Below the pieces are notes generated by a model. It was not told the DNA's origin and did not search any database. It was given only the letters and a program-made list of their open reading frames with translations. Shown piece by piece: positions 1 through 64,000 of a DNA stretch of 64,000 bases. Source of the stretch: Jejuia pallidilutea (GTDB taxonomy: Bacteria > Bacteroidota > Bacteroidia > Flavobacteriales > Flavobacteriaceae); contig NZ_PVEO01000001.1 of NCBI RefSeq assembly GCF_002973595.1, forward strand, positions 310,001-374,000, in the 5' to 3' direction. The stretch's first letter is position 1. The number at the start of each line of letters is the position of its first letter. Made by a program: the position numbers and the translations under genes.

Positions 1-859
1 CAAAATGATTAATTCTCGACGGTTCGTTTGATTTTAAAATATTGGTTACAGCATATACAACCCCCGATGTTCCTCCTGTTGCCGCCACTTCTCCATGATT
101 AAACACATTTAAGGACAATGCATTGTTGGGTTGGTCGCCTGCTCTGTAAGTTACAGGAATACCTTGTGGCAAACCTGTAGCTTTTGCACCAGTACCGTTC
201 ACGTTACTTTGTGCTGTGAAATTTTCTACAATATCTGGTGTTAAGGCAGTGTTTATATCATAATGTTCTAATAACCAATTAGCAACGGTATCGGTTTCAT
301 AATCCCAAAGCATACCTTCAGACAAACCGTTTTTAGTGGTATTAATTACACCCGTTAGCTTCATTGCGATAAAATCACCAGGAAGCATAAATTTGTATAT
401 TTTGCTGTAAATTTTTGGTTCGTTATCTCGTACCCACTTCAATTTAGACGCTGTAAAATTTCCTGGAGAATTGAGAAGTTTTTGCATACAACGATCTTCT
501 CCTAATGTATTAAAAGCGGTGTCGCCAATATCTACAGCGCGACTATCGCACCATATGATGGAGTTACGCAAAGGCTCACCAGCGTTATCTACAACAACAA
601 GCCCATGCATTTGATACGAAATACCAATAGCCTCGATTTTAGACGCATCAATATTACTTTCTTTTATGGCGCGCTTGGTCGCCACACATACAAAATGCCA
701 CCACATATTGGGATCTTGTTCTGCCCAATTTTGTTGTGGTGCTACGATTTCCATTTCATTAGTTGGTTCATTCAAAGTCATCACGTTTGCACCTGTATTG
801 GCATCTACAATGGAGACTTTTACCGAAGAACTTCCCAAATCATATCCTATATAATACAC
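1..859 (-). CDS. xylB: Xylulokinase-type FGGY sugar kinase, N-terminal part (runs off left edge)
   Basis: This partial gene covers 286 codons of an FGGY-family carbohydrate kinase. The translation opens YYIGYDLGSSSVK, the N-terminal phosphate-binding motif of the family. It later shows an SYQMHGLV motif, an IIWCDSR motif and a GTSGVVYAV segment, all typical of xylulokinases. The likely reaction is ATP-dependent phosphorylation of D-xylulose; a related kinase such as ribulokinase cannot be excluded without the C-terminal half. The start is GTG at 859-857, because an in-frame TAA lies directly before it and no ATG precedes the YYIGYDLG motif. The gene is divergent from the arsenosugar cluster. 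Pentose metabolism fits the GH43/GH3 locus at the far end of the window, though that link is only inferred. Confidence 0.8.
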   Translation of the reverse strand, partial: MYYIGYDLGSSSVKVSIVDANTGANVMTLNEPTNEMEIVAPQQNWAEQDPNMWWHFVCVATKRAIKESNIDASKIEAIGISYQMHGLVVVDNAGEPLRNSIIWCDSRAVDIGDTAFNTLGEDRCMQKLLNSPGNFTASKLKWVRDNEPKIYSKIYKFMLPGDFIAMKLTGVINTTKNGLSEGMLWDYETDTVANWLLEHYDINTALTPDIVENFTAQSNVNGTGAKATGLPQGIPVTYRAGDQPNNALSLNVFNHGEVAATGGTSGVVYAVTNILKSNEPSRINHF

Positions 860-1050
860 TTAGTTGGTTTTAGAAATTGAATTGTGAAAGTTAAAAAAAC
901 ACCCTTTATTTTTTCTTAAAATAGAAAAATACCCCTTACATTTTTACGAAAAGTTTAAGTAATTAAAATATCTGAAAATTTTGTTAAGTCCGTTCTTTTT
1001 TAACGACATAAAATACTAGTTGATTATCTTTACCTGAAAACAATTTTAGA

Positions 1051-1386
1051 ATGCAAAAAACATATTACGATCCAGCAGACCTGAGAAAATTTGGAAAAAT
1101 TACGGAATGGAGCGAAGAATTAGGCACTAAATTCTTTGAGTATTACGGAAAGGTTTTTGAAGAGGGCGCGCTTACCGCCCGCGAAAAATCGCTTATAGCC
1201 CTTGCCGTAGCGCACACAGAGCAATGCCCATATTGTATTGATGCCTACTCGCAAGATGGCTTGCAACGTGGCATTACAAAAGAAGAAATGATGGAAGCCA
1301 TACACGTAGGTGCTGCTATTAAAAGTGGGGCAACCTTAGTACACGGTGTGCAAATGATGAACAAGGTAAATAAATTGGATGGGTAG
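1051..1386 (+). CDS. AhpD-like protein of the arsenosugar cluster
   Basis: This 111-residue all-alpha protein belongs to the carboxymuconolactone decarboxylase/AhpD superfamily. It carries a CPYC redox motif at residues 59-62, preceded by TEQ and followed by IDAYSQ. Length and motif match the peroxidase-like protein that accompanies arsenosugar genes (the family named arsenosugar biosynthesis-associated peroxidase-like, from memory). The role is not established; a thiol reductant or protective role during arsenic chemistry is plausible. It is the first gene of the cluster and is followed by a 353-bp repeat-rich gap, so cotranscription with arsS is uncertain. A weak -7-like TATCTTTA lies at 1025-1032. 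Confidence 0.82.
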   Translation: MQKTYYDPADLRKFGKITEWSEELGTKFFEYYGKVFEEGALTAREKSLIALAVAHTEQCPYCIDAYSQDGLQRGITKEEMMEAIHVGAAIKSGATLVHGVQMMNKVNKLDG

Positions 1387-1393
1387 AAAGCCC

Positions 1394-1440
1394 TTCCTAA
1401 CCTCTCCAAAGGGGAGGAACACCTCTCATGGATTTAGGAA
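1394..1440. repeat. Nested inverted repeat after the AhpD-like gene
   Basis: Outer arms TTCCTAA (1394-1400) and TTAGGAA (1434-1440) match perfectly. They enclose a second stem, CCTCTCC (1401-1407) with GGGGAGG (1411-1417), which has one G-T pair. No T tract follows, so it is not a classical terminator. Similar elements are common between genes in flavobacteria (recollection, not checked). Confidence 0.6.
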
Positions 1441-1739
1441 GTTAAAAAATATAGCTCGATTAAAAAAGAAAATAGCAAAAAGTCGAAACCCAAATCAATT
1501 CGCAGAATTGAATGTCCAAGGCCAGAATAGATGAAGTAAAGCTACGAGAACAGGAGAACGACAGTTCGATGCGGAGTTTTCAAATCGGTCTCCAGTGTTT
1601 TCAACTGGAAAATTCCTCGACTTGAACTTGATTTTTTGGTTCATCGTATTTAGCTTAAAACGTCCACCGGATCTTTCAAACTAAATAGTGCATCAAGGCA
1701 AAATGAACAAAACTAAAAAAGTAGTCCCTAAGAAAGCAT
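1441..1739. other. Gene-free stretch resembling a decayed dispersed repeat
   Basis: No coding region with a credible start is visible here. The stretch has a small hairpin, CCAGT (1592-1596) with ACTGG (1604-1608). It also holds a TTTTTTGGTTCATC segment near 1633-1646 and a partner-like CATCAAGGCAAAATGAAC near 1690-1707. This arrangement resembles a dispersed intergenic element remembered from other flavobacterial genomes. Within this window it appears only once, so repeat status is inferred. Confidence 0.35.
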
Positions 1740-2804
1740 ATGACGAAAGTAAAAACACAATCACTACACAAACGCGAAAGCGCATTAGCCAATAGCAAAA
1801 GACAATTAGAAATTCTGTCGAATGGTATTTTTAAAAATGGGGATTTACCAACTTTTGCCTCTAAAATTGGAGAAACTAATCAATTTCCCCTAAAAGCTAA
1901 AAAACTAGAAATCCTTCAGATTAATGTGGGATACATGTGTAATCAAGTATGCGAACATTGTCATGTAGATGCTGGTCCAGACCGAAAAGAAATTATGACC
2001 AAAGCAACTATGCAACAATGTTTAGATGTTATTAAAAACACAGGGGCACACACCTTAGATTTAACAGGTGGTGCACCAGAAATGAATCCTAATTTTAGAT
2101 GGTTTGTTGAGGAAGCGTCAAAAGCAGGAATTAAGGATTTTATTGTACGCTCTAACCTTACCATAATAAAAGCCAATAAAAAGTATTACGATTTACCGGA
2201 ATTCTTCAAAAAACACAATGTACATGTAGTGAGTTCTATGCCGCATTGGACAAGGGGCAAAACAGACAAACAACGTGGTGATGGTGTTTTCGATGCCTCG
2301 ATAGAAGCTCTAAAAATGCTAAACACTATTGGGTATGGCATGCCAGAGAGCAGTTTACGCTTAGATTTGGTTTATAACCCGTCGGGGGCATTTTTACCAG
2401 GAGACCAAATGGCTATGGAAAAGGATTTTAAAAAGGCGTTGTTAGAAGATTTTGGAATTCAATTTCATAATTTATTTGCCATTACTAATTTGCCAATTTC
2501 AAGGTTTTTAGATTATTTAATAGCTTCAGAAAACTATGAAGATTACATGTACCAATTGGTTGAAGCATATAATCCTTCTGCGGTTAAAAACGTTATGTGC
2601 ACCAATACGCTTTCGGTTAGTTGGGATGGGTATTTATACGATTGCGATTTTAACCAAATGCTAGAACTACCTGTAAATAGTAAAGTAAAACATATCTCAG
2701 ATTACAACGAAGACCTTTTAGAAGGCAGAACTATTGTAATTTCACAACATTGCTATGGCTGTACTGCTGGTGCGGGAAGTAGTTGCCAAGGCTCTGTAGC
2801 TTAA
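1740..2804 (+). CDS. arsS: Arsenosugar biosynthesis radical SAM protein ArsS
   Basis: This 354-residue radical SAM enzyme has the CxxxCxxC cluster motif at Cys67, Cys71 and Cys74 (MCNQVCEHCH). It is followed by an LDLTGGAPE SAM-binding segment and a Cys-rich C-terminal part with CYGCTAGAGSSCQG. This C-terminal domain (DUF3641 type) and the length match ArsS. The family is reported to use S-adenosylmethionine as the source of a 5'-deoxyadenosyl group, attaching it to dimethylated arsenic. In some relatives a Cys of the C-terminal motif is selenocysteine; here all positions are ordinary Cys codons. arsM, a phosphorylase and two glycosyltransferase-like genes follow downstream, which supports the assignment. 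Confidence 0.9.
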   Translation: MTKVKTQSLHKRESALANSKRQLEILSNGIFKNGDLPTFASKIGETNQFPLKAKKLEILQINVGYMCNQVCEHCHVDAGPDRKEIMTKATMQQCLDVIKNTGAHTLDLTGGAPEMNPNFRWFVEEASKAGIKDFIVRSNLTIIKANKKYYDLPEFFKKHNVHVVSSMPHWTRGKTDKQRGDGVFDASIEALKMLNTIGYGMPESSLRLDLVYNPSGAFLPGDQMAMEKDFKKALLEDFGIQFHNLFAITNLPISRFLDYLIASENYEDYMYQLVEAYNPSAVKNVMCTNTLSVSWDGYLYDCDFNQMLELPVNSKVKHISDYNEDLLEGRTIVISQHCYGCTAGAGSSCQGSVA

Positions 2805-2811
2805 AATAAAT

Positions 2812-2854
2812 GACCTGCAAGGTATCTTCGAGGAACGAGGATTCCTTGTAGGTC
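2812..2854. repeat. Hairpin element 1 between arsS and the rhodanese gene
   Basis: The arms GACCTGCAAGG (2812-2822) and CCTTGTAGGTC (2844-2854) pair with one G-T wobble around a 21-nt loop that contains its own short inverted motif. It could act as a transcript-end or stabilising structure after arsS. The same arm sequence returns in the next hairpin. Confidence 0.6.
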
Positions 2855-2876
2855 TGAAAAAATGAAATGAAAACAC

Positions 2877-2901
2877 CTACAAGGTTTTAAAGACCTTGCA
2901 G
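2877..2901. repeat. Hairpin element 2 just upstream of the rhodanese start
   Basis: CTACAAGGT (2877-2885) pairs with ACCTTGCAG (2893-2901), with one wobble. It is a shorter sibling of the hairpin at 2812-2854. A TTG at 2896 inside it could open the rhodanese frame, but the ATG at 2911 is the better start. Confidence 0.55.
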
Positions 2902-2910
2902 AATAAAAAA

Positions 2911-3405
2911 ATGAAAAAATTAGCTCTATTTATTTGTATTAGTATATCTGTTTCAGGATTTTCCCAAAAGAAATTAGACAAACTTTTAAAACGACAGAAT
3001 ACAGAATCTATCCCATACATTTCAGTAGATGCACTAAAAAACATTCAAAATAATGTTATTCTTTTAGATGCCCGCGAAGAAAGAGAATTTAAAATCAGTC
3101 ATCTTAAAGATGCCATTTGTGTAGGTTATGATAGTTTCAATTTAAAAAAAACCGAAGTAAAACTACCAAATAAGGAAGCCAAAATTGTAGTGTACTGTTC
3201 ACTTGGTATCAGATCAGAAGATGTTGCTGAAAAACTAAAAAAAGCAGGCTACACCAATGTTCTAAATTTATACGGTGGTATTTTTGAATGGAAGAATAAC
3301 GATTTAGAAGTATTAAATTCGAAAGAAAAACCTACAGACTCCGTCCATACATTTTCTAAAGTTTGGAGTAAATGGTTAAAAAAAGGCATAAAAGTATATG
3401 ACTAA
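2911..3405 (+). CDS. Exported rhodanese-like sulfurtransferase of the arsenosugar cluster
   Basis: From the ATG at 2911 the product has 164 residues. Its first 18 form a signal peptide (KKLALFICISISVSGFS), so it should act in the periplasm. A single rhodanese domain follows: LLDAREEREF near 51-60, an active-site loop CSLGIRS with Cys96, and a closing YGGIFEWK near 121-128. Such proteins carry persulfide sulfur, and here it may serve arsenic or thiol chemistry, which is inferred. A frame-open TTG at 2896 would add five residues before the signal peptide and lies in a repeat, so it was rejected. The last 8 bp overlap the next gene, which indicates translational coupling. Confidence 0.85.
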   Translation: MKKLALFICISISVSGFSQKKLDKLLKRQNTESIPYISVDALKNIQNNVILLDAREEREFKISHLKDAICVGYDSFNLKKTEVKLPNKEAKIVVYCSLGIRSEDVAEKLKKAGYTNVLNLYGGIFEWKNNDLEVLNSKEKPTDSVHTFSKVWSKWLKKGIKVYD

Positions 3406-4027
3406 AGAACTTATTATTGTTTTTGTGAAGAACATTACACTTGGAAAGGTAAAAACCCGACTAGCGAAAACTATTGGAGATGTTGGTGCTTTTGAAGTTT
3501 ATAAAGAACTGGTTGCCATTACAGAAAAAGCAACGTTAAATGTAGAAGCCGATAAGCGCATCTATTTTTCCGATACCATCATTAACGAAAAATGGCAAGG
3601 CTTTGAAAAATTTATACAAGAAGGTACAGATCTTGGCATTCGTATGAAAAATGCTTTTGCAAGAGGTTTTGAAGATGGTTATGAGCGTATTGTGCTAATC
3701 GGTTCCGATTTACCAGATATTAATGCAACGCATATTTTTAATGGATTAAAAGCTTTAGAAAAAAGCGACACTGTTTTTGGTCCCGCGGAGGATGGTGGCT
3801 ATTATCTTATCGGCCAATCAAAACATTATAATTTCCTGTTTGAAAACAAGCCCTGGAGTAAGGATAATTTATTAGAAAAAACACTACAAGAACTAACAGA
3901 AAAAGCCGTTACATTTAGTACTTTAGAAACACTAAATGACATTGATACCTATGAAGATTTAATAGCTTCAACGTTTTACAAATCGAATAAAAAACTACAA
4001 GAAAAAATAAAACAATTACATGCTTAA
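3398..4027 (+). CDS. TIGR04282-type glycosyltransferase-like protein (DUF2064)
   Basis: This 209-residue cytoplasmic protein has the fold motifs of the DUF2064/GT-A nucleotidyl- or glycosyl-transferase group. A GKVKTRLAKTIG loop lies near 16-27 (nucleotide binding), GSDLPDI at 102-108 (metal-binding acidic motif), and GPAEDGGYYLIG at 128-139. It matches the family known as TIGR04282, recurrent beside rSAM/arsenosugar genes. Its probable role is a transfer step on the arsenoriboside, but donor and acceptor are unknown. It overlaps the rhodanese gene by 8 bp and the phosphorylase gene by 8 bp, so the three are surely cotranscribed. Confidence 0.85.
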   Translation: MTKELIIVFVKNITLGKVKTRLAKTIGDVGAFEVYKELVAITEKATLNVEADKRIYFSDTIINEKWQGFEKFIQEGTDLGIRMKNAFARGFEDGYERIVLIGSDLPDINATHIFNGLKALEKSDTVFGPAEDGGYYLIGQSKHYNFLFENKPWSKDNLLEKTLQELTEKAVTFSTLETLNDIDTYEDLIASTFYKSNKKLQEKIKQLHA

Positions 4028-4832
4028 ATTTATTAATGAAACAGTAGACTACCTTAAAGACAAAGGTTTTAACGAACCCGAAGTAGGCATTATTCTAGGT
4101 ACTGGCCTAGGCCAACTCATTAATTCTATTGAAATTTTAAAAGAAGTAAGCTATAACCATATTCCTAATTTTCCAACAGCTACCGTTGAGTTTCACAAAG
4201 GAAAGCTTATCTACGGTAATCTAGCCGGAAAAAAAGTCGTGGTAATGCAAGGACGTTTTCATATTTATGAAGGCTACACATTACAAGATGTAACGTATCC
4301 TGTGCGTGTTATGCAACAATTAGGTATTACAACACTTTTAGTATCTAATGCTGCTGGCGCCATTAATTTAAATTTCAAAAAAGGGGAATTAATGCTGATT
4401 GATGATCATATTAATCTTCAAGGAAGTTCTCCACTTGCCGTAAGAGGCATTGAACAAATGGGTGAGCGTTTTGTAGATATGAGCGCACCATATAACGCAG
4501 ACATTAACGCCAAATTTAAAAGTATAGCAAAGGCACACAACATAACTTTACACGAAGGTATTTATGCCAGTGTTGTTGGTCCGCAATTAGAAACCAGAGC
4601 GGAATACAGAATGCTTAAAATTATTGGTGCAGATGCCGTTGGAATGAGTACCGTTCCAGAAATTATTGTTGCGAATCATTTAAAATTAAAAGCAGCTGCC
4701 GTATCTGTTTTAACAGATGAATGCGACCCAGATAACCTAAAACCTATAAATATTGAGGAAATCATAGCTATGGCGGCCATGGCTGAACCAAACATGGTGA
4801 TCCTTTTTAAAGAATTGATTAAAACACTTTAA
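4020..4832 (+). CDS. Purine nucleoside phosphorylase, trimeric PNP-I type
   Basis: The 270-residue protein has the PNP landmarks: ILGTGLGQL (25-33), QGRFHIYEG (77-85), SNAAGAIN (109-116), VGPQLETRAEY (186-196, including the base-binding Glu191) and GADAVGMSTVPE (203-214). The segment VSVLTDEC aligns by eye with the human stretch that contains Asn243, placing Asp233 at that position. In human PNP an Asp there is known to shift preference to adenosine. In this cluster the enzyme would split adenine from 5'-deoxy-5'-dimethylarsinoyl-adenosine, which is inferred. Ordinary purine salvage is the alternative. It overlaps the preceding gene by 8 bp. Confidence 0.9.
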   Translation: MLKFINETVDYLKDKGFNEPEVGIILGTGLGQLINSIEILKEVSYNHIPNFPTATVEFHKGKLIYGNLAGKKVVVMQGRFHIYEGYTLQDVTYPVRVMQQLGITTLLVSNAAGAINLNFKKGELMLIDDHINLQGSSPLAVRGIEQMGERFVDMSAPYNADINAKFKSIAKAHNITLHEGIYASVVGPQLETRAEYRMLKIIGADAVGMSTVPEIIVANHLKLKAAAVSVLTDECDPDNLKPINIEEIIAMAAMAEPNMVILFKELIKTL

Positions 4833-4869
4833 GTTAGTTTATTTAGTAGCAGTAAGCAGTCAAGTGTCT

Positions 4870-4932
4870 ACTGCATACTGAATACTTCATACTGCATACT
4901 GCATACTGAACACTGAACACTGAAAACTAAAA
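4870..4932. repeat. Nine-copy 7-bp tandem array abutting the arsM start
   Basis: Nine uninterrupted heptamers of pattern ACTKMAH run from 4870 to 4932. In order they are ACTGCAT, ACTGAAT, ACTTCAT, ACTGCAT, ACTGCAT, ACTGAAC, ACTGAAC, ACTGAAA and ACTAAAA. The arsM ATG begins at 4934, one base later. The array therefore forms the untranslated region next to the start codon, and changes in copy number would alter it. Confidence 0.85.
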
Positions 4933-4933
4933 C

Positions 4934-5905
4934 ATGAGCACATACTTAGAAACCACACACAAGGTATACAAAGAAGCAGCTATAACCCCAGATGTTGGCC
5001 TATGCTGTACCACTAACCCAATTTGGGAACTACCAGGGCTAAAAATCCCAAAAATTATGCAAGAAATGAACTATGGTTGTGGATCTACTGTGCATGCAAG
5101 AGACCTTACCAACAATCCAAAAATGCTATATGTGGGCGTTGGTGGCGGCATGGAATTGTTGCAGTTCGCTTATTTTAACCGACAAAAAGGTGGCGTTATT
5201 GGTGTTGATGTGGTGGATGAAATGTTGGAAGCCTCAAGAAGAAACTTTATTGAAGCCGAAGCTCTAAACAACTGGTTTAAAAGTGAATTTGTTGACCTTA
5301 AAAAAGGAGACGCCTTAAACTTACCTGTAGAAGACAATACAATTGATGTTGCTGCCCAAAATTGCTTGTTCAATATTTTTAAAGCTGAAGATTTAAAAAA
5401 GGCTATCGCAGAAATGTATCGTGTGCTTAAACCTCATGGACGTTTAGTAATGAGCGACCCAACTTGTGAACAACCAATGAATGACACACTACGTAATGAT
5501 GAGCGTTTGCGTGCCTTATGCTTAAGCGGAAGTTTACCAATTGCCGATTACGTAAAAGCACTAACCAATGCTGGTTTTGGTACCATTGAAATTAGAGCTA
5601 GAAAACCTTACAGAATATTAGATCCTAAACATTACCCAACCAACGAATTAATTTATATAGAGTCTATTGAGGTGGCAGCCATAAAAGACCCAATGCCCGA
5701 AGACGGACCGTGTATTTTTACTGGAAAAGCTGCTATTTACTATGGTGACAACGATTATTTTGATGACAAAAAAGGACATGTGTTATTAAAAAATCAGCCT
5801 TTAGCTATATGCGATAAAACTGCTGGAGCGTTAGCTAATTTAAAGCGGCACGATATTTTCATTAGTGAATCTACTTACCACTACGATGGTGGCGGGTGCT
5901 GTTAA
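4934..5905 (+). CDS. arsM: Arsenite methyltransferase ArsM, arsenosugar-associated type
   Basis: This 323-residue SAM-dependent methyltransferase has a GVGGG motif I (68-72) and a GVDVVDE segment (90-96). The arsenic-binding cysteines of ArsM are recognisable: CCTT (Cys24-25), NYGCG (Cys49), AQNCLFN (Cys144) and RALCLSG (Cys196). The last two sit 52 residues apart, close to the spacing in algal ArsM. The chain ends in GGGCC (Cys322-323). The expected reaction is stepwise methylation of As(III) to dimethylated arsenic, the substrate for ArsS. No Shine-Dalgarno-like sequence is present; a 7-bp tandem array precedes the ATG. The DUF547 gene follows after 20 bp. Confidence 0.92.
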   Translation: MSTYLETTHKVYKEAAITPDVGLCCTTNPIWELPGLKIPKIMQEMNYGCGSTVHARDLTNNPKMLYVGVGGGMELLQFAYFNRQKGGVIGVDVVDEMLEASRRNFIEAEALNNWFKSEFVDLKKGDALNLPVEDNTIDVAAQNCLFNIFKAEDLKKAIAEMYRVLKPHGRLVMSDPTCEQPMNDTLRNDERLRALCLSGSLPIADYVKALTNAGFGTIEIRARKPYRILDPKHYPTNELIYIESIEVAAIKDPMPEDGPCIFTGKAAIYYGDNDYFDDKKGHVLLKNQPLAICDKTAGALANLKRHDIFISESTYHYDGGGCC

Positions 5906-5925
5906 TCACTAATTAACACTAAGTT

Positions 5926-6813
5926 ATGAAATTATTGAGTCTCATTTTTTTAACCTCTTTAGTACTATCTTGTTCTGGTACTAAAAGCGTAGTTAACAAC
6001 ACCAAAAAACCTACTCCCAAACCAACACCTAAAACAGAGGAAAATGGTTCTGTAGCCAATAGCAATACTGAGGTTATAAAAATAACAGACACTTTGTATG
6101 TTCCTGATTCTAATGAGGAAATTGAAATTATTGAGAAGCCAATACTAAATGCAGAAGAAAATGTTCCAGAAGTATTTAATCATAACATATTAAATAATTT
6201 ACTTAAAGCGTATGTTTCTGAAGCAGGAAATGTGAGTTATAAGGACTTAAAGAAAAATCATAAACTACTACTAAGTTATATTGAACAATTAGGCAAAAAT
6301 ATACCAAATAACGCTTGGTCTAAAGAAGAGAAACTTGCCTACTGGATTAATGCTTACAATGCTATGACTATTGACTTAATCCTACGTCATTATCCAGTAA
6401 AAAGCATAAAGGACATTAAAAATCCATGGCAGCAACGCTACTGGAAATTGGGAGAAAAATGGTATAATTTAGATGAAATAGAGCACGACATTTTACGTAA
6501 AATGAACGAACCACGCATTCATTTTGCTATTGTTTGTGCTTCTTATTCGTGTCCTAAATTACAAAATGAAGCCTTTAATGCTTCCAATTTAGAAGCTCAG
6601 TTAACTAACGCTACCAATGAGTTTTTAAGTGACCCTGAACGAAATGCTATTTCAGTAAACAACTTAGAACTTTCTAAAATATTCCAGTGGTTTGCTAAGG
6701 ATTTTAAACAGAACGGTTCGCTAATCGATTTTTTAAATCGATATTCTAAGGTAGAGATTTCGCAAAATGCTAAAAAACATTTTAAAGATTACAGTTGGGA
6801 TTTGAATGAATGA
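5926..6813 (+). CDS. DUF547 lipoprotein of the arsenosugar cluster
   Basis: The 295-residue product starts with a lipoprotein signal (lipobox LVLSC, Cys16) and a low-complexity Lys/Thr/Pro linker. A DUF547 domain follows at about 85-290, with YWINAYNAMTIDLIL near 139-153 and an FAIVCASYSCPKL segment near 201-213. DUF547 resembles papain/transglutaminase-like folds, and the Cys in ASYSCPKL is a candidate functional residue, but no reaction is known. Its position 20 bp after arsM suggests a role with the arsenosugar genes, perhaps at the cell envelope. A second DUF547 protein is at 15437-16150. Confidence 0.82.
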   Translation: MKLLSLIFLTSLVLSCSGTKSVVNNTKKPTPKPTPKTEENGSVANSNTEVIKITDTLYVPDSNEEIEIIEKPILNAEENVPEVFNHNILNNLLKAYVSEAGNVSYKDLKKNHKLLLSYIEQLGKNIPNNAWSKEEKLAYWINAYNAMTIDLILRHYPVKSIKDIKNPWQQRYWKLGEKWYNLDEIEHDILRKMNEPRIHFAIVCASYSCPKLQNEAFNASNLEAQLTNATNEFLSDPERNAISVNNLELSKIFQWFAKDFKQNGSLIDFLNRYSKVEISQNAKKHFKDYSWDLNE

Positions 6814-6826
6814 CACAACGTATCAT

Positions 6827-6876
6827 CCTGAATTCATTTAAGTACCTCATCTAGATTCTAGAATAAATTCAGAATA
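6827..6876. repeat. Imperfect inverted repeat between the DUF547 and TIGR04283 genes
   Basis: CCTGAATTCATTT near 6827-6839 faces AATAAATTCAG near 6862-6872, with an inner palindromic TCTAGATTCTAGA. It resembles a short dispersed intergenic element of flavobacteria (recollection). It may stabilise or attenuate the transcript between the last two genes. Confidence 0.4.
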
Positions 6877-6891
6877 ACAAATACAAGTTTT

Positions 6892-7590
6892 ATGAATAAA
6901 ATTTCCATCATTATACCTACTCTAAATGAAGCAGCCACTATTGAAAAACTGCTGAAGCATCTCTTTGAAAATTCATCTAAAGAAAATATTGAAGAGGTAA
7001 TTGTGGTTGATGGTGGGAGTATTGATGGTACACTAGATGTTATTAGACCCATAAGGTCTGTTAAAGCGATATTAGCAGAAAAAGGTCGCGCAAAACAAAT
7101 GAATCATGGCGCAAAAGCTGCCAAAGGTAATGTGCTCTACTTTTTACATGCAGATTCTTTTCCACCTAAAAATTTTGATACCTATATACTATCTCAAATA
7201 CAAAAAGGCAATAATGCAGGGTGTTTTAGAATGAAATTTAACAACAGCCATTGGTGGCTAAAATTGGCAGGATGGCTCACCGCCTTACCCATTATGGCGA
7301 GCAGAGGTGGCGACCAAAGTTTATTTATTACCCAAAAACTATTTAAAGACATTGGGGGATATAACGAGCAGTTTTTTATTTACGAGGATAATGAACTAAT
7401 AAAAAAACTGTTTTCTATAAATGAATTTGTTGTAATTCCTAAATGGTTAACAACCTCTGCAAGATGTTATGAAAAACATGGCGTTTGGAAAACACAATAT
7501 CATTTCTGGTGTATTCATTTAAAACGAAAATTGGGCGCTTCCCCAAATGAGCTTACTAAGTATTACAAGGAAAATTTAATTAACTCTTAA
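6892..7590 (+). CDS. TIGR04283-type family 2 glycosyltransferase of the arsenosugar cluster
   Basis: The 232-residue cytoplasmic GT2 enzyme shows IIPTLNEAATI (7-17), VVDGGSIDGT (38-47), the DxD-like LHADS (85-89), GGDQSLF (139-145) and YEDNELI (164-170). It matches the TIGR04283 family, which pairs with TIGR04282 proteins and rSAM/arsenosugar genes. It probably transfers a sugar- or glycerol-type group to the arsenoriboside; substrate not determined. It is the last gene of the cluster and converges on the phosphatase gene with a 4-bp overlap. Confidence 0.85.
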   Translation: MNKISIIIPTLNEAATIEKLLKHLFENSSKENIEEVIVVDGGSIDGTLDVIRPIRSVKAILAEKGRAKQMNHGAKAAKGNVLYFLHADSFPPKNFDTYILSQIQKGNNAGCFRMKFNNSHWWLKLAGWLTALPIMASRGGDQSLFITQKLFKDIGGYNEQFFIYEDNELIKKLFSINEFVVIPKWLTTSARCYEKHGVWKTQYHFWCIHLKRKLGASPNELTKYYKENLINS

Positions 7591-8318
7591 GATTTATTTC
7601 TACCTACTTCCTCTGGATACAAATCTTTCACTACATCACTTTGAAATACTTCTTTTGTATCTATGTTAATGGCCGAAAGCTTACCAAAAAATGCAGCTCC
7701 CGTATCAATATTCCATACGTTTACGGCATTCATTGGCGCGTATTCGTTGTAATTTAAAGTTGGCGTATGGCCAATATAAATTTCATGATAATGTGTAAGT
7801 CGCTTTGGATATAATTCAGAGGTTTTTTCAATGCTTTGGTCCATAGTTAATGCCATTTCCCAAAGTGTTCTATCAAAATACAAGGTGGTTTTAAACACCT
7901 CTTTTTCAACACCATGCATTGATGTAAAGCCTGCATGCAAAAACAATCTATTGTTTTCATCGATATGATACATCTTTAGGCTTTCAAAAAATTTTAGATG
8001 TTGCTTTTTATCTTCATTAGAAAACGTTTCATAACTTTCTATAGTTTCTTTTCCTCCATGCATATACCAAGTTGGGTATACTTCACCACTTCGCAACCAG
8101 TCTTCACACCATACATCATGATTACCTTTAATGAAAACACAATTAAATTTCCCTGAAAGTTCTATTAAAAACTGAACTACTTGTGCAGATTCGCTCCAAC
8201 CATCTACATAATCGCCCATAAAAATTAAAGTGTCTTCATCTTTAATTTCCAGTATATTTAATACTTGTAACAAAGCCTTTAAACCGCCGTGTATGTCTCC
8301 AATTGCAAAAGTGCGCAT
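7587..8318 (-). CDS. PPP-family metallophosphoesterase (serine/threonine phosphatase type)
   Basis: The 243-residue enzyme carries the three calcineurin-like metal motifs: GDIHG (7-11), GDYVDG (35-40) and GNHD (65-68). A YIGHTPT segment lies near 199-205. This pattern fits bacterial PPP phosphatases and ApaH-like dinucleotide hydrolases, and the substrate cannot be decided from sequence. No signal peptide is visible, so it should be cytoplasmic. It converges on the arsenosugar cluster and is probably an independent gene. Confidence 0.85.
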   Translation of the reverse strand: MRTFAIGDIHGGLKALLQVLNILEIKDEDTLIFMGDYVDGWSESAQVVQFLIELSGKFNCVFIKGNHDVWCEDWLRSGEVYPTWYMHGGKETIESYETFSNEDKKQHLKFFESLKMYHIDENNRLFLHAGFTSMHGVEKEVFKTTLYFDRTLWEMALTMDQSIEKTSELYPKRLTHYHEIYIGHTPTLNYNEYAPMNAVNVWNIDTGAAFFGKLSAINIDTKEVFQSDVVKDLYPEEVGRNKS

Positions 8319-8473
8319 AATTTATTGTTTTAGGCAAAACTAATAGATTCTACAAAAAACAATCAGCTATTACACTAATTTTTAATTCAAAAAAAAATGA
8401 AAGTATAAATTTTGTCTTTTTTTTTTGTAATACCATTACCATATATCATTTTTTAAGGCGTTTATGTAAAGAG

Positions 8474-8508
8474 TTTAAACGACAAAAACACAGTTTTAAT
8501 CGTTTAAA
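8474..8508. promoter_or_regulatory. Perfect 9-bp inverted repeat upstream of the alginate lyase
   Basis: TTTAAACGA (8474-8482) and its exact reverse complement TCGTTTAAA (8500-8508) are centred 26 bp apart, about 2.5 helical turns. They lie about 100 bp upstream of the TATATTTG promoter element. This could be an activator or second regulator site. Confidence 0.35.
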
Positions 8509-8583
8509 AAACAAATGCTTAACGATTTACAGAACCCTATACATATTTTATATAATTTATTTTTTTCATTATTTTATAAATGT

Positions 8584-8614
8584 TATATTTGGTAAACCAA
8601 TCTGGTAAACCAAT
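8584..8614 (+). promoter_or_regulatory. Promoter and tandem operator of the alginate lyase gene
   Basis: TATATTTG (8584-8591) is a perfect Bacteroidetes -7 element. Two copies of TGGTAAACCAAT follow directly (8590-8601 and 8603-8614), each with TGGT/ACCA dyad symmetry and spaced 13 bp. They cover the expected transcription start, so a repressor bound there would block initiation. The dyad is compatible with GntR/FadR- or LacI-type regulators, which often control alginate genes in this phylum (inference). No clear -33 TTTG was seen. Confidence 0.55.
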
Positions 8615-8710
8615 TATTTTTGTTAGTTATCGCCCAAAATTAAATTAACAAAACCTAACTGTTTTGCTGTATAGCCTACTAGTATTACTAATCTAAAAAA
8701 GACAAAACTC

Positions 8711-11377
8711 ATGAAAAAAATTACCTTTCTTTTTCTATTGCTGTTTTCGGCTTCAGTACTGGGACAAACAACGTACAATATTGACGACCCTGAAGCCGTT
8801 CGAGATGTAATTTACCAACCAGGAGATGTTATTATTTTAAAAAATGGCACGTACACTACCGATGAACGCATTAGGTTTCTTGGTTCTGGTACCGCAGAAA
8901 ACCCTGTGATTTTAAGAGCTGAAACACCAGGAGGCGTTATTTTTACCGGAGGGCCACGTTTAACTATTGGTGGTGAAACCGATGATACTACAGGCGATAA
9001 AATTGCAACTGGTGAATACCTAATTGTTGATGGTTTCCATTGGAAAGGCGGCTACGGTGCTAGTAATTTTATTGAATTTAGAAATGGTACCGATTATGCC
9101 CACCATAGCACCATTAGAAATTGTGCAATTGATGGATTAGGTATTGAGCCAGACGAATTAGCTGAGGATTTATTAGATGAACAAATACCAAAACATAGAT
9201 GGATTGTACTTTACGGTACTTACAATAGCGTAATTAACTGCACATTTATGAATAAAGTAAGTGCAGGTGCTATAATTTTAGGGGAATACTCGTATAACGC
9301 ATTTCCTGTTGTACCCGATGGAGAGCCAGAAATAAATAATAGTTGTGCTGAAGTTGGCCATACCATAATGAATAATTATTTCTATAATTATGAAAAAATG
9401 ACCGAGAAATACGGTAGAAAAGCCAATGGTGACGAATTATCAAACGCTGGAGATAGCGAAACTATTCGCATTGGTACAAGCTCTTACCAAATGGTAAATA
9501 GTAACGTAACGGTTAGTAACAATTATTTTGTGCAAGCCGATGGGGAAAATGAAATTATAACCAATAAAAGTAAAGGCAACACCTATACAAACAATACGTT
9601 TAGAAGATGTAGAGGCTCTTTAGTGTTACGCCATGGTTCTTACGCTACAGTTGATGGCAACTATTTTTTAGGTGAAGATGTTGAAGGTACCGGAGGTATT
9701 AGAATTTCTGATAGTTACCACACCATTACAAATAATTACATACAAGATTGTATAACCGTTAATGATTTCGCAAAATGGAATAATGGCATTACCTTTATTG
9801 GTGGTGGCGCTAATGCTGACGTTTCTTGTACTACCGACGACACATCAAATGGCTATCAAGAAAGCAACAGTATTACACTTTCTAACAATACCATTGTGAA
9901 TACAAACGCGCCTTTGTTCTATAATGTAAATACAGATAACAATAATGACATTACAGGAACGGTTTCTAATAACTTAATTTATTTTGAAGCTGGCAACCCC
10001 AATATCACTCCTATAATTTCAGGAGACGACCCCACATCGTATGCCAATATAGGCAGTACATTAACGTATAATGGAAACGTGTACACAGGAACAACTTTGG
10101 GTGAAACAAATGCAGGGTTTTCTGAAGAAACTGGAATTACAGCGAATGCTGATGGTGAAATTTTTACTTTTTCAGGTACGGGAACTACAGGAAAAGGTGC
10201 CGACATGGGCGCTTATTCTCCTGCAACCGATGCCATGGTTGGTTATGGTATTGGCGCTTGTTTCTTAGATTATACAGGATCTGGTATTACCAATGGCGAT
10301 TGTACCATTGAAGTTATTGAAACCTTAACCGTTAGCAGCCTACCTCCGCTAAATCCTAATGCTGGCAGCTACGATGTGTCTGTTAATGCTAATGTAAGCT
10401 GGACAGCGCTATCAAACGACGATTGGATATCTATTGATGTAGCCTCTGGTACTGGTGCCACTACTGTCTCTGTAACGGTAACTGAAAATACCGAAACTAC
10501 AGAAAGAGTTGGCACAGTAACATTTACACAAATTCCTGGAGGCGACGATATTGTTAGAACCCTAACCGTAACTCAAGAAGGCGCAGACCTAACAGATATT
10601 TATAATCTTATTAATGATGTGCCTGGTGGTGGCCCAGTTTCTATTCACTCGTTTTCAAAAGAACAGGTAGATGGAACATCAAAATTTAACTATGCCGCAA
10701 ATACTCTAGATAAAGATACTGGTACGCAATGGACGGCAGATGATGGTGACATTTTAGTTGATGATTACAAAGGTGATGGTGAATATGTTATTTTTGATTT
10801 AGGTGAAGCCTACAATTTAGATTTAATTAGAATTGCTACTGATGATAAATCCGATCCTTATGGTTTACAAATTTGGATATCAACTACCGGAACAAATCCT
10901 GCTGATTTTACGATGCTATTACCAACTTCAGGCGATTTATTGATAACCACAACAACTGGAACTCGCGATGATTACGACCAATATGAAATTACTGCGAACG
11001 CACGTTATGTTAAATTAATGAGCTTTGGAAGATTTAATACTGCTGGAGACTCCAGAAAAAGTGTTTGGACAAATATTACCGAAATTGAGTTTTTTGGAAC
11101 AGCAAGCGCTTTGTCTATTAATGATATGTCTAAAGAAGATATAAAACTTTTTCCAAATCCGGTTCGTAATGGTATGTTGTACTTAAGTAAAACAAATAAT
11201 AATTTAGATAAATTAACTATTTACAATATTTCTGGTAAAGCAATATTAACTAAGAATCTTAATGCTAGGTTAAGCAAAGAAACTATTGATGTTTCGTCAA
11301 TTTCAGAAGGTTTCTACTTTGTTGAAATTGTAAAAGGCAGTAGTAAACATATAAGCAAGATTATTATTTCAAAATAA
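8711..11377 (+). CDS. Secreted PL6 alginate lyase with BACON, discoidin-like and type IX sorting domains
   Basis: The 888-residue product begins with a signal peptide (cleavage near 18-19). It continues with a right-handed beta-helix lyase domain of family PL6 (chondroitinase-B-like), about 20-500, recognisable by DVIYQPGDVIILKNGTY, RWIVLYGTYNSV and repeated Asn-rich turns. A BACON domain follows at about 535-625 (WTALSNDDWISI), then an F5/8 type C-like carbohydrate-binding domain at about 640-800. The last 75 or so residues form a type IX secretion sorting domain (LFPNPVRNG start, IIISK end). It should cleave alginate by beta-elimination outside the cell. No SusC/SusD or other alginate genes are adjacent, so it is a solitary lyase. 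A terminator follows. Confidence 0.9.
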   Translation: MKKITFLFLLLFSASVLGQTTYNIDDPEAVRDVIYQPGDVIILKNGTYTTDERIRFLGSGTAENPVILRAETPGGVIFTGGPRLTIGGETDDTTGDKIATGEYLIVDGFHWKGGYGASNFIEFRNGTDYAHHSTIRNCAIDGLGIEPDELAEDLLDEQIPKHRWIVLYGTYNSVINCTFMNKVSAGAIILGEYSYNAFPVVPDGEPEINNSCAEVGHTIMNNYFYNYEKMTEKYGRKANGDELSNAGDSETIRIGTSSYQMVNSNVTVSNNYFVQADGENEIITNKSKGNTYTNNTFRRCRGSLVLRHGSYATVDGNYFLGEDVEGTGGIRISDSYHTITNNYIQDCITVNDFAKWNNGITFIGGGANADVSCTTDDTSNGYQESNSITLSNNTIVNTNAPLFYNVNTDNNNDITGTVSNNLIYFEAGNPNITPIISGDDPTSYANIGSTLTYNGNVYTGTTLGETNAGFSEETGITANADGEIFTFSGTGTTGKGADMGAYSPATDAMVGYGIGACFLDYTGSGITNGDCTIEVIETLTVSSLPPLNPNAGSYDVSVNANVSWTALSNDDWISIDVASGTGATTVSVTVTENTETTERVGTVTFTQIPGGDDIVRTLTVTQEGADLTDIYNLINDVPGGGPVSIHSFSKEQVDGTSKFNYAANTLDKDTGTQWTADDGDILVDDYKGDGEYVIFDLGEAYNLDLIRIATDDKSDPYGLQIWISTTGTNPADFTMLLPTSGDLLITTTTGTRDDYDQYEITANARYVKLMSFGRFNTAGDSRKSVWTNITEIEFFGTASALSINDMSKEDIKLFPNPVRNGMLYLSKTNNNLDKLTIYNISGKAILTKNLNARLSKETIDVSSISEGFYFVEIVKGSSKHISKIIISK

Positions 11378-11406
11378 AAAACATCATAAATCTCTAAAAA
11401 ACTCAC

Positions 11407-11452
11407 AAAGAGGCTGTTTTAAAAGTATTTTTAGACGGCCTCTTTTTTTTTT
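11407..11452. terminator. Rho-independent terminator after the alginate lyase
   Basis: AAAGAGGC (11407-11414) pairs with GCCTCTTT (11437-11444), followed by a T run to 11452. It lies between two convergent genes and best fits the rightward transcript; only a short A run lies on the other side. Confidence 0.8.
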
Positions 11453-11462
11453 AAACTTTAAA

Positions 11463-12722
11463 CTAAAAATACTGCCCTATACCAAACACAAATCCTTTAG
11501 TGGCATTTTTAGAAATACCGTAACCATAATCTATTCTAAATATGGCATTGTATATTTTTTTATGAATAAAGCGCAAACCTAAACCAGGGTATATTTTTAC
11601 ATTATCTTTTTTGCTAAAATCGCCAAAATCACCACCTGGATTTCGCCATGTTCCTGCATCTACAAAGGCATTTCCCTGCAGTACAAACCAGTTTTTTTCG
11701 TAAAGTGTATATCGGTACTCGGTATTAAAAACAATTGTACCCGTACCTCTATCTATGGTATTCCCCACACCACGCACATTTATATTATTATCTACCGAGA
11801 ACGGTGCAAACGGGGTTTCATCGTTTGTAGACAAGCCTATACGCACCCTATTTGCCCAATTTCCCTTATCTCCAATACGTTTAAAATAGAAAAAATCGTT
11901 CCAACCTATAAAAAAATCAGGAAGCATATCGTTTGAAGAAGTTACATACTGAAAGTTAAAAATGTTTCGAAACCCCGAAACAAAGTGATAGAAATAATTT
12001 AGGTTGTTATATTCGTAGATACCTTTTGCTAACCATTTGGGTACGTTCAATTCTGGACGATTATTAATATTTTCGCCTTTAAAACGGTAATCTTCCACAA
12101 AATAATTTATACCAAATTCCAATCTGTTATGAAAATTAAATTGGTACAAACCTAGCACTTCAAAACTTTCGTTGTTGTATTTGTATTGCGCAGTTTCATC
12201 TTCAAAAAAAACTGGTTCTTGAGTGGTTAAATCTTGATAATTAACAGCTAAACCCAAACGGCGCGAAAACAAAAAAGGCGCTCTAAAATTAATAGCGTAA
12301 GAATCGTAAATATCCTTTTGGTAAAAACCGCCAATAATAACATTGCTCCCAAAGGCATTAAACTCATAAAGACCAATACGGTACGCAAATTCGTCGTCAT
12401 CAGTAGTATAAAAATTTACCAAAGGAATTAAAGTAAAATTTTCTTCAATATTATAAAACACATTGTACGTGCCATTTTCAGTTCGAAATACTTGATAATA
12501 GGCATGGGAGATGGAAGGTAGCCGTTTTAACAATTTCATATCCTCCTCTATACGTAAAGAATCTAAAATAGTACCAGATTTTACAGATGCTACTTTTTTT
12601 ATGAATGCTGTTTTTAATTTTTTATTCCCTTGAACCTTTACATCGGCCACATAGTTATCTTGAGCATACAGCATGCAGCTAAAACACATAGTGAATACAA
12701 CGGCAAAAAATAGTTTTATCAT
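11463..12722 (-). CDS. Omp85-family outer-membrane protein with one POTRA-like domain
   Basis: The 419-residue protein has a signal peptide (about 1-20, ending MLYAQ). One POTRA-like domain follows at about 22-95 (VADVKVQGNKKLKTAFI), then a long beta-barrel rich in alternating aromatic strands that closes on GIGQYF with a terminal Phe. This fits the BamA/TamA/surface-antigen superfamily, in the small single-POTRA class. A role in outer-membrane insertion or export of a neighbour is possible but unknown. Its start overlaps the preceding lipoprotein gene by 4 bp (ATGA), so the two are translationally coupled and may act together. Confidence 0.8.
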   Translation of the reverse strand: MIKLFFAVVFTMCFSCMLYAQDNYVADVKVQGNKKLKTAFIKKVASVKSGTILDSLRIEEDMKLLKRLPSISHAYYQVFRTENGTYNVFYNIEENFTLIPLVNFYTTDDDEFAYRIGLYEFNAFGSNVIIGGFYQKDIYDSYAINFRAPFLFSRRLGLAVNYQDLTTQEPVFFEDETAQYKYNNESFEVLGLYQFNFHNRLEFGINYFVEDYRFKGENINNRPELNVPKWLAKGIYEYNNLNYFYHFVSGFRNIFNFQYVTSSNDMLPDFFIGWNDFFYFKRIGDKGNWANRVRIGLSTNDETPFAPFSVDNNINVRGVGNTIDRGTGTIVFNTEYRYTLYEKNWFVLQGNAFVDAGTWRNPGGDFGDFSKKDNVKIYPGLGLRFIHKKIYNAIFRIDYGYGISKNATKGFVFGIGQYF

Positions 12723-13447
12723 TGAGCTGAAAAAGATTTAGTAATCACCAAATTCACCCAATTATCGATACTTACATCCATTAATGTAAAATTATAAGTG
12801 TTGCCAACAATTAAGTCTGGAGGTGTTTTGGTGGTAACATTTAGCACCACATTATTGGTATTGTAATATTGAAATGAACTCTGGTAAGTATAAGTGCCAG
12901 ACAACAAATTATTTTGCGTGTCTGAAATTACCTGAAAATAAATAGCATTATCGCCAACAGCATTTGGTGTCCATGAAAAAATTGGCATTTTAGAGGTGGC
13001 TTTGTTTACAGTAACATCTTTAGTCCAAACCGTTGGTTTCGTTAAGTGTTTGATGCGTATTGGATTTGAAATTTTTACTTCACCATCTAGTTCAAAAGTA
13101 ATAATTACCCATTTTTCATTGGAAGTAGACTGTGTAAACTTACCCAAATGCCCATTAAAAAACGGCTCACTATTTATGAGTACTTGGTTGTAATTGGCAT
13201 AATTCTCATGGTCTACTTGAACATTTTTAGTCTCATAGAACCTTATATTAGTAGCACCTGCTTCAGGATAAAAAAATGTTAAAATTGCTCCAGTGTCTTT
13301 ATCGCTTGCCGCACACGCTATTACGGCTCCTGTTTCAATATTATTGCTAGAAGCATATACTGCTAGCGTTTGCTCAGTGGTATCATCTGCATCAGAACAA
13401 GATGTAATTATCAAAATAAAAAACAATATATAATTCCACTTTTGCAT
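12719..13447 (-). CDS. Lipoprotein of unknown function
   Basis: The 242-residue product has a clear lipobox (IITSC, Cys17) followed by an acidic SDADDTTEQ stretch typical of surface or outer-membrane lipoproteins in this phylum. The rest is beta-rich with no recognised motif; segments around 60-130 and 150-235 could be two immunoglobulin-like folds (a guess). It overlaps the GH113-like gene by 1 bp (TAATG) and the Omp85-like gene by 4 bp, so the three form one operon. Function not recognised. Confidence 0.7.
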   Translation of the reverse strand: MQKWNYILFFILIITSCSDADDTTEQTLAVYASSNNIETGAVIACAASDKDTGAILTFFYPEAGATNIRFYETKNVQVDHENYANYNQVLINSEPFFNGHLGKFTQSTSNEKWVIITFELDGEVKISNPIRIKHLTKPTVWTKDVTVNKATSKMPIFSWTPNAVGDNAIYFQVISDTQNNLLSGTYTYQSSFQYYNTNNVVLNVTTKTPPDLIVGNTYNFTLMDVSIDNWVNLVITKSFSAQ

Positions 13448-14454
13448 TAATATTTTGTTTTATAGTAATTGCGAATTAATGTTTCTACTGGTTTGTTTTG
13501 TGGCGTAAACATAGTATTGTTTTGCCCTCCCACCTTGCTGTGATTTATAAACCATTTCCAAATAAAGCCTCCAGCAAACCAATTTTCTTTCCAAAAAGTT
13601 TCAAACAAAGCCTTCGTGGTGTTTTTTTGTGCCTCTAAATTAACCGCTCCCAAAGCCCTATCGCTCTTCCAAGGTGTTTTACCTGCATAATCTACACTTC
13701 TGTATCCAAACTCTGTAAAAAGTATAGGTTTCCCTTCTTTCTCAGAGATAGATTTTATAATTGGTTTATGGGTTTTCCACCCTTTTAAACAAGCTTCAAC
13801 CGTAGGTGTCTTACTGTCATTAACAGGAAAATAAGCATCAATTCCAATATAATCTAGTGCACTCCAAAACGGTGTACGTTTAAATTCGTCCCAATTGGCA
13901 GCATAGGTTAATTTCCCTTTGTAAATGGTTTTAATTTTTTTTATTAGCGCTTGCCAATATGCTGATCTGTTTGTAACAAAACGTTCTAGTTCAGTACCAA
14001 TACAGAATATGTCGACATTAAGTTGATTAGCTAACACTGCATAGGCTAAAATAAATTTTGAGTAAGAGTCTTCTAAAGCTTTCCAATCGGTTTCACTACT
14101 CATTTCTATGTGTCCTGTATACTCGCCTTGCCATACCCAAATCTGGGGTTTTAGCATAATTTTAATATTTTTTTTATGTAGCTCGTTAATGTACTGTGTT
14201 GCGCCATCTACAGTTTCGCCAAACCACTGCCTATGGGTGTTGTGGATAATTTCAGGATGTTTTAAATCTTTTATAAAACCAAAGGGCATAATAGCTGCAT
14301 AATTGGCATTTACATTTACAAGCGGATGTATATGTTTAGCCGTAACCTCGGCATTGGCAGCAACAAAACTCACCCCATTTATTTTATCAGTTTGTGTATT
14401 ACAAGATTGAAAACCGAATATTAAAATAAAAACAAGTAGTTTATAATGCCTCAT
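13447..14454 (-). CDS. GH113-like glycoside hydrolase lipoprotein
   Basis: The 335-residue protein has a lipoprotein signal (GFQSC, Cys18) and a TIM-barrel resembling glycoside hydrolase family 113, whose known members are beta-mannanases. Visible landmarks are KPQIWVWQGEY (102-112), IGTELE (152-157) with the probable acid/base Glu155, and LFTEFGYRS (245-253) with the probable nucleophile Glu248. It would act at the cell surface or in the periplasm on mannose-containing chains. The mannan specificity is inferred from the family only. It heads an operon with a lipoprotein and an Omp85-like protein. Confidence 0.72.
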   Translation of the reverse strand: MRHYKLLVFILIFGFQSCNTQTDKINGVSFVAANAEVTAKHIHPLVNVNANYAAIMPFGFIKDLKHPEIIHNTHRQWFGETVDGATQYINELHKKNIKIMLKPQIWVWQGEYTGHIEMSSETDWKALEDSYSKFILAYAVLANQLNVDIFCIGTELERFVTNRSAYWQALIKKIKTIYKGKLTYAANWDEFKRTPFWSALDYIGIDAYFPVNDSKTPTVEACLKGWKTHKPIIKSISEKEGKPILFTEFGYRSVDYAGKTPWKSDRALGAVNLEAQKNTTKALFETFWKENWFAGGFIWKWFINHSKVGGQNNTMFTPQNKPVETLIRNYYKTKY

Positions 14455-14505
14455 ATATCATAACTTTTAAGCTTCTAAGGTACTATTTAATCTTATAGTA
14501 TTACA

Positions 14506-15402
14506 CTAAAATAACGCCCTTAACCCAATATTAAAAGTTTGCCCTAAACCTGTATTGTTTCCTCTAAAAAAGTTTGAATACAGGAATTCTACGTTAAGTG
14601 CTTTGGTTAATTGGTATTTTGCACCACCACCAATAATAGAAGCATTTTGGCTAAAATTGTTTTCTCCTTTATCATTTCCGCTAAAAGAGATAAGCTGAAT
14701 ATGCTGCACTAAACCTAACACGGTAAATTTAGAACTTGGGAAGTAACTTAAAAATACACCAGGCGTTAAGCGTAAACTGTTGTAGGCAAAACTTGCCTGT
14801 TCCCCAAAATTATACTCGGTATTTAACTCTGAAAACAGCTGCCAATCGCCACTTGCAAAACTATAATCGTAGAAAAATCTGTTTTGGAATATAAATCCGT
14901 CTTGATCTAAAAACACACCTTCTTCGGTTTCATTATCAACTAATGGAATATGAAATGCGGTTTGAATGGTAAAATTGCCAACATTTTTAATTGGGTTAAA
15001 TTTTATTGCAGGCGCGAATGATGTAAAACCAGAACGCGCTGTACCACGTTCGCCATCAAAAGAAAACACATCTAGCGCATTTCTACCTCCAATAACATTA
15101 GAGCGAAATTCTAATAACAATCCAACATTTAATGTATTATTATTAGATACACCCGTAAAAACATCAACTGTTGAGGTAAAAAAGGTATTTCTTGGTATGT
15201 TTTGTTTTTCGCCATTGGGCCCAAATAAATCTTTAGTTTCAGTATATAAATTATTAAACCATTTGATATCCCATTGTCCTTTTTTTAGTAAGATTGAAGG
15301 CGTATAGGTTTGAATTACGCTGCGTTGTTCTTGCTCTTCTTCTTGCGAAAATCCATTAAAGGACATCACCATTACTACTAATATTACTATTACTCTTTTC
15401 AT
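14506..15402 (-). CDS. Predicted outer-membrane beta-barrel protein, unknown function
   Basis: The 298-residue protein has a signal peptide ending near residue 19 (NGFSQ). A regular series of amphipathic strands follows and ends in FNIGLRALF, a terminal-Phe signature of outer-membrane barrels. No plug or enzymatic motif is visible. It is 51 bp upstream of the GH113-like gene and 34 bp downstream of the DUF547 gene on the same strand, so it may belong to one envelope-related operon. Function not recognised. Confidence 0.7.
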   Translation of the reverse strand: MKRVIVILVVMVMSFNGFSQEEEQEQRSVIQTYTPSILLKKGQWDIKWFNNLYTETKDLFGPNGEKQNIPRNTFFTSTVDVFTGVSNNNTLNVGLLLEFRSNVIGGRNALDVFSFDGERGTARSGFTSFAPAIKFNPIKNVGNFTIQTAFHIPLVDNETEEGVFLDQDGFIFQNRFFYDYSFASGDWQLFSELNTEYNFGEQASFAYNSLRLTPGVFLSYFPSSKFTVLGLVQHIQLISFSGNDKGENNFSQNASIIGGGAKYQLTKALNVEFLYSNFFRGNNTGLGQTFNIGLRALF

Positions 15403-15436
15403 TATTTTGGCTTTAAATATTTGTTTAGACCTGTTA

Positions 15437-16150
15437 TTATTGTTTATTAATTGTCCAATCGTAAGGAAAATAACTTAACTTCCATTTACCTTCCAATTTG
15501 TCTGTTTTATATGTATTTATAAAGTCTATTTCATCCATACCATTCATAGTAAAATCCTCTTTATACCACTCCATAATTTGAGATACTTGCACACGGTTTT
15601 TCTTGTTATTTACCCTTATAAAATCCCCATTTATAGCTTTTTTAGTTTGGGTTTCTAGTTGCGCATCTAGAGTATTTGGCAAATATGCTTTATTAATAAG
15701 GGGTGGACATCCTACAGCGCCACAAACGAGTACAAAGTGAAAACGAGGTTCTTTAAAATTTCCTCTTAACAATTTATGTTCAATGTCATTTAAAGTGGTA
15801 CTTATTCCCCCTATACTGTACTTAGTTTTATCAAAAAAACCAGCATGATCTAAGGGCGATTTTGTTGGATAATGGTCAATAAGTCCTTTTATCACCAAAA
15901 GATTATAAGCATTAATCCAAAAGGCTTGGAAGTTTTTAGCATCGACTTTAGAAACCGAAATACCTTCGGCAATTTTTAAAATTTCGTTAAGTTGTGAAGG
16001 AGCTTTGTGTATAGTATCGTAAGCCACTCTACCGTTAGCTACGTTAGCTTTAAAAAATGCTTCGGCTTTATTAAAGAATGTATCTAAATCTTGTGCTTGC
16101 GTAGAAATACTTCCTAATAGTACTGTAATTATGACTATGATTTTTTTCAT
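15437..16150 (-). CDS. Exported DUF547 protein
   Basis: The 237-residue product has a signal peptide ending at about residue 19 (STQAQ). The DUF547 core shows FWINAYNLLVIKGLI (about 77-91), DIEHKLLRGN (about 122-131) and LVCGAVGCPPL (about 140-150). It keeps the same Cys-Pro signature as the arsenosugar-cluster copy at 5926-6813 but lacks the lipobox and the N-terminal linker. No reaction is known for the domain. It is the first gene of a leftward run with barrel proteins and a GH113-like enzyme. Confidence 0.8.
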   Translation of the reverse strand: MKKIIVIITVLLGSISTQAQDLDTFFNKAEAFFKANVANGRVAYDTIHKAPSQLNEILKIAEGISVSKVDAKNFQAFWINAYNLLVIKGLIDHYPTKSPLDHAGFFDKTKYSIGGISTTLNDIEHKLLRGNFKEPRFHFVLVCGAVGCPPLINKAYLPNTLDAQLETQTKKAINGDFIRVNNKKNRVQVSQIMEWYKEDFTMNGMDEIDFINTYKTDKLEGKWKLSYFPYDWTINKQ

Positions 16151-16351
16151 TTTTAAATAATTTGATTAGTGATATACTTTCATCTAAGTCAGTCTTGCTT
16201 CAAGAAACTTTCAAAAAAAACAAAAAATTTTCGCGTCTCAACCTAATACCATTCCTTACAAAACTTAACCAATTTAAACCTGTTCTAAATTAAAGGCACT
16301 TGTTAAGTTCTTATCTTTAGATGCGACCTAATACAGCATAACAACCAAATT

Positions 16352-17692
16352 ATGGAAGAACATATCGTTATAATAGGAAATGGAATTTCTGGCGTAACCG
16401 CTGCCAGACACATTCGTAAACTTTCCGATAAAAAAATCACTATAGTTTCTGCTGAAACTGAATATTTCTTTTCCCGTACCGCATTAATGTACGTGTACAT
16501 GGGCCATATGAAATTTGAGCATACGCAGCCTTACGAAAATTGGTTTTGGAAGAAAAACAAAATTCATCTCAAGAAAGGATTTGTGAAGCAAATTGAAACC
16601 AAATCTAAAACCTTACATTTTGCTGAAGGCGACACTCTAGAATACGATAAATTAATAATTGCCACAGGCAGTAAACCCAATAAATTTGGATGGCCTGGTG
16701 AAAATCTAAAAGGTGTTATGGGCATGTACCATAAACAGGATTTAGAGAATTTAGAAACATATGCGCCCAATAACAAAGTTTGTAAACGCGCCGTAGTTGT
16801 TGGTGGTGGCTTAATTGGTATTGAATTGGCAGAAATGTTACATTCCCGCCATATTCCTGTTACTTTTTTGGTACGTGAAAGCAGTTTTTGGAATGGTGTG
16901 CTACCCGAAGCTGAAAGTGCAATAATTAACCGTGAAATTATGGCCAACGGAATAGACTTAAGATTGTCTACCAATTTAAAGGAAATAATTTCTGATGAAA
17001 ACGAACAAGTTAAATCTGTAATTATTGAAGAAACAGGTGAGGAAATTCCCTGTAACGTGGTTGGCTTAACTGCTGGTGTTTCGCCTAATATAGATTTTAT
17101 AAAAGATTCTGAAATTAAAACTGGTCGTGGCGTAAAAGTAAATCGGTATTTAGAAACCAATATCCCCGATGTTTATGCCATTGGCGATTGTGCAGAACAG
17201 CAGGAAGGGATTAACCAACGCAGACCTATTGAAGCGGTTTGGTACACGGGCCGAATGATGGGTGAAACGCTTGCGCAAACTATTTGTGGCAATAGAATAC
17301 AATACAATCCTGGGCACTGGTTTAACTCTGCAAAGTTTTTTGATATTGAATACCAAACCTATGGATGGGTTTGGGCACAACCCAAAGCAAACGAGGCACG
17401 GTTTTATTGGGAACATGCCGATGGCAATAAATGCATTCATATTAATTACAATAAAAACACTCGTGAGTTTATTGGCATCAACACCTTTGGCATTCGTATG
17501 CGCCACGAGTTTTTCGATAAAATGTTAAACGAAAAACAATCTGTAGATTATGTTTTAGAACATTTAGCAGATGCTAATTTCGATCCTGAATTCTACAAAC
17601 AATACGAACGCAACATCGTTTTAAAATTTAACAAAGAAAACAATACAAACATTCAACTTAAAAAGAAAAGTTGGAGACGCATATTTGCCTAA
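16352..17692 (+). CDS. NAD(P)/FAD-dependent oxidoreductase
   Basis: The 446-residue flavoprotein has two Rossmann motifs: an N-terminal FAD site IIGNGISG (7-14) and an NAD(P) site VVVGGGLIGIELAEML (148-163). It also has ATGSKP (104-109) and the FAD-binding DVYAIGDCAE (273-282). This is the pyridine nucleotide-disulfide/ferredoxin reductase class, without a redox-active CxxxxC disulfide in the first domain. It ends 10 bp before the polyferredoxin ATG, so it most likely passes electrons from NAD(P)H to that membrane protein. A -7-like TATCTTTA lies near 16313-16320. Physiological acceptor unknown. Confidence 0.85.
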   Translation: MEEHIVIIGNGISGVTAARHIRKLSDKKITIVSAETEYFFSRTALMYVYMGHMKFEHTQPYENWFWKKNKIHLKKGFVKQIETKSKTLHFAEGDTLEYDKLIIATGSKPNKFGWPGENLKGVMGMYHKQDLENLETYAPNNKVCKRAVVVGGGLIGIELAEMLHSRHIPVTFLVRESSFWNGVLPEAESAIINREIMANGIDLRLSTNLKEIISDENEQVKSVIIEETGEEIPCNVVGLTAGVSPNIDFIKDSEIKTGRGVKVNRYLETNIPDVYAIGDCAEQQEGINQRRPIEAVWYTGRMMGETLAQTICGNRIQYNPGHWFNSAKFFDIEYQTYGWVWAQPKANEARFYWEHADGNKCIHINYNKNTREFIGINTFGIRMRHEFFDKMLNEKQSVDYVLEHLADANFDPEFYKQYERNIVLKFNKENNTNIQLKKKSWRRIFA

Positions 17693-17702
17693 AAAAATAA
17701 TT

Positions 17703-19325
17703 ATGAACGTATTAAAACAATTAGGTTTAGCTTTATTCATTATTGGTATAGGCATTTTTACCGGAAGTATTTTTACTGGTAATTTTAGTTTAACTGAAGC
17801 TGAATTAAATGAATTTTTAGCCTCAAAAAACTATAAAAGTGAACTTATTAAAGATGAACTTAAAAAGGCAACGGTTACTAAAGAAAACTTAAATATTTTT
17901 GAATTTTCTAGTCGCGTTAGGAATGCTTATAAAACCTCCAACAACTACTACGATGCATTAATTGCAAAGTATGATGCCGAAAAGAATTGGGATAAAAAAG
18001 GCGAACAATACCAATATAAGATCTACGGAAAACCACATACCCTAAGTTATGAAATAGCAAAAAAAGCAGGCTCTGGTTTTGTAAAGGAAAATTCGGGGTT
18101 GTTGTGGTGGCTTACCTTTGGTTTGTCCATTATTGGTGCGCTATTATTTATAATCCCTAACCTTGTGCTTTTGGGCAGACCAGGAATTAAAAACAATGGT
18201 ATTTACCATAAAGCAAGCACCAATCGCGGTGGCATTGCCTGGGTAGTATTTGTGTATTTGGTAGTGTTTTATTTGCTGCTATACTTTATGCCAGATTATA
18301 TTGTGAATTGGACTTACATTTTAGACCCAATAAGCATATTTTTAAATGGAGGGCCAGCAAGCCAATGGTTTGTTTATGGGTTTTTATATTGTACCGTTAT
18401 GGTTGTTATGGCGGTACGCATGTACATAAAATACAGACACAACAAATATCAAATTATCAGAACAACCTCGGTACTCTTCTTTCAAATTGTATTTGCATTT
18501 TTAATTCCTGAAATTATGACCAGCCTAAACATGCCCGGGTACGATTTTAAAAATGCATTTCCGTTAGATTACGACTTCTTTTTTGAATGGAATTTAGATA
18601 ATTTAAGAAATAGAGGAGCCATTGGGCTTTTTATACTTGTTTGGGGTACTATATTAACTTTAATAATAGTGCCTGTAATGGTATATTTCTTTGGAAAACG
18701 CTGGTATTGCTCTTGGGTTTGTGGCTGTGGTGGTTTAGCCGAAACCTTGGGCGATCCCTACAGACAACATTCTGATAAAAGTCTGAATGCCTGGAAATTA
18801 GAACGTTGGTTAGTTCACGGTGTTTTATTGTTTTCGTTGGTAATGACACTTGTAACCCTCTACTGTTATTTCTCGGGTGCTGAAGCCTTTTTGGGTATAA
18901 AATCACAATGGATTAAAGACACCTATAGCTTTTTAATTGGGGCTTGGTTTGCAGGTGTAATAGGTACTGGCTTCTACCCTATTTTTGGTAACCGGGTATG
19001 GTGCCGTTTTGGGTGTCCGCTTGCTGCGTATCTAGGTTTAGTACAACGTTTTAAATCTCGATTTAGAATTACCACCAATGGCGGGCAATGTATTTCCTGC
19101 GGCAACTGTTCTACCTATTGCGAAATGGGAATTGATGTACGTTCCTATGCCCAAAAAGGCGAAAATATTATTCGTGCAAGTTGTGTAGGCTGTGGCATAT
19201 GTTCTGCTGTTTGCCCAAGAGGTGTTTTAAAACTTGAAAACGGCCCAGAAACAGGACGCATAAACCCAAATGATATTTTATTAGGAAACGATGTAGACTT
19301 AATGGATTTAGTAAATCAGAAATAA
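17703..19325 (+). CDS. Membrane polyferredoxin of NosR/NapH/CcoG-like type
   Basis: From the ATG at 17703 the protein has 540 residues. A TTG at 17685 would overlap the previous gene and add a charged leader, so it was not used. About eight membrane helices are visible, with a periplasm-sized loop after the first. Membrane-edge motifs WYCSWVCGCGG and VWCRFGCPLA recall the CxxxCP motifs of NapH/NosR. The C-terminal domain binds two [4Fe-4S] clusters: Cys463/466/469/473 and Cys494/497/500/504. It probably moves electrons across or along the membrane with the FAD reductase encoded just upstream. No dedicated reductase target is next to it. Confidence 0.82.
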   Translation: MNVLKQLGLALFIIGIGIFTGSIFTGNFSLTEAELNEFLASKNYKSELIKDELKKATVTKENLNIFEFSSRVRNAYKTSNNYYDALIAKYDAEKNWDKKGEQYQYKIYGKPHTLSYEIAKKAGSGFVKENSGLLWWLTFGLSIIGALLFIIPNLVLLGRPGIKNNGIYHKASTNRGGIAWVVFVYLVVFYLLLYFMPDYIVNWTYILDPISIFLNGGPASQWFVYGFLYCTVMVVMAVRMYIKYRHNKYQIIRTTSVLFFQIVFAFLIPEIMTSLNMPGYDFKNAFPLDYDFFFEWNLDNLRNRGAIGLFILVWGTILTLIIVPVMVYFFGKRWYCSWVCGCGGLAETLGDPYRQHSDKSLNAWKLERWLVHGVLLFSLVMTLVTLYCYFSGAEAFLGIKSQWIKDTYSFLIGAWFAGVIGTGFYPIFGNRVWCRFGCPLAAYLGLVQRFKSRFRITTNGGQCISCGNCSTYCEMGIDVRSYAQKGENIIRASCVGCGICSAVCPRGVLKLENGPETGRINPNDILLGNDVDLMDLVNQK

Positions 19326-19512
19326 AAATAGTTTTCATTGAAGCCCTGTTTTCAGTTCAGCAATTTTACAGCGCTATTTCGCAGACTAACACAGGGAAAT
19401 TTTTTAGTGTTTTAAAAATATAATAGTAAAAACTAGCCATGGTGATTTAAAAAACATTTCTATGTATCACTGCTAAAACTATGTAAATAGCTTTGGAACA
19501 AAAATATTTTAA

Positions 19513-19989
19513 ATGAAAAACCTAATTCTTATAATAATACTATGCATTAGCTTTAATGCTTCAGATGAAAAGAAATACCTAAGGGAATTCTACAACAGCG
19601 GAAATATTAAAGCTGAAGGATGGGTAGAAAACGGTATAAAAATTAAGTACTGGACGTTTTATTACCCCAACGGCAAAACACAAAAAGAAGGCCATTTTAA
19701 CAACGGTAAACCTATAAAATATTGGTACTTTTACCGCGAAAACGGCACAAAGGAAAGTGAGGGCCATTTCATTAACGGTAAGAAAAATAATTGGTGGTTG
19801 TTTTATGATGCTATGGAAAAAATTAATCATAAATGCCAACTAAAAGACAATAAAAAAAACGGTTATTGTTTAATGTATGAAAATGAAAAACTAGTGTCTG
19901 CAAAAAAATTTAAACAAGGCAAACAAATTAAAGAATGGACAGATTTTAAATCGTTCAGAAAGGAAAATAACCTTAACGACTTAAGATGA
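19513..19989 (+). CDS. YwqK/MORN-repeat exported protein
   Basis: The 158-residue product has a signal peptide (about 1-17) and several tandem repeats of about 22 residues with a pattern like YxxGxxxxEGxxxNGxxxxxWxFYxxNG. This is the MORN-variant repeat that also occurs in proteins annotated as YwqK-family antitoxins. The repeat is a beta-hairpin scaffold without a known reaction; the antitoxin label should not be taken literally. Its stop overlaps the next glycosyltransferase start (ATGA, 4 bp), suggesting a joint transcript. Confidence 0.78.
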   Translation: MKNLILIIILCISFNASDEKKYLREFYNSGNIKAEGWVENGIKIKYWTFYYPNGKTQKEGHFNNGKPIKYWYFYRENGTKESEGHFINGKKNNWWLFYDAMEKINHKCQLKDNKKNGYCLMYENEKLVSAKKFKQGKQIKEWTDFKSFRKENNLNDLR

Positions 19990-20699
19990 CAAAACCCAAT
20001 ACTAAGCAAAGCCATAGTATAAACGTTATAATTCCTGCCCATAACGAGGCAAATTCTATAGCAAAGGTTATTAACGACATTCCAAAGCACGTTGAAGAGA
20101 TTATTGTGGTAAGCAACAATTCATCTGACGCTACAGAAAATAATGCTGCTAAGGCTGGAGCTACCGTACTTACCGAGAGTAACAAAGGCTACGGATATGC
20201 GTGCTTAAAAGGAATGGATTATATTGCCAACAAAAAAATTAAGCCCGATATTGTTGTTTTTTTAGATGGAGACTACAGTGATTATCCTGAGGAGCTTAAT
20301 AAAATAGTTGCGCCAATCATCGATAAAGATATAGATTTTGTAATAGGAGCGCGTGTAAAACAACTACGAGAGGAAGGCGCTATGACTGTGCCACAAATTT
20401 TTGGTAATTGGCTAGCTACAGCTTTAATGAAACTATTTTTTGGCGCCACATTTACAGATTTAGGGCCGTTTAGAGCTATAAAATACAATAAGTTACTGGC
20501 ACTAAATATGGAAGACAAAACCTATGGATGGACTGTAGAAATGCAATTAAAAGCTATAAAACAAAAATTAAGCTACACAGAAGTACCTGTAAATTACCGA
20601 AATAGAATTGGCGTTTCTAAAGTTTCAGGAACTGTAAAAGGTGCTATATTTGCAGGCGTAAAAATATTAGGTTGGATTTTTAAATACAGTCTTAAATAA
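19986..20699 (+). CDS. Family 2 glycosyltransferase, DPM1-like
   Basis: The 237-residue cytosolic GT2 domain has VIIPAHNEANSI (14-25), VVSNNSSDAT (41-50), the metal-binding FLDGDYSDY (92-100) and a conserved GPFRAIKY segment near 160-167. It resembles dolichol-phosphate-mannose/glucose synthase-like enzymes that load a polyprenyl phosphate from a nucleotide sugar. The usual Asp after VV is Ser43 here, and there is no C-terminal membrane anchor. It shares one base with the following gene (TAATG) and overlaps the YwqK gene by 4 bp. Confidence 0.83.
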   Translation: MTKPNTKQSHSINVIIPAHNEANSIAKVINDIPKHVEEIIVVSNNSSDATENNAAKAGATVLTESNKGYGYACLKGMDYIANKKIKPDIVVFLDGDYSDYPEELNKIVAPIIDKDIDFVIGARVKQLREEGAMTVPQIFGNWLATALMKLFFGATFTDLGPFRAIKYNKLLALNMEDKTYGWTVEMQLKAIKQKLSYTEVPVNYRNRIGVSKVSGTVKGAIFAGVKILGWIFKYSLK

Positions 20700-22186
20700 T
20701 GTATATAGAAACCGTTATTATTGTTATTTACACTATTGCGTTGTTGCTTATTTTTATCTACGCATTGGCTCAACTCAATTTGTTATTTAACTATTTGTCG
20801 GCAAAAAACATCAGTAACGAACCTAAATTTAACCTATCGCATCCAGAAGAAGTGCCTTATGTTACCATTCAACTTCCAGTATACAACGAAATGTATGTTA
20901 TGGAACGTTTGCTGGATAACATCGCAAAAATAGACTACCCTAAAGACAAGCTAGAAATTCAAGTTTTAGACGATTCTACCGATGAAACTGTGGCCACCAC
21001 AAAAGCGCATATAGAAAAGCTTCAATCCACAGGATTAAACATTCAGCATATAACACGAAAAGACCGAAAAGGGTTTAAAGCGGGTGCGCTTAAAGAAGGT
21101 TTAAAAATTGCAAAGGGAGAATTTATCGCTATTTTCGATTCTGATTTTTTACCACAAAAAGATTGGTTAAAACGCACCGTACCTTATTTTAAAAATAAAG
21201 AGATTGGTGTTGTGCAAACACGTTGGGGGCACATAAACCGCAACTATTCGCTACTTACCAAAATTCAGGCCTTTGCTTTAGATGCGCATTTTACATTAGA
21301 GCAAGTTGGCAGAAATAGTAAAGGGCACTTTATAAACTTTAACGGTACAGCAGGAATTTGGAGAAAAGCATGTATTGTAGATGCTGGCAATTGGGAGGGC
21401 GATACCCTTACCGAAGATTTAGATTTAAGCTATCGTGCACAACTAAAAAAATGGAAGTTTAAATATCTAGAAGAAGTAGAAACCCCTGCAGAATTACCAA
21501 TTGTTATTAGTGCAGCGCGCTCACAACAATTTAGGTGGAACAAAGGTGGAGCAGAAAACTTTAAGAAAATGCTTTGGCGTGTTTTAAAAAACAAGAATAT
21601 TTCTGCAAAAACCAAAGTGCATGGGCTGTTACATTTATTAAACAGCACCATGTTTCTAAATGTTCTTATAGTTGCTATTTTAAGCATTCCCATGTTATAT
21701 ATAAAAAACGAATACACACATTTAAAACCTTATTTTTATGTAATGAGTTTTTTTGTGATAAGTACCGTTATATTTTTTATTTGTTATTGGATTATGTACC
21801 GTAAAATATACGGTGGCGGTTTAAAAAACTTTATGGGTTACATAGGTATGTTTTTTGTATTTTTCTCTATAGCTATGGGCTTCTCGTTGCATAACTCTAT
21901 AGCCGTTTTAGAGGGGCATTTAGGCAAAAAAAGCGAATTTGTACGTACACCAAAATTTAATATTGGTAAGTTTAAAGACAATTGGAAAAACAATAAATAC
22001 ATTAAACGCAACATTTCCGTTCATGTTATTTTCGAAGGGCTATTAATGCTTTACTTTGGGTTTGGTATGTATAGCGCCTTTATTGTTGGCGACCAAGGTG
22101 GCGATTTTGGGCTCTTTCCGTTTCATCTTATGTTATGTTTAGGCTTTGGCTATGTATTTTTTAAGTCTTTGGCTTCTAAGGTTTAA
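20699..22186 (+). CDS. Processive-type membrane GT2 glycosyltransferase (CESA/CslA-like)
   Basis: The 495-residue protein has one N-terminal membrane helix, a GT2 domain at about 50-290 and three or four C-terminal helices. The D,D,D,QxxRW set is complete: DDSTDE (91-96), IFDSDF (145-150), LTEDLDL (237-243) and QQFRW (276-280). This is the signature of cellulose synthase-like, chain-elongating transferases; plant mannan synthase-like (CslA) enzymes are the closest type by eye. It probably makes or extrudes a beta-glycan. It is coupled to the preceding GT2 gene. Confidence 0.83.
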   Translation: MYIETVIIVIYTIALLLIFIYALAQLNLLFNYLSAKNISNEPKFNLSHPEEVPYVTIQLPVYNEMYVMERLLDNIAKIDYPKDKLEIQVLDDSTDETVATTKAHIEKLQSTGLNIQHITRKDRKGFKAGALKEGLKIAKGEFIAIFDSDFLPQKDWLKRTVPYFKNKEIGVVQTRWGHINRNYSLLTKIQAFALDAHFTLEQVGRNSKGHFINFNGTAGIWRKACIVDAGNWEGDTLTEDLDLSYRAQLKKWKFKYLEEVETPAELPIVISAARSQQFRWNKGGAENFKKMLWRVLKNKNISAKTKVHGLLHLLNSTMFLNVLIVAILSIPMLYIKNEYTHLKPYFYVMSFFVISTVIFFICYWIMYRKIYGGGLKNFMGYIGMFFVFFSIAMGFSLHNSIAVLEGHLGKKSEFVRTPKFNIGKFKDNWKNNKYIKRNISVHVIFEGLLMLYFGFGMYSAFIVGDQGGDFGLFPFHLMLCLGFGYVFFKSLASKV

Positions 22187-22476
22187 TTATTTTGGCGCTA
22201 CCCTATCTTGTCGCCCTTTTATTCTTAGGTTTCTATTTTAAATTTTTGAATTCATGAACATAAATGTTTCGCTATATCTTTTGTTTTTGTAATTACTTGA
22301 TAGGTAAGAGTTAACAATACAGGTATTCGATTTAGCCAAAAATCAGTCTACTTCATAAGAAAAATAAAAGGGTGCCGCTGCAATCCATAACGCATATACC
22401 TGCCAATATATAGCCCAAAACTAACTGAATTTACTTTTGCTGTTTAACTGCTAAAAAATACTCTTAATTAAAGAAA
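22187..22476. other. 290-bp gap with no recognised feature
   Basis: Convergent ends of the GT2 gene and a small secreted protein gene meet here. No open frame with a credible start, no strong hairpin with a T tract and no RNA gene could be recognised. Confidence 0.5.
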
Positions 22477-22950
22477 TTAAGTCTTCTTCTGTTTTTTTAT
22501 AAGCTTCTTTATTTTTTTAGAAGGTTTTATTTTATTTTCAGAATTAGCACAATAATCTACCAATATTATTTCTGCTTTTTTGTAGATAGCATCATTACTT
22601 AATGGCTTACCTTCATGTTCCAGTACAACTTTTGTCATTGCTGCAAGGTATAAACCTAATAAATCTGAGTTCCCCTTAGATAGCTCCATTGCTTTATCCC
22701 CTATTTCAAAAGTATAGGCTGGTGTACCTTCCATCCATTTCATAATATATTGAATAGCTGTAAGTCTGTTCAATTCATCTTTTGTCATTGGGTTATTAAA
22801 CAGGTAATTAGCACATTCTAAAACCTTATCTTGTTCGGTTTTATAGCTTTCAATTGCTTTAAAATCGTAGTTTGAAAGTTCTTGAAAATTTTGACTAAAT
22901 GTGATATTCACAAAAAGAAAAGTAAGTAGAAAAACAAAAAAAGTTCTCAT
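22477..22950 (-). CDS. Small exported protein of unknown function
   Basis: The 157-residue product has a signal peptide (about 1-19, ending NITFS). It is a helical protein with a very basic C-terminal tail (KPSKKIKKLIKKQKKT). No family was recognised. It stands alone between convergent and divergent glycosyltransferase genes. Confidence 0.6.
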   Translation of the reverse strand: MRTFFVFLLTFLFVNITFSQNFQELSNYDFKAIESYKTEQDKVLECANYLFNNPMTKDELNRLTAIQYIMKWMEGTPAYTFEIGDKAMELSKGNSDLLGLYLAAMTKVVLEHEGKPLSNDAIYKKAEIILVDYCANSENKIKPSKKIKKLIKKQKKT

Positions 22951-23108
22951 TGTAGTTGTTAATTAAATTAAACTTACAATTTAGTCAAGTTAATAAACTT
23001 AAAACCTGAGAAATATCATAACATCAATTTAAAACATTCTTTTTTTATGGTTTAGAAGATGAGTATTTCAACGTTAAACCAACAAACAAATAGTACTATA
23101 TTTACTGC

Positions 23109-24563
23109 ATGCTTTTAAACCCAACTTTTTTAAAACTTAATAAAGCACCCTTGCTTTTAGCCTTGGCTAGTTTAGTATTTTATTGGGCTTTTGCGTATAA
23201 TTTAGTTAGAACAGACTATATAAAACTCATTACACTTTATGTGGCGTTGTTTGTTTTATTTTACAATATCACAAAACATTTAAAACACAATAGTAAGGCA
23301 CTTACCTATTTAGCGTTTGCATTTAGGGCTATTTTTATTTTAGCCATACCTAATTTATCTCAGGATTTTTATAGATTTATTTGGGACGGACGCATGATTT
23401 TAGAGGGTTTTAACCCATATTTATATACTGTTACATCTTTTATAAACAATGGCGAATTACCTGTTGCTCAAGCACAGGAACTTCATGAAGGCATGGGAGC
23501 GCTTAATGCAAGCCATTATACCAATTACCCACCAATAAACCAGTTATGTTTTGCTATTGCCGCACTTTTTGCCAATAAGAGTATTATGGGCGCAGTAATT
23601 ACAATGAGATTATTAATAGTTTTAGCCGATTTTGGAACGCTGTATTTTGGAAAACGCCTTCTAGAAAAACTTAAAATTCCTTCTTACACCATTTTTTGGT
23701 ATATCTTAAATCCCTTTATTATTATTGAACTTACAGGAAATCTTCACTTTGAAGGGGTTATGATTTTCTTTTTAATTTGGAGTTTGTATTTACTTTATTT
23801 AGGAAAATGGCAATGGGCTGCGGTGGTTTTAGCGCTGTCTGTTTCGGTTAAATTAATACCTTTACTATTTTTACCCTTATTTTTTCAGTGGTTTGTAAAT
23901 CGTAACGTTACTACAATAGTAAATAGAGAGAACCTATCTGCACAAAAAAAAGAGGTTACTTTGTTGGTTACGCCCTATAATAACATTAAACATGGTTTTG
24001 TAAAACTAATGGTGTTCTATACTTTAATTATAGTTACCACATTACTTCTTTTTGCACCTTTTTACACCACAGAATTTATACATAATTACTCGAATACCGT
24101 AGCACTTTGGTTTCAAAATTTTGAATTCAATGCAAGTATTTATTACATCGCTAGAGAAATTGGGTATTGGTTTAGGGGTTACAACGAAATTGCCATAATT
24201 GGAAAAATTATACCTGTAGTGGTTATTTGCGTAACGCTCATCATTACATTTTACAGAAAAAACAACACTATGGTAGAACTTATTACCGCTATGTTGTTTG
24301 TGCTATCGTTTTACTATTTTACAACTACCACAGTACATCCTTGGTATGTGGCTACACTTTTAATACTATCGGTTTTTACAAAATACAAGTTTCCATTGGT
24401 TTGGAGTTGTGTTATTATACTAAGTTATTTAGCTTATGTAAATTTGAACAAAGCTGATAAGTCTGAAAATTTATGGATTATTGCCCTAGAATATCTTATT
24501 GTTTACGGTATGTTTTTTTGGGAAGTATGTATAAAAAAGGCTCCCAAAACACTGGAAGCCTAA
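23109..24563 (+). CDS. Integral membrane GT-C glycosyltransferase (mannosyltransferase-like)
   Basis: The 484-residue protein has about 11 hydrophobic helices and a conserved N-terminal loop SQDFYRFIWDGRMI, with the acidic residues expected of polyprenyl-phosphate-sugar dependent GT-C enzymes. NPYLYT and TNYPPINQL follow, as in bacterial mannosyltransferase-like families (GT87-type). It may use the lipid-linked sugar made by the DPM1-like GT2 at 19986, which is inferred. A TATATTTA element lies only about 6 bp upstream of the ATG, so the transcript could be nearly leaderless. A short hairpin overlaps the stop codon. Confidence 0.75.
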   Translation: MLLNPTFLKLNKAPLLLALASLVFYWAFAYNLVRTDYIKLITLYVALFVLFYNITKHLKHNSKALTYLAFAFRAIFILAIPNLSQDFYRFIWDGRMILEGFNPYLYTVTSFINNGELPVAQAQELHEGMGALNASHYTNYPPINQLCFAIAALFANKSIMGAVITMRLLIVLADFGTLYFGKRLLEKLKIPSYTIFWYILNPFIIIELTGNLHFEGVMIFFLIWSLYLLYLGKWQWAAVVLALSVSVKLIPLLFLPLFFQWFVNRNVTTIVNRENLSAQKKEVTLLVTPYNNIKHGFVKLMVFYTLIIVTTLLLFAPFYTTEFIHNYSNTVALWFQNFEFNASIYYIAREIGYWFRGYNEIAIIGKIIPVVVICVTLIITFYRKNNTMVELITAMLFVLSFYYFTTTTVHPWYVATLLILSVFTKYKFPLVWSCVIILSYLAYVNLNKADKSENLWIIALEYLIVYGMFFWEVCIKKAPKTLEA

Positions 24564-24616
24564 AATTATGTACGAGTAGTGCTGAAATTTAAAGAACAGC
24601 ACAACTGTTAAAACAT

Positions 24617-24997
24617 TTACAGTTTTTCTAGCTTAGTTATGGTGTTAATTTCCTCCTCTATTTCCATATCGTCTTCATCGGTAGTAACTTCAGTATCTTT
24701 ATTAAAGGTAATTTTAAATTTAGTACCAATTAAGTCATCAGAATTTAAATTGAATTCTTTTAAAACATCGTCTTCTACGTTTTGAAATGTAAGTGTGTGT
24801 TCTTCATCATCTTTTCCTTTGGTTATAAAATTATAACCATAATCTTCTTTACCATCAAAAGTAGCATAAACAATTAAACCTTCCTGATCCTCTAAAATTG
24901 AGAAAGTACTGTTTACTTTTAAATGTGACTTAAAGCCTGAAAGTGAAAAAAACGCTAGCATTAAACCTGCGAAAACTATTAATTTTTGTGTTTTCAT
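24617..24997 (-). CDS. Small exported acidic protein, paralogue of the protein at 26631-26852
   Basis: The 126-residue product has a signal peptide (about 1-20). The mature part ends in a module LTFQNVEDDVLKEFNLN, KFKITFNKDTE, ITKLEKL. This module aligns by eye with the 73-residue cytosolic protein at 26631-26852 (LAFEEVHPRVLKQYDLK, DFRITFVEDGD, VESLKP). The fold is probably a small beta-barrel, and its function is unknown. The N-terminal part of the mature protein is variable and the C-terminal loop is Asp/Glu-rich. Confidence 0.65.
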   Translation of the reverse strand: MKTQKLIVFAGLMLAFFSLSGFKSHLKVNSTFSILEDQEGLIVYATFDGKEDYGYNFITKGKDDEEHTLTFQNVEDDVLKEFNLNSDDLIGTKFKITFNKDTEVTTDEDDMEIEEEINTITKLEKL

Positions 24998-25158
24998 GTT
25001 TTTTAAAATTTTAAAATTTAACTATAAAATCTTCGGAAAACATCCTACCAGAAAGCCCGAATTACTTTAAAATGGTTTTACCCTAAAACCATTGGTAGCC
25101 AATAGCTTAATATACGTTTTATTCTTATAAATAGTTGTGCTATATTTAAAAAAAAAGG

Positions 25159-25767
25159 TTAAAGTGAACTTTTATTTTGTTTGGGGTTATACATAACAAT
25201 AATTTGGATAACAATAGCTAGAAACACCAATAAATATATTTCTATTTGGGTAAAGAGCTCTACCGTATCAATTGCTTTTTGACTAATAGACATTTGCCTT
25301 TTTCCTTCATTAATCTGTATTTCAGATAACTCATCAAGATTTTCTTTTAAATTATTAATACCAGTCGCCAAATTATTTTTTGCCACAAAATCTGAGTCTT
25401 TAAAAACGTTTTCTAAAGTTTTTAATTTTTGAAAATTCTCTTTTAAATTATCAAACACCTTACTTTCGTCTAATGTGAGTTTGGTTTGTTCAAATCTTGA
25501 AATAAGGCTTTGGATGTCGTCATTCACTTTATTGTTATATTGATTAAAAAAAGTAGTATCTGAAGCTGCAACGGCGACTTCCTTTTCTTGAACTGCTTTA
25601 GACATTTCAAAAATTAAATCTTTAGCAATGAGTCTATCTTCATAAATTGTAACTACAGAATCCTTAACTCTTATAAAATTATTTCTATCTATTAAGTTTG
25701 TGGTAACAATTAATACAAAAACCATTAAAATACTTAGCACCCATTTAATTTTATTGAAGAAAGTCAT
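25159..25767 (-). CDS. Membrane sensor-like protein with a chemoreceptor-type four-helix bundle
   Basis: The 202-residue protein has an N-terminal membrane helix (about 10-25), a long helical periplasmic region at about 30-170 with heptad-like spacing, and a second membrane helix at about 175-195. This topology is that of the 4HB_MCP ligand-binding module. No HAMP domain, methyl-accepting or kinase domain follows; only about seven residues remain after the last helix. It may be a sensor that signals through a partner. It is encoded 59 bp after the RMD1-family gene. Confidence 0.65.
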   Translation of the reverse strand: MTFFNKIKWVLSILMVFVLIVTTNLIDRNNFIRVKDSVVTIYEDRLIAKDLIFEMSKAVQEKEVAVAASDTTFFNQYNNKVNDDIQSLISRFEQTKLTLDESKVFDNLKENFQKLKTLENVFKDSDFVAKNNLATGINNLKENLDELSEIQINEGKRQMSISQKAIDTVELFTQIEIYLLVFLAIVIQIIVMYNPKQNKSSL

Positions 25768-25826
25768 ATATTTTTTCGTTTTTTTTATAATTCTAATAAA
25801 AATAATAAAAATGCTTTAGATACAAG

Positions 25827-26606
25827 CTATGTTAACATTTTCCCTACAAATAAATCTAAAACTTCAATAACAATTAAAATAATGATAATCCACTCCAATC
25901 GGCTACTTTCCTTATGGTCCATAATATCTTTAAAGAGCTCTAAATTCTCTTTTATAATTTCAATTCTGTCATGAATTAAGCGGTATCTGTCCTTTAAATC
26001 AAAAGATTGTTTTAAATCCTGATTAAGCTTATTTAACTGCTCTTTCTCCCAAGTAATGTCTGGTGCATCAAAAATATAGAGATTCTCTGTAATTTTATTT
26101 TTAATGTTTAAAACCTTACCTATAAAACGCTTTAGTTTATGCCCAGAAATATCTAACTTTCCTTTTTCTTCAAGATATAAGGTATGTTCGTTAGTTTCTA
26201 TTAACAACTCTTCTGTAATTTCGGAAAAGCTTTGTAATGCCACTGATTGTGATGTGTTTAGCATTACCAATCGTATCATTTCCTCATCAATTTTAGGCAA
26301 CACCACACTATCAAACTGAACTCTTAGCGTGTTTGTTTTAATGATGACTTCGACCGATTCAGATAATTTTTCGGAAAAAAAATTGACACAAAATGGTTTA
26401 ATTTGTTCTAAAGCCTGTTCTATTTCAGTATGGTTCATATTGAAAAAACTCACCATACCGTATTGAAACAGATAAATAAAACTTTCGTTTGAACTTTTAT
26501 AGTAAAGTTCATCGCTATCTTGAAACAACAATTGCCACTGCAACCCTTGTTTACTAGCTTTTAAATTGATAGCGCTAGCTACTTGGTAAGCAACTACCGT
26601 ATACAT
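25827..26606 (-). CDS. RMD1 family (DUF155) protein
   Basis: The 259-residue protein has a C-terminal FDAPDITWE motif, a following coiled-coil (KEQLNKLNQDLKQ to HDRIEIIKENLEL) and a terminal membrane helix LEWIIIILIVIEVLDLF. This is the hallmark order of the RMD1/DUF155 family, whose eukaryotic members sit in organelle membranes. The bacterial function is unknown. It lies in a leftward run with two small cytosolic proteins and a sensor-like membrane protein, which suggests a shared membrane role. Confidence 0.8.
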   Translation of the reverse strand: MYTVVAYQVASAINLKASKQGLQWQLLFQDSDELYYKSSNESFIYLFQYGMVSFFNMNHTEIEQALEQIKPFCVNFFSEKLSESVEVIIKTNTLRVQFDSVVLPKIDEEMIRLVMLNTSQSVALQSFSEITEELLIETNEHTLYLEEKGKLDISGHKLKRFIGKVLNIKNKITENLYIFDAPDITWEKEQLNKLNQDLKQSFDLKDRYRLIHDRIEIIKENLELFKDIMDHKESSRLEWIIIILIVIEVLDLFVGKMLT

Positions 26607-26630
26607 TTATGTATTATGTAAAAGGTTTTT

Positions 26631-26852
26631 TTAAATAGGTTTTAAACTTTCTACTCTATAGATGGGATTTTCATCGTCACCGTCTTCAACAAACGTAATT
26701 CTAAAATCTACATCAATTAAGCTTTTGTCGTTTTTTAAATCGTATTGTTTTAAAACACGAGGATGCACTTCTTCAAAAGCTAATTCCTCGCCATTCTCGA
26801 ACCAAAACGTAAAATAACCGTTTTTGTAGGATTTAAAAGCGGCTGTTCTCAT
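26631..26852 (-). CDS. Small cytosolic protein, paralogue of the exported protein at 24617-24997
   Basis: This 73-residue product has no signal peptide. Its whole length matches the C-terminal module of the protein encoded at 24617-24997, with conserved hydrophobic and Lys positions around VLKQYDLKND and FRITFVED. It sits 14 bp from the acidic protein gene and 24 bp from the RMD1-family gene. Function unknown. Confidence 0.65.
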   Translation of the reverse strand: MRTAAFKSYKNGYFTFWFENGEELAFEEVHPRVLKQYDLKNDKSLIDVDFRITFVEDGDDENPIYRVESLKPI

Positions 26853-26866
26853 GATATTAATAAGTG

Positions 26867-27193
26867 TTAGTCGTTATCGTCTTCTGGGTCTTCATCCTCA
26901 ATATCTGGAGGCTGAACTGCTTCTGGGTCATCGTTATCAAATTCCTCATAATCATCTTCATCGTAATTCTCCATAGTCACCTCTAACTTAGTACTTACTT
27001 TTACCAAATACTTTGTATCGCTTGTAGTTACCTCAACAGCTTCAATAATTTCGTTGTGTTGGTTTCTAAAGGATATTATGTGGTCGTCATCATAACCATC
27101 AGGGTATTTTTCAACCAGTAGCGCCAGAATCTCTGGAGTTAATTTTTTAAAATCTACGATAACACGTTTTAAATTGTCATTTTTATTTTTCAT
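26867..27193 (-). CDS. Small protein with a highly acidic tail
   Basis: The 108-residue product has a compact N-terminal half with basic residues (KRVIVDFKKL). The final 35 residues or so are almost entirely Asp and Glu with a few Pro (YDEDDYEEFDNDD, IEDEDPEDDND). The tail is likely unstructured and may bind a basic partner or mimic nucleic acid; no evidence favours either. It is cotranscribed with its neighbours judging by spacing. Confidence 0.6.
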   Translation of the reverse strand: MKNKNDNLKRVIVDFKKLTPEILALLVEKYPDGYDDDHIISFRNQHNEIIEAVEVTTSDTKYLVKVSTKLEVTMENYDEDDYEEFDNDDPEAVQPPDIEDEDPEDDND

Positions 27194-27256
27194 TGGGTTA
27201 ATTTTTCCTGTATTAAGTTGGGGTGTTTTAAAAATGAATTAAATATACTATTTATA

Positions 27257-28783
27257 TTATTTTTTTCTAATAACATCATAAAAATCTTTTCTTCTATCTT
27301 TTAGATTTTTAACAGCACCAAAAGCATGTAATTCTCTTAACAAGCTAATATCTACATCTGCTACTAATATCATTTCGGTATTAGGAGTAGCTTCTGCCTT
27401 AATGCCATTACTTGGAAACGAAAAATCGCATGGTGTAAATACTGCCGATTGTGCGTATTGTATATCCATATTATTTACGTTTGGCAAATTGCCTACGCTA
27501 CCAGAAATGGCAACATAACATTCGTTTTCAATGGCTCGTGCTTGTGCACATAGTCTTACTCGAGAATAGCCATTTTGTGTATCTGTTAAAAACGGAACGA
27601 ATAAAATATCCATACCTTCATCTGCTAACAACCGTGATAGCTCGGGGAATTCTGAATCATAACAAATTAAAATACCAATTTTTCCACAATCTGTATTAAA
27701 GGTTTTAAGCTCACTTCCACGTTGCATACCCCAAACTTTGGCTTCATCTGGTGTTACATGTATTTTTTCGTAGCGCTCAACACTACCATCGCGTTTGCAC
27801 AAATAACCTACGTTGTATAGTTTATCGTCGACAACTTCGGGCATACTGCCTGAGATAATGTTAATGTTATACGAGATGGATAACTGTTTTAATTTATTGG
27901 TGATAGTTTCTGTAAATTTTGCCAATTCCCTAATAGCTTCCGACTCGTGCAAATGATTAAACTCTGCCATTAATGGCGCATTAAAAAACTCGGGGAACAC
28001 TGCAAAATCTGATCTGTACGCCGCTAAACTATCTATAAAATACTCTACTTGCTGCATTAAATCATCTAAAGCGTTGTAAGGCCTCATTTGCCATTGTATT
28101 AAGCCTAAACGAACAATAGTTTTTACAGTTGATGCTTTTTTATTGGGTTTTGTATAATAAATATTATCCCATTCCATTAAAACGGCATACTCATTTGATG
28201 CTGTATCGCCTTCTAAGTAACCTTTTAAGACTCTTACGGGATGAAAATCGTTTGAAATTTGAAAATTTAGAACAGGATCATGAATTTCTTTGCGCTTAAC
28301 CCTTTCTATATACTCTTTGGGTGTTAAATCTGGATGTTTATGATAATTTGGCATTCGTCCTCCAAATACAATACCTTTTAAATTTAGGTTTTCGCAAACT
28401 TCCTTTCTGTAATCATAAAGACGTCTTCCTAAGCGAAGGCCTCTATATTCTGGCTTTATAAATACATCTATACCATATAACACATCGCCTTCAGGGTCAT
28501 GGTTTTTAAATGATTTGCCGCCTATAACGTCTTCATAGGTGTGTTCATCATCAATACTGTTGTAATCTACAATTAATGACAATGCACAACCTGCTATATC
28601 GCCGTCTATCTTTATGATGACTTGCCCCTCAGGAAACATTCTGGTTAAATCCTCAATATGATGCTTTTTCCAATACGAATTAAGCACACCAGCATAAGAT
28701 GCTAAGGTTGCTTCTTTTAATTCCTCAAAATCATCAACGGTGAGGTACTTTAATTCTATATTTTCTATCTTTTGTTTACCCAT
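27257..28783 (-). CDS. GNAT acetyltransferase - carbon-nitrogen hydrolase fusion
   Basis: The 508-residue protein joins an N-terminal GNAT domain (about 8-215, acetyl-CoA loop YRGLRLGRRLY at 113-123) to a C-terminal nitrilase-superfamily hydrolase (about 225-505). The Glu-Lys-Cys triad is complete: FPEFF (Glu265), YEKIHV (Lys340) and LICYDSEFPE (Cys374). The combination could add and remove acyl groups on amines or act on an amide; the reaction is unknown. It starts 2 bp after the deoxyhypusine-synthase-like gene ends, so a polyamine-related substrate is an attractive inference. Confidence 0.85.
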   Translation of the reverse strand: MGKQKIENIELKYLTVDDFEELKEATLASYAGVLNSYWKKHHIEDLTRMFPEGQVIIKIDGDIAGCALSLIVDYNSIDDEHTYEDVIGGKSFKNHDPEGDVLYGIDVFIKPEYRGLRLGRRLYDYRKEVCENLNLKGIVFGGRMPNYHKHPDLTPKEYIERVKRKEIHDPVLNFQISNDFHPVRVLKGYLEGDTASNEYAVLMEWDNIYYTKPNKKASTVKTIVRLGLIQWQMRPYNALDDLMQQVEYFIDSLAAYRSDFAVFPEFFNAPLMAEFNHLHESEAIRELAKFTETITNKLKQLSISYNINIISGSMPEVVDDKLYNVGYLCKRDGSVERYEKIHVTPDEAKVWGMQRGSELKTFNTDCGKIGILICYDSEFPELSRLLADEGMDILFVPFLTDTQNGYSRVRLCAQARAIENECYVAISGSVGNLPNVNNMDIQYAQSAVFTPCDFSFPSNGIKAEATPNTEMILVADVDISLLRELHAFGAVKNLKDRRKDFYDVIRKK

Positions 28784-28785
28784 GG

Positions 28786-29763
28786 TTATTGCCCTAATAA
28801 ATAAGCAAAAATTAAAGGCGCAACAATTGTAGCATCACTTTCTATAATAAACTTAGGCGTATCTATATCTAACTTTCCCCATGTAATTTTTTCATTAGGA
28901 ACTGCTCCAGAATAAGAGCCGTAACTTGTTGTAGAATCGCTAATTTGACAAAAATAACTCCAGAATGGTGTGTCTGTACGTTCCATATCTTGGTACAGCA
29001 TTGGTACTACACATATAGGAAAATCGCCTGCAATACCACCACCAATCTGGAAGAAACCTATACCTTTTGAAGAGTTTTCGGTATACCAATCTGCCAGGAA
29101 CGTCATGTATTCTATACCAGATTTCATAGTACTTGCTTTTAATTCGCCTTTTAACACATAGCTTGCAAAAATATTCCCCATAGTACTATCTTCCCAACCT
29201 GGGCATACTATAGGCAAATTCTTTTCGGCTGCAGCGTACATCCAAGAATCCTTTATATCAATTTCATAGTATTGCTCTAACACCCCCGAAAGCAACATTT
29301 TATACATATATTCGTGTGGTAAATAACGCTCGCCTTTAGCTTCTGCATCTTTCCAAATTTCGTAGATATGCTCTTGTAGGCGACGGAACGCTTCCTCCTC
29401 TGGAATACAGGTGTCGGTAACACGATTTAAACCTTTTTCTAATAAATCCCATTCCTCCTTAGGGGTTAAATCGCGGTAATTTGGCACGCGCTTGTAATGG
29501 GAATGCGCCACCAAATTCATAATATCCTCTTCAAGGTTTGCACCTGTACAGGAAATAATTTGTACTTTATCTTGACGTATCATTTCTGCAAAACTTTTCC
29601 CAAGCTCAGCAGTACTCATAGCACCTGCGAGAGATACCAACATTTTTGCACCATTATTCAACTGTGCTTCGTAACCCTTTGCTGCATCTACCAAAGCAGC
29701 TGCATTAAAATGTAAATAATGGGTTTCTATAAATTGTGAAATTGGGCCTTTAGTTGTTGTCAT
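28786..29763 (-). CDS. Deoxyhypusine synthase-like protein, possible homospermidine synthase
   Basis: The 325-residue protein belongs to the deoxyhypusine synthase family. It has the NAD-binding segment SCTGANLEEDIMNLV (about 71-85) and the active-site loop EKITWGKLD, in which Lys297 matches the lysine that forms the enzyme-butylimine intermediate. Bacteria lack eIF5A, and bacterial members are thought to make homospermidine or related products from putrescine. The gene overlaps the agmatinase gene by 14 bp and follows arginine decarboxylase, so the operon supplies exactly the expected substrate. Product identity is inferred. Confidence 0.83.
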   Translation of the reverse strand: MTTTKGPISQFIETHYLHFNAAALVDAAKGYEAQLNNGAKMLVSLAGAMSTAELGKSFAEMIRQDKVQIISCTGANLEEDIMNLVAHSHYKRVPNYRDLTPKEEWDLLEKGLNRVTDTCIPEEEAFRRLQEHIYEIWKDAEAKGERYLPHEYMYKMLLSGVLEQYYEIDIKDSWMYAAAEKNLPIVCPGWEDSTMGNIFASYVLKGELKASTMKSGIEYMTFLADWYTENSSKGIGFFQIGGGIAGDFPICVVPMLYQDMERTDTPFWSYFCQISDSTTSYGSYSGAVPNEKITWGKLDIDTPKFIIESDATIVAPLIFAYLLGQ

Positions 29764-30688
29764 CGTCAGTAAATTTTAAAGTGTTCTTTTTTTGTTCTTT
29801 AGACTCGTAAGCATTGTCGTAATTATCGCTAACCGCATCATTCATAAATTTATAGCTTAACATCTTGTAATACAATTTTGCAGCTAGGAAATCTGATGAC
29901 TTTTCGTCTTTATTTGGGCATAACTCTACAATATCGAAACCTACAACATGTTTTTCTTCAAATACTTGTTTTAAAAAATCTAAGGTTTCATACCACAATA
30001 AGCCACCTGGTTCTGGTGTACCGGTACTTGGGAGAATTGATGGATCGAAGGCATCTAAATCAAAAGTAATAAATACGTTATCAGTCATTTGATCTATTGC
30101 TGCTTCCATCCAAGAATCGTCTATCGCCATGTCGTGAGCAAAATAGGTTTTCTCTTCGTCCATCACCGTTTTTTCCATTATGTCCATAGAACGAATACCT
30201 ACTTGAATTAAGTTGGTGCTTTGGCTAGCTTCGTAAACTGCACAAGCATGGTTACACGTTGAGCCTTCGTAAGATTTACGCAAATCGGCATGTGCATCTA
30301 TGTGCAACACTGTTAAGCTCGGGTACATCTCATTAAAAGCACGAATAGTTCCTATTGAAATGGAATGCTCACCACCAAAAATGGTAACAAACTTATTCTT
30401 CTTAATGTATTTTTTTGTGATTTGATGTACTGCGTCTACCATAGCTTCTGGAGACTTGTTTTCTGTAACAGGGTCTGCCAAAAACACACCTTGTTGGTAT
30501 ACTTCGGTACCTGTTTCAATATCGTAAAGCTCCATATTTTCCGAAGCTTCTAAAAAAGCTTTTGGACCTTTGTCGGCACCTTTTTGCCATGTACTTGTAC
30601 CATCATAGGGTACAGGGATTAAAACAATTTTAGCTTGTTCTAATTTCGCTAATTCCTGAGGAATTCCAGCGTAAGTTTTTGTGTTCAT
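29750..30688 (-). CDS. speB: Agmatinase (arginase/ureohydrolase family)
   Basis: The 312-residue enzyme has the Mn-binding motifs GGEHS (105-109), DAHADLR (131-137) and FDLDAFDPS (about 218-226). It should hydrolyse agmatine to putrescine and urea in the cytoplasm. Genomic context, with arginine decarboxylase 31 bp upstream and a deoxyhypusine-synthase-like gene overlapping downstream, favours agmatinase over arginase or guanidinobutyrase. Confidence 0.88.
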   Translation of the reverse strand: MNTKTYAGIPQELAKLEQAKIVLIPVPYDGTSTWQKGADKGPKAFLEASENMELYDIETGTEVYQQGVFLADPVTENKSPEAMVDAVHQITKKYIKKNKFVTIFGGEHSISIGTIRAFNEMYPSLTVLHIDAHADLRKSYEGSTCNHACAVYEASQSTNLIQVGIRSMDIMEKTVMDEEKTYFAHDMAIDDSWMEAAIDQMTDNVFITFDLDAFDPSILPSTGTPEPGGLLWYETLDFLKQVFEEKHVVGFDIVELCPNKDEKSSDFLAAKLYYKMLSYKFMNDAVSDNYDNAYESKEQKKNTLKFTDDDNN

Positions 30689-30718
30689 TTTTAAGTATTT
30701 CGTATTGATTATATATAC

Positions 30719-32170
30719 CTATTTTGTATTGATTTCCTCAACCAGTTCTTCTACTGGTTTTGAAGCATTTTGATTGGTACCATAACCTAAAATTTTAAGT
30801 AAGTCTTCACTTTTTTGTTGCTCGCTAAATACTTCGGTGGTTAAATTACCTTCTGCATCCCTATTTATTAAAATATGCTTAGGCGAAGGAATTAAACAGT
30901 GTTGTAAACCGCCAAAACCGCCAATGGTTTCTTGATAGGCGCCTGTATTAAAAAATCCGATATACAAGGGTTTCTCTTTATTATATTTTGGCATATAAAT
31001 AGCATTCATATGTTGTTCGCTATTGTAATAATCGTCGCTATCGCATGTTAAGCCTCCTAATAAAATACGCTCGTAACTATCCTGCCAACGATTTATTGGT
31101 AATAAAATGAAACGCTTATTAATTGCCCAAGTATCTGGTAATGTAGTAATAAACGATGAGTTTATCATATTCCACTTTTCGCGGTCGTTTTGTTGTTTTT
31201 GGTATAGCACTTCGTAAATTGCACCACCACTTTCGCCAACAGTAAAACTACCAAACTCGGTGAAAATATTTGGCACGTCTACTTCTTCCTCATCGCAGGT
31301 TAATTGTATTTGATTTATAATTTCGTCAATCATATACTCATAATCAAACTCAAAAGCCAAAGAATTTTTAATGGGAAAACCACCACCAATATTTAAACTG
31401 TTTAGTGTTGGGCATATCTTTTTTAAATTGGTGTAAACCTTTAAACATTTAAGTAGCTCGTTCCAATAATATGCATTATCGCGAATACCCGTGTTTATAA
31501 AAAAGTGTAACATTTTAAGTTCTACTTTTTTATTATTGGATATCTGGTTTTTGTAAAAGGGCACAATGTTTTTGTAACCAATACCCAGACGAGAGGTGTA
31601 AAACTCAAACTTGGGTTCTTCTTCAGATGCTATACGAATACCTACATTAAATTTGCCTTTTATTTCTTGGGACAATAAATCTATTTCCTCATAATTATCT
31701 ATTATTGGAATTGCATTTTTATGACCGTTGTTAATTAAACGAGCAATATTTGTTACATACTGCGCACGTTTAAAGCCGTTACTAATTACAAATGTTTCAT
31801 CTGTAATTTTACCTGCTTCTTTAAGGCGCTCAACTATATCAATATCGAACGCCGATGACGTTTCTATGTGTATGTTGTTTTTTAAGGCTTCATCTAAAAC
31901 ATGCTTAAAATGACTGCTTTTAGTACAGTAGCAGTAGTTATAATTACCTTTATAATTGTGCTTTTGCATTGCGTTTTCAAACCACATTTTTGCCTTGTTA
32001 ATGTTATTGGAAATTTGTGGCAAATACGTAAACTTTAGCGGTGCTCCATACTGTTTTGTAAGTTGCATTAAATCTATATCATGAAAATGCAACTGCCCTT
32101 TATCAACTTTAAATTCTTCCTGAGGAAAATCAAAAGTTTGATTTATTAAATCAATATATTTTGTATTCAT
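30719..32170 (-). CDS. speA: Arginine decarboxylase, alanine racemase-fold, short type
   Basis: The 483-residue PLP enzyme of fold type III carries the cofactor lysine in CTKSSH (Lys84), a GGGFPI segment near 269-274 and a TCDSDDYY motif near 393-400 that supplies the cross-subunit active-site Cys. It is shorter than the E. coli SpeA (about 650 residues), as is usual for this phylum. It converts arginine to agmatine, the first step of the operon. Specificity for arginine rather than ornithine, lysine or carboxynorspermidine is inferred from the agmatinase next door. A strong promoter lies at 32211-32240. Confidence 0.82.
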   Translation of the reverse strand: MNTKYIDLINQTFDFPQEEFKVDKGQLHFHDIDLMQLTKQYGAPLKFTYLPQISNNINKAKMWFENAMQKHNYKGNYNYCYCTKSSHFKHVLDEALKNNIHIETSSAFDIDIVERLKEAGKITDETFVISNGFKRAQYVTNIARLINNGHKNAIPIIDNYEEIDLLSQEIKGKFNVGIRIASEEEPKFEFYTSRLGIGYKNIVPFYKNQISNNKKVELKMLHFFINTGIRDNAYYWNELLKCLKVYTNLKKICPTLNSLNIGGGFPIKNSLAFEFDYEYMIDEIINQIQLTCDEEEVDVPNIFTEFGSFTVGESGGAIYEVLYQKQQNDREKWNMINSSFITTLPDTWAINKRFILLPINRWQDSYERILLGGLTCDSDDYYNSEQHMNAIYMPKYNKEKPLYIGFFNTGAYQETIGGFGGLQHCLIPSPKHILINRDAEGNLTTEVFSEQQKSEDLLKILGYGTNQNASKPVEELVEEINTK

Positions 32171-32210
32171 TTTTTTTAAATTGGATGTAGTACGGCATTA
32201 AATTAAAAAC

Positions 32211-32240
32211 CAAACGTAATAAAGTGTGCTTTATCACAAA
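32211..32240 (-). promoter_or_regulatory. Predicted promoter of the polyamine operon
   Basis: Read leftward, TTTG (32240-32237) and TACGTTTG (32218-32211) are separated by 18 nt, matching the Bacteroidetes -33/-7 pattern. The start of transcription would be near 32204, leaving a leader of about 34 nt before the arginine decarboxylase ATG. Confidence 0.65.
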
Positions 32241-32281
32241 TTAAATTGCCGTAAAGAGAATATTATCACTTTGTTAAACCG

Positions 32282-32323
32282 AAAAAAAAGAGATACTATC
32301 AGATTTGAATCTGGTTGCTAGTA
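32282..32323 (-). terminator. Terminator-like hairpin at the end of the 50-codon gene
   Basis: Read leftward, an outer stem TACTA/TAGTA (32323-32319 with 32298-32294) and an inner stem CAGAT/ATCTG (32313-32309 with 32304-32300) are followed by an eight-T run (32289-32282). The small gene's stop codon falls inside the hairpin. The stem has an internal loop, so strength is moderate. Confidence 0.5.
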
Positions 32324-32451
32324 GTGGGTACAAAAGCGTATGGCTGTTGAACAGCATATATTGGAGAAACGGAAGTTAGCTTTAAAATTCGGTTACTTAA
32401 TCTATAAGCTGCTTTTGAATATGACTTCCTAATTTTCAAAAGCCCGAACAT
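32299..32451 (-). CDS. Unrecognised 50-residue basic small protein
   Basis: An ATG at 32451 opens 50 codons ending with TGA at 32301-32299. The product begins MFGLLKIRKSYSKAAYRLSN and ends PTTSNQIQI. It is basic in the first half, with a hydrophobic/aromatic second half, and no family was recognised. It has its own promoter about 68 nt upstream (32519-32547) and ends in a terminator-like hairpin, so it looks like a monocistronic small gene rather than part of the polyamine operon. Translation is not proven; a small RNA is the alternative. Confidence 0.45.
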   Translation of the reverse strand: MFGLLKIRKSYSKAAYRLSNRILKLTSVSPIYAVQQPYAFVPTTSNQIQI

Positions 32452-32508
32452 AGAAACAGGTTTCAATTTGTTCAGCTACTTTTTTGAATTTTTTTATTCG
32501 TTGCTCAA

Positions 32509-32581
32509 AAAAGGTGTACAAATGTATATTATTTTTTAATGCACAAAACATTTTTAAAAAAAATTTTTATGTGCACCTTTT
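32509..32581. repeat. 12-bp inverted repeat bracketing the small-gene promoter
   Basis: AAAAGGTGTACA (32509-32520) and TGTGCACCTTTT (32570-32581) are inverted with one mismatch and 49 bp between. The left arm overlaps the -7 element of the leftward promoter by two bases. It may be a pair of regulator half-sites. Confidence 0.45.
32519..32547 (-). promoter_or_regulatory. Predicted promoter of the 50-codon gene
   Basis: Read leftward, TTTG (32547-32544) and TACATTTG (32526-32519) are separated by 17 nt. Both elements match the Bacteroidetes consensus. Transcription would begin near 32512, about 60 nt before the small ATG. Confidence 0.6.
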
Positions 32582-32620
32582 ATAGCACTAAAGCTAGATA
32601 ATTAAAGGCATACGGTGTTT

Positions 32621-33463
32621 TTAAAGCATCTTTAACGTATTTAACTCCTGATCTGTTAAGTGTTTCCAATGTCCGCGAGGTATATCTTTTTTGGTTAAAT
32701 GCCCAATAGCTACACAATCTAAACTTAAAATATCGTAATTTAAATATTCAAATATAGTACGAATAATGGTGTTGCCCGTATTTTTAATTTTTAAGCCAAC
32801 TTCTTTTTTAGTAGCACCATCGATATAACTAATCTCTTCTACCTCAATTAATTTTCCATCGATCTTAAAACCATTTTGAATCTTCTTTAAGTCTTCTAGT
32901 TTTAAGTTTTTATCTAATTCTATGTGAAATAATCGTGCTACCCCATTTTTAGAGTTGGTAAACTTTTTTGCAATGGTATCGTCATTTGTAAAAAACAATA
33001 ATCCTTTAGAGTTTCTACCTAAACGGCCAATGGGTTTTATTTTTGCGTTTGTAGCGTTGGCTACTAAATCCATTACTGTTCTGCCTTTACCTTCGCTTGT
33101 AGTGGTTGCAAAACCTTTTGGCTTATTTAATAGCACGTAAGCTTTAGGTTCTGGGTTTATTCTTGCACCATCATAACGTACTTCATCGCCTGGTTTTACT
33201 TTAAAGCCCATCTCTGTAACTACCTTTCCGTTTACAGAAACTAAACCTGTAGCTATGTGCACATCGGCTTCACGACGTGAACACACACCAGCATTTGCCA
33301 CATATTTGTTTAAACGAATTTCATCAGGATTACCAGATTTTTTCGCTTGTGTATTTGTATTTTTTATAGGTGCATTTCCTCTAGCGTAACTTTTAAAACG
33401 CTTGTTACCACTGCCACGTCCTGATGGTTTTCCTTTACCCTTGCCCCCTTGTTGTCTATTCAT
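32621..33463 (-). CDS. RsuA/RluB-family pseudouridine synthase with Gly at the catalytic Asp
   Basis: The 280-residue protein has a Gly/Lys/Arg-rich N-terminal tail (1-45), an S4 RNA-binding domain (about 48-100, RLNKYVANAGVCSRREAD) and an RsuA/RluB-type synthase domain. The catalytic loop normally reads GRLD; here it reads GRLGRNSKGLLFF, with Gly149 in place of the Asp (codon GGT where GAT would give Asp). Without that residue isomerisation is not expected, so the protein may bind RNA without catalysis, or another residue may have taken over. The rest of the domain looks intact. An IPRGHWKHL motif is near the end. Confidence 0.8.
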   Translation of the reverse strand: MNRQQGGKGKGKPSGRGSGNKRFKSYARGNAPIKNTNTQAKKSGNPDEIRLNKYVANAGVCSRREADVHIATGLVSVNGKVVTEMGFKVKPGDEVRYDGARINPEPKAYVLLNKPKGFATTTSEGKGRTVMDLVANATNAKIKPIGRLGRNSKGLLFFTNDDTIAKKFTNSKNGVARLFHIELDKNLKLEDLKKIQNGFKIDGKLIEVEEISYIDGATKKEVGLKIKNTGNTIIRTIFEYLNYDILSLDCVAIGHLTKKDIPRGHWKHLTDQELNTLKML

Positions 33464-33529
33464 TACTTAAAATTTTATACAAAGATATACCTAATAGTTT
33501 ACGAATTATGATTTTAGATTAACGATTTA

Positions 33530-34480
33530 TTATTTTTTGAATTTTACTGTAGATTGTCGTTCTGTATTTATATGTAGTTGCGTTACATCTGGCCTAGAAT
33601 AATGCCCCACGACATCAAAATTTTGACGCTCCTCGTACACACGGTTAAAGTCTAATGTTTCAATAATTAAACCCGATGCTTCTATAACAGGAGCAACAAC
33701 CCATTCGCCATCTGGCCCTGCAATGCAGCTACCTCCGTTAGCTAAAACATCTGGTGCCTTTTCTAATATACTTTTTAAGTGCGGTGTATTGTTAGGAAAA
33801 TCGTTTTTTGTCATTAAACTAGAAACAGAAATTACATAACTTCTAGATTCCCTTGCAATAAATCGTGTAATATCTTTAGTGTTATGTTCGCTCCCTGGCC
33901 ATACAGCTATATGTAAATTTTCCCCTAAACCGTAGAGAGCTGCTCTAGGTAAAGGCATCCAATTTTCCCAACAGTTTAGGCCTCCTACTGTAAAGTCTTT
34001 CAATTTATGTACTTGCAAACCGTTACCATCTCCAGGAGCCCAAGTTAAACGCTCATCGTAAGTGGGCTGTAGTTTTCTATGTACCGATTTTACCTCTCCT
34101 GTAGCATCAATATAAACCAATGAGGCATAAATACTATGTCCGCCCCTATCTAAAGGACGCTCTATAATTCCTAGGTAAATTGCTATTTTATATTGTTTTG
34201 CCAATTTACAAACATCATTTAAATCGCCTTTTTCAATAGTAACAGACTGTTTTACATAATGCGCATGCAATTCTTTATTAATAGTTTTATTCCATTCGGC
34301 ACCTCCAGTTAAAGCCAACCAAAACGGATACCCAGGCACTAAGCCTTCTCCAAACACAATAAGTTCACAATTTTCTTTGGCAGCAGCAATAACAGATTGT
34401 TGTACCTTGTTTAGAGTTTCGGTTTTGTTTAACCACACTGGCGCAATTTGGGCCAATGCTACTTTTAGTAAGTTTTGCAT
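33530..34480 (-). CDS. Nitrilase
   Basis: The 316-residue enzyme has the full Glu-Lys-Cys triad of the nitrilase superfamily: FGEGLVPGYP (Glu45), HRKLQPT (Lys136) and GGLNCWENWMP (Cys170). The CWENxxP form is the signature of true nitrilases, which convert nitriles to acids and ammonia, rather than amidases. The physiological substrate is unknown; cyanide dihydratase-like or aliphatic nitrile activity are options. It abuts the UbiA-family gene with no gap, suggesting an operon with the mevalonate genes, although the metabolic link is unclear. Confidence 0.85.
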   Translation of the reverse strand: MQNLLKVALAQIAPVWLNKTETLNKVQQSVIAAAKENCELIVFGEGLVPGYPFWLALTGGAEWNKTINKELHAHYVKQSVTIEKGDLNDVCKLAKQYKIAIYLGIIERPLDRGGHSIYASLVYIDATGEVKSVHRKLQPTYDERLTWAPGDGNGLQVHKLKDFTVGGLNCWENWMPLPRAALYGLGENLHIAVWPGSEHNTKDITRFIARESRSYVISVSSLMTKNDFPNNTPHLKSILEKAPDVLANGGSCIAGPDGEWVVAPVIEASGLIIETLDFNRVYEERQNFDVVGHYSRPDVTQLHINTERQSTVKFKK

Positions 34481-35383
34481 TTAAATTCTATTTAAAATTA
34501 CATTAACATCAATTAGTAAAATGCTAACTACACCCGCAAGTATTATAAACTTTAAAATATTATGAAGTATTAAATACTGAATTTTAGTTGTAGACCGCCA
34601 TAACAATATTAAAAACAAGACTAACAAAAACAAACTTAAATAAAAGAAAAGGTACATATAACCTACTTCAAAACGAAACAACAATAAATACATAGGTATT
34701 AAGGTTGCAGCTGCTAATAGTGTTAGCATTATTTTAGACATTTTTTCACCGTAGGCTACCGGAATTGTGATGTAATTTTGAGCAATATCGCCTTTTATAT
34801 TTTCTAAGTCTTTGGTGAGTTCGCGCATTGATATCATTAAAAACAAAAATATAGCATGTACAAAAATTACTGCTTCGAAATTCTTGTAGTACATAAAAAT
34901 GGCAAAGAATGGCGTTATGGTTAAAACTGCTGAAGTTAAGTTACCTACAAAAGGTAATTTCTTTAGTTTATGCGAATAAAACCATATGCCAAAGATGTAA
35001 ATGGAGAAGAATACTACTGCTTTAAAAGACACGTAGCTCGCCATTATTACCGCCACAAAATTCAAAACAAAATAAAATGAAAGCTTTGTGTTTTGACTTA
35101 CTAATCTGTCTAACCTAGATTTTATAGGCCTGTTAATTAAATCTTTTTCAGAATCGTAAAAGCTATTGATAATATAACCTCCTGCAATGGTAGCTGCCGA
35201 TGCCAAAACTAACATTAATAAATTTAAGTCTAAAATAACTTCCTTTACTGGCTTGTCGTGAGCCAAAATGTATACTGCGGTAAGATATTGAGCTATTACA
35301 ATTACTAGAATATTATAGCCCCTAACAACAGAAAACATACTAAAAAATTTGAGTAGAATATGTTTCTGTTTTCTGGAAAGCAT
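34481..35383 (-). CDS. UbiA-family prenyltransferase
   Basis: The 300-residue membrane protein has about eight helices and two Asp-rich motifs for prenyl diphosphate: NSFYDSEKD (about 68-76) and RELTKDLEN (about 188-196). In this phylum such proteins are often annotated as geranylgeranylglycerol-phosphate geranylgeranyltransferases, but the acceptor cannot be read from the sequence. The mevalonate-pathway genes just upstream in the same direction would provide the prenyl donor. Confidence 0.82.
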   Translation of the reverse strand: MLSRKQKHILLKFFSMFSVVRGYNILVIVIAQYLTAVYILAHDKPVKEVILDLNLLMLVLASAATIAGGYIINSFYDSEKDLINRPIKSRLDRLVSQNTKLSFYFVLNFVAVIMASYVSFKAVVFFSIYIFGIWFYSHKLKKLPFVGNLTSAVLTITPFFAIFMYYKNFEAVIFVHAIFLFLMISMRELTKDLENIKGDIAQNYITIPVAYGEKMSKIMLTLLAAATLIPMYLLLFRFEVGYMYLFFYLSLFLLVLFLILLWRSTTKIQYLILHNILKFIILAGVVSILLIDVNVILNRI

Positions 35384-35439
35384 CTCTTAAAATTGATGAA
35401 ATCCTGAAAAGTTCAGGATACGGTAAAGGTAAAAAATGT

Positions 35440-36369
35440 TTAGAAGTTATAAACCACTTCTAATTTGTAACCTGATAGCGATTGTTTAGCCTTTTCTATA
35501 TCTTCAGTAAACCCTAAAATATAACCTCCACCGCCAGAGCCACAAAGCTTTAAGTAGTATTCGTTTGTATCAATACCTTTTTTCCAAAGTTCGTGAAACT
35601 GTTGCGGAATCATAGGCTTAAAGTGATTCAATACAATTTTTGATAACTGTTTAGTATTTCTGAATAAAGATTTTATGTCTCCTTTTAAAAAATCATCAAC
35701 ACAAGCATCTGTATGTTTTATAAATTGATTTTTAAGCATATTACGGAAACCTTCTTTTTTCATACTTTCCATAAACAAGGTTACCATTGGCGCGGTTTCC
35801 CCAATAATTCCAGAGTCTAATAAAAACACACCCCCTTTACCTTCGCTTTGTTGCGCAGGTATGCCAGTGGCTTCTATGTTATCTTTAGAATTTATAAGAA
35901 TTGGGATACTTAAATAACTGTTTAAAGGATCTAAACCAGAAGAACTACCATGAAAAAACGATTCCATTGCTGAGAAAATAGACTTTAGTTTTAATAATTT
36001 TTCTCTAGTTAGGTTTTCTAGTACTGTAATTTTGTCAAAGGCATATTTATCGTAAATAGCTGCTACTAAAGCACCACTACTGCCTACACCATAACCTTGT
36101 GGAATGGAGGAATCAAAATACATTCCAGAATTTACGTCTTCTAATAAACGGTCTATATCAAAACGCACAATACTGTCGTCAATACTTTGTATGTGTGTAG
36201 CGAATCTTTTTAAACTTTCATTGGATTTTATAGCAACTTCAGAAGGATTTTCATCTTTCTTTAAAGCACCATTATAAAAATTGTAAGGTATAGATAAACC
36301 TTTAGAGTCCTTGATGATGCCGTATTCACCAAAGAGCAAAATTTTAGAGTAAAAAAGAGGTCCCTTCAT
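35440..36369 (-). CDS. Mevalonate kinase-type GHMP kinase
   Basis: The 309-residue GHMP kinase has the ATP loop PQGYGVGSSGALVAA (about 90-104), an N-terminal KILLFGEYG motif (about 9-17), HGSSSGLDPLN (about 140-150) and a C-terminal CGSGGGGYILG motif. It should phosphorylate mevalonate; phosphomevalonate kinase is the alternative. It lies 69 bp after diphosphomevalonate decarboxylase in the same direction. A leader promoter with TATATTTG is at 36402-36409. Confidence 0.82.
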   Translation of the reverse strand: MKGPLFYSKILLFGEYGIIKDSKGLSIPYNFYNGALKKDENPSEVAIKSNESLKRFATHIQSIDDSIVRFDIDRLLEDVNSGMYFDSSIPQGYGVGSSGALVAAIYDKYAFDKITVLENLTREKLLKLKSIFSAMESFFHGSSSGLDPLNSYLSIPILINSKDNIEATGIPAQQSEGKGGVFLLDSGIIGETAPMVTLFMESMKKEGFRNMLKNQFIKHTDACVDDFLKGDIKSLFRNTKQLSKIVLNHFKPMIPQQFHELWKKGIDTNEYYLKLCGSGGGGYILGFTEDIEKAKQSLSGYKLEVVYNF

Positions 36370-36401
36370 AATAGTTGTTTTGCACGGGGTAATGTGTTTA
36401 A

Positions 36402-36409
36402 CAAATATA
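36402..36409 (-). promoter_or_regulatory. -7 promoter element upstream of the GHMP kinase gene
   Basis: Read leftward, TATATTTG matches the Bacteroidetes -7 consensus and lies about 33 bp before the start codon. No TTTG at the right distance was found, so it is tentative. Confidence 0.4.
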
Positions 36410-36438
36410 ATAATTTTTTAAACAAAATTATTATAACA

Positions 36439-37518
36439 TCATAATTTATTAGCTCCCAAGCCAATAACGTCGCAAATATACTGTCCATTTTGGCAATATG
36501 CAACTAATTCATTTTTAATGAATTCTAAAACAGATGCTCTTTCATTTTGCGGATACAACACATGCACATTGGCTCCTGCATCTAAAGTGAAACAAACTTT
36601 AGAACCTTTTTGTTTTCGGTAATTCCAAATTTTATTAATAATCTCTAACGTGTTTGGCTTCATAAGAATAAAATAAGGCATGCTGGTCATCATCATCGCA
36701 TGCAATGTTAAAGCTTCACTCTCCACTAAAGCAATAAATTGGTCTAAATCGCCATTTTTAAGTATTGAAACCATTTGGGAGAGGTTACTATTTGCTTGCT
36801 TAAAACGTTTTTGAGCAAAAGGATGCCCATGCATTAAATTATGCCCAACAGTGCTACTTACTTGTTTCTCGCCTTTATCAACAAGCAAGATAGTATCTTG
36901 ATAATTTTTGAAGTTTTGATGAACATCATAAGGATATTTTACACCGAAAAGGTCTGAACTGCCCTTAATTTCATCATGTGTTCCCCAAACCACTAAATCG
37001 CCTTCTAAACTCCTACATGCGCTGCCTGAACCTAATCTTGACAGGAAAGATGCTTTTTTAATAAAATCTTGTTCTGAAACATCTGTACTTAATTCCTTTT
37101 CAATACTCATTAAACACAAAGCCAGTGCACTCATACCCGAAGCAGAAGAAGCTATACCAGAACTGTGCGGAAATGTATTTGACGTTTCAATTTTAAAATG
37201 ATAGGCATTTAAAAATGGTAAATACACTTCAACACGCTTAAAAAATATTTCTATTTTTGGTTTAAAATCTTCTTTTTGCTCCCCATCCAGAAACACTTCA
37301 AAAGAAAAACCAGTATTAATTTCTTTTTTAGAAAAACTAACCGTAGTTGTGGTTTTACAATTGTTTAATGTGAAACTAATTGATGGGTTTTCAGGAATTT
37401 GATGTTCTTTTTTTCCCCAATATTTTACAAGCGCAATATTACTTGGTGATGCCCATGTGAAACTGCCACTATCAATTAAATTTGTGTAAGGCTTTGGGAT
37501 GAAATTTTCTTCTGTCAT
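36439..37518 (-). CDS. mvaD: Diphosphomevalonate decarboxylase
   Basis: The 359-residue GHMP-fold enzyme shows SNIALVKYWGKK (about 26-37), FPHSSGIASSASGMSALAL (about 115-133) and SRLGSGSACRSLEGD (about 160-174), all characteristic of this enzyme. It converts 5-diphosphomevalonate to isopentenyl diphosphate with ATP. Together with the GHMP kinase it shows that the organism uses the mevalonate route for isoprenoids. A TATCTTTG promoter element is 19 bp upstream. Confidence 0.9.
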   Translation of the reverse strand: MTEENFIPKPYTNLIDSGSFTWASPSNIALVKYWGKKEHQIPENPSISFTLNNCKTTTTVSFSKKEINTGFSFEVFLDGEQKEDFKPKIEIFFKRVEVYLPFLNAYHFKIETSNTFPHSSGIASSASGMSALALCLMSIEKELSTDVSEQDFIKKASFLSRLGSGSACRSLEGDLVVWGTHDEIKGSSDLFGVKYPYDVHQNFKNYQDTILLVDKGEKQVSSTVGHNLMHGHPFAQKRFKQANSNLSQMVSILKNGDLDQFIALVESEALTLHAMMMTSMPYFILMKPNTLEIINKIWNYRKQKGSKVCFTLDAGANVHVLYPQNERASVLEFIKNELVAYCQNGQYICDVIGLGANKL

Positions 37519-37536
37519 TTGCTATATTTCAGTTAA

Positions 37537-37544
37537 CAAAGATA
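37537..37544 (-). promoter_or_regulatory. -7 promoter element of diphosphomevalonate decarboxylase
   Basis: Read leftward, TATCTTTG fits the Bacteroidetes consensus and would give a leader of only about a dozen nucleotides before the ATG at 37518. Confidence 0.5.
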
Positions 37545-37738
37545 GTAAAAGACATCAATTATTAGAGCCTTTATCTAACTACAGAAAAGAAACCTTTACA
37601 ACCATTTTTTACAGATTCCGCTAATAAAGCAGTGTGGGTTCAACTAACAATTTTATGTGCATTAGTTTCTCAGACTTCTAAAAAATGTGTTTCAATAACT
37701 TTACTATACTTTTGTAATTTCTTGATGCAGTGTAGGCT

Positions 37739-38017
37739 TTAATTGGGACAATCATTATAAATTTGTTGTAATCCCATAGGCGTTTTTACTAGAATTGGCA
37801 CCTCAAATCCAAAATGGGATGCAATGGCATTATGAATTTTGTTTTTAATACTGCTCTTTTTTTCTTCTGAAGAATGAAAAACAACATTGTCACTTTGAAT
37901 GTAGGTTTGTACTTTTTTAAAGTCATGATTGTAAAGCAAATCCCTAAGTGCTGCCATGGGATTTTTGTTTTGCCCACCAACCTTTACGCCCCTTAAAAGC
38001 GCGATGTAGGTTTGTAT
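37739..38017 (-). pseudogene. Decayed, truncated DUF1697 gene
   Basis: The frame from 38017 reads TYIALLRGVKVGGQNKNPMA and continues with VQTYIQSDNVVFHSS, the well-known N-terminal half of DUF1697 proteins. The codon expected to be the ATG is ATA (38017-38015), with a stop five codons before it. The frame ends after 93 codons, while family members have about 180. Both the start and the C-terminal half are therefore missing. An ATG at 37957 could still give 72 residues but would lack the conserved opening. The gene lies directly downstream of a toxin-antitoxin pair. Confidence 0.75.
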
Positions 38018-38018
38018 G

Positions 38019-38282
38019 TTAAAAATCTTGATTTTGGTTTAGGATTCTTAAAACAATGATTTCGTTTCTAAAAACAGTGTAATGAATAGAATAATTAAAG
38101 TACTCTAAACTTACAATTCTAACTTTTTTGTACCGTACTTGAAATAATTCTGGCATAGACAAAATCCTTTTTAACTGTTTAATTAAATCATCCAAAAAAA
38201 GGCCTTCATTTTGTTGGAGTTTAAAATAACAAACCGCTCGGTGTAGTTCTAGATTTGCCTCGTTGGAGAATTTATAATTCAC
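38019..38282 (-). CDS. RelE/ParE-type toxin
   Basis: The 87-residue product has the RelE/ParE order: an N-terminal helical hairpin (NYKFSNEANLELHRAVCYF), a middle RYKKVRIVSLEYF strand and a C-terminal YTVFRNEIIVLRILNQ strand. Such toxins cleave ribosome-bound mRNA or poison gyrase; which applies cannot be told. It overlaps the antitoxin gene by 11 bp in the usual antitoxin-first order. Confidence 0.78.
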   Translation of the reverse strand: MNYKFSNEANLELHRAVCYFKLQQNEGLFLDDLIKQLKRILSMPELFQVRYKKVRIVSLEYFNYSIHYTVFRNEIIVLRILNQNQDF

Positions 38283-38523
38283 GTCCGTACTTTTTTAACA
38301 CATCCGAAAACGGTATCGTTTTTAGTGTTCCGTTTTCCATTCTATCTATCATATCATCCATCATTTTCTTATATTCCTCCGAAGGTTCAGAATAGCGCAA
38401 CGCCATATCTTCCAAGGTGTATTCAATATAATTTTTTAAGGAACGCTTTTGAAGTTTTGCTTGTTTTTCTAAAATCGCGATGGCTTTGTCATCAAGCTCT
38501 ACTAATTTTTTTGTTTTTCCCAT
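38272..38523 (-). CDS. Antitoxin of the RelE/ParE module
   Basis: The 83-residue product has a ribbon-helix-helix-like N-terminal part (LVELDDKAIAILEKQAKLQ, then KNYIEYTLEDMA) and a charged C-terminal tail that likely wraps the toxin. It sits immediately upstream of the toxin gene with an 11-bp overlap. It probably autorepresses at the AT-rich sites at 38531-38577. Confidence 0.75.
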   Translation of the reverse strand: MGKTKKLVELDDKAIAILEKQAKLQKRSLKNYIEYTLEDMALRYSEPSEEYKKMMDDMIDRMENGTLKTIPFSDVLKKYGREL

Positions 38524-38530
38524 TGCATGT

Positions 38531-38577
38531 GTGTTTTATATATTAAATATATAAAAAATATATTAAACCTATATAAA
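38531..38577. promoter_or_regulatory. AT-rich palindromic region upstream of the toxin-antitoxin genes
   Basis: Repeated TATATATTAA-type half-sites in both orientations cover this stretch just before the antitoxin start. They are good candidates for an autoregulatory operator, though the very low complexity limits certainty. Confidence 0.4.
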
Positions 38578-38670
38578 ATAGTTATATCTCTTTTACTAAA
38601 CTTTGATGATAATTAGGTAATTCTGTTATGGGCACTCATTAATCATAGCAATGTATGACTAGTCGTTTTT

Positions 38671-39072
38671 TTATTTTCGATTTCTAAGCTCCTGTCGTCT
38701 CATGGGCATGGTATCTATCAGGTTTAAAAACACATCGGGTTTTTCTACAGTGTTAGATTTATACTTTTCGCCACCATCTAGCCCTATTAATACAATACTA
38801 AAGCCTTGTTTTGTAGTATCTGTTTTAAACATCTTTGGTGTGTTTTTCCAATCATAAAACATACAGGTGTCTGCAATACATTTGTAAAGCACAATTTTTC
38901 TATCTATTAGCTTTTGTTGTTCCTTGTTTAACAATAGATACTGGGATTCAGCTCGTTCACGATTTTTTTCATCGGCATTTACAACCAAGATTCTATCTTT
39001 CCACTGGTGCGATTCTAAGTCTTGGGACCACATAGCATTTGAAAAAAGAATAATTAATATTAAATATTTCAT
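38671..39072 (-). CDS. Exported DUF4174 protein
   Basis: The 133-residue product has a signal peptide (about 1-16, NAMWSQ). A thioredoxin-like fold pattern of the DUF4174 family follows: WKDRILVVNAD near 23-33, KIVLYKCIADTC near 59-70, and FSIVLIGLDGGEKYKS near 91-106, ending in MPMRRQELRNR. No catalytic Cys pair is evident. Function unknown. It starts 2 bp after the end of the HI0933-type gene. Confidence 0.75.
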   Translation of the reverse strand: MKYLILIILFSNAMWSQDLESHQWKDRILVVNADEKNRERAESQYLLLNKEQQKLIDRKIVLYKCIADTCMFYDWKNTPKMFKTDTTKQGFSIVLIGLDGGEKYKSNTVEKPDVFLNLIDTMPMRRQELRNRK

Positions 39073-39074
39073 AT

Positions 39075-40292
39075 TTATTGGGAATTTACAATGGCTTTAG
39101 CAGCAATATAAGCGCCTGTCCACGCATTTTGAAAATTAAAACCTCCCGTAACCGCATCAATATTTAACACTTCACCAGCAAAATACAGGTTTTTTATATA
39201 CTTGCTCTCGAAGGTTTTAAAATTAACCTCTTTAAGGTTTACGCCACCAGCGGTTACAAACTCTTCTTTAAACGTACTTTTGCCGTTAACCGAAAAAATA
39301 GCTTGGGTCAATTGGCTTGCTAAAGCTTCTAGTTGCATTTTATTTACATCTGCCCATCGTGTTTGTTCATCCATATAAGATGCCAAGACTAATTTATGCC
39401 ATAATCGTTTTGGCACATCAAATTGTGTAGATTTGAATACCGCTTTTTTAGCGAGATCCTGTTTTAATGCCTTTAATGCTTCCAAACAATCTTCAACAGA
39501 TTGCTTGATAAAATTTACCTCTATTTGAAATTTATACTCTCGTTTTGCCAGTTCTAAAGCACCATAAGCCGAAAGTTTTAAAATTGAAGGCGCACTCAAA
39601 CCCCAATGGGTAATTAGCAATGGGCCTTCGCTCCACAAGTTTGTATTTAATACTTTTATTTCTACATTTTTGGCTACCACTCCAGGGATGTCTTTTATAC
39701 GTTCGTCTGTGATATTAAACGTAAATAACGATGGGACAGGTTGTGATATGGTATGTCCTAAATTTTCAAGTAAATTCCAAATTTTAGGATTGCTTCCCGT
39801 GGCCACCAACACTTTCTTAGATGAAAACCTACCTTGTGAAGTTTCAATTTGAAACCTATCATTTTCGTTTGAAATAGACTTTACCGAATGACTATAAAAC
39901 ACCTCAACCTGATGTTTTTCGGCTTCATTTAAAAAACAATCAATTATGGTTTGAGATGAATTGCTAACTGGAAACATTCTGCCATCTTCTTCTATCTTTA
40001 AGGGTACACCACGTTTTTCGAACCATGCTATGGTATCGCCAGTCATAAACTGATGAAAAGGCCCTAATAATTCTTTTTCACCTCGCGGATAATTTTGCAC
40101 TAATTCTTGGGGAATAAATTCTGCATGGGTTACATTACAACGCCCACCTCCGGAGACTTTTACTTTAGATAAGCCCTCCTTTCCGCGTTCTAAAATGGCA
40201 ACTTTTAAGCTAGGATTTTGTGCTGCAATATTTATGGCGGCAAAAAAACCTGCAGCTCCACCTCCAATAATTATGACATCCTTTTGCATCAT
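39075..40292 (-). CDS. HI0933/YhiN-type flavoprotein
   Basis: The 405-residue protein has the FAD-binding IIIGGGAAGFFAAINIA (about 6-22), the family-specific KVSGGGRCNVTH (about 45-56), and a C-terminal AGGVNLKEV and GEVLNIDAVTGGFNFQNAWTGAYIAA region split over about 350-400. Reaction is unknown; it is a conserved NAD(P)/FAD oxidoreductase family. It overlaps the glycerophosphodiesterase gene by 4 bp. Confidence 0.87.
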   Translation of the reverse strand: MMQKDVIIIGGGAAGFFAAINIAAQNPSLKVAILERGKEGLSKVKVSGGGRCNVTHAEFIPQELVQNYPRGEKELLGPFHQFMTGDTIAWFEKRGVPLKIEEDGRMFPVSNSSQTIIDCFLNEAEKHQVEVFYSHSVKSISNENDRFQIETSQGRFSSKKVLVATGSNPKIWNLLENLGHTISQPVPSLFTFNITDERIKDIPGVVAKNVEIKVLNTNLWSEGPLLITHWGLSAPSILKLSAYGALELAKREYKFQIEVNFIKQSVEDCLEALKALKQDLAKKAVFKSTQFDVPKRLWHKLVLASYMDEQTRWADVNKMQLEALASQLTQAIFSVNGKSTFKEEFVTAGGVNLKEVNFKTFESKYIKNLYFAGEVLNIDAVTGGFNFQNAWTGAYIAAKAIVNSQ

Positions 40293-40963
40293 ATCCTATC
40301 TGGATAATCTGATATAATAGCATCTACCCCATAAGATTGAATTCTAGCTAAGGGTTTTAAATTATTTACAGTAAAAGCAAAAACTTTGTAGTTTTCCTTT
40401 AAGGCTTCAACAATTTCGGCAGTTAACATGGTGTAGTTTACATATATTGAAACTGCTTTTATGGTTTTAGCAAATGCTACAACCTTATCTAAATTGTTTT
40501 CTGTTATAACGCCCAAAGGAATATCTTTATTAATCTGAAATACTGTTTCTAGGAGTTCCTCTTGGAAACTCGACACAATAAAGTTATGGTATTCCCAACC
40601 TTTTTTATCTACATAAAACTTTATAATTCTAGCGGCTTCCTTGGCAGTGTCTTGTCCTTTTAATTCAATATTTAAAAGGCATTTATTATCTACCAAGGTT
40701 AGCACTTGTGATAATGTGGGAATTTCAAAACTGCCTCTTGTTTTAAATTTTTGCAATTCTTTATAGGTAAATTTTGAGATTTCACCACTACCATTAGTCA
40801 TTCTGTCTAAAGTAAAATCATGAAAAACAACCAACTCTCCTGAAGCGCACCTGTGCACATCTATTTCTATGCCATCAACACCTAAATCTAAAGCCTTTTG
40901 AATAGATGCCAATGTGTTTTCTGCAACGTGTCCTTTTGCGCCTCTATGTCCAATTTTTAACAT
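40289..40963 (-). CDS. Glycerophosphodiester phosphodiesterase
   Basis: The 224-residue enzyme shows the GDPD signature: IGHRGAKGHVAENT (4-17), DGIEIDVHR (30-38) with metal-binding Glu33 and Asp35, and VVFHD (45-49). It hydrolyses deacylated phospholipids to glycerol-3-phosphate and an alcohol. No signal peptide is present, so it is cytoplasmic. It overlaps the flavoprotein gene by 4 bp and follows the thioesterase gene by 6 bp. Confidence 0.88.
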   Translation of the reverse strand: MLKIGHRGAKGHVAENTLASIQKALDLGVDGIEIDVHRCASGELVVFHDFTLDRMTNGSGEISKFTYKELQKFKTRGSFEIPTLSQVLTLVDNKCLLNIELKGQDTAKEAARIIKFYVDKKGWEYHNFIVSSFQEELLETVFQINKDIPLGVITENNLDKVVAFAKTIKAVSIYVNYTMLTAEIVEALKENYKVFAFTVNNLKPLARIQSYGVDAIISDYPDRI

Positions 40964-40969
40964 ACTTTT

Positions 40970-41836
40970 TTATTTTTTTATGGGACGTATTAAACCTTCT
41001 TGTGCTACAGTAGCAACTAGTACTCCTTCTCTTGTAAAAATATTTCCTCTGGCAAAACCTCTTGCACCTGAAGTACTTGGAGACTCCATAGCGTATAACA
41101 ACCAATCTGAAAAATCAAAATCTCTAAAATACCACATAGAATGATCTAAACTTGCCGTTTGTGTATTTCCCCAGTGTGCTTTACTCGCATGGGGATTAAG
41201 AGTGGCCGTTAAAATATTATAATCTGAAATATAGGTTAATATTTGTTGTTTTGTAGCTAAATCTAAACCTTTAACATCACCTTTTAACTTAAACCAAACC
41301 TCATGGGTTGGCGGTAAATTTTTTGGTTGTAAAGGGTTTGCGAATGCAGTTGGTTTAAACTCAACAGGCCTTTTAATTTCTAAAAAAGATTTTAAGGTTT
41401 TAGGCAATGCATCACTAAATTCTGTTCGCATATCCGTCCAACTTAGCAATTCTTCGGGCTGCTTAATGCCTTTTTTCATTTGTATTTGGTGCTCGTAACC
41501 GTCTTCTTGTTTATGAAACGAGGCCGATAAAATAAAAATTCTGGTATCGTTTTGGTGTGCTGTTACCCGCCTTACAGAAAAACTACCACCGTCCCGCACA
41601 TTACTTACGTTATAGGTAATAGGGCACTCTAAATCTCCTGCTTCTAAAAAATAAGCGTGCATAGAGTGTAAAACCCTGTTATTCTTTATGGTTCTGCTCG
41701 CTGCATTTAAAGCTTGCGCCAAAACCTGCCCTCCAAATACCATAGGGCTACCAACGGTTTTACTTACGCCATTAAATGCACTATCATTTACTTTATCTAA
41801 AACTAAAAGGTTTAATAAATCATCAACCGTAGTCAT
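40970..41836 (-). CDS. tesB: Acyl-CoA thioesterase II (TesB-like)
   Basis: The 288-residue protein is a double hot-dog thioesterase, with VFGGQVLAQALNAA (about 33-46), HSMHAYFLEAGD (about 57-68) and a second-domain SLDHSMWYFRDFD (about 229-241). It cleaves acyl-CoA to free acid and CoA. It is the first gene of a leftward lipid-related run with the phosphodiesterase. Confidence 0.88.
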   Translation of the reverse strand: MTTVDDLLNLLVLDKVNDSAFNGVSKTVGSPMVFGGQVLAQALNAASRTIKNNRVLHSMHAYFLEAGDLECPITYNVSNVRDGGSFSVRRVTAHQNDTRIFILSASFHKQEDGYEHQIQMKKGIKQPEELLSWTDMRTEFSDALPKTLKSFLEIKRPVEFKPTAFANPLQPKNLPPTHEVWFKLKGDVKGLDLATKQQILTYISDYNILTATLNPHASKAHWGNTQTASLDHSMWYFRDFDFSDWLLYAMESPSTSGARGFARGNIFTREGVLVATVAQEGLIRPIKK

Positions 41837-41968
41837 AAGTCTTTTTAAATTTAAGCATAAAACTATTAAATAAAACAGGGCTTTTACGCATCTTTTATAA
41901 ATAGTTTAAGATTTTTAATTTTTAAATGCCTACCGAAGTTGTTATTTTGGTTAAAAACCAATAGCAAC

Positions 41969-42766
41969 ATGTATTATTTTCAAAAATTACTGCTCCTTAC
42001 ATTCTTATTAACTTCATGCCATTCTGGAAAATTAAATGTTATCGCAGATTTACCAATGCGGTTAAAAGAAGCCTCTGCTATTGAAACCGTAGTAAATTCT
42101 GAGCTACTATGGACTATAGAGGATGCTGGTAACAAAAATAATATCTATGGTATGGATTTAAAAGGGAACTTGATAAAGAATATAGATATTAGCAATTCTA
42201 GCAATATAGACTGGGAAGATTTAACTTCTGATACCAAAGGAAATCTATACATTGGTGATTTTGGGAATAATAGTAAAAACAGGGACGACTTTACCATTTA
42301 CAAAGTTTCTAATTTAGAGCATGATGAAGTAACTGCAGAACGTATTAACTTTACACTGCCCAAAAAGGTAAAATCTGAAGATTTTGAAGCCTTCTTCATT
42401 TTAAACAACCACTTTTATATTTTTAGTAAAGAAAATAAGTCTACAAAACTTTTTAAGGTACCTAACCAAATAGGAAAACATACAGCTGCTTTTGTTTCTG
42501 AATTTAAAATGAAAGGAAAACATACTAAAATTACATCTGCCGATGTAAGCGATGATGGAAAAACTGTTGTATTGCTAAATCATGAAAGGCTTTGGAAAAT
42601 TACAGATTTTAAGGGTGATACTTTTTTTAAAGGCAACATTGAGGCTTTAGAATTTGAACACGATTCGCAAAAAGAAGGTATTTGCTTTAAAAATAACAAC
42701 ATGGTTTATATTACAGATGAAAAAGATAAAAGTGAAGGCGGCAACCTTTATACCTTTAACATTTAA
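41969..42766 (+). CDS. Lipoprotein with beta-propeller-like repeats
   Basis: From the ATG at 41969 the product has 265 residues with a lipobox LLTSC (Cys17). A TTG at 41939 would add ten residues ahead of the signal peptide and was not used. The mature part has recurring WTIEDAGNKNNIYGMDLKG- and GNLYIGDFGNN-like blades, as in SdiA-regulated or esterase-like propeller proteins. Function not recognised. It converges on the DUF2254 gene with a 4-bp overlap. Confidence 0.7.
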   Translation: MYYFQKLLLLTFLLTSCHSGKLNVIADLPMRLKEASAIETVVNSELLWTIEDAGNKNNIYGMDLKGNLIKNIDISNSSNIDWEDLTSDTKGNLYIGDFGNNSKNRDDFTIYKVSNLEHDEVTAERINFTLPKKVKSEDFEAFFILNNHFYIFSKENKSTKLFKVPNQIGKHTAAFVSEFKMKGKHTKITSADVSDDGKTVVLLNHERLWKITDFKGDTFFKGNIEALEFEHDSQKEGICFKNNNMVYITDEKDKSEGGNLYTFNI

Positions 42767-44061
42767 AACTTATTTTTTATTGCTGTAATTTCTAGCTCTA
42801 AGACTTCCAAATCATTTTTATTTTTAATAACATGGGAAATATCCTCGTGTAAACTATCTAACTCATGTAACACAACACTCCGGTAGTTAATATTTGCAAT
42901 TTTAGAGGTTTCCATTAGGTTGTTAAACATTCCAAGCAACTTTTGCACTAGAATTATATCGTGCTTACAATACGTTCTTACAGCGCACATAACATTGTAA
43001 AGCAAACTTTTAAAGCTAATACTATTTGTGCTTATAACCTGTGCATCTGTTGCGTCGTAATAGTAGCTAAAATCTTTTTTCTGCATACGTAGCATTAACA
43101 ATTCCGTAAGGTAATCTATAGCATTAATAGCTGTTCCGGGGTCGTTAATACCAGGAGACATTGCCTTTACAATTATTTCGGTTAATTGCTTAAAAGCCAA
43201 CAGGTAATTATCTTCAATAAGCTCACTTTTTGAAAAATGAAATCCAGAGCATATGTCTTCCTGAGCAGCCTCTTCAAACTCCTCACTCACCTTAATAATG
43301 GGTTTGCTCTTAAACACATATTCGCCTTTATAAACTAAAATTTCAGCCTTAGCGTTTTTAATTTTTAATTTCTCTGAAATGGCTTCTAAGCTAATATCTT
43401 CTATATAGCCTGATGTTTTAGACACAATAACATGCCAATTTGTACTATCTGGAAAATTAGATATTTCACCTTTTTCAGAATCGATTAATTTACAAAGCCT
43501 TTTTTTTGCCTTTTTGTGAATAGCACTCATAATATTATTAATCTGTATTTCTTGGGATATAGAGTGAATAAAATAAATGAATGCCCCAAGACAAAATATC
43601 ATGAAAACTATAGCCAATAGTATAGAAAAACCTGCAAGCTCGTATTTGTTTCCTGTAGATCCCTTTATAGCTATTAATGTGAAAATACAATATAGCAAAC
43701 AGGAGTTATAAATGCCCAATACCACCTGATGGCGCCTATTTGATATTAAACCTGGTAGTACCCTTGGCGAATAATTACTACTAGCCTGATTAAGCAAAAT
43801 CATTACCATAGAAAAACTAAACACCATTATTGATATTAAACCACCAATAAATGTTGCTAAAATGGTTCTAGCAGTTTCAACATTTTTTATTAAAAGCCAA
43901 GGTAAATGGTCAAAGATGTATTTTGAAATATTAAGCCCTTCTAAATAATACATAAACATGGCAAAAAACATTCCTAAAAGACTTAAGATTGTGGGGTAAA
44001 AAGCAATTTTGTTCTCTAGTCTGTAAATGTACTTTACAATGTTATGGTAAGTAGCTTTCAT
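42763..44061 (-). CDS. DUF2254 membrane protein
   Basis: The 432-residue protein has four N-terminal membrane helices (about 15-185). The family-defining segments are MVFSFSMVMILLNQASSNYSPRV (split here over 75-97) and MSPGINDPGTAINAIDYL near 285-302. The soluble C-terminal half is cytoplasmic. No activity is known. It is encoded 12 bp after the large phosphoesterase gene and probably cotranscribed with it. Confidence 0.85.
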   Translation of the reverse strand: MKATYHNIVKYIYRLENKIAFYPTILSLLGMFFAMFMYYLEGLNISKYIFDHLPWLLIKNVETARTILATFIGGLISIMVFSFSMVMILLNQASSNYSPRVLPGLISNRRHQVVLGIYNSCLLYCIFTLIAIKGSTGNKYELAGFSILLAIVFMIFCLGAFIYFIHSISQEIQINNIMSAIHKKAKKRLCKLIDSEKGEISNFPDSTNWHVIVSKTSGYIEDISLEAISEKLKIKNAKAEILVYKGEYVFKSKPIIKVSEEFEEAAQEDICSGFHFSKSELIEDNYLLAFKQLTEIIVKAMSPGINDPGTAINAIDYLTELLMLRMQKKDFSYYYDATDAQVISTNSISFKSLLYNVMCAVRTYCKHDIILVQKLLGMFNNLMETSKIANINYRSVVLHELDSLHEDISHVIKNKNDLEVLELEITAIKNKF

Positions 44062-44073
44062 TATGGTTTTAGT

Positions 44074-47000
44074 TTAAAAGTTTAATCCAAAACTAAACGA
44101 AAACCTTAGGCCTTCTTCGCTATTAAACAGGTTAAAAGTTCCAGATAAGCTGTCTGCAGCGGTAATCCAAAATCCGCCACCATAATCGTTATGCCAAAGT
44201 TTAGATGTGTCGTTTTTAACCCAAACACGTCCTACATCTGCACCACCAAAAACACCAATTTGTAATGGTAAGGCGTTGGTTTTAAAAGATGGAAAACTGT
44301 AGCGTAAATCTGCACTTCCAACCAATGAATTTCTTCCTGTAAAACGTTCTGTTCTATAACCTCGCAAACCATTTCTACCTCCAATATTTGCCGCTTGATA
44401 AAACAGTATATCGTCTCCTATTCTAAATTGTGTGCGCACATCGGTTTTTAATACCAAATTTTTGTTTTCGGTTAGTGAATTGTAAAACCCAAGATTAGAA
44501 TTAATATATCCGTATGTGTTTTTAGTTTCTTCAAATTCGGTTTTTCCACCAATTTGAAACATGAAGGACATCCCTTTTCTTGGATTTATTTTATCATCAA
44601 AACTTGCATAATTAAACTGGGCTTCCAAACCTCCAAAATAGCGTCTTTCGTAAAATTCGGTATTATTAGCTGGAACAAAATCATTAGTGATGTATCGGTT
44701 ATCGGTATCATCTAGTTTAATCCCTTCTAAAATAGCCCTAAACCCATAATCGCTACCAAAATTACCTTTTTTAAGAATTCCTACTTTTACGGCTTGAATA
44801 CTTGTTTTTACACGGTTATAATCTAAAGTTAACGCATCATCATTATTCACTGTTTCATTACCATAACCAAAAAAGTTATTTGTAAAATTTGCCGATGTAA
44901 ATTGCCCGCCAATATGTAAATTCCAATCGTTCATAATATTAGCAAACTCGCCATCGTAGTTTAGGGAAAAGCCTTCTGTAGCAAAATAATAACCACCTTT
45001 AAACCTGTGCTGCTGTGAAAATGGATTTCTTTGAAACCCTTTTGTGGTTCTTACATATTGCATCCCAATTAAAAACCCATCATCTGGATTAAAACCAATG
45101 GCCGGTGTGGTTAAACTTGTTTTGGTTATGTTTTTATTAAAATCGAACAGGTTTAACTTATAAACATCAGTAAGTCTAATGGTGGCGCCTTTGTTTTCTT
45201 TTATGGTGTTTTTTTTGCTTTCGTGGTCGTACACTTTAACACGCCTACCGTTTTTAATACTATAAGTATCGTTTTCTTGTCCACCAATAAGCCTAATAAA
45301 AATGGGGTTGTTAGCTTTTCCAGTAACTTCAAAAATATCTTTATCATCCAAACCATAAATCCACATTTCTTTGGTAATATCTCTATTAAAAGTTCTATCT
45401 ACAAGCACATCGGCTTTTTCGCCTCCTTTAATCCTAGATATTTTAACATGTGTTTTGTTATCACCAGATCTTGTTACTTCAATATAATCGTCTTTATCCG
45501 TACCCGTTAAAATTACCAACGCGTTTAAATGATTATAATACCGTGTTGCAATATCTGTGAGGTTTGAACGTCTACCCTTTAATTTTTCTTTAATTTCCAT
45601 TAGCGTTTTGTCCTGAACTGCTTTAGGAACTTTTGCAAATGCTTTTTCTATAACTTCATCTGTAATATTATCTTGAAGAAATTTGGCATGTTTTAGCCAA
45701 GTTTCCTTATCGGCTTGCTGTATTAATACTCGATCTAGCTTAATACCTGCAGCGTTCATCCACTCTATATTATTTAAGTCCTCGTCGTAAACTTGGAGTT
45801 GTTTTGTTGAGCCAGAGATAAAACGCATAACATCTAGTAAAGCGCCATCAAAATTAGAAAACACTTGGTCTCTATCTCGAGGTATGGGTTTGTAGTAATG
45901 GTCGCCATTTTCTTTATCAAACTGTGCCCATCGCCATTGGTCTTGGTGCCTATCCCAATCGCCAATTAACATATCGAACAATCGCGCCCTTACAAAAGCA
46001 TTTTCATCTATTTTATGCTCTTCGTCTTCTCTTACTTTCTCAATAATATCGTGTGTACTTTCTAAATCATCGGCATAACCAAAGTTTTTTTCGTTACTGT
46101 AGTTTTCTTCGGGTCGCTCTTCAATCATATATAATTCGCCACCATATTCTCTATTATGCTCGCCCAAATGTTTATGTTTTGGAATAAAGTACAACTTGGG
46201 GTTTGTATGATAAATGTCGGCAGCATCTGATAAGTCTGGAACCACTGCAAATGCGTACGGGTGAGCCGCTGTGTAAAAATCTAAAATTAACTCTTCTACT
46301 TCGGTTTTTTCAAAATCATCTTGTATGTAAGTATCCTTAAACAATACAGTTTGTAAGTATTGCGTAGCGCTTTTACGTAGCGCCCTCATATTTAATTCCC
46401 TACCGTCTTTAGTTTTTAAGCGTAACGAACGTGTTTGGTGACCGCCTCCTTTTCGCACGACTTCCAGTCCTCCATAAAGCGTATCTAGTGTTGCTACTTT
46501 AGCCTTTATTTTTTTGCTGTACACATCGCGGTAATGGTTACCCCAAATGGTTTTAAAAAACCCTGTAACATCGGTTTCTTCTTTAGAATAAATAGAAACT
46601 TCTACCTCTTGCGGAAAATTATCAGGAAGTTTGGAAGTATCATATGGCTTTTTAGGTGGGAATACTTCAGTAGTAAATAATAATTTAGGTTTCCCATTTT
46701 CTTCGCCAAAATAGCGTACCCAAGCACTCTTATCCTTAAACACGGTTAGTTCTGCAAAACCTTGTTGTCCTGTAGAAAACAATCCGTTTTTACTTATTTC
46801 AGCATACGATTCTTTTGCACCAGAACCCGATACAATTTGTTTTATGGTTTCTTTTTCTATGTACTGCAATGTATGTTCGTGCCCAGAGACAAATACTAAA
46901 TTTTCTGAATCTATGGCCATAGTTTCAATACGTCTCATTAATTCATTATACCGCTCGTTGTACCTGTCTTGAATAGAAACACCACCTTGGGTTCTTAATT

Positions 47001-47781
47001 GTGTAATAAAAGATCCTAAAATTGGTAATGGAATTTTTTGCTGAAACGGAAACAAATGCTTTATTGCCGCATACTTACCACCATGTGTACCATTGGTATA
47101 CATAGGGTGATGCATTGCAAAAACAATAGTTTTATTTTGCGCTTTTTTTAATTCGCCTTCCACCTCCATAAAAAAACGATCTCGAGTTTTTATTTCACAT
47201 TCATCATTTATGGTTGGGTGGCTATTCCAGTTCTCTAAATACCACTCTGTATCTATAACAATAAGTTGGATAGTTTCACTAACATCGATACTTTCTAAAG
47301 GGCATCCATTTTCTGGTTGAAAGGTGTTTTTACCTAGAGCATCTTCTATATACTTTTCTTGTCGTTTTAGTCCTTTTACACCATTAGCATACCAATCGTG
47401 ATTTCCAGGAATAAAAAGCACCTCTCCTTTAAAATTATTTAGGGATGTAATTTGTGCATTTAATGCGTTTTCTGCTACATCCCTTCCTTTGGCACCTTCT
47501 TTTGGAAGACCATCGGGATATATGTTATCTCCTAAAAAAATAGCATAGTCGTTTGTTGTGTTTTTAACTTTTATATAACTATTAAACGCGGTTAATGCTT
47601 TAGACATGCCACCCATAGGGGATTTACCTGCATCACCTACCAAGTAAAATGTTTTGTCTATTTCTTTATTTGGAAACGCTACCTTATCATGGTTTTGGTC
47701 TGCATATTGTGGTGCATAAGTTGCACATGCACTTGAAAACAAAATTAAAAGAATGACTAATGTATGTTTTAAAAACTTCAT
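44074..47781 (-). CDS. Phosphoesterase - kinase-like - outer-membrane barrel fusion lipoprotein
   Basis: The 1235-residue protein starts with a lipoprotein signal (FSSAC, Cys19). A calcineurin-like phosphoesterase domain spans about 43-365: VGDAGKS (48-54), LGDNIYPDG (83-91), GNHDW (126-130), HHP (224-226) and GHEH (300-303). The middle, about 430-700, has LRLKTKDGREL (453-463), IGDWDRHQDQW (606-616) and IPRDRDQVF (633-641), which recall the catalytic motifs of CotH/Fam20/HipA-like kinases. The final part, about 860-1235, is an Omp85-type barrel ending in FSFGLNF. It should sit in the outer membrane. The phosphoesterase and barrel calls are firm; the kinase reading is by eye only. Confidence 0.8.
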   Translation of the reverse strand: MKFLKHTLVILLILFSSACATYAPQYADQNHDKVAFPNKEIDKTFYLVGDAGKSPMGGMSKALTAFNSYIKVKNTTNDYAIFLGDNIYPDGLPKEGAKGRDVAENALNAQITSLNNFKGEVLFIPGNHDWYANGVKGLKRQEKYIEDALGKNTFQPENGCPLESIDVSETIQLIVIDTEWYLENWNSHPTINDECEIKTRDRFFMEVEGELKKAQNKTIVFAMHHPMYTNGTHGGKYAAIKHLFPFQQKIPLPILGSFITQLRTQGGVSIQDRYNERYNELMRRIETMAIDSENLVFVSGHEHTLQYIEKETIKQIVSGSGAKESYAEISKNGLFSTGQQGFAELTVFKDKSAWVRYFGEENGKPKLLFTTEVFPPKKPYDTSKLPDNFPQEVEVSIYSKEETDVTGFFKTIWGNHYRDVYSKKIKAKVATLDTLYGGLEVVRKGGGHQTRSLRLKTKDGRELNMRALRKSATQYLQTVLFKDTYIQDDFEKTEVEELILDFYTAAHPYAFAVVPDLSDAADIYHTNPKLYFIPKHKHLGEHNREYGGELYMIEERPEENYSNEKNFGYADDLESTHDIIEKVREDEEHKIDENAFVRARLFDMLIGDWDRHQDQWRWAQFDKENGDHYYKPIPRDRDQVFSNFDGALLDVMRFISGSTKQLQVYDEDLNNIEWMNAAGIKLDRVLIQQADKETWLKHAKFLQDNITDEVIEKAFAKVPKAVQDKTLMEIKEKLKGRRSNLTDIATRYYNHLNALVILTGTDKDDYIEVTRSGDNKTHVKISRIKGGEKADVLVDRTFNRDITKEMWIYGLDDKDIFEVTGKANNPIFIRLIGGQENDTYSIKNGRRVKVYDHESKKNTIKENKGATIRLTDVYKLNLFDFNKNITKTSLTTPAIGFNPDDGFLIGMQYVRTTKGFQRNPFSQQHRFKGGYYFATEGFSLNYDGEFANIMNDWNLHIGGQFTSANFTNNFFGYGNETVNNDDALTLDYNRVKTSIQAVKVGILKKGNFGSDYGFRAILEGIKLDDTDNRYITNDFVPANNTEFYERRYFGGLEAQFNYASFDDKINPRKGMSFMFQIGGKTEFEETKNTYGYINSNLGFYNSLTENKNLVLKTDVRTQFRIGDDILFYQAANIGGRNGLRGYRTERFTGRNSLVGSADLRYSFPSFKTNALPLQIGVFGGADVGRVWVKNDTSKLWHNDYGGGFWITAADSLSGTFNLFNSEEGLRFSFSFGLNF

Positions 47782-47871
47782 ATGAAACGGTTTCAGATTG
47801 TAAAAATAGAGGATTCTCTTCCTTAAAGATATTGTATTTACTTTAATAATTAGTGCAAACGCTATTTTACA

Positions 47872-48834
47872 TTAATTCCACGAAAGCGCACTGCGTTCTC
47901 TCCAATATGAATCTGGCGATACGTTTAAAGCATTTAAAACACTTAACTCTTTTCCAGACAGTGTAAAAGTGTTTGCCTTAAGGTTTTCTTTTAATTGTTT
48001 GGTGTTTGAAGCGCCACTAAGCACATAAGTTGGTTGCAAACTATCTATTACATAACGTAATGCTACAGCATCTACACCAACATTGTATTTTTTTGACAAT
48101 GTGTTTAAAACATCGTATAGTCTAGAATAATGCTGAAATTTTTCATTTTGAAAAACACGACCATTAGCTAAAGCTTCTTTTATAATAACTGTTTTTCCTG
48201 TTGCTAAAAGCGATTGTAACACCTCAAAAGTATCTTGTTCTAAAATATTGTAGGTTACCTGAAAACTATCAAATAACAATTCGGTTTCAATTTTAATTTT
48301 TGAAGCTGCTACAATAGTGTCTTTTTGTTGCGTGCCACTTGTAGTAATGCCAATTTTTAATCCTGTTTCCTTTTTTATACTGTGTAGTTTACGCAAAACA
48401 GCGTTATTTTCTATAATACCACTCTCAAACGTTGCAGAATGTACTTGGTAGTATTTTAAATTTGGCAATAGTTTTTTTGAAACCTCCCACTGTTCTAACA
48501 ATTTAGCTATCGAATGTTCTTTAATTTCATGCTTGCCATTATATCCCAATTCCCAATTGGCTACATAGGTATAGCCCCATTTTGTTCCTAAAACTGCATC
48601 TTCATGGTTTCTAAAATCTTTCCATTCTTGTAAAAACGCCTCTCCTTTTCCGTAAGATGGTGCCGTATCGAAATAACGCACACCTAAAGCATACGCTTCA
48701 TCTAAAACAGTTAGCGTGTTTTGTTTAAAAGCGGCTTTAGATTTATCTATAGATTTCACTTCTCTAATATTAATGTACTCTGGCCTTCCTAATGCTGCCA
48801 ACCCTAAGCCTATTTTTGTGGTATTATCATTCAT
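47872..48834 (-). CDS. Aldo/keto reductase
   Basis: The 320-residue TIM-barrel protein has YFDTAPSYGKGEAFLQEW (about 54-71) with the catalytic Asp and Tyr, LGTKWGYT (about 83-90) with the Lys, and YYQVHSATF (about 128-136). It should reduce carbonyls with NADPH. It ends the redox-repair operon and overlaps the hydrolase-OsmC gene by 1 bp. Confidence 0.87.
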   Translation of the reverse strand: MNDNTTKIGLGLAALGRPEYINIREVKSIDKSKAAFKQNTLTVLDEAYALGVRYFDTAPSYGKGEAFLQEWKDFRNHEDAVLGTKWGYTYVANWELGYNGKHEIKEHSIAKLLEQWEVSKKLLPNLKYYQVHSATFESGIIENNAVLRKLHSIKKETGLKIGITTSGTQQKDTIVAASKIKIETELLFDSFQVTYNILEQDTFEVLQSLLATGKTVIIKEALANGRVFQNEKFQHYSRLYDVLNTLSKKYNVGVDAVALRYVIDSLQPTYVLSGASNTKQLKENLKANTFTLSGKELSVLNALNVSPDSYWRERSALSWN

Positions 48835-50054
48835 TAATTTATAATTTCGGTTTCTATTAATGTTTCAGACAACAATGTTCTATGTACAGGACATTTAGAG
48901 GCAATTTCTTTTAATTTTTCCTTTTGCGCATCATCTAAATTACCTATAAACTTTAATTGTTTCTGCAAATGATCTATTCGTCTTGGAGTATCTGCATCTA
49001 ACATTAAATCATCGCTATGTTTTTTTGAATAGGTAATGTAGGCATATACTTCCTGTAAATCCCACTGCTTACGTTCTGCATACATTTTAAGCGTCATTAC
49101 TGTACAGGCCGCTAAACCAGCGCTTAAAAAATCGTAAGGTGATGGCCCAAAATCGTCGCCACCAACGCTCTCGGGTTCATCGGCTATAAAATGATGTTTT
49201 TTAGTTTGAATTGATGTTGTAAAATTATCGTCTTTTAAGTTTAAATGCGCTACCAATTGTTGGCCTTCGGTATCTAGAATACTATTGTCTTTAGGCATAA
49301 AATAGCGGTCTGCCCAAACACCAATAATATTACCAACGTATTTACTGTCTTTTGAATTGGACAACAAATGGTCTGCATCATCTAAACTCACAAAACTTTT
49401 AGGATGATGTGCATTTTGGTATAAGTCCTGTGCATTATTTATACCAACTACACCATCAAAAGGTGCATGCATTATCAATAACGGTTTTCGTAAGTTTTTT
49501 GTAATTTCTGGCAAATCTGTTGTATTAAAATCTTCCACAAAATCTTTATCGATTTTAAATGGTCGCCCACCAATATTTACTTCAACCTCACCTTTTTTTT
49601 GTACCTCCTCAATACCATGCGAAAATAGGTGCTTTACATGACCTACGGTAGATGGTGCTCCAACAGTTGCAACAGCTTTTATGTTTTTTAATCGTGAAGC
49701 TGCTACAATTACCGCAGCTCCACCAAGAGAATGCCCTACCAACAAACCAGGGGCTTGGTAATGTTTTGTAATATAATCGTTTACCGCTATTAAATCGTCT
49801 ACATTAGCAGAGAAATAGCTTTCGGAAAACTCACCTTCACTCCTACCTAAACCTGTAAAGTCGAAGCGCAACACACCAAAACCGTGAGATGTTAACGACC
49901 TGCTTATGTTTTTAACTGCCGATAAATTACTATTACACGTAAAACAATGAGCAAAAATGGCAAAGTAATGCGGTTTTTGGTCTGCCGGTAGCTCTAAATA
50001 CGCCTGTAATTTATGTCCCTTTTTATTCTGAATACTTAGTTTTTCCCGATTCAT
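48834..50054 (-). CDS. Alpha/beta hydrolase - OsmC fusion
   Basis: The 406-residue protein joins an alpha/beta hydrolase (about 1-255) to an OsmC domain (about 265-405). The hydrolase has a [10 protein letters not shown] nucleophile elbow, an APFDGVVG acid loop and an ADHL histidine. The two OsmC peroxidatic cysteines are in [13 protein letters not shown] and KCPVHRTLL. OsmC domains reduce organic hydroperoxides; the hydrolase may process the same esters. Its start overlaps the upstream methionine sulfoxide reductase-like gene by 32 bp. Confidence 0.88.
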
Positions 50055-50565
50055 TGTTTAAATGTTTTAATTTGCTTTGGTCTGTGTATTTTGAAAAAGT
50101 ATGTAATAATAGCTTTAATTTAGGATTAATAAAACTTTCGCAAAACGGTTTTTTAGGGTTGCTGTAATAATAGTTTTGTATTTGAACTCTCGACGCTTTA
50201 AACCGATTGAACGGCAGCACTTTTGTAATAATTTTATTTTGAAATTGAAACTGTAAAAGTTCCAATTGAGATGTCACTATATGCATTTGTTCTTCTGAAA
50301 ACGTATATATCGCAGAACGATACTTAGTTCTCATGGAATGGTTTGACGTACTTTTGTGTGTATGCAAATGAATTTCGATGAGTGTGCTTAATGCAATTTT
50401 AGCACTGTTGAAATGTACAATAACTGCTTCTGAGAAACTACTATCGGCGTTAATCGATCCCACAAAACCCTGTTCTACTTTAAAAACGCCTATTAACGAT
50501 TGAAATACGGCTTCTGTACACCAATGGCAACCGCCGCCAAATGCTATTTTTTGTAAGGCTTCCAT
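50023..50565 (-). CDS. Divergent MsrA-like protein
   Basis: The 180-residue protein opens with the MsrA catalytic motif [12 protein letters not shown] (10-21, Cys13), with His where Phe is normal. It lacks the GHAEVV segment and the Asp before QYRSAIY, showing [11 protein letters not shown] instead. A canonical copy is encoded at 52375-52914. It may be a weakly active or repurposed paralogue. It overlaps the following gene by 32 bp. Confidence 0.8.
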
Positions 50566-50566
50566 T

Positions 50567-52129
50567 TTACGAACTACAAGATAGCATTGAGCAGCCTACT
50601 TTATGGCGAGCCCAATCTGGTCTTTTGGCAAACCATTTATCATATTCTGGTTGCGCATCATAGGGTTTTTTTAGCATGTTAAACAACTCGCTAATTAACT
50701 TGTAATCGCCTTTATCTGCTGCATCTATCGCCAATTGCGCCATATAATTTCGCAATACATATTTTGGGTTTATAGCGTTCATTTTTTTGCGTCTTTCGGT
50801 GTTGGAAAGCGTTTCGCTTTGTAACCTTTTTGCATAACTATTAAACCAATCGTTCCAGCGTTTTTCTATATTTCCAACAATTTCATTTGGCTTATAAAAG
50901 GCTTCATTAATTAGGTTTAACCCTTCTGTTGGATTTTCTGGCTTAAAACTGCTTAAATTTCTAAAGAAAATAGTCATATCGGTTTCTGTAAGGTGCAAAA
51001 CATCTTCAAGCGCTTGCATAATTTTTACATCGGTTTCCTCTTCACGATACAAGCCAATTTTAGAACGCATCATATTAAGGGATCCGCTTTCAAAATCAGT
51101 TTTATACTTATTTAGAATAGTTTCTAAAGGTGCTGCTTCTTCAATTAAAGGATACAACGCATTTGCTAATTGCAGCAAATTCCACAAGCCAATATTGGGC
51201 TGATTTCCATAACGGTAACGTTTATGCTGCCTGTCGGTAGTATTTGGCGTCCAACCATACTCATACCCTTCTAGCCAACCATAGGGCCCATAATCTATAG
51301 TTAAACCAAGAATAGACATATTATCTGTATTCATTACACCATGAACAAAACCAACACGTTGCCAATGTATGATCATTTCTAGAGTTCGCTCTGACACCTC
51401 CTTAAAAAACTGAATATAGGTTGCTTTAGAAGGTGTTCCTAAATGCGAAAAATGATTATTTATGGTATAATCTACCAAAGTTTTAAGTGTATCTTTATCT
51501 TGTCTTGCGGCAAAAATTTGATAATTCCCAAAACGTAAAAAAGACTCTGCTACCCTGCAAACAATAGCCCCTTTTTCGTAAGCTGGATTACCATCGTACA
51601 TAACATCTCTTAAAACTTTATCGCCCGTAAGTGCCAAAGACAAGGCTCTGGTTGTTGGGACTCCTAAATGAAACATAGCTTCGCTACATAAATACTCGCG
51701 AATAGACGAACGCAATACTGCTAAACCATCGGCAGTTCTGGAATATGGGGTTTCCCCAGCACCTTTTAATTGTAATTGCCAATGTTTAGATTGGTGCTCA
51801 ACTTCACATAAATTTATAGCGCGCCCGTCGCCCAATTGTCCTGCCCAATTGCCAAACTGGTGCCCACCGTAACACATGGCATAAGGTTTGGTATTTGGCA
51901 ATACTTGGTTTCCTGTAAATACATTTAAAAATATATCGCTTTTAGCGTCTTTCTCAGGAATTCCTAAATTATGCAACATTTCAGGAGATACGTGCACTAA
52001 TTCTGGTTTTGAAGTTTGTTTTGGTGCTACATAAGAAAAACAGGCATTAGTTACCTGTCTTCTAGTGTTTTCTAAAATAGGGTCTGCGGGTAACTTACTA
52101 TTAAATTTATCTTTTATGTTTAGTTTCAT
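50567..52129 (-). CDS. selO: SelO/YdiU family protein adenylyltransferase
   Basis: The 520-residue pseudokinase-fold enzyme shows GDGRAINL, LQLKGAGETPYSR, RSSIREYL and the active-site HGVMNTDNM plus IDYGPYGWL segments. SelO transfers AMP to Ser/Thr/Tyr of redox proteins. The C-terminus GCSMLSCSS keeps Cys where some homologues have selenocysteine. It overlaps the glutaredoxin-like gene by 4 bp and is 1 bp from the divergent MsrA gene, so it lies inside a methionine/thiol repair operon. Glutaredoxin is a known SelO target in E. coli, which makes this arrangement meaningful. Confidence 0.92.
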   Translation of the reverse strand: MKLNIKDKFNSKLPADPILENTRRQVTNACFSYVAPKQTSKPELVHVSPEMLHNLGIPEKDAKSDIFLNVFTGNQVLPNTKPYAMCYGGHQFGNWAGQLGDGRAINLCEVEHQSKHWQLQLKGAGETPYSRTADGLAVLRSSIREYLCSEAMFHLGVPTTRALSLALTGDKVLRDVMYDGNPAYEKGAIVCRVAESFLRFGNYQIFAARQDKDTLKTLVDYTINNHFSHLGTPSKATYIQFFKEVSERTLEMIIHWQRVGFVHGVMNTDNMSILGLTIDYGPYGWLEGYEYGWTPNTTDRQHKRYRYGNQPNIGLWNLLQLANALYPLIEEAAPLETILNKYKTDFESGSLNMMRSKIGLYREEETDVKIMQALEDVLHLTETDMTIFFRNLSSFKPENPTEGLNLINEAFYKPNEIVGNIEKRWNDWFNSYAKRLQSETLSNTERRKKMNAINPKYVLRNYMAQLAIDAADKGDYKLISELFNMLKKPYDAQPEYDKWFAKRPDWARHKVGCSMLSCSS

Positions 52130-52374
52130 AGTAATTTTTCAATCCATTTTTTCAAATCCTTATCAGAAGGGTTTCTTAACTTCTTTTTTCCAATAGTTAC
52201 TGTTGGGAAATTAAGTGCTCTGTTTTTGTAAAGGCTGCGAAGCGCTTCGGCATAATGCTGATGTAATACAACATCTAAAAATTTATATTCTAAACGTAAA
52301 TCCTTTAAATACTGTTTATAATACTGCGTTTTATGACACGTTTCGGTACCATAAAGCGTGATTTTAGGTTTCAT
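52126..52374 (-). CDS. Glutaredoxin-like protein with a single active-site Cys
   Basis: The 82-residue protein has a thioredoxin-type opening KITLYGTETCHKTQYYKQYL, a cis-Pro strand NFPTVTIG (about 55-62) and a C-terminal NPSDKDLKKWIEKL helix. The motif is CHKT, so only the first Cys of the usual CxxC is present. It overlaps SelO by 4 bp and starts 1 bp after the MsrA gene ends. It may recycle MsrA/MsrB or be an AMPylation target. Confidence 0.82.
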   Translation of the reverse strand: MKPKITLYGTETCHKTQYYKQYLKDLRLEYKFLDVVLHQHYAEALRSLYKNRALNFPTVTIGKKKLRNPSDKDLKKWIEKLL

Positions 52375-52914
52375 CTACTTTAATTTATCCGCATGTAGTT
52401 TTCTCAATTTCGCCAATTTTGGTGTAATTACAAAACTACAATATCCCTGTGTTTTATTATTCCTGTAATAATTTTGATGCTCTTTTTCGGCCTCATAAAA
52501 CACATCCAACGGTGCTATTTCTGTAACTATGGTATTTTCATAATACGGCGCTACTTCTTTCACCACAATTTCAGCAATTTCTTTTTGAGTCTCATCATGA
52601 TAAAAAATCACAGACCGGTATTGTGTACCTCTATCTGCACCCTGCCTGTTTAAAGTTGTAGGGTCGTGGGTTGTCATGAAAACAATAAGGATGTCTTTAT
52701 AGGAAATTACATTGGCATCAAACGTAATTTGCACTACTTCGGCATGTCCTGTTAAACCAGAACAAATTTCGCGATAAGTTGGATGCCCTGGCACATTACC
52801 TCCAGAATAACCAGACACCACACCTTCTACACCTTTTATTTCTTGAAATACTGCTTCTGTACACCAAAAGCAACCACCACCAATAGTGGCTATTTGTATA
52901 TTTTTATTACTCAT
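52375..52914 (-). CDS. msrA: Peptide-methionine (S)-S-oxide reductase MsrA
   Basis: The 179-residue enzyme has the canonical catalytic GGGCFWCTEAVF (13-24), GYSGGNVPGHPTYREIC, GHAEVVQI, GADRGTQYRSVIFY and a final NYYRNN region. It reduces the S-epimer of methionine sulfoxide in proteins. The MsrB gene upstream overlaps it by 8 bp, giving both stereochemical activities in one operon. Confidence 0.93.
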   Translation of the reverse strand: MSNKNIQIATIGGGCFWCTEAVFQEIKGVEGVVSGYSGGNVPGHPTYREICSGLTGHAEVVQITFDANVISYKDILIVFMTTHDPTTLNRQGADRGTQYRSVIFYHDETQKEIAEIVVKEVAPYYENTIVTEIAPLDVFYEAEKEHQNYYRNNKTQGYCSFVITPKLAKLRKLHADKLK

Positions 52915-53365
52915 TTTTAACCTCCTGTTCTAATTGCATAGATTCTGAATTGATACAATAACGCAATCCACTGGGTTCTGGACCATCAGGAAATACATGC
53001 CCTAAGTGCGCATCGCACGTATTACACATCACCTCAACACGTACCATTCCAAATGCGGTATCGCGCTCGTATTTAATAGCATTTTCTCTAATGGGTTGCG
53101 TAAAACTGGGCCACCCAGTACCAGATTCAAACTTAATTGTAGAATCAAATAATGGTGTATTACAGCACACGCAATTATACTTACCAGCCTCATGAACACT
53201 ACAAAGTGCACCACTGTGCGGGCGCTCTGTTCCTTTTAACCTTGTAATCCTAAACTGCTCTGGGGTTAACTGCTCTTGCCATTCGGCTTCTGTTTTTTCA
53301 ACACGCTTATCGGGTTTTGGATTTCCGTTTACCGAAAAATTAATAATGTCTTTCCAAGTTAGCAT
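52907..53365 (-). CDS. msrB: Peptide-methionine (R)-S-oxide reductase MsrB
   Basis: The 152-residue enzyme carries two zinc CxxC motifs (CVCC and CNTC), GTGWPSF, HLGHVFPDGP and the active-site RYCINSES. It reduces the R-epimer of methionine sulfoxide. No signal peptide is present, so it acts in the cytoplasm. It heads a seven-gene leftward operon of redox-repair functions. Confidence 0.93.
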   Translation of the reverse strand: MLTWKDIINFSVNGNPKPDKRVEKTEAEWQEQLTPEQFRITRLKGTERPHSGALCSVHEAGKYNCVCCNTPLFDSTIKFESGTGWPSFTQPIRENAIKYERDTAFGMVRVEVMCNTCDAHLGHVFPDGPEPSGLRYCINSESMQLEQEVKNE

Positions 53366-53522
53366 AAATCGCCTTTCTTTTTTTGAGTTAATATATTATG
53401 CGTTTTAAACATAAATATAGTCGTTATTTTATTATTTTCCTTACCAGATAATAGATAGTATCTATTGTTATATGTTTATTATATTTTAGTATTTTGTGAA
53501 ATGAAAGAAAACCCGATTTTTT

Positions 53523-54830
53523 ATGTCCAAATTAGTTGAAAACGCCGAAAAGTTTGTGTTTGATTTGTTTAAAAACGAACTAGATTCCACTTTTATATAC
53601 CATAATTACACCCATACCGAACGTGTGTTACGCAGTATTAGAGAAATTATAGAAAACACCGATATAAGTGATGAAGATGCCGAGGTTTTAGAATTAGCAG
53701 CTTTACTGCACGATACTGGCTATACTAAAAAACGTGAAGGACATGAAAAGGAGAGTGTTAATATAGCAACTAAATTCTTAAAAGCGCAAGGTGCAAAGGA
53801 TGCCACAATTAAAGCCGTTAACGAATGTATTTTGGCCACCACGTTTAATGATACGCCCAAAACAGAACTGGGAAAAATTATTAGAGATGCAGATGCATCG
53901 CATTTTGGAAAAAAATACTTTAACGAGGCTAGTGAATTTTTAAGAAAAGAGCTAGAGGTACAAGGTATTGCAAATTACACACCTAGTGAATGGACTAACG
54001 AAAACATAAAAATTTTAACGAAAAAGCATGAGTTTTACACAGATTATGCCCTTAAAAATTGGCAACCCAGAAAGGAAAAAAACCTTTCTAAGCTTATTAA
54101 AGCAAAAAAGAAACGCAACAAAAAACTAAACACCGAACAACTTAAAGCTAAATATAAGGCTCAATATAAAAATGAAAGTCCTGAGAGGGGTATTCAAACG
54201 TTTTATCGTGTTGCACTTAGAAACCATATTAAACTAAGTGATATTGCAGATACGAAAGCCAACATTTTGCTATCGGTTAATGCTATAATTATCTCGTTGG
54301 TTTTGGCAAATTTAATCTCTAAACTAGATACAAACCCTTATTTAGTATACCCAACCGCCATCTTTACATTGTCTTGTGTAATTTCTATGATACTGTCTAT
54401 TATTGCTACAAGACCAAACATTACAAGTGGAGAATTTACTAAAGAAGATGTCGCCAATAAAGAAGTGAACTTAACATTTTTTGGTAATTTTCATAAAATG
54501 AAACTCTCTGAATTTGAATGGGCTATTGAAGAACTTCTAAAGGACAAAAACTATGTATATAAATCCTTAACTAAAGACCTTTATTTTTTAGGAAAAGTAT
54601 TGGAAAGAAAATATAGGATACTTCGTGTTACTTACACTATTTTTATGATAGGTATGATAATCTCGGTTTTAGCTTTTGGCATAGCTTTAAAAAGGAATGG
54701 TGCTGAAATTGAGGATGTACTTCCAGAGGAAGCTATACCTTCGGCGTATTTAAATTTAAAAGATGCAGATGAAAGCGGTACTGCTTATGTTGAAGATCAG
54801 GCCTTAATTTCTTTCATTAAATCGTCATAG
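53523..54830 (+). CDS. HD phosphohydrolase domain fused to a Pycsar-type membrane effector domain
   Basis: The 435-residue protein has an N-terminal HD domain (about 8-180): metal ligands His31 (YTHTERV), His63-Asp64 (LLHDTGY) and Asp122 (IRDADASH). A Lys-rich linker spans 184-215, and a C-terminal three-helix membrane domain spans about 220-400. That domain opens with a YRVALRNHIKLSDIADTKANILLSVNA-like pattern typical of the DUF5706/Pycsar effector (PycTM) family. In Pycsar systems PycTM responds to cyclic pyrimidine nucleotides; the HD part could degrade or sense a nucleotide. No pyrimidine cyclase gene is adjacent. It overlaps the convergent GAF gene by 34 bp. Confidence 0.83.
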   Translation: MSKLVENAEKFVFDLFKNELDSTFIYHNYTHTERVLRSIREIIENTDISDEDAEVLELAALLHDTGYTKKREGHEKESVNIATKFLKAQGAKDATIKAVNECILATTFNDTPKTELGKIIRDADASHFGKKYFNEASEFLRKELEVQGIANYTPSEWTNENIKILTKKHEFYTDYALKNWQPRKEKNLSKLIKAKKKRNKKLNTEQLKAKYKAQYKNESPERGIQTFYRVALRNHIKLSDIADTKANILLSVNAIIISLVLANLISKLDTNPYLVYPTAIFTLSCVISMILSIIATRPNITSGEFTKEDVANKEVNLTFFGNFHKMKLSEFEWAIEELLKDKNYVYKSLTKDLYFLGKVLERKYRILRVTYTIFMIGMIISVLAFGIALKRNGAEIEDVLPEEAIPSAYLNLKDADESGTAYVEDQALISFIKSS

Positions 54831-57175
54831 GTAAAAAACGTTTTATCGTTGTCTTTACCATGATACAAAATATCTACACGCAACGCTTTTAAACCTGTAA
54901 CACCTTGTAGATTTTCTAATTCAAGAATTTCAACTTCTGTACCTAATACGTTTTTATTCTGTAAAAACTTAATATACTGTAAATACTCTTCTTCATCTTC
55001 CTTTTGAGAGTATACTATGGTTATTTTACCATTTTGGGTAATGCGCTCTTCTGTACCTTTTATATAGGCCTTATCTACACGTTTTTTAACAACCTCGTAT
55101 CTGGCGTTGTAAGTACCATCAACATCAAACTGTTTTTCGTCCATTCTGAATCGAATAGACAACGGTTGATTGAAAACTAAAATCATTGAAGCCACATCTA
55201 ATGAAATAGGATACAAATGTTGATTGCTGTAATATTCGTTCTCCATTTCGCACATTACTTGCAACTGCCATAACCTTAAATTATAAAGATATACTGGGTT
55301 AAAACTATCTTCTTTAGTTATAGCTTCGCCTATGTACATATTGTGTTCTACACCATCGGTTTTATAACGCTCAAAATAATGTGGATACATGGCTTGGGCT
55401 TCCTCTTGTTTTTCATCAAGAAGAAATGCCATATTCTTATTAATAAGCATTATAGTTTCATCGTAATTTTTTCTGTAATAGTAAATAAGGTTTAAATCGT
55501 CATCTATTTTATTAAAATAGTCATCTATATCGGCCTTTAGTTTTGGGCTTCTCTTCAATTGAAATTTTAAGACCGGTTCAATCTCTTTCTTTAAAAATGC
55601 AACAATACTATGCTCACTATCTACCTTAAAATTGGTTTTAAGCTCCTTTATGTAGTTGCGTATTTGAAATTGAAATTGCTCATAAATAGGTAGTTTTTCT
55701 AGAGCAACAATTTCATTCATTATTTTGTCTAAGAGCGATAGTTGTAATTGTAAATCTTTTTGAGTGGCTATATTTCTAGCTTCTGAAGATCCTTTTACAT
55801 CTATTTGCCCAAAAAGCGGATATATATTGTCGAATACAATACTCTCAAATGTTGCTTCATTACCTAACTTAGCTTTATCTTTTAAAAATTTTCGAGCTGC
55901 AGCAACAAATTTCCAGTACACACTAGAGTGAATTGATGTACACTCTTGCTGTATAATGGCCTCTATTAAGTTTTCTTCTACTGTTTTAGATTGCTCTACT
56001 GCCGAAACTATAAAAGGCATTACATCAACTAATTTATTAGCATTAACACTATTTAGTGCTTTAGGTTGTTTTGATACAATTTCTAATATACCTAACACAC
56101 CTGTTTCGTTTGCTATTGGTGCAAAAATTACACTTTTAACTCCCTGCTTATACAAGTTGCTTATATGTGGCGCTTTCCCTTTGGCTTTGGCGTGAGCTTT
56201 TTCAACATTTGAAATTGAGAAAAACTTCTGCTCGTTTAATAACCTATTGTACGACCAGCTACAAAGCGCATTACAACATTCTACCAGTTCTTCATTATTT
56301 AACAAATAGCTATTTATACCAATACCCCTTACTCTTTCGAATACTTTATTTGCTTTATGGTATATTGAAAACCCTATTTTTAAATCTTTAAACCCAAAGA
56401 GAGAACGAAATACATCCTGAAAATCCTTCATGAAATTATCGTTCTGCCGTTTATTCTCCCCAATAAGATTTGATTTTAAATGAGATATAGACTGGTCGTC
56501 TGTTACATCAAATATATTTGATATTACAAAACCCTTAAATATGTAGCTATTTGGCGGGAATTTTTCTTTCCACAGTTCTATGTTATCAAAATTATCTAAT
56601 AACTCTTCGTAATCTTCTTGCGTAATATCTACAGCATTTTTAGTAGGCACTATCTCACAAAAATCTGCGTTATACAAAATCTTATAGTAACGCATTATAC
56701 CGTTAGCATCGGGGATTTCGTAATAAAAGGGACGCTTAAAGTTTAAATCGTGACCATAACAAAAACGTAAAATAATGCTACATGCAATAACATATCTATC
56801 GTCTTCGTCCATATTTTTTATATTCAGCTTAAAGTTTTCACCAGCTGCCCTAATAATACCTTTAAATCGTTCAGAGGCATTAAATATAATATCGTGAAAT
56901 GGTACTGAAGCTGTTTTTATTTCGTTTTTAGACAACACTGCAGCAAAAGTATCTTGGAGAATAATGCCAATTTCTTTCGCCCTGTCTTTCAACACTTTTG
57001 TATCGCTAAAACCTTGGCGTAACTCTGGATATAACTCAGATGTTTTTAAAACACGCTTCGCCTTGGCCGATAGAAATTCATCTTCACTATCAGCTAAATC
57101 CTCGTAATGTTCAAGCAGCTTGTTAAAGCTAACTTTAAGCATCATTGGCGATTCGATATTGTCGTTAATATCCAT
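54797..57175 (-). CDS. Large GAF-domain protein
   Basis: From the ATG at 57175 the product has 792 residues. A TTG at 57199 lies in a palindrome and was not used. The protein is cytoplasmic. A GAF-like domain lies at about 240-410 (VIFAPIANETGVLGILEIVSK near 360-380), flanked by long helical regions without a recognised output domain; no GGDEF, EAL, histidine kinase or cyclase motif is visible. It may sense a small molecule. Its 3' end overlaps the HD/PycTM gene by 34 bp on the opposite strand, so antisense coupling is possible. Confidence 0.7.
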   Translation of the reverse strand: MDINDNIESPMMLKVSFNKLLEHYEDLADSEDEFLSAKAKRVLKTSELYPELRQGFSDTKVLKDRAKEIGIILQDTFAAVLSKNEIKTASVPFHDIIFNASERFKGIIRAAGENFKLNIKNMDEDDRYVIACSIILRFCYGHDLNFKRPFYYEIPDANGIMRYYKILYNADFCEIVPTKNAVDITQEDYEELLDNFDNIELWKEKFPPNSYIFKGFVISNIFDVTDDQSISHLKSNLIGENKRQNDNFMKDFQDVFRSLFGFKDLKIGFSIYHKANKVFERVRGIGINSYLLNNEELVECCNALCSWSYNRLLNEQKFFSISNVEKAHAKAKGKAPHISNLYKQGVKSVIFAPIANETGVLGILEIVSKQPKALNSVNANKLVDVMPFIVSAVEQSKTVEENLIEAIIQQECTSIHSSVYWKFVAAARKFLKDKAKLGNEATFESIVFDNIYPLFGQIDVKGSSEARNIATQKDLQLQLSLLDKIMNEIVALEKLPIYEQFQFQIRNYIKELKTNFKVDSEHSIVAFLKKEIEPVLKFQLKRSPKLKADIDDYFNKIDDDLNLIYYYRKNYDETIMLINKNMAFLLDEKQEEAQAMYPHYFERYKTDGVEHNMYIGEAITKEDSFNPVYLYNLRLWQLQVMCEMENEYYSNQHLYPISLDVASMILVFNQPLSIRFRMDEKQFDVDGTYNARYEVVKKRVDKAYIKGTEERITQNGKITIVYSQKEDEEEYLQYIKFLQNKNVLGTEVEILELENLQGVTGLKALRVDILYHGKDNDKTFFTYDDLMKEIKA

Positions 57176-57185
57176 ATTTAAAAAA

Positions 57186-57204
57186 TTGTTGTACAACAAA
57201 ATTA
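57186..57204 (-). promoter_or_regulatory. Palindrome overlapping the GAF-gene promoter
   Basis: TTGTTGTACAACAA (57186-57199) is a perfect 14-bp palindrome. Read leftward it overlaps TAATTTTG (57204-57197), a perfect -7 consensus, and ends 10 bp before the ATG at 57175. This placement suits a repressor that blocks initiation. Confidence 0.5.
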
Positions 57205-57410
57205 CAAATTATTACGTTAGTCGTTATTTTATAGACTTACTAACGCTTAAAATGTTACAAGTAGCGCAATAAAGTTTACAGTAAAACTAATACCTTAAAT
57301 GCAACTTAACATAAATTACACAATTAATACACTGTTTTTTAAAAGATTAACAATTTTGTAAGCGTTTAAAATCGTAGCCTGTATTAAGGTGATAGCACCT
57401 TATATATTAT

Positions 57411-58247
57411 TTAAAAGCTTAAGAATACCATTACAGGTAAATGATCGGAAGGATATTTACAATCTTTAGAATCGCTTAACACGCCATATTTTTTTACTTT
57501 GATATCATCTTTACTCACAAAAATATAATCAATTCTTCGTGTAACGGGCTCATTAAAATTAAAACCATTAAATGTACCTTGTGGTCCAAAAGGCGCAGTT
57601 TCTGAGATACTTTTTGAATCATTAAAATAGGAATAGAATAGCTGAATATTTTTTGTTTCTGGCTCTAAATTAAAATCTCCCATTAAAATTACAGGAAGAT
57701 TTTTAGAGTTTAGAGACTCTATTTTTTTTAAGATAAGCTTAGGGCTCTCCGTTCTTGCCACTTTACCAACATGATCGAAATGCGTGTTAAACACCCAAAA
57801 TTGCTGTTTTGTATTCATATTTTTAAAACGAGCGTAAGTACAAATACGGTTACATACTGCATCCCAACCCATAGAAACTTTATTTGGTGTTTCAGACAAC
57901 CAAAATGTACCATTTTCTATAACTTTAAAAGTTGAAGCGTTATAAAAAATAGCAGAATATTCACCTTGGTTATTTCCATCATCTCGCCCAACACCAGTGT
58001 ATTGAAAATTTACAAGAGTACTATCTAAATATTGCATTTGATTGGGCAATGCTTCTTGAACACCAAAAATATCTGGCTGGTGAAACTTAATCTGTCTTAC
58101 CATCCAGTCTTTTCTATTATTCCAACTGTTTTCACCTTTTTTCGGATAATCTAATTTTATATTATAAGTCATTACTTTGGTGGTTTCTTGACCACGTATT
58201 AGACCAATACAAAAACACACTAACACTAAACCAATTAAATATTTCAT
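57411..58247 (-). CDS. Exported endonuclease/exonuclease/phosphatase (EEP) family protein
   Basis: The 278-residue product has a signal peptide (about 1-19). The EEP catalytic motifs are MTYNIK (26-31, Asn29), GVQEAL (62-67, Glu65), a GDFNLEP segment near 192-198 and SDHLPVM at 267-273. Such exported enzymes may act on DNA, sugar phosphates or phospholipids. It follows the GH43 gene by 7 bp, so it belongs to the carbohydrate operon. Substrate unknown. Confidence 0.82.
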   Translation of the reverse strand: MKYLIGLVLVCFCIGLIRGQETTKVMTYNIKLDYPKKGENSWNNRKDWMVRQIKFHQPDIFGVQEALPNQMQYLDSTLVNFQYTGVGRDDGNNQGEYSAIFYNASTFKVIENGTFWLSETPNKVSMGWDAVCNRICTYARFKNMNTKQQFWVFNTHFDHVGKVARTESPKLILKKIESLNSKNLPVILMGDFNLEPETKNIQLFYSYFNDSKSISETAPFGPQGTFNGFNFNEPVTRRIDYIFVSKDDIKVKKYGVLSDSKDCKYPSDHLPVMVFLSF

Positions 58248-58254
58248 ATGGTTA

Positions 58255-60117
58255 TTATTCTATAAATAAAACGTTACTCTTTTCAGAAATACCATTTTCA
58301 TTGAATGCCTCTATGGTAAAATAATATGATGTATCACGATCTAAACATCGCATAAAATGTGCGTTAGTATCATAAACCAGCCATGATTGGTACAATTTAT
58401 CTGGAGCAATTCCCCAACGAATATTATAACCTTGGGCACCTGCAACAGAATCCCAACTAAAGGACGCATCCCTTCTGTCGGCTTCTCGTTTTACAGTAAA
58501 TCCTTTTACGGGTTCTGGGGTACTACCGTTGCCTAAACCAAATACCCTAAACTCCGACATGGCAAAATTTGCACCAGGTACTTCTACATTATTATAGCGC
58601 ACATACTTTGCATTAACTGGTTTTTCTAATACAATGTAAGCGTTAGGCGCATCAATATCGCTTTTACTTCTATCAACTACGGTTTTCCAATTTTTGCCAT
58701 CTTCTGATACATCAATACTAAAACGGTGTTTTAAACCCTCAACACGGGTATAAATTCCAGATTCGTGGTCGTGAAAATTCAACTGAAATGCATAAATTTT
58801 TCCGGGGTTCTGCATTTCAATTTTTAGCCATTGTTTATCATTATTAGCTTCTGCTACCCAAAACGTTTTTGGGTTTTCATCGGTTAATACTTTTGAAATA
58901 ATATCGCCATTTTTATGTTTTTCAAGAGGTAGTTTAGTAACTTTAACATCATCATCATTAGACGTGAATTTCTCTATTTGAGTTAAGGATGACGATACTG
59001 TAACATTACCTTTATAGGATAGCAACATCCAACCATTATGTTGTCCTGCTTTTGTAGGATGACTTGGTGCATAACGCGGATAGTCGCCATACTCTGTATT
59101 GGTATACATTAAACCTTCATCATCAAAAAAAGTAGGAAACATACATAAACGGCGTTCCCACTGTGCATTAGAGGCAAGTGCCATTGTTGCAAAATGCCAA
59201 TACTGCCCGTTAGTTTGTTTTACGGTAATACCATGTCCGGCTCCGTTGGTAAAACCGCCGGGTTTAAAGCTCATAGGGTTGTTTTTCATATATGCAAAAG
59301 GCCCGAGTGGAGAGTCGCCAACATAAGCACCATCTGCATATACATTAAATTGAGTACCCGGAGCAGCATATTGCAGATAGTATTTTCCGTTATGCTTTGT
59401 CATAGAGGCGCCTTCCATATACCCTTCTTTTAAAGTGGGGTGAAAATTATTCTCGCCAAAACGTTCCCAACCGTGTATTTCTTCGTTTAAATTAATCAAT
59501 TCTTTAGTAACCCCTGTTTCCAGAAAACGGTCGTCTTTATTTAGCATTTTTACGCGAATTGGATGCACATTAGATGAGCCCCAGTACAAATATGTTTTGC
59601 CATCGTCATCTATAAACAACTCTGAATCCTGAATATTTTTAGAAATAGAAGCCGTTGGTGTCCATTTTCCACTTTTAGGATCTTCAGAATAAAGAATACT
59701 TCCATAACCTGCTGGATTACCCGCAAAATATACTAATGAATCTTTGTAATTAAAAGCTGTAGGGGCGTTACTTCCTTCAAAAAACCACTGTTGCGGTTTT
59801 ATAAAATTCCAGTTTACCAAATCTGTGGAATGCCAATACCCAAAAGATCGTGTAACAAACATATAGTATTCACCACGAAACTCAATAACAGCAGGGTCTG
59901 CCCCAGAACGGTAAGATAAATTTCTACTTGAATTATAAACCATGTAAGTATAGTCTATATCCAGAGGGTTACAATACGTTTCATGGTTATGCTTTACAGA
60001 TATTTGTGTTTGGTCTTTGTGATTTTTTTCGGAACCTAACTTTGTATCCTTGCAATATTGAAAACAGACCAAGCTTATTAAGCATACAATTATATTTATT
60101 TTATTAAATAATTTCAT
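58255..60117 (-). CDS. GH43-type glycoside hydrolase with discoidin-like and FN3 domains
   Basis: The 620-residue protein has a lipoprotein-like signal (Cys22, weak lipobox). A five-bladed GH43-type domain at about 48-370 shows the expected catalytic residues: SGADPAV (Asp74, base), ELFIDDDGKTYLYWG (Asp170-172 region, pKa modulator) and YMEGASM (Glu235, acid). An F5/8 type C-like domain at about 395-525 and a fibronectin type III-like domain at about 530-620 follow. Family 43 enzymes release xylose, arabinose or galactose units. The sulfatase, esterase and GH3 genes next to it support a role in a decorated marine glycan. Confidence 0.82.
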   Translation of the reverse strand: MKLFNKINIIVCLISLVCFQYCKDTKLGSEKNHKDQTQISVKHNHETYCNPLDIDYTYMVYNSSRNLSYRSGADPAVIEFRGEYYMFVTRSFGYWHSTDLVNWNFIKPQQWFFEGSNAPTAFNYKDSLVYFAGNPAGYGSILYSEDPKSGKWTPTASISKNIQDSELFIDDDGKTYLYWGSSNVHPIRVKMLNKDDRFLETGVTKELINLNEEIHGWERFGENNFHPTLKEGYMEGASMTKHNGKYYLQYAAPGTQFNVYADGAYVGDSPLGPFAYMKNNPMSFKPGGFTNGAGHGITVKQTNGQYWHFATMALASNAQWERRLCMFPTFFDDEGLMYTNTEYGDYPRYAPSHPTKAGQHNGWMLLSYKGNVTVSSSLTQIEKFTSNDDDVKVTKLPLEKHKNGDIISKVLTDENPKTFWVAEANNDKQWLKIEMQNPGKIYAFQLNFHDHESGIYTRVEGLKHRFSIDVSEDGKNWKTVVDRSKSDIDAPNAYIVLEKPVNAKYVRYNNVEVPGANFAMSEFRVFGLGNGSTPEPVKGFTVKREADRRDASFSWDSVAGAQGYNIRWGIAPDKLYQSWLVYDTNAHFMRCLDRDTSYYFTIEAFNENGISEKSNVLFIE

Positions 60118-60184
60118 AAGAATGTTTATTTATCTAGACCTGATAGATTTTTAAAACACATCAGGTATAAATTATTTAAAATAA

Positions 60185-61849
60185 TTAATGTTCGTAAGCC
60201 TTCATAGGTTGTCCTCGTAAACGTTCAAAGCTTTTGTAAGCGTTTTTTATTTGCTGCTTTTTGGCACGTTCAAATTCCTTTTCGGTTACATTGTATTGTG
60301 CTTGCAGCTCTTTTAAACTTTGTCGTAAAATCTGTTCAATTTCTTCATAAGCCTCATCATTTATAACATTGTTAACCTCGGCTGGATCTTCCCTTAAATC
60401 GTAGAGCTCCCATTCATCAATATCATCATAAACATGAATTAACTTAAAGCGTTTGGTACGCACTCCGTACATTTTCTTAACCATATGAAATGCGGGGAAA
60501 TCGTAATAATGGTAATAAATAGCATCGCGAAAATCATCATCTTTAATAGTATTTGTAACCAATGGTTTTAACGATTTACCTTGCATGTCTTCAGGTATTT
60601 GTACGCCAGCAAAGTCTAAAAATGTTTCTGCAAAATCTAAATTTTGTGTAAGAGCTGTAACTTCAGTACCTGCTTTCACAGCTTTAGGATAACGCATCAA
60701 CATTGGCATAGATAGAGATTCTTCATACATAAAACGTTTATCGAACCAGCCTTTTTCTCCTAAATAAAAACCTTGGTCTGTAGTGTAAACTACAATAGTA
60801 TTTTCTTCTAAATTGTTTTCTTTTAAATAATCTAAAATGCGTCCAACACCTTCATCAACTGCAGCAACGGTGGCTAAATAATCCTGCAGGTAACGTTGCA
60901 GCTTCCACAAATCTAAATCCTTGCCAGATAAGTTGGCTTTATGAAAGGCATCGTTCTTGGTGAGGTAGGCTTTGTCCCAAGCTGCTCTTTGCTCGGGTGT
61001 CATTCTTTCAAAATCTGTTGTCCAAGGGTTGTGGGCTAGTTCTGTGCTACCTTTTTCTTTTGTCATTTTTAAGTCATGCCCTTCATACATATCCCTGTAA
61101 ATGGTTTGATATTGTTCTTTTGAAGCTGTAGACCCCTTATGGTCTGCAAAATAGGTGTCTGGCACAGGAAACTTCACATCATCGTATTTATTGGTATGAC
61201 GAAGTGCTGGCATCCAGTTTCGATGTGGTGCTTTGTGTTGTACCATAAGCATAAAGGGTTGGTTTTCATCTTTAACCTTTTCTATGTAACGAATAGCATC
61301 CTCGGTAACTATATCGGTTGCATACCCCATTACCATAGTTGTATCAACCTTTTTGGTTGTTTCATTAACTTTAATAAAGTTTGGGTTGTAATAGTTGCCC
61401 TGATCCTGCAAAATATTCCAATAATCAAAACCCTGAGGTAGCCCATGTAAATGCCATTTACCAAACATAGCGGTTTTGTAACCTGCATTTTGCAATAGTT
61501 TTGGAAAAGTTTGTTGGTTGCCGTTAAAACGATCGCCATTCATTCTAAAGCCATTAACATGGCTATGTTTTCCTGTTAGAATTACGGCTCGACTTGGTCC
61601 ACAGATAGAATTGGTACAGAAATTATTCTTAAAAATTGCGCCTTCGTTTGCTAATCTGTCAATATTTGGTGTTGGTGCCAACTTACTAATAGGATGCCCG
61701 TACGCACTAATAGCTTGTGTGGCGTGGTCATCGGCCATTATAAAAATAATGTTGGGACGTATTGAAGTATCCGTCTCATTCTCTGTTTTTTTCTCTTTGC
61801 AGGATTGAAAAAATAAAGCAATAAATAAAATGTAAACTATTTTTTTCAT
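60185..61849 (-). CDS. Type I sulfatase lipoprotein
   Basis: The 554-residue protein has a lipobox FFQSC (Cys17). The sulfatase core has IMADDHATQAI (metal Asp40-41), then CGPSRAVILTGKHSH, in which Cys83 would be converted to formylglycine (CxPSR motif). HKAPHRNWMP and TTDQGFYLGEKGW segments complete the metal site. It should remove sulfate esters from a polysaccharide at the cell surface or in the periplasm. The maturation enzyme is not in this window. It shares one base with the esterase gene. Confidence 0.9.
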   Translation of the reverse strand: MKKIVYILFIALFFQSCKEKKTENETDTSIRPNIIFIMADDHATQAISAYGHPISKLAPTPNIDRLANEGAIFKNNFCTNSICGPSRAVILTGKHSHVNGFRMNGDRFNGNQQTFPKLLQNAGYKTAMFGKWHLHGLPQGFDYWNILQDQGNYYNPNFIKVNETTKKVDTTMVMGYATDIVTEDAIRYIEKVKDENQPFMLMVQHKAPHRNWMPALRHTNKYDDVKFPVPDTYFADHKGSTASKEQYQTIYRDMYEGHDLKMTKEKGSTELAHNPWTTDFERMTPEQRAAWDKAYLTKNDAFHKANLSGKDLDLWKLQRYLQDYLATVAAVDEGVGRILDYLKENNLEENTIVVYTTDQGFYLGEKGWFDKRFMYEESLSMPMLMRYPKAVKAGTEVTALTQNLDFAETFLDFAGVQIPEDMQGKSLKPLVTNTIKDDDFRDAIYYHYYDFPAFHMVKKMYGVRTKRFKLIHVYDDIDEWELYDLREDPAEVNNVINDEAYEEIEQILRQSLKELQAQYNVTEKEFERAKKQQIKNAYKSFERLRGQPMKAYEH

Positions 61850-62733
61850 CAGTTCTTTTGGGTAATGTATTTGGTTTGAATGACTTGTTTTTTATTGATA
61901 GTTTTATCAAAAAAGTCAAGAATATTATCTAATTCAGGGAAAGGTATTTGGCATAATTCATGTTTACCACCTACCGTTTTTTGAAAATAATAGGATGCCT
62001 TTAAATTATGAAGTCTGTCAGCAATAATTTCAGACCCCTCTAAAATTAAGTATCCTAATCTATCAGGATCACAATAATGATGTGGTGCTTTTCCAATAGG
62101 TACTAAATTATCGTCTGTTCCATGAAATAACACTGTTGGTATTGCATTTTCTCCTGATATATAATTTGCATTTACCAAAGCGCCTGCTAGAGATATTGCA
62201 CCAGCAAAATTTACATTCTTGTATTTTGAAACATCATCTACAAAAAAATGTTTAAGATATACTGCATTTAAAACCCCTTCTGCGCCAGCACTACTTCCTC
62301 CTGCAATAATTTTTGTTGGGTCTATTTGTAGTTTGGTTTTGTTTTCAACAATGTACTTTGCAGCATCCAGATAATCAATAACAGCCTGCCTAAAAACATC
62401 TATTTTGAATGTTTTTGGGCAATCGCAACCAAAACCTGTTTTTGAGCCTTTTAATAATAATCTATACGAAATTGAAATACCAATGTATCCATTTTTGGTG
62501 AGGTACTCCATAAATTTAACCTCATCGATATTAGCTCTACTACCTCCTGCAAAACCGCCTCCGTGCATCCATAAAACTGCTGGTAAACTATCACCTTGCT
62601 TGATGTTTTTTGGTTTGTAAACATCTAGTTTTAGTGTATCTACATGTTTAATATTATAAATGTAGGTCTCTTTTGTTTGTGAAAACACAACAAAACTGAG
62701 GCTACAAATAACTACTAAAATTTTATATTTCAT
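61849..62733 (-). CDS. Exported alpha/beta hydrolase (esterase)
   Basis: The 294-residue product has a signal peptide (about 1-18). It has the oxyanion HGGGFAGG motif (about 57-64), the nucleophile elbow GGSSAGAEG near 145-153 and a late GKHELC histidine. This is the carboxylesterase/BD-FAE-like group. It may remove acetyl or feruloyl groups so that GH43 and GH3 enzymes can reach the chain. It overlaps the sulfatase gene by 1 bp. Confidence 0.83.
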   Translation of the reverse strand: MKYKILVVICSLSFVVFSQTKETYIYNIKHVDTLKLDVYKPKNIKQGDSLPAVLWMHGGGFAGGSRANIDEVKFMEYLTKNGYIGISISYRLLLKGSKTGFGCDCPKTFKIDVFRQAVIDYLDAAKYIVENKTKLQIDPTKIIAGGSSAGAEGVLNAVYLKHFFVDDVSKYKNVNFAGAISLAGALVNANYISGENAIPTVLFHGTDDNLVPIGKAPHHYCDPDRLGYLILEGSEIIADRLHNLKASYYFQKTVGGKHELCQIPFPELDNILDFFDKTINKKQVIQTKYITQKN

Positions 62734-62905
62734 TAGTTAGGTTTTTCTGTTAACAAGAGTCTACAGTTGCTAGTTTTTGTCACACCCTTTATGATTCCTA
62801 AAAAACAGAATATCTACAAGGCTTTCGCTTAAAGTCTATTTATATTACCATCATACAACTTAAACCTATCACACTAAAAAAGCGCGATAGGTTTCTGCCA
62901 TAAAT

Positions 62906-64000
62906 CTATTCTAATGTGAACGAATGTTCAAAGTCAAAATCTGAAGTACCTTTAATGGCTATTTCAAATTCACCTGGTTCAACTCTAAATTCTTCTAGAT
63001 TATAAAACTCTAAATCTTTGGCAGTTAATTTAAAACTCACCGTTTTACTCTCTCCTTTTTTTAGAAATATTTTTTGGAAGCCTTTTAGCTCCTTTACAGG
63101 TCTTGTGATGCTTCCTACCTTATCGTGCACATACAATTGTGCAATTTCGTAACCATCATAATCTCCAGTATTTGTAATGGTGGCTGTAGCGGTTAAGGTA
63201 TCTGAAAAGCCAATGGTTTCACTTGATAATTCTACATCTGAATATTCAAATGTGGTATAGCTCAATCCATGGCCAAAGGGATACAGAGGAGTATTTGGCG
63301 CATCTAAATAATGAGATTTATAATCTTCATGCGGGTCGTGGTCTGGAATAGGTCTCCCCGTATTTTTCATGTTGTAATAAATTGGCACCTGCCCTAATGT
63401 TCGTGGGAAGGTTACGGGTAATTTAGCTGAAGGATTATAAGCACCAAACAATACATCGGCAACGCCATAACCTCCACTTGTCCCAGGAAACCATGTTTCT
63501 AAAATAGCATCGGCGAGTGTATCCTCTTCAGACAAATCTAACGGGCGTCCGTTCATTAAAACCAGTACAATTTGTTTCTTAGGCACTGCTTTTCTAATAG
63601 CTTTTATTAAATCGGTTTGTTTTCCAGGAAGTTTTATATTGGTTCTACTGGCTGCTTCACCACTCATATCGTAATCTTCCCCCATAACCATAACCACTTT
63701 ATCGGCAGTTTTGGCAGCATTTATAGCTTTAGTAAAACCACTAGTGTCATCACCTTCAATTTCACAACCTTTTGCAAATGCTACTTTAGAGTCTGCTAAA
63801 TATTCCTGAACACCTTCATACACACTTATAGCCTTTCCTGTTCTATCACCCGCTGCTCCCCAATTTCCAAGAATATTTTCTTTATCCTTCACCAAAGGGC
63901 CAATTAGAGCAATAGTTTGGTTTTTATCTAATGGCAATGTTTTATCATTATTTTTTAATAATACAGAACACATTGCCGCAGATTTTCTTGCAGCCTCTAA
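62906..64000 (-). CDS. GH3 beta-glycosidase, C-terminal part (runs off right edge)
   Basis: The frame is open to the right edge (LEAARKSAAMCSVLLKN), giving 364 residues plus stop. Visible are the GH3 C-terminal domain (IALIGPLV near the start, VMVMGEDYDMSGEAASR, LMNGRPLDL, ETWFPGTSGG) and a terminal fibronectin III-like domain (TITNTGDYDGYEIAQLYV). The nucleophile Asp is in the missing N-terminal domain. Enzymes of this form are beta-glucosidases or beta-xylosidases. Its position beside GH43, sulfatase and esterase genes favours a pentose-rich glycan. Confidence 0.88.
   Translation of the reverse strand, partial: LEAARKSAAMCSVLLKNNDKTLPLDKNQTIALIGPLVKDKENILGNWGAAGDRTGKAISVYEGVQEYLADSKVAFAKGCEIEGDDTSGFTKAINAAKTADKVVMVMGEDYDMSGEAASRTNIKLPGKQTDLIKAIRKAVPKKQIVLVLMNGRPLDLSEEDTLADAILETWFPGTSGGYGVADVLFGAYNPSAKLPVTFPRTLGQVPIYYNMKNTGRPIPDHDPHEDYKSHYLDAPNTPLYPFGHGLSYTTFEYSDVELSSETIGFSDTLTATATITNTGDYDGYEIAQLYVHDKVGSITRPVKELKGFQKIFLKKGESKTVSFKLTAKDLEFYNLEEFRVEPGEFEIAIKGTSDFDFEHSFTLE

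Follow-up and report, generated by a model that had tools for sequence, protein, structure and literature searches.

Results and Discussion

An eight-gene cluster at 1051-7590

Arsenic adenosylation by a radical SAM enzyme is part of oxo-arsenosugar biosynthesis (PMC12159101, in its accessible portion), and the accessible literature on the two families has ArsM methylating arsenic and ArsS adenosylating it. Which enzymes might then carry the arsenic nucleoside on to an arsenosugar is the question raised by a Jejuia pallidilutea locus in which each of these steps now has a candidate enzyme. All eight genes of a putative arsenosugar cluster were found at positions 1051-7590 on the + strand of the window (the whole 64,000-nt stretch analysed), side by side, as a sequence-only reading had maintained. 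As shown in Table 1, every one of them exceeds a curated cut-off: seven do so with NCBIfam profiles, whereas the DUF547 protein, which gave no NCBIfam match, does so with Pfam. The scores uphold the companion families as they had been named; ArsS and ArsM, on whose profile scores the reading had been staked, both lie above their thresholds. Exactly two of the "several" 8-bp overlaps ascribed to the cluster are present (rhodanese/TIGR04282 and TIGR04282/PNP); the remaining intergenic gaps measure 353, 106, 101, 20 and 78 bp.

Table 1. Genes of the cluster, with profile scores (curated cut-offs in parentheses) and predicted roles.
Feature	Position	Strand	Score in bits (cut-off)	Role
AhpD-like protein TIGR04169, 111 aa	1051..1386	+	191.2 (120)	candidate arsenical reductant (possible)
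ArsS, radical SAM enzyme (TIGR04167)	1740..2804	+	443.8 (300)	adenosylation of dimethylarsenic (predicted from family)
Rhodanese-domain protein NF045521	2911..3405	+	211.5 (145), scanned from 2896	
TIGR04282 protein, read as CofC/FbiD-like nucleotidyltransferase	3398..4027	+	183.2 (134)	sugar 1-phosphate activation (predicted)
Trimeric-type purine nucleoside phosphorylase, PNP (NF006054), with D233 and I245	4020..4832	+	343.7 (218)	arsenoadenosine phosphorolysis (proposed)
ArsM, arsenosugar-type arsenite methyltransferase (NF038099)	4934..5905	+	575.2 (400)	
DUF547 protein, lipobox-like N-terminus	5926..6813	+	Pfam PF04784 104.1 (27)	
TIGR04283, GT2-family glycosyltransferase	6892..7590	+	239.1 (182); Pfam Glycos_transf_2	transfer of arsenoribosyl unit to glycerol or lipid (proposed)

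Gene order was counted in 60 ArsS neighbourhoods. In 33 of them the eight genes follow one another as they do here, all on a single strand, so the grouping is more than chance; TIGR04169 lies inside the neighbourhood at 59 of the 60 loci. The cluster is widespread and not peculiar to the J. pallidilutea genome. Of 299 genomes sampled from the family, 215 encode an ArsS above the cut-off, and such bacteria could thus count in the marine arsenic cycle. A detailed comparison covered 80 genomes, 42 with arsS and 38 without. With respect to the NCBIfam arsenosugar families (TIGR04167, NF038099, TIGR04169, TIGR04282, TIGR04283 and NF045521), seven genes of the cluster pass these or NF006054 and the DUF547 protein is unmatched; the family names leave PNP out of the pathway and call TIGR04282 a glycosyltransferase.

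ArsM, ArsS and the accessory proteins

The CxxxCxxC motif and C-terminal cysteines attributed to ArsS are both in place (CNQVCEHC at residues 67-74; Cys 338, 341 and 349). The closest named match to this protein, from H. jejuensis (Hyunsoonleella), is 96% identical, which places the host near Hyunsoonleella among the Flavobacteriaceae, and a search of viral contigs for ArsS yielded one partial locus. For ArsM, the earlier count of four Cys sites and a CC tail was too low, because the protein has ten cysteines (24, 25, 49, 144, 178, 196, 260, 293, 322 and 323), all invariant in an alignment of 18 ArsM sequences. The AhpD-like protein carries a CPYC motif starting at residue 59. The rhodanese has the active loop CSLGIR and, judged by eye, an apparent signal sequence; its start is probably the ATG at 2911 rather than the TTG at 2896. 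A search of the PDB with the DUF547 model (pLDDT 82.0) returned no fold at E 0.001 or better, and we therefore put forward no mechanism for this protein.

The phosphorylase

At the sites where inosine-type enzymes have Asn and His, the PNP of the window has Asp and Ile. The Asp aligns with human Asn243, whose change to Asp confers adenosine activity on the human enzyme (PMC6128611, in its accessible portion); the Ile occupies the position of the His in a solved Asn-type PNP. Judging from the sequence, this pair would suit a 5'-modified adenosine. The protein falls narrowly under the cut-off of the inosine/guanosine-specific profile TIGR01700 (291.4 against 293.35) and well under that of the methylthioadenosine (MTA) phosphorylase (MTAP) profile TIGR01694 (91.3 against 274.85). 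Although it is thus distinct from MTAP, a 5'-modified adenosine substrate would be common to both, and on plasmids of Acinetobacter, Cupriavidus and Burkholderia glumae the arsS region has MTA phosphorylase in place of PNP. Only three of the six arsS plasmid lineages examined have either phosphorylase, and neither was found near ArsS at any of the 20 Bacteroidota loci examined outside the family; both counts weigh against the route proposed below.

Neither residue marks arsenic use, since the Asp is present at the 243 position in all 164 aligned PNPs and Ile or Val is common to genomes lacking both arsS and the block of companion genes described below (G021, G029, G040 and G053). The Asp was dropped as a marker of the arsenic cluster, and Ile/Val at the 257 position is weakened in that capacity. 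His is found at the latter position in 13 locus sequences (nine arsS-less genomes without a TIGR04282 match). Furthermore, the solved PNPs 4lna and 4m1e likewise combine Asp with a hydrophobic residue, which counts against the route proposed below.

TIGR04282 resembles a nucleotidyltransferase

The sequence-only reading took TIGR04282 for a glycosyltransferase, as its family name has it. The nearest solved folds argue otherwise. When the structure model (pLDDT 94.7) was submitted to Foldseek, rank 1 was 3cgx, ranks 2-9 were CofC/FbiD and ranks 10-20 were mainly nucleotidyltransferases; GT-A glycosyltransferases appear from rank 21, where the first named glycosyltransferase stands. Among 30 sequences, K19, R21, D104, D181 and D183 are invariant and the GKxKTRL motif is conserved. 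The three Asp match those of the FbiD metal site (D116, D188 and D190; PMC6450877, in its accessible portion) in count and spacing type, a likeness seen by comparing patterns. The protein exceeds the Pfam CofC cut-off (27.6 against 22) and lies far under that of the CofC equivalog TIGR03552 (37.8 against 105). In a profile search of solved sequences only 3cgx was significant, the CofC/FbiD matches coming from the fold search alone. On the strength of the model, TIGR04282 looks like a CofC/FbiD-like nucleotidyltransferase, and the comparison likely corrects its class. It shares fold and three-Asp pattern with the CofC/FbiD guanylyltransferases of F420 biosynthesis but differs from them in scoring below the equivalog cut-off and in its proposed substrate, a sugar 1-phosphate. 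No paper pairing TIGR04282 or TIGR04283 with a nucleotidyltransferase was returned by a full-text literature search that covered few subscription papers.

The companion genes occur without arsS

TIGR04282 is present in all 42 arsS genomes, as opposed to 12 of the 38 arsS-less ones. These 12 relatives retain PNP as well, and the two genes adjoin in every locus, with rhodanese in ten, TIGR04283 in ten and DUF547 in eight. None of the 38 has an ArsM over the NF038099 cut-off. Rhodanese, TIGR04282, PNP, DUF547 and TIGR04283 are thus not tied to ArsS and ArsM, and their assignment to an arsenic-pathway set is not supported in that form; the retention counts against the proposed arsenic route. So do three arsS genomes (G007, G257 and G268) without family ArsM, TIGR04283 or rhodanese over cut-off. 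In genomes lacking ArsS and family ArsM, the label "arsenosugar biosynthesis" is too narrow for TIGR04282 and TIGR04283. Because dS is mostly saturated in arsS-less pairs, few dN/dS values are reliable: 0.039 for TIGR04282 of G001/G236 and four values of 0.034-0.258 for G263/G042.

A second locus encoding a TIGR04282-like protein produced a different pattern in the two groups. Its neighbours are AhpD-ArsS in ten of ten arsS genomes, and an outer-membrane receptor plus an ABC importer or nucleoside hydrolase in nine of ten arsS-less genomes. This swap, together with retention of the block without arsS, suggests that the block may serve to activate 5-substituted ribose phosphates of differing origin.

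A proposed pathway and its alternatives

Given the families to which the proteins belong, their conserved gene order, and the fold and key residues reported here, we favor, with somewhat better than even confidence, a route from the eight-gene cluster to arsenosugars or arsenosugar lipids by way of ArsM, ArsS, phosphorolysis, an NDP-sugar and GT2 transfer. The cluster would probably convert toxic arsenic to arsenic-containing sugars. ArsM would turn arsenite into dimethylarsenic, to which ArsS would add a 5'-deoxyadenosyl group, giving 5'-deoxy-5'-dimethylarsinoyl-adenosine. The cluster PNP would use phosphate to take off adenine; TIGR04282 would convert the resulting 5-deoxy-5-dimethylarsinoyl-ribose 1-phosphate to an NDP sugar, and TIGR04283 would move the arsenosugar unit from there onto an acceptor, either glycerol or the head group of a lipid. 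The steps following ArsS, the end product and the parts played by the AhpD-like, rhodanese and DUF547 proteins are those that we infer. The scheme resembles formation of the hopanoid side chain, in which the radical SAM enzyme HpnH adenosylates and the putative phosphorylase HpnG takes off adenine (PMC12583986, in its accessible portion). Here, however, the acceptor would be arsenic instead of hopene, and ArsS scores 30.9 on the HpnH profile, whose cut-off is 225.05.

The later steps can also be read otherwise. Were the PNP to serve only in salvage of purines, 5'-deoxyadenosine or methylthioadenosine within the operon, a different enzyme would strip adenine from the arsenical. This would agree with the presence of NF006054-type PNP in single copy in 74 of the 80 genomes, arsS or no arsS, with the residues shared by arsS-less genomes and with the 20 PNP-free loci outside the family. 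We deem it unlikely: the J. pallidilutea genome encodes a separate DeoD phosphorylase, PNP lies within 47 of the 60 ArsS neighbourhoods and next to TIGR04282 in the 12 arsS-less block loci, and the three plasmids have recruited an MTA phosphorylase independently. It is equally improbable that TIGR04282 and TIGR04283 are both glycosyltransferases, in keeping with their curated NCBIfam names, and that no NDP-arsenosugar exists. Those names and the sharing of the fold by GT-A glycosyltransferases speak for this, the predominance of CofC/FbiD and other nucleotidyltransferases ahead of them and the conserved GKxKTRL and three Asp against.

The rhodanese-TIGR04282-PNP-DUF547-TIGR04283 block might also be arsenic-free in function, making for example a ribosyl lipid or glycan, with ArsM and ArsS having joined later to put arsenic on the same carrier. 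Its occurrence in the 12 arsS-less genomes, at least four label changes on the block tree and the low dN of arsS-less pairs are in line with this possibility, which we nonetheless find somewhat doubtful. TIGR04282 is much commoner with arsS, an arsenic origin followed by losses fits too, and the G263 locus includes an ArsM-like methyltransferase, under cut-off. A little less credible to us is a general pathway for 5-deoxy-5-substituted ribose 1-phosphates with two inputs, own synthesis (ArsM, ArsS and phosphorolysis) and riboside import. In arsS-less genomes a TonB receptor and ABC importer would bring in a riboside, which might be an arsenosugar from algae or some other nucleoside modified at the 5' position; a nucleoside hydrolase would cleave it and a methylthioribose kinase relative would rephosphorylate the sugar. 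The two inputs would swap at one second locus, that adjoining the TIGR04282 paralogue.

Organization and frequency of the cluster

All eight genes that the sequence-only reading assigned to arsenosugar biosynthesis were found in place and on the plus strand. Profile searches placed seven of them above their NCBIfam cut-offs, and the DUF547 gene passes that of Pfam. The overlaps of 8 bp described as "several" do exist, but there are exactly two. All ten cysteines of ArsM are invariant in an alignment of 18 sequences, and the best named match to ArsS (96% identity) is from Hyunsoonleella jejuensis. The cluster is of a known and common kind. Profile searches detected ArsS above cut-off in 215 of 299 Flavobacteriaceae genomes and in 104 of 247 genomes sampled from the phylum. 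Gene order was compared in 60 ArsS neighbourhoods of 20 kb each, chosen non-randomly from the 215, among the best-scoring matches on long contigs. In 33 of them all eight genes share a strand and follow the order seen in the window, with intervening genes in some; four more keep this order except for an absent rhodanese, three have AhpD-ArsS-TIGR04282-PNP (purine nucleoside phosphorylase) and nothing more of the cluster, and nine have AhpD-ArsS without the other genes.

Coordinates of features in the window and in sampled loci (L numbers; coordinates within each locus)
Feature	Location	Strand	Remarks
Arsenosugar cluster	window 1051-7590	+	eight genes
FGGY carbohydrate kinase, N-terminal part	window 2-859	-	cut by window edge; upstream of cluster, oriented away from it
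Chondroitinase-B-family protein	window 8711-11377		type IX secretion tail; substrate may be an algal or animal polysaccharide
SelO protein adenylyltransferase	window 50567-52129	-	
Fatty-acid-hydroxylase-like gene	L040:5926-6840		example
Phosphate-type binding protein, permeases, ATPase	L045:1415-5740		within cluster, between ArsM and DUF547; possibly arsenate or phosphate uptake
ArsM-like methyltransferase and non-ArsS radical SAM protein	L251:12033-13785		genome G263

Co-occurrence was scored over cut-off in 80 hand-picked genomes, 42 with ArsS and 38 near-complete ones without; Fisher tests on this set ignore kinship and serve as a guide only. TIGR04282 is present in 42/42 ArsS genomes against 12/38 lacking ArsS, TIGR04283 in 39/42 against 11/38, rhodanese NF045521 in 37/42 against 11/38 and ArsM NF038099 in 39/42 against 0/38. 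PNP NF006054 (42/42 against 32/38) is single-copy in all 74 genomes.

The proposed late-step genes without ArsS

Loci were examined in the 12 genomes that have TIGR04282 and lack ArsS. TIGR04282 and PNP occur together in every one, accompanied by rhodanese in 10, TIGR04283 in 10 and DUF547 in 8. On a quick tree of these block proteins (not a species tree), the ArsS presence label changes eight times, at least four of the changes being forced by well supported branches. Between G001 and G236, two genomes of one genus lacking ArsS, block genes show dN of 0.063-0.159, with dS saturated or 3.2; the dN values indicate that these genes are not decaying. Upstream of the block, 7 of the 12 loci carry a kinase gene adjoining an ADP-ribosylglycohydrolase gene; the top NCBIfam hit of the kinase is S-methyl-5-thioribose kinase, at 129.5 bits against a cut-off of 275. 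The pair has this position also in 4 of 11 ArsS genomes in which block and ArsS are separated, and it is seen in no ArsS neighbourhood of the 60. In G263, which lacks ArsS, an ArsM-like methyltransferase below cut-off (181.3 bits against 263) and a non-ArsS radical SAM protein immediately precede rhodanese-TIGR04282-PNP-DUF547-TIGR04283. The evidence for a block outliving ArsS is, with the late-step assignment, of specialist value.

TIGR04282 and the proposed route

In a fold search of the PDB, the AlphaFold model of TIGR04282 (mean pLDDT 94.7) has its best match in 3cgx, which is described as a putative nucleotide-diphospho-sugar transferase. Entries for CofC or FbiD (Rv2983), the guanylyltransferases of F420 biosynthesis, take ranks 2-9 (query TM 0.63-0.73). 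Cytidylyl- or nucleotidyltransferases make up most of ranks 10-20, and named glycosyltransferases begin at rank 21. Residues invariant among 30 sequences include G16, K19, R21, L22, D104, D132, D181 and D183. According to an excerpt of PMC6450877, FbiD binds two Mg via D116, D188 and D190, to which the Asp residues of TIGR04282 were likened by pattern only, without superposition. T4282b, a divergent TIGR04282 paralogue at a second locus, lacks the GKxKTRL stretch and keeps three Asp, D86, D165 and D167 (17 sequences).

In the simplest chain, ArsM would be followed by ArsS, PNP, TIGR04282 and TIGR04283, and AhpD may serve as reductant. The ArsS-PNP steps would share the logic of hopanoid side-chain synthesis, where, in the excerpt of PMC12583986, HpnH adenosylates and a putative phosphorylase, HpnG, then takes off adenine. 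A fatty-acid-hydroxylase-like gene, seen in 24 of the 60 ArsS neighbourhoods and not in the window's own cluster, has ornithine lipid hydroxylase OlsE as its nearest named model (score below cut-off), and sterol-desaturase-family genes occur in the Acinetobacter and Thiodictyon ArsS regions; these genes hint at a lipid product.

Specificity of the phosphorylase

The window PNP has E191, D233 and I245, the last two aligning with Asn and His of the solved Asn-type PNP 8swu. His257 of calf PNP presumably contacts the 5'-hydroxyl. It is among the active-site residues listed in the excerpt of PMC9916683, and an excerpt of PMC6128611 reports that changing Asn243 of human PNP to Asp raises adenosine efficiency about 4,000-fold. 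In 164 PNPs from the sampled loci (one genome can supply several), the D233 position is always Asp and the I245 position is Ile in 142, His in 13 and Val in 9. The His types come from nine genomes, all without ArsS or a TIGR04282 match. Ile is also found in G021, G029, G040 and G053, which lack both ArsS and the block, and Asp plus a hydrophobic residue in solved PNPs 4lna and 4m1e, which argues against a special link of this PNP. The host genome encodes two more proteins of the superfamily, DeoD and a uridine-phosphorylase-like one.

Outside the family, six plasmid lineages with real ArsS were examined out of 54 matching plasmid records. S-methyl-5'-thioadenosine (MTA) phosphorylase lies in the ArsS region in three, Acinetobacter portensis, Cupriavidus and Burkholderia glumae (in the last grouped with TIGR04282 and TIGR04283, roughly 6 kb away from arsS and on the opposite strand), and was not found in the stretches examined from Hymenobacter, Pseudanabaena and Thiodictyon. 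Among 20 non-family Bacteroidota loci, drawn from the 104 genomes with ArsS, TIGR04282 matches lie near ArsS in 10 and TIGR04283 matches in 8 (one weak score each), and PNP or MTA phosphorylase in none. These surveys show that the phosphorylase-ArsS link is strong within Flavobacteriaceae and some proteobacterial plasmids and missing elsewhere.

A second locus with apparently exchangeable contents

T4282b is present in 20 of the 80 genomes, ten with ArsS and ten without. It adjoins AhpD-ArsS in all of the former and is followed by an outer-membrane receptor in nine of the latter; the receptor is a SusC/SusD pair in six and of another type in three, and G184 has neither arrangement. A YnjB-like substrate-binding protein and permeases are also encoded in seven of the nine receptor-bearing loci, and in five there is a gene for a RihC-like nucleoside hydrolase. 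The importer cassette of G263, which also includes the ArsM-like methyltransferase, and those of G242 and G199 contain a non-ArsS radical SAM protein. Since flanking genes are common to both kinds of locus, the site resembles a single slot whose contents can be exchanged. G071 and G074, two ArsS genomes not belonging to this set, have both ArsS and SusC/SusD.
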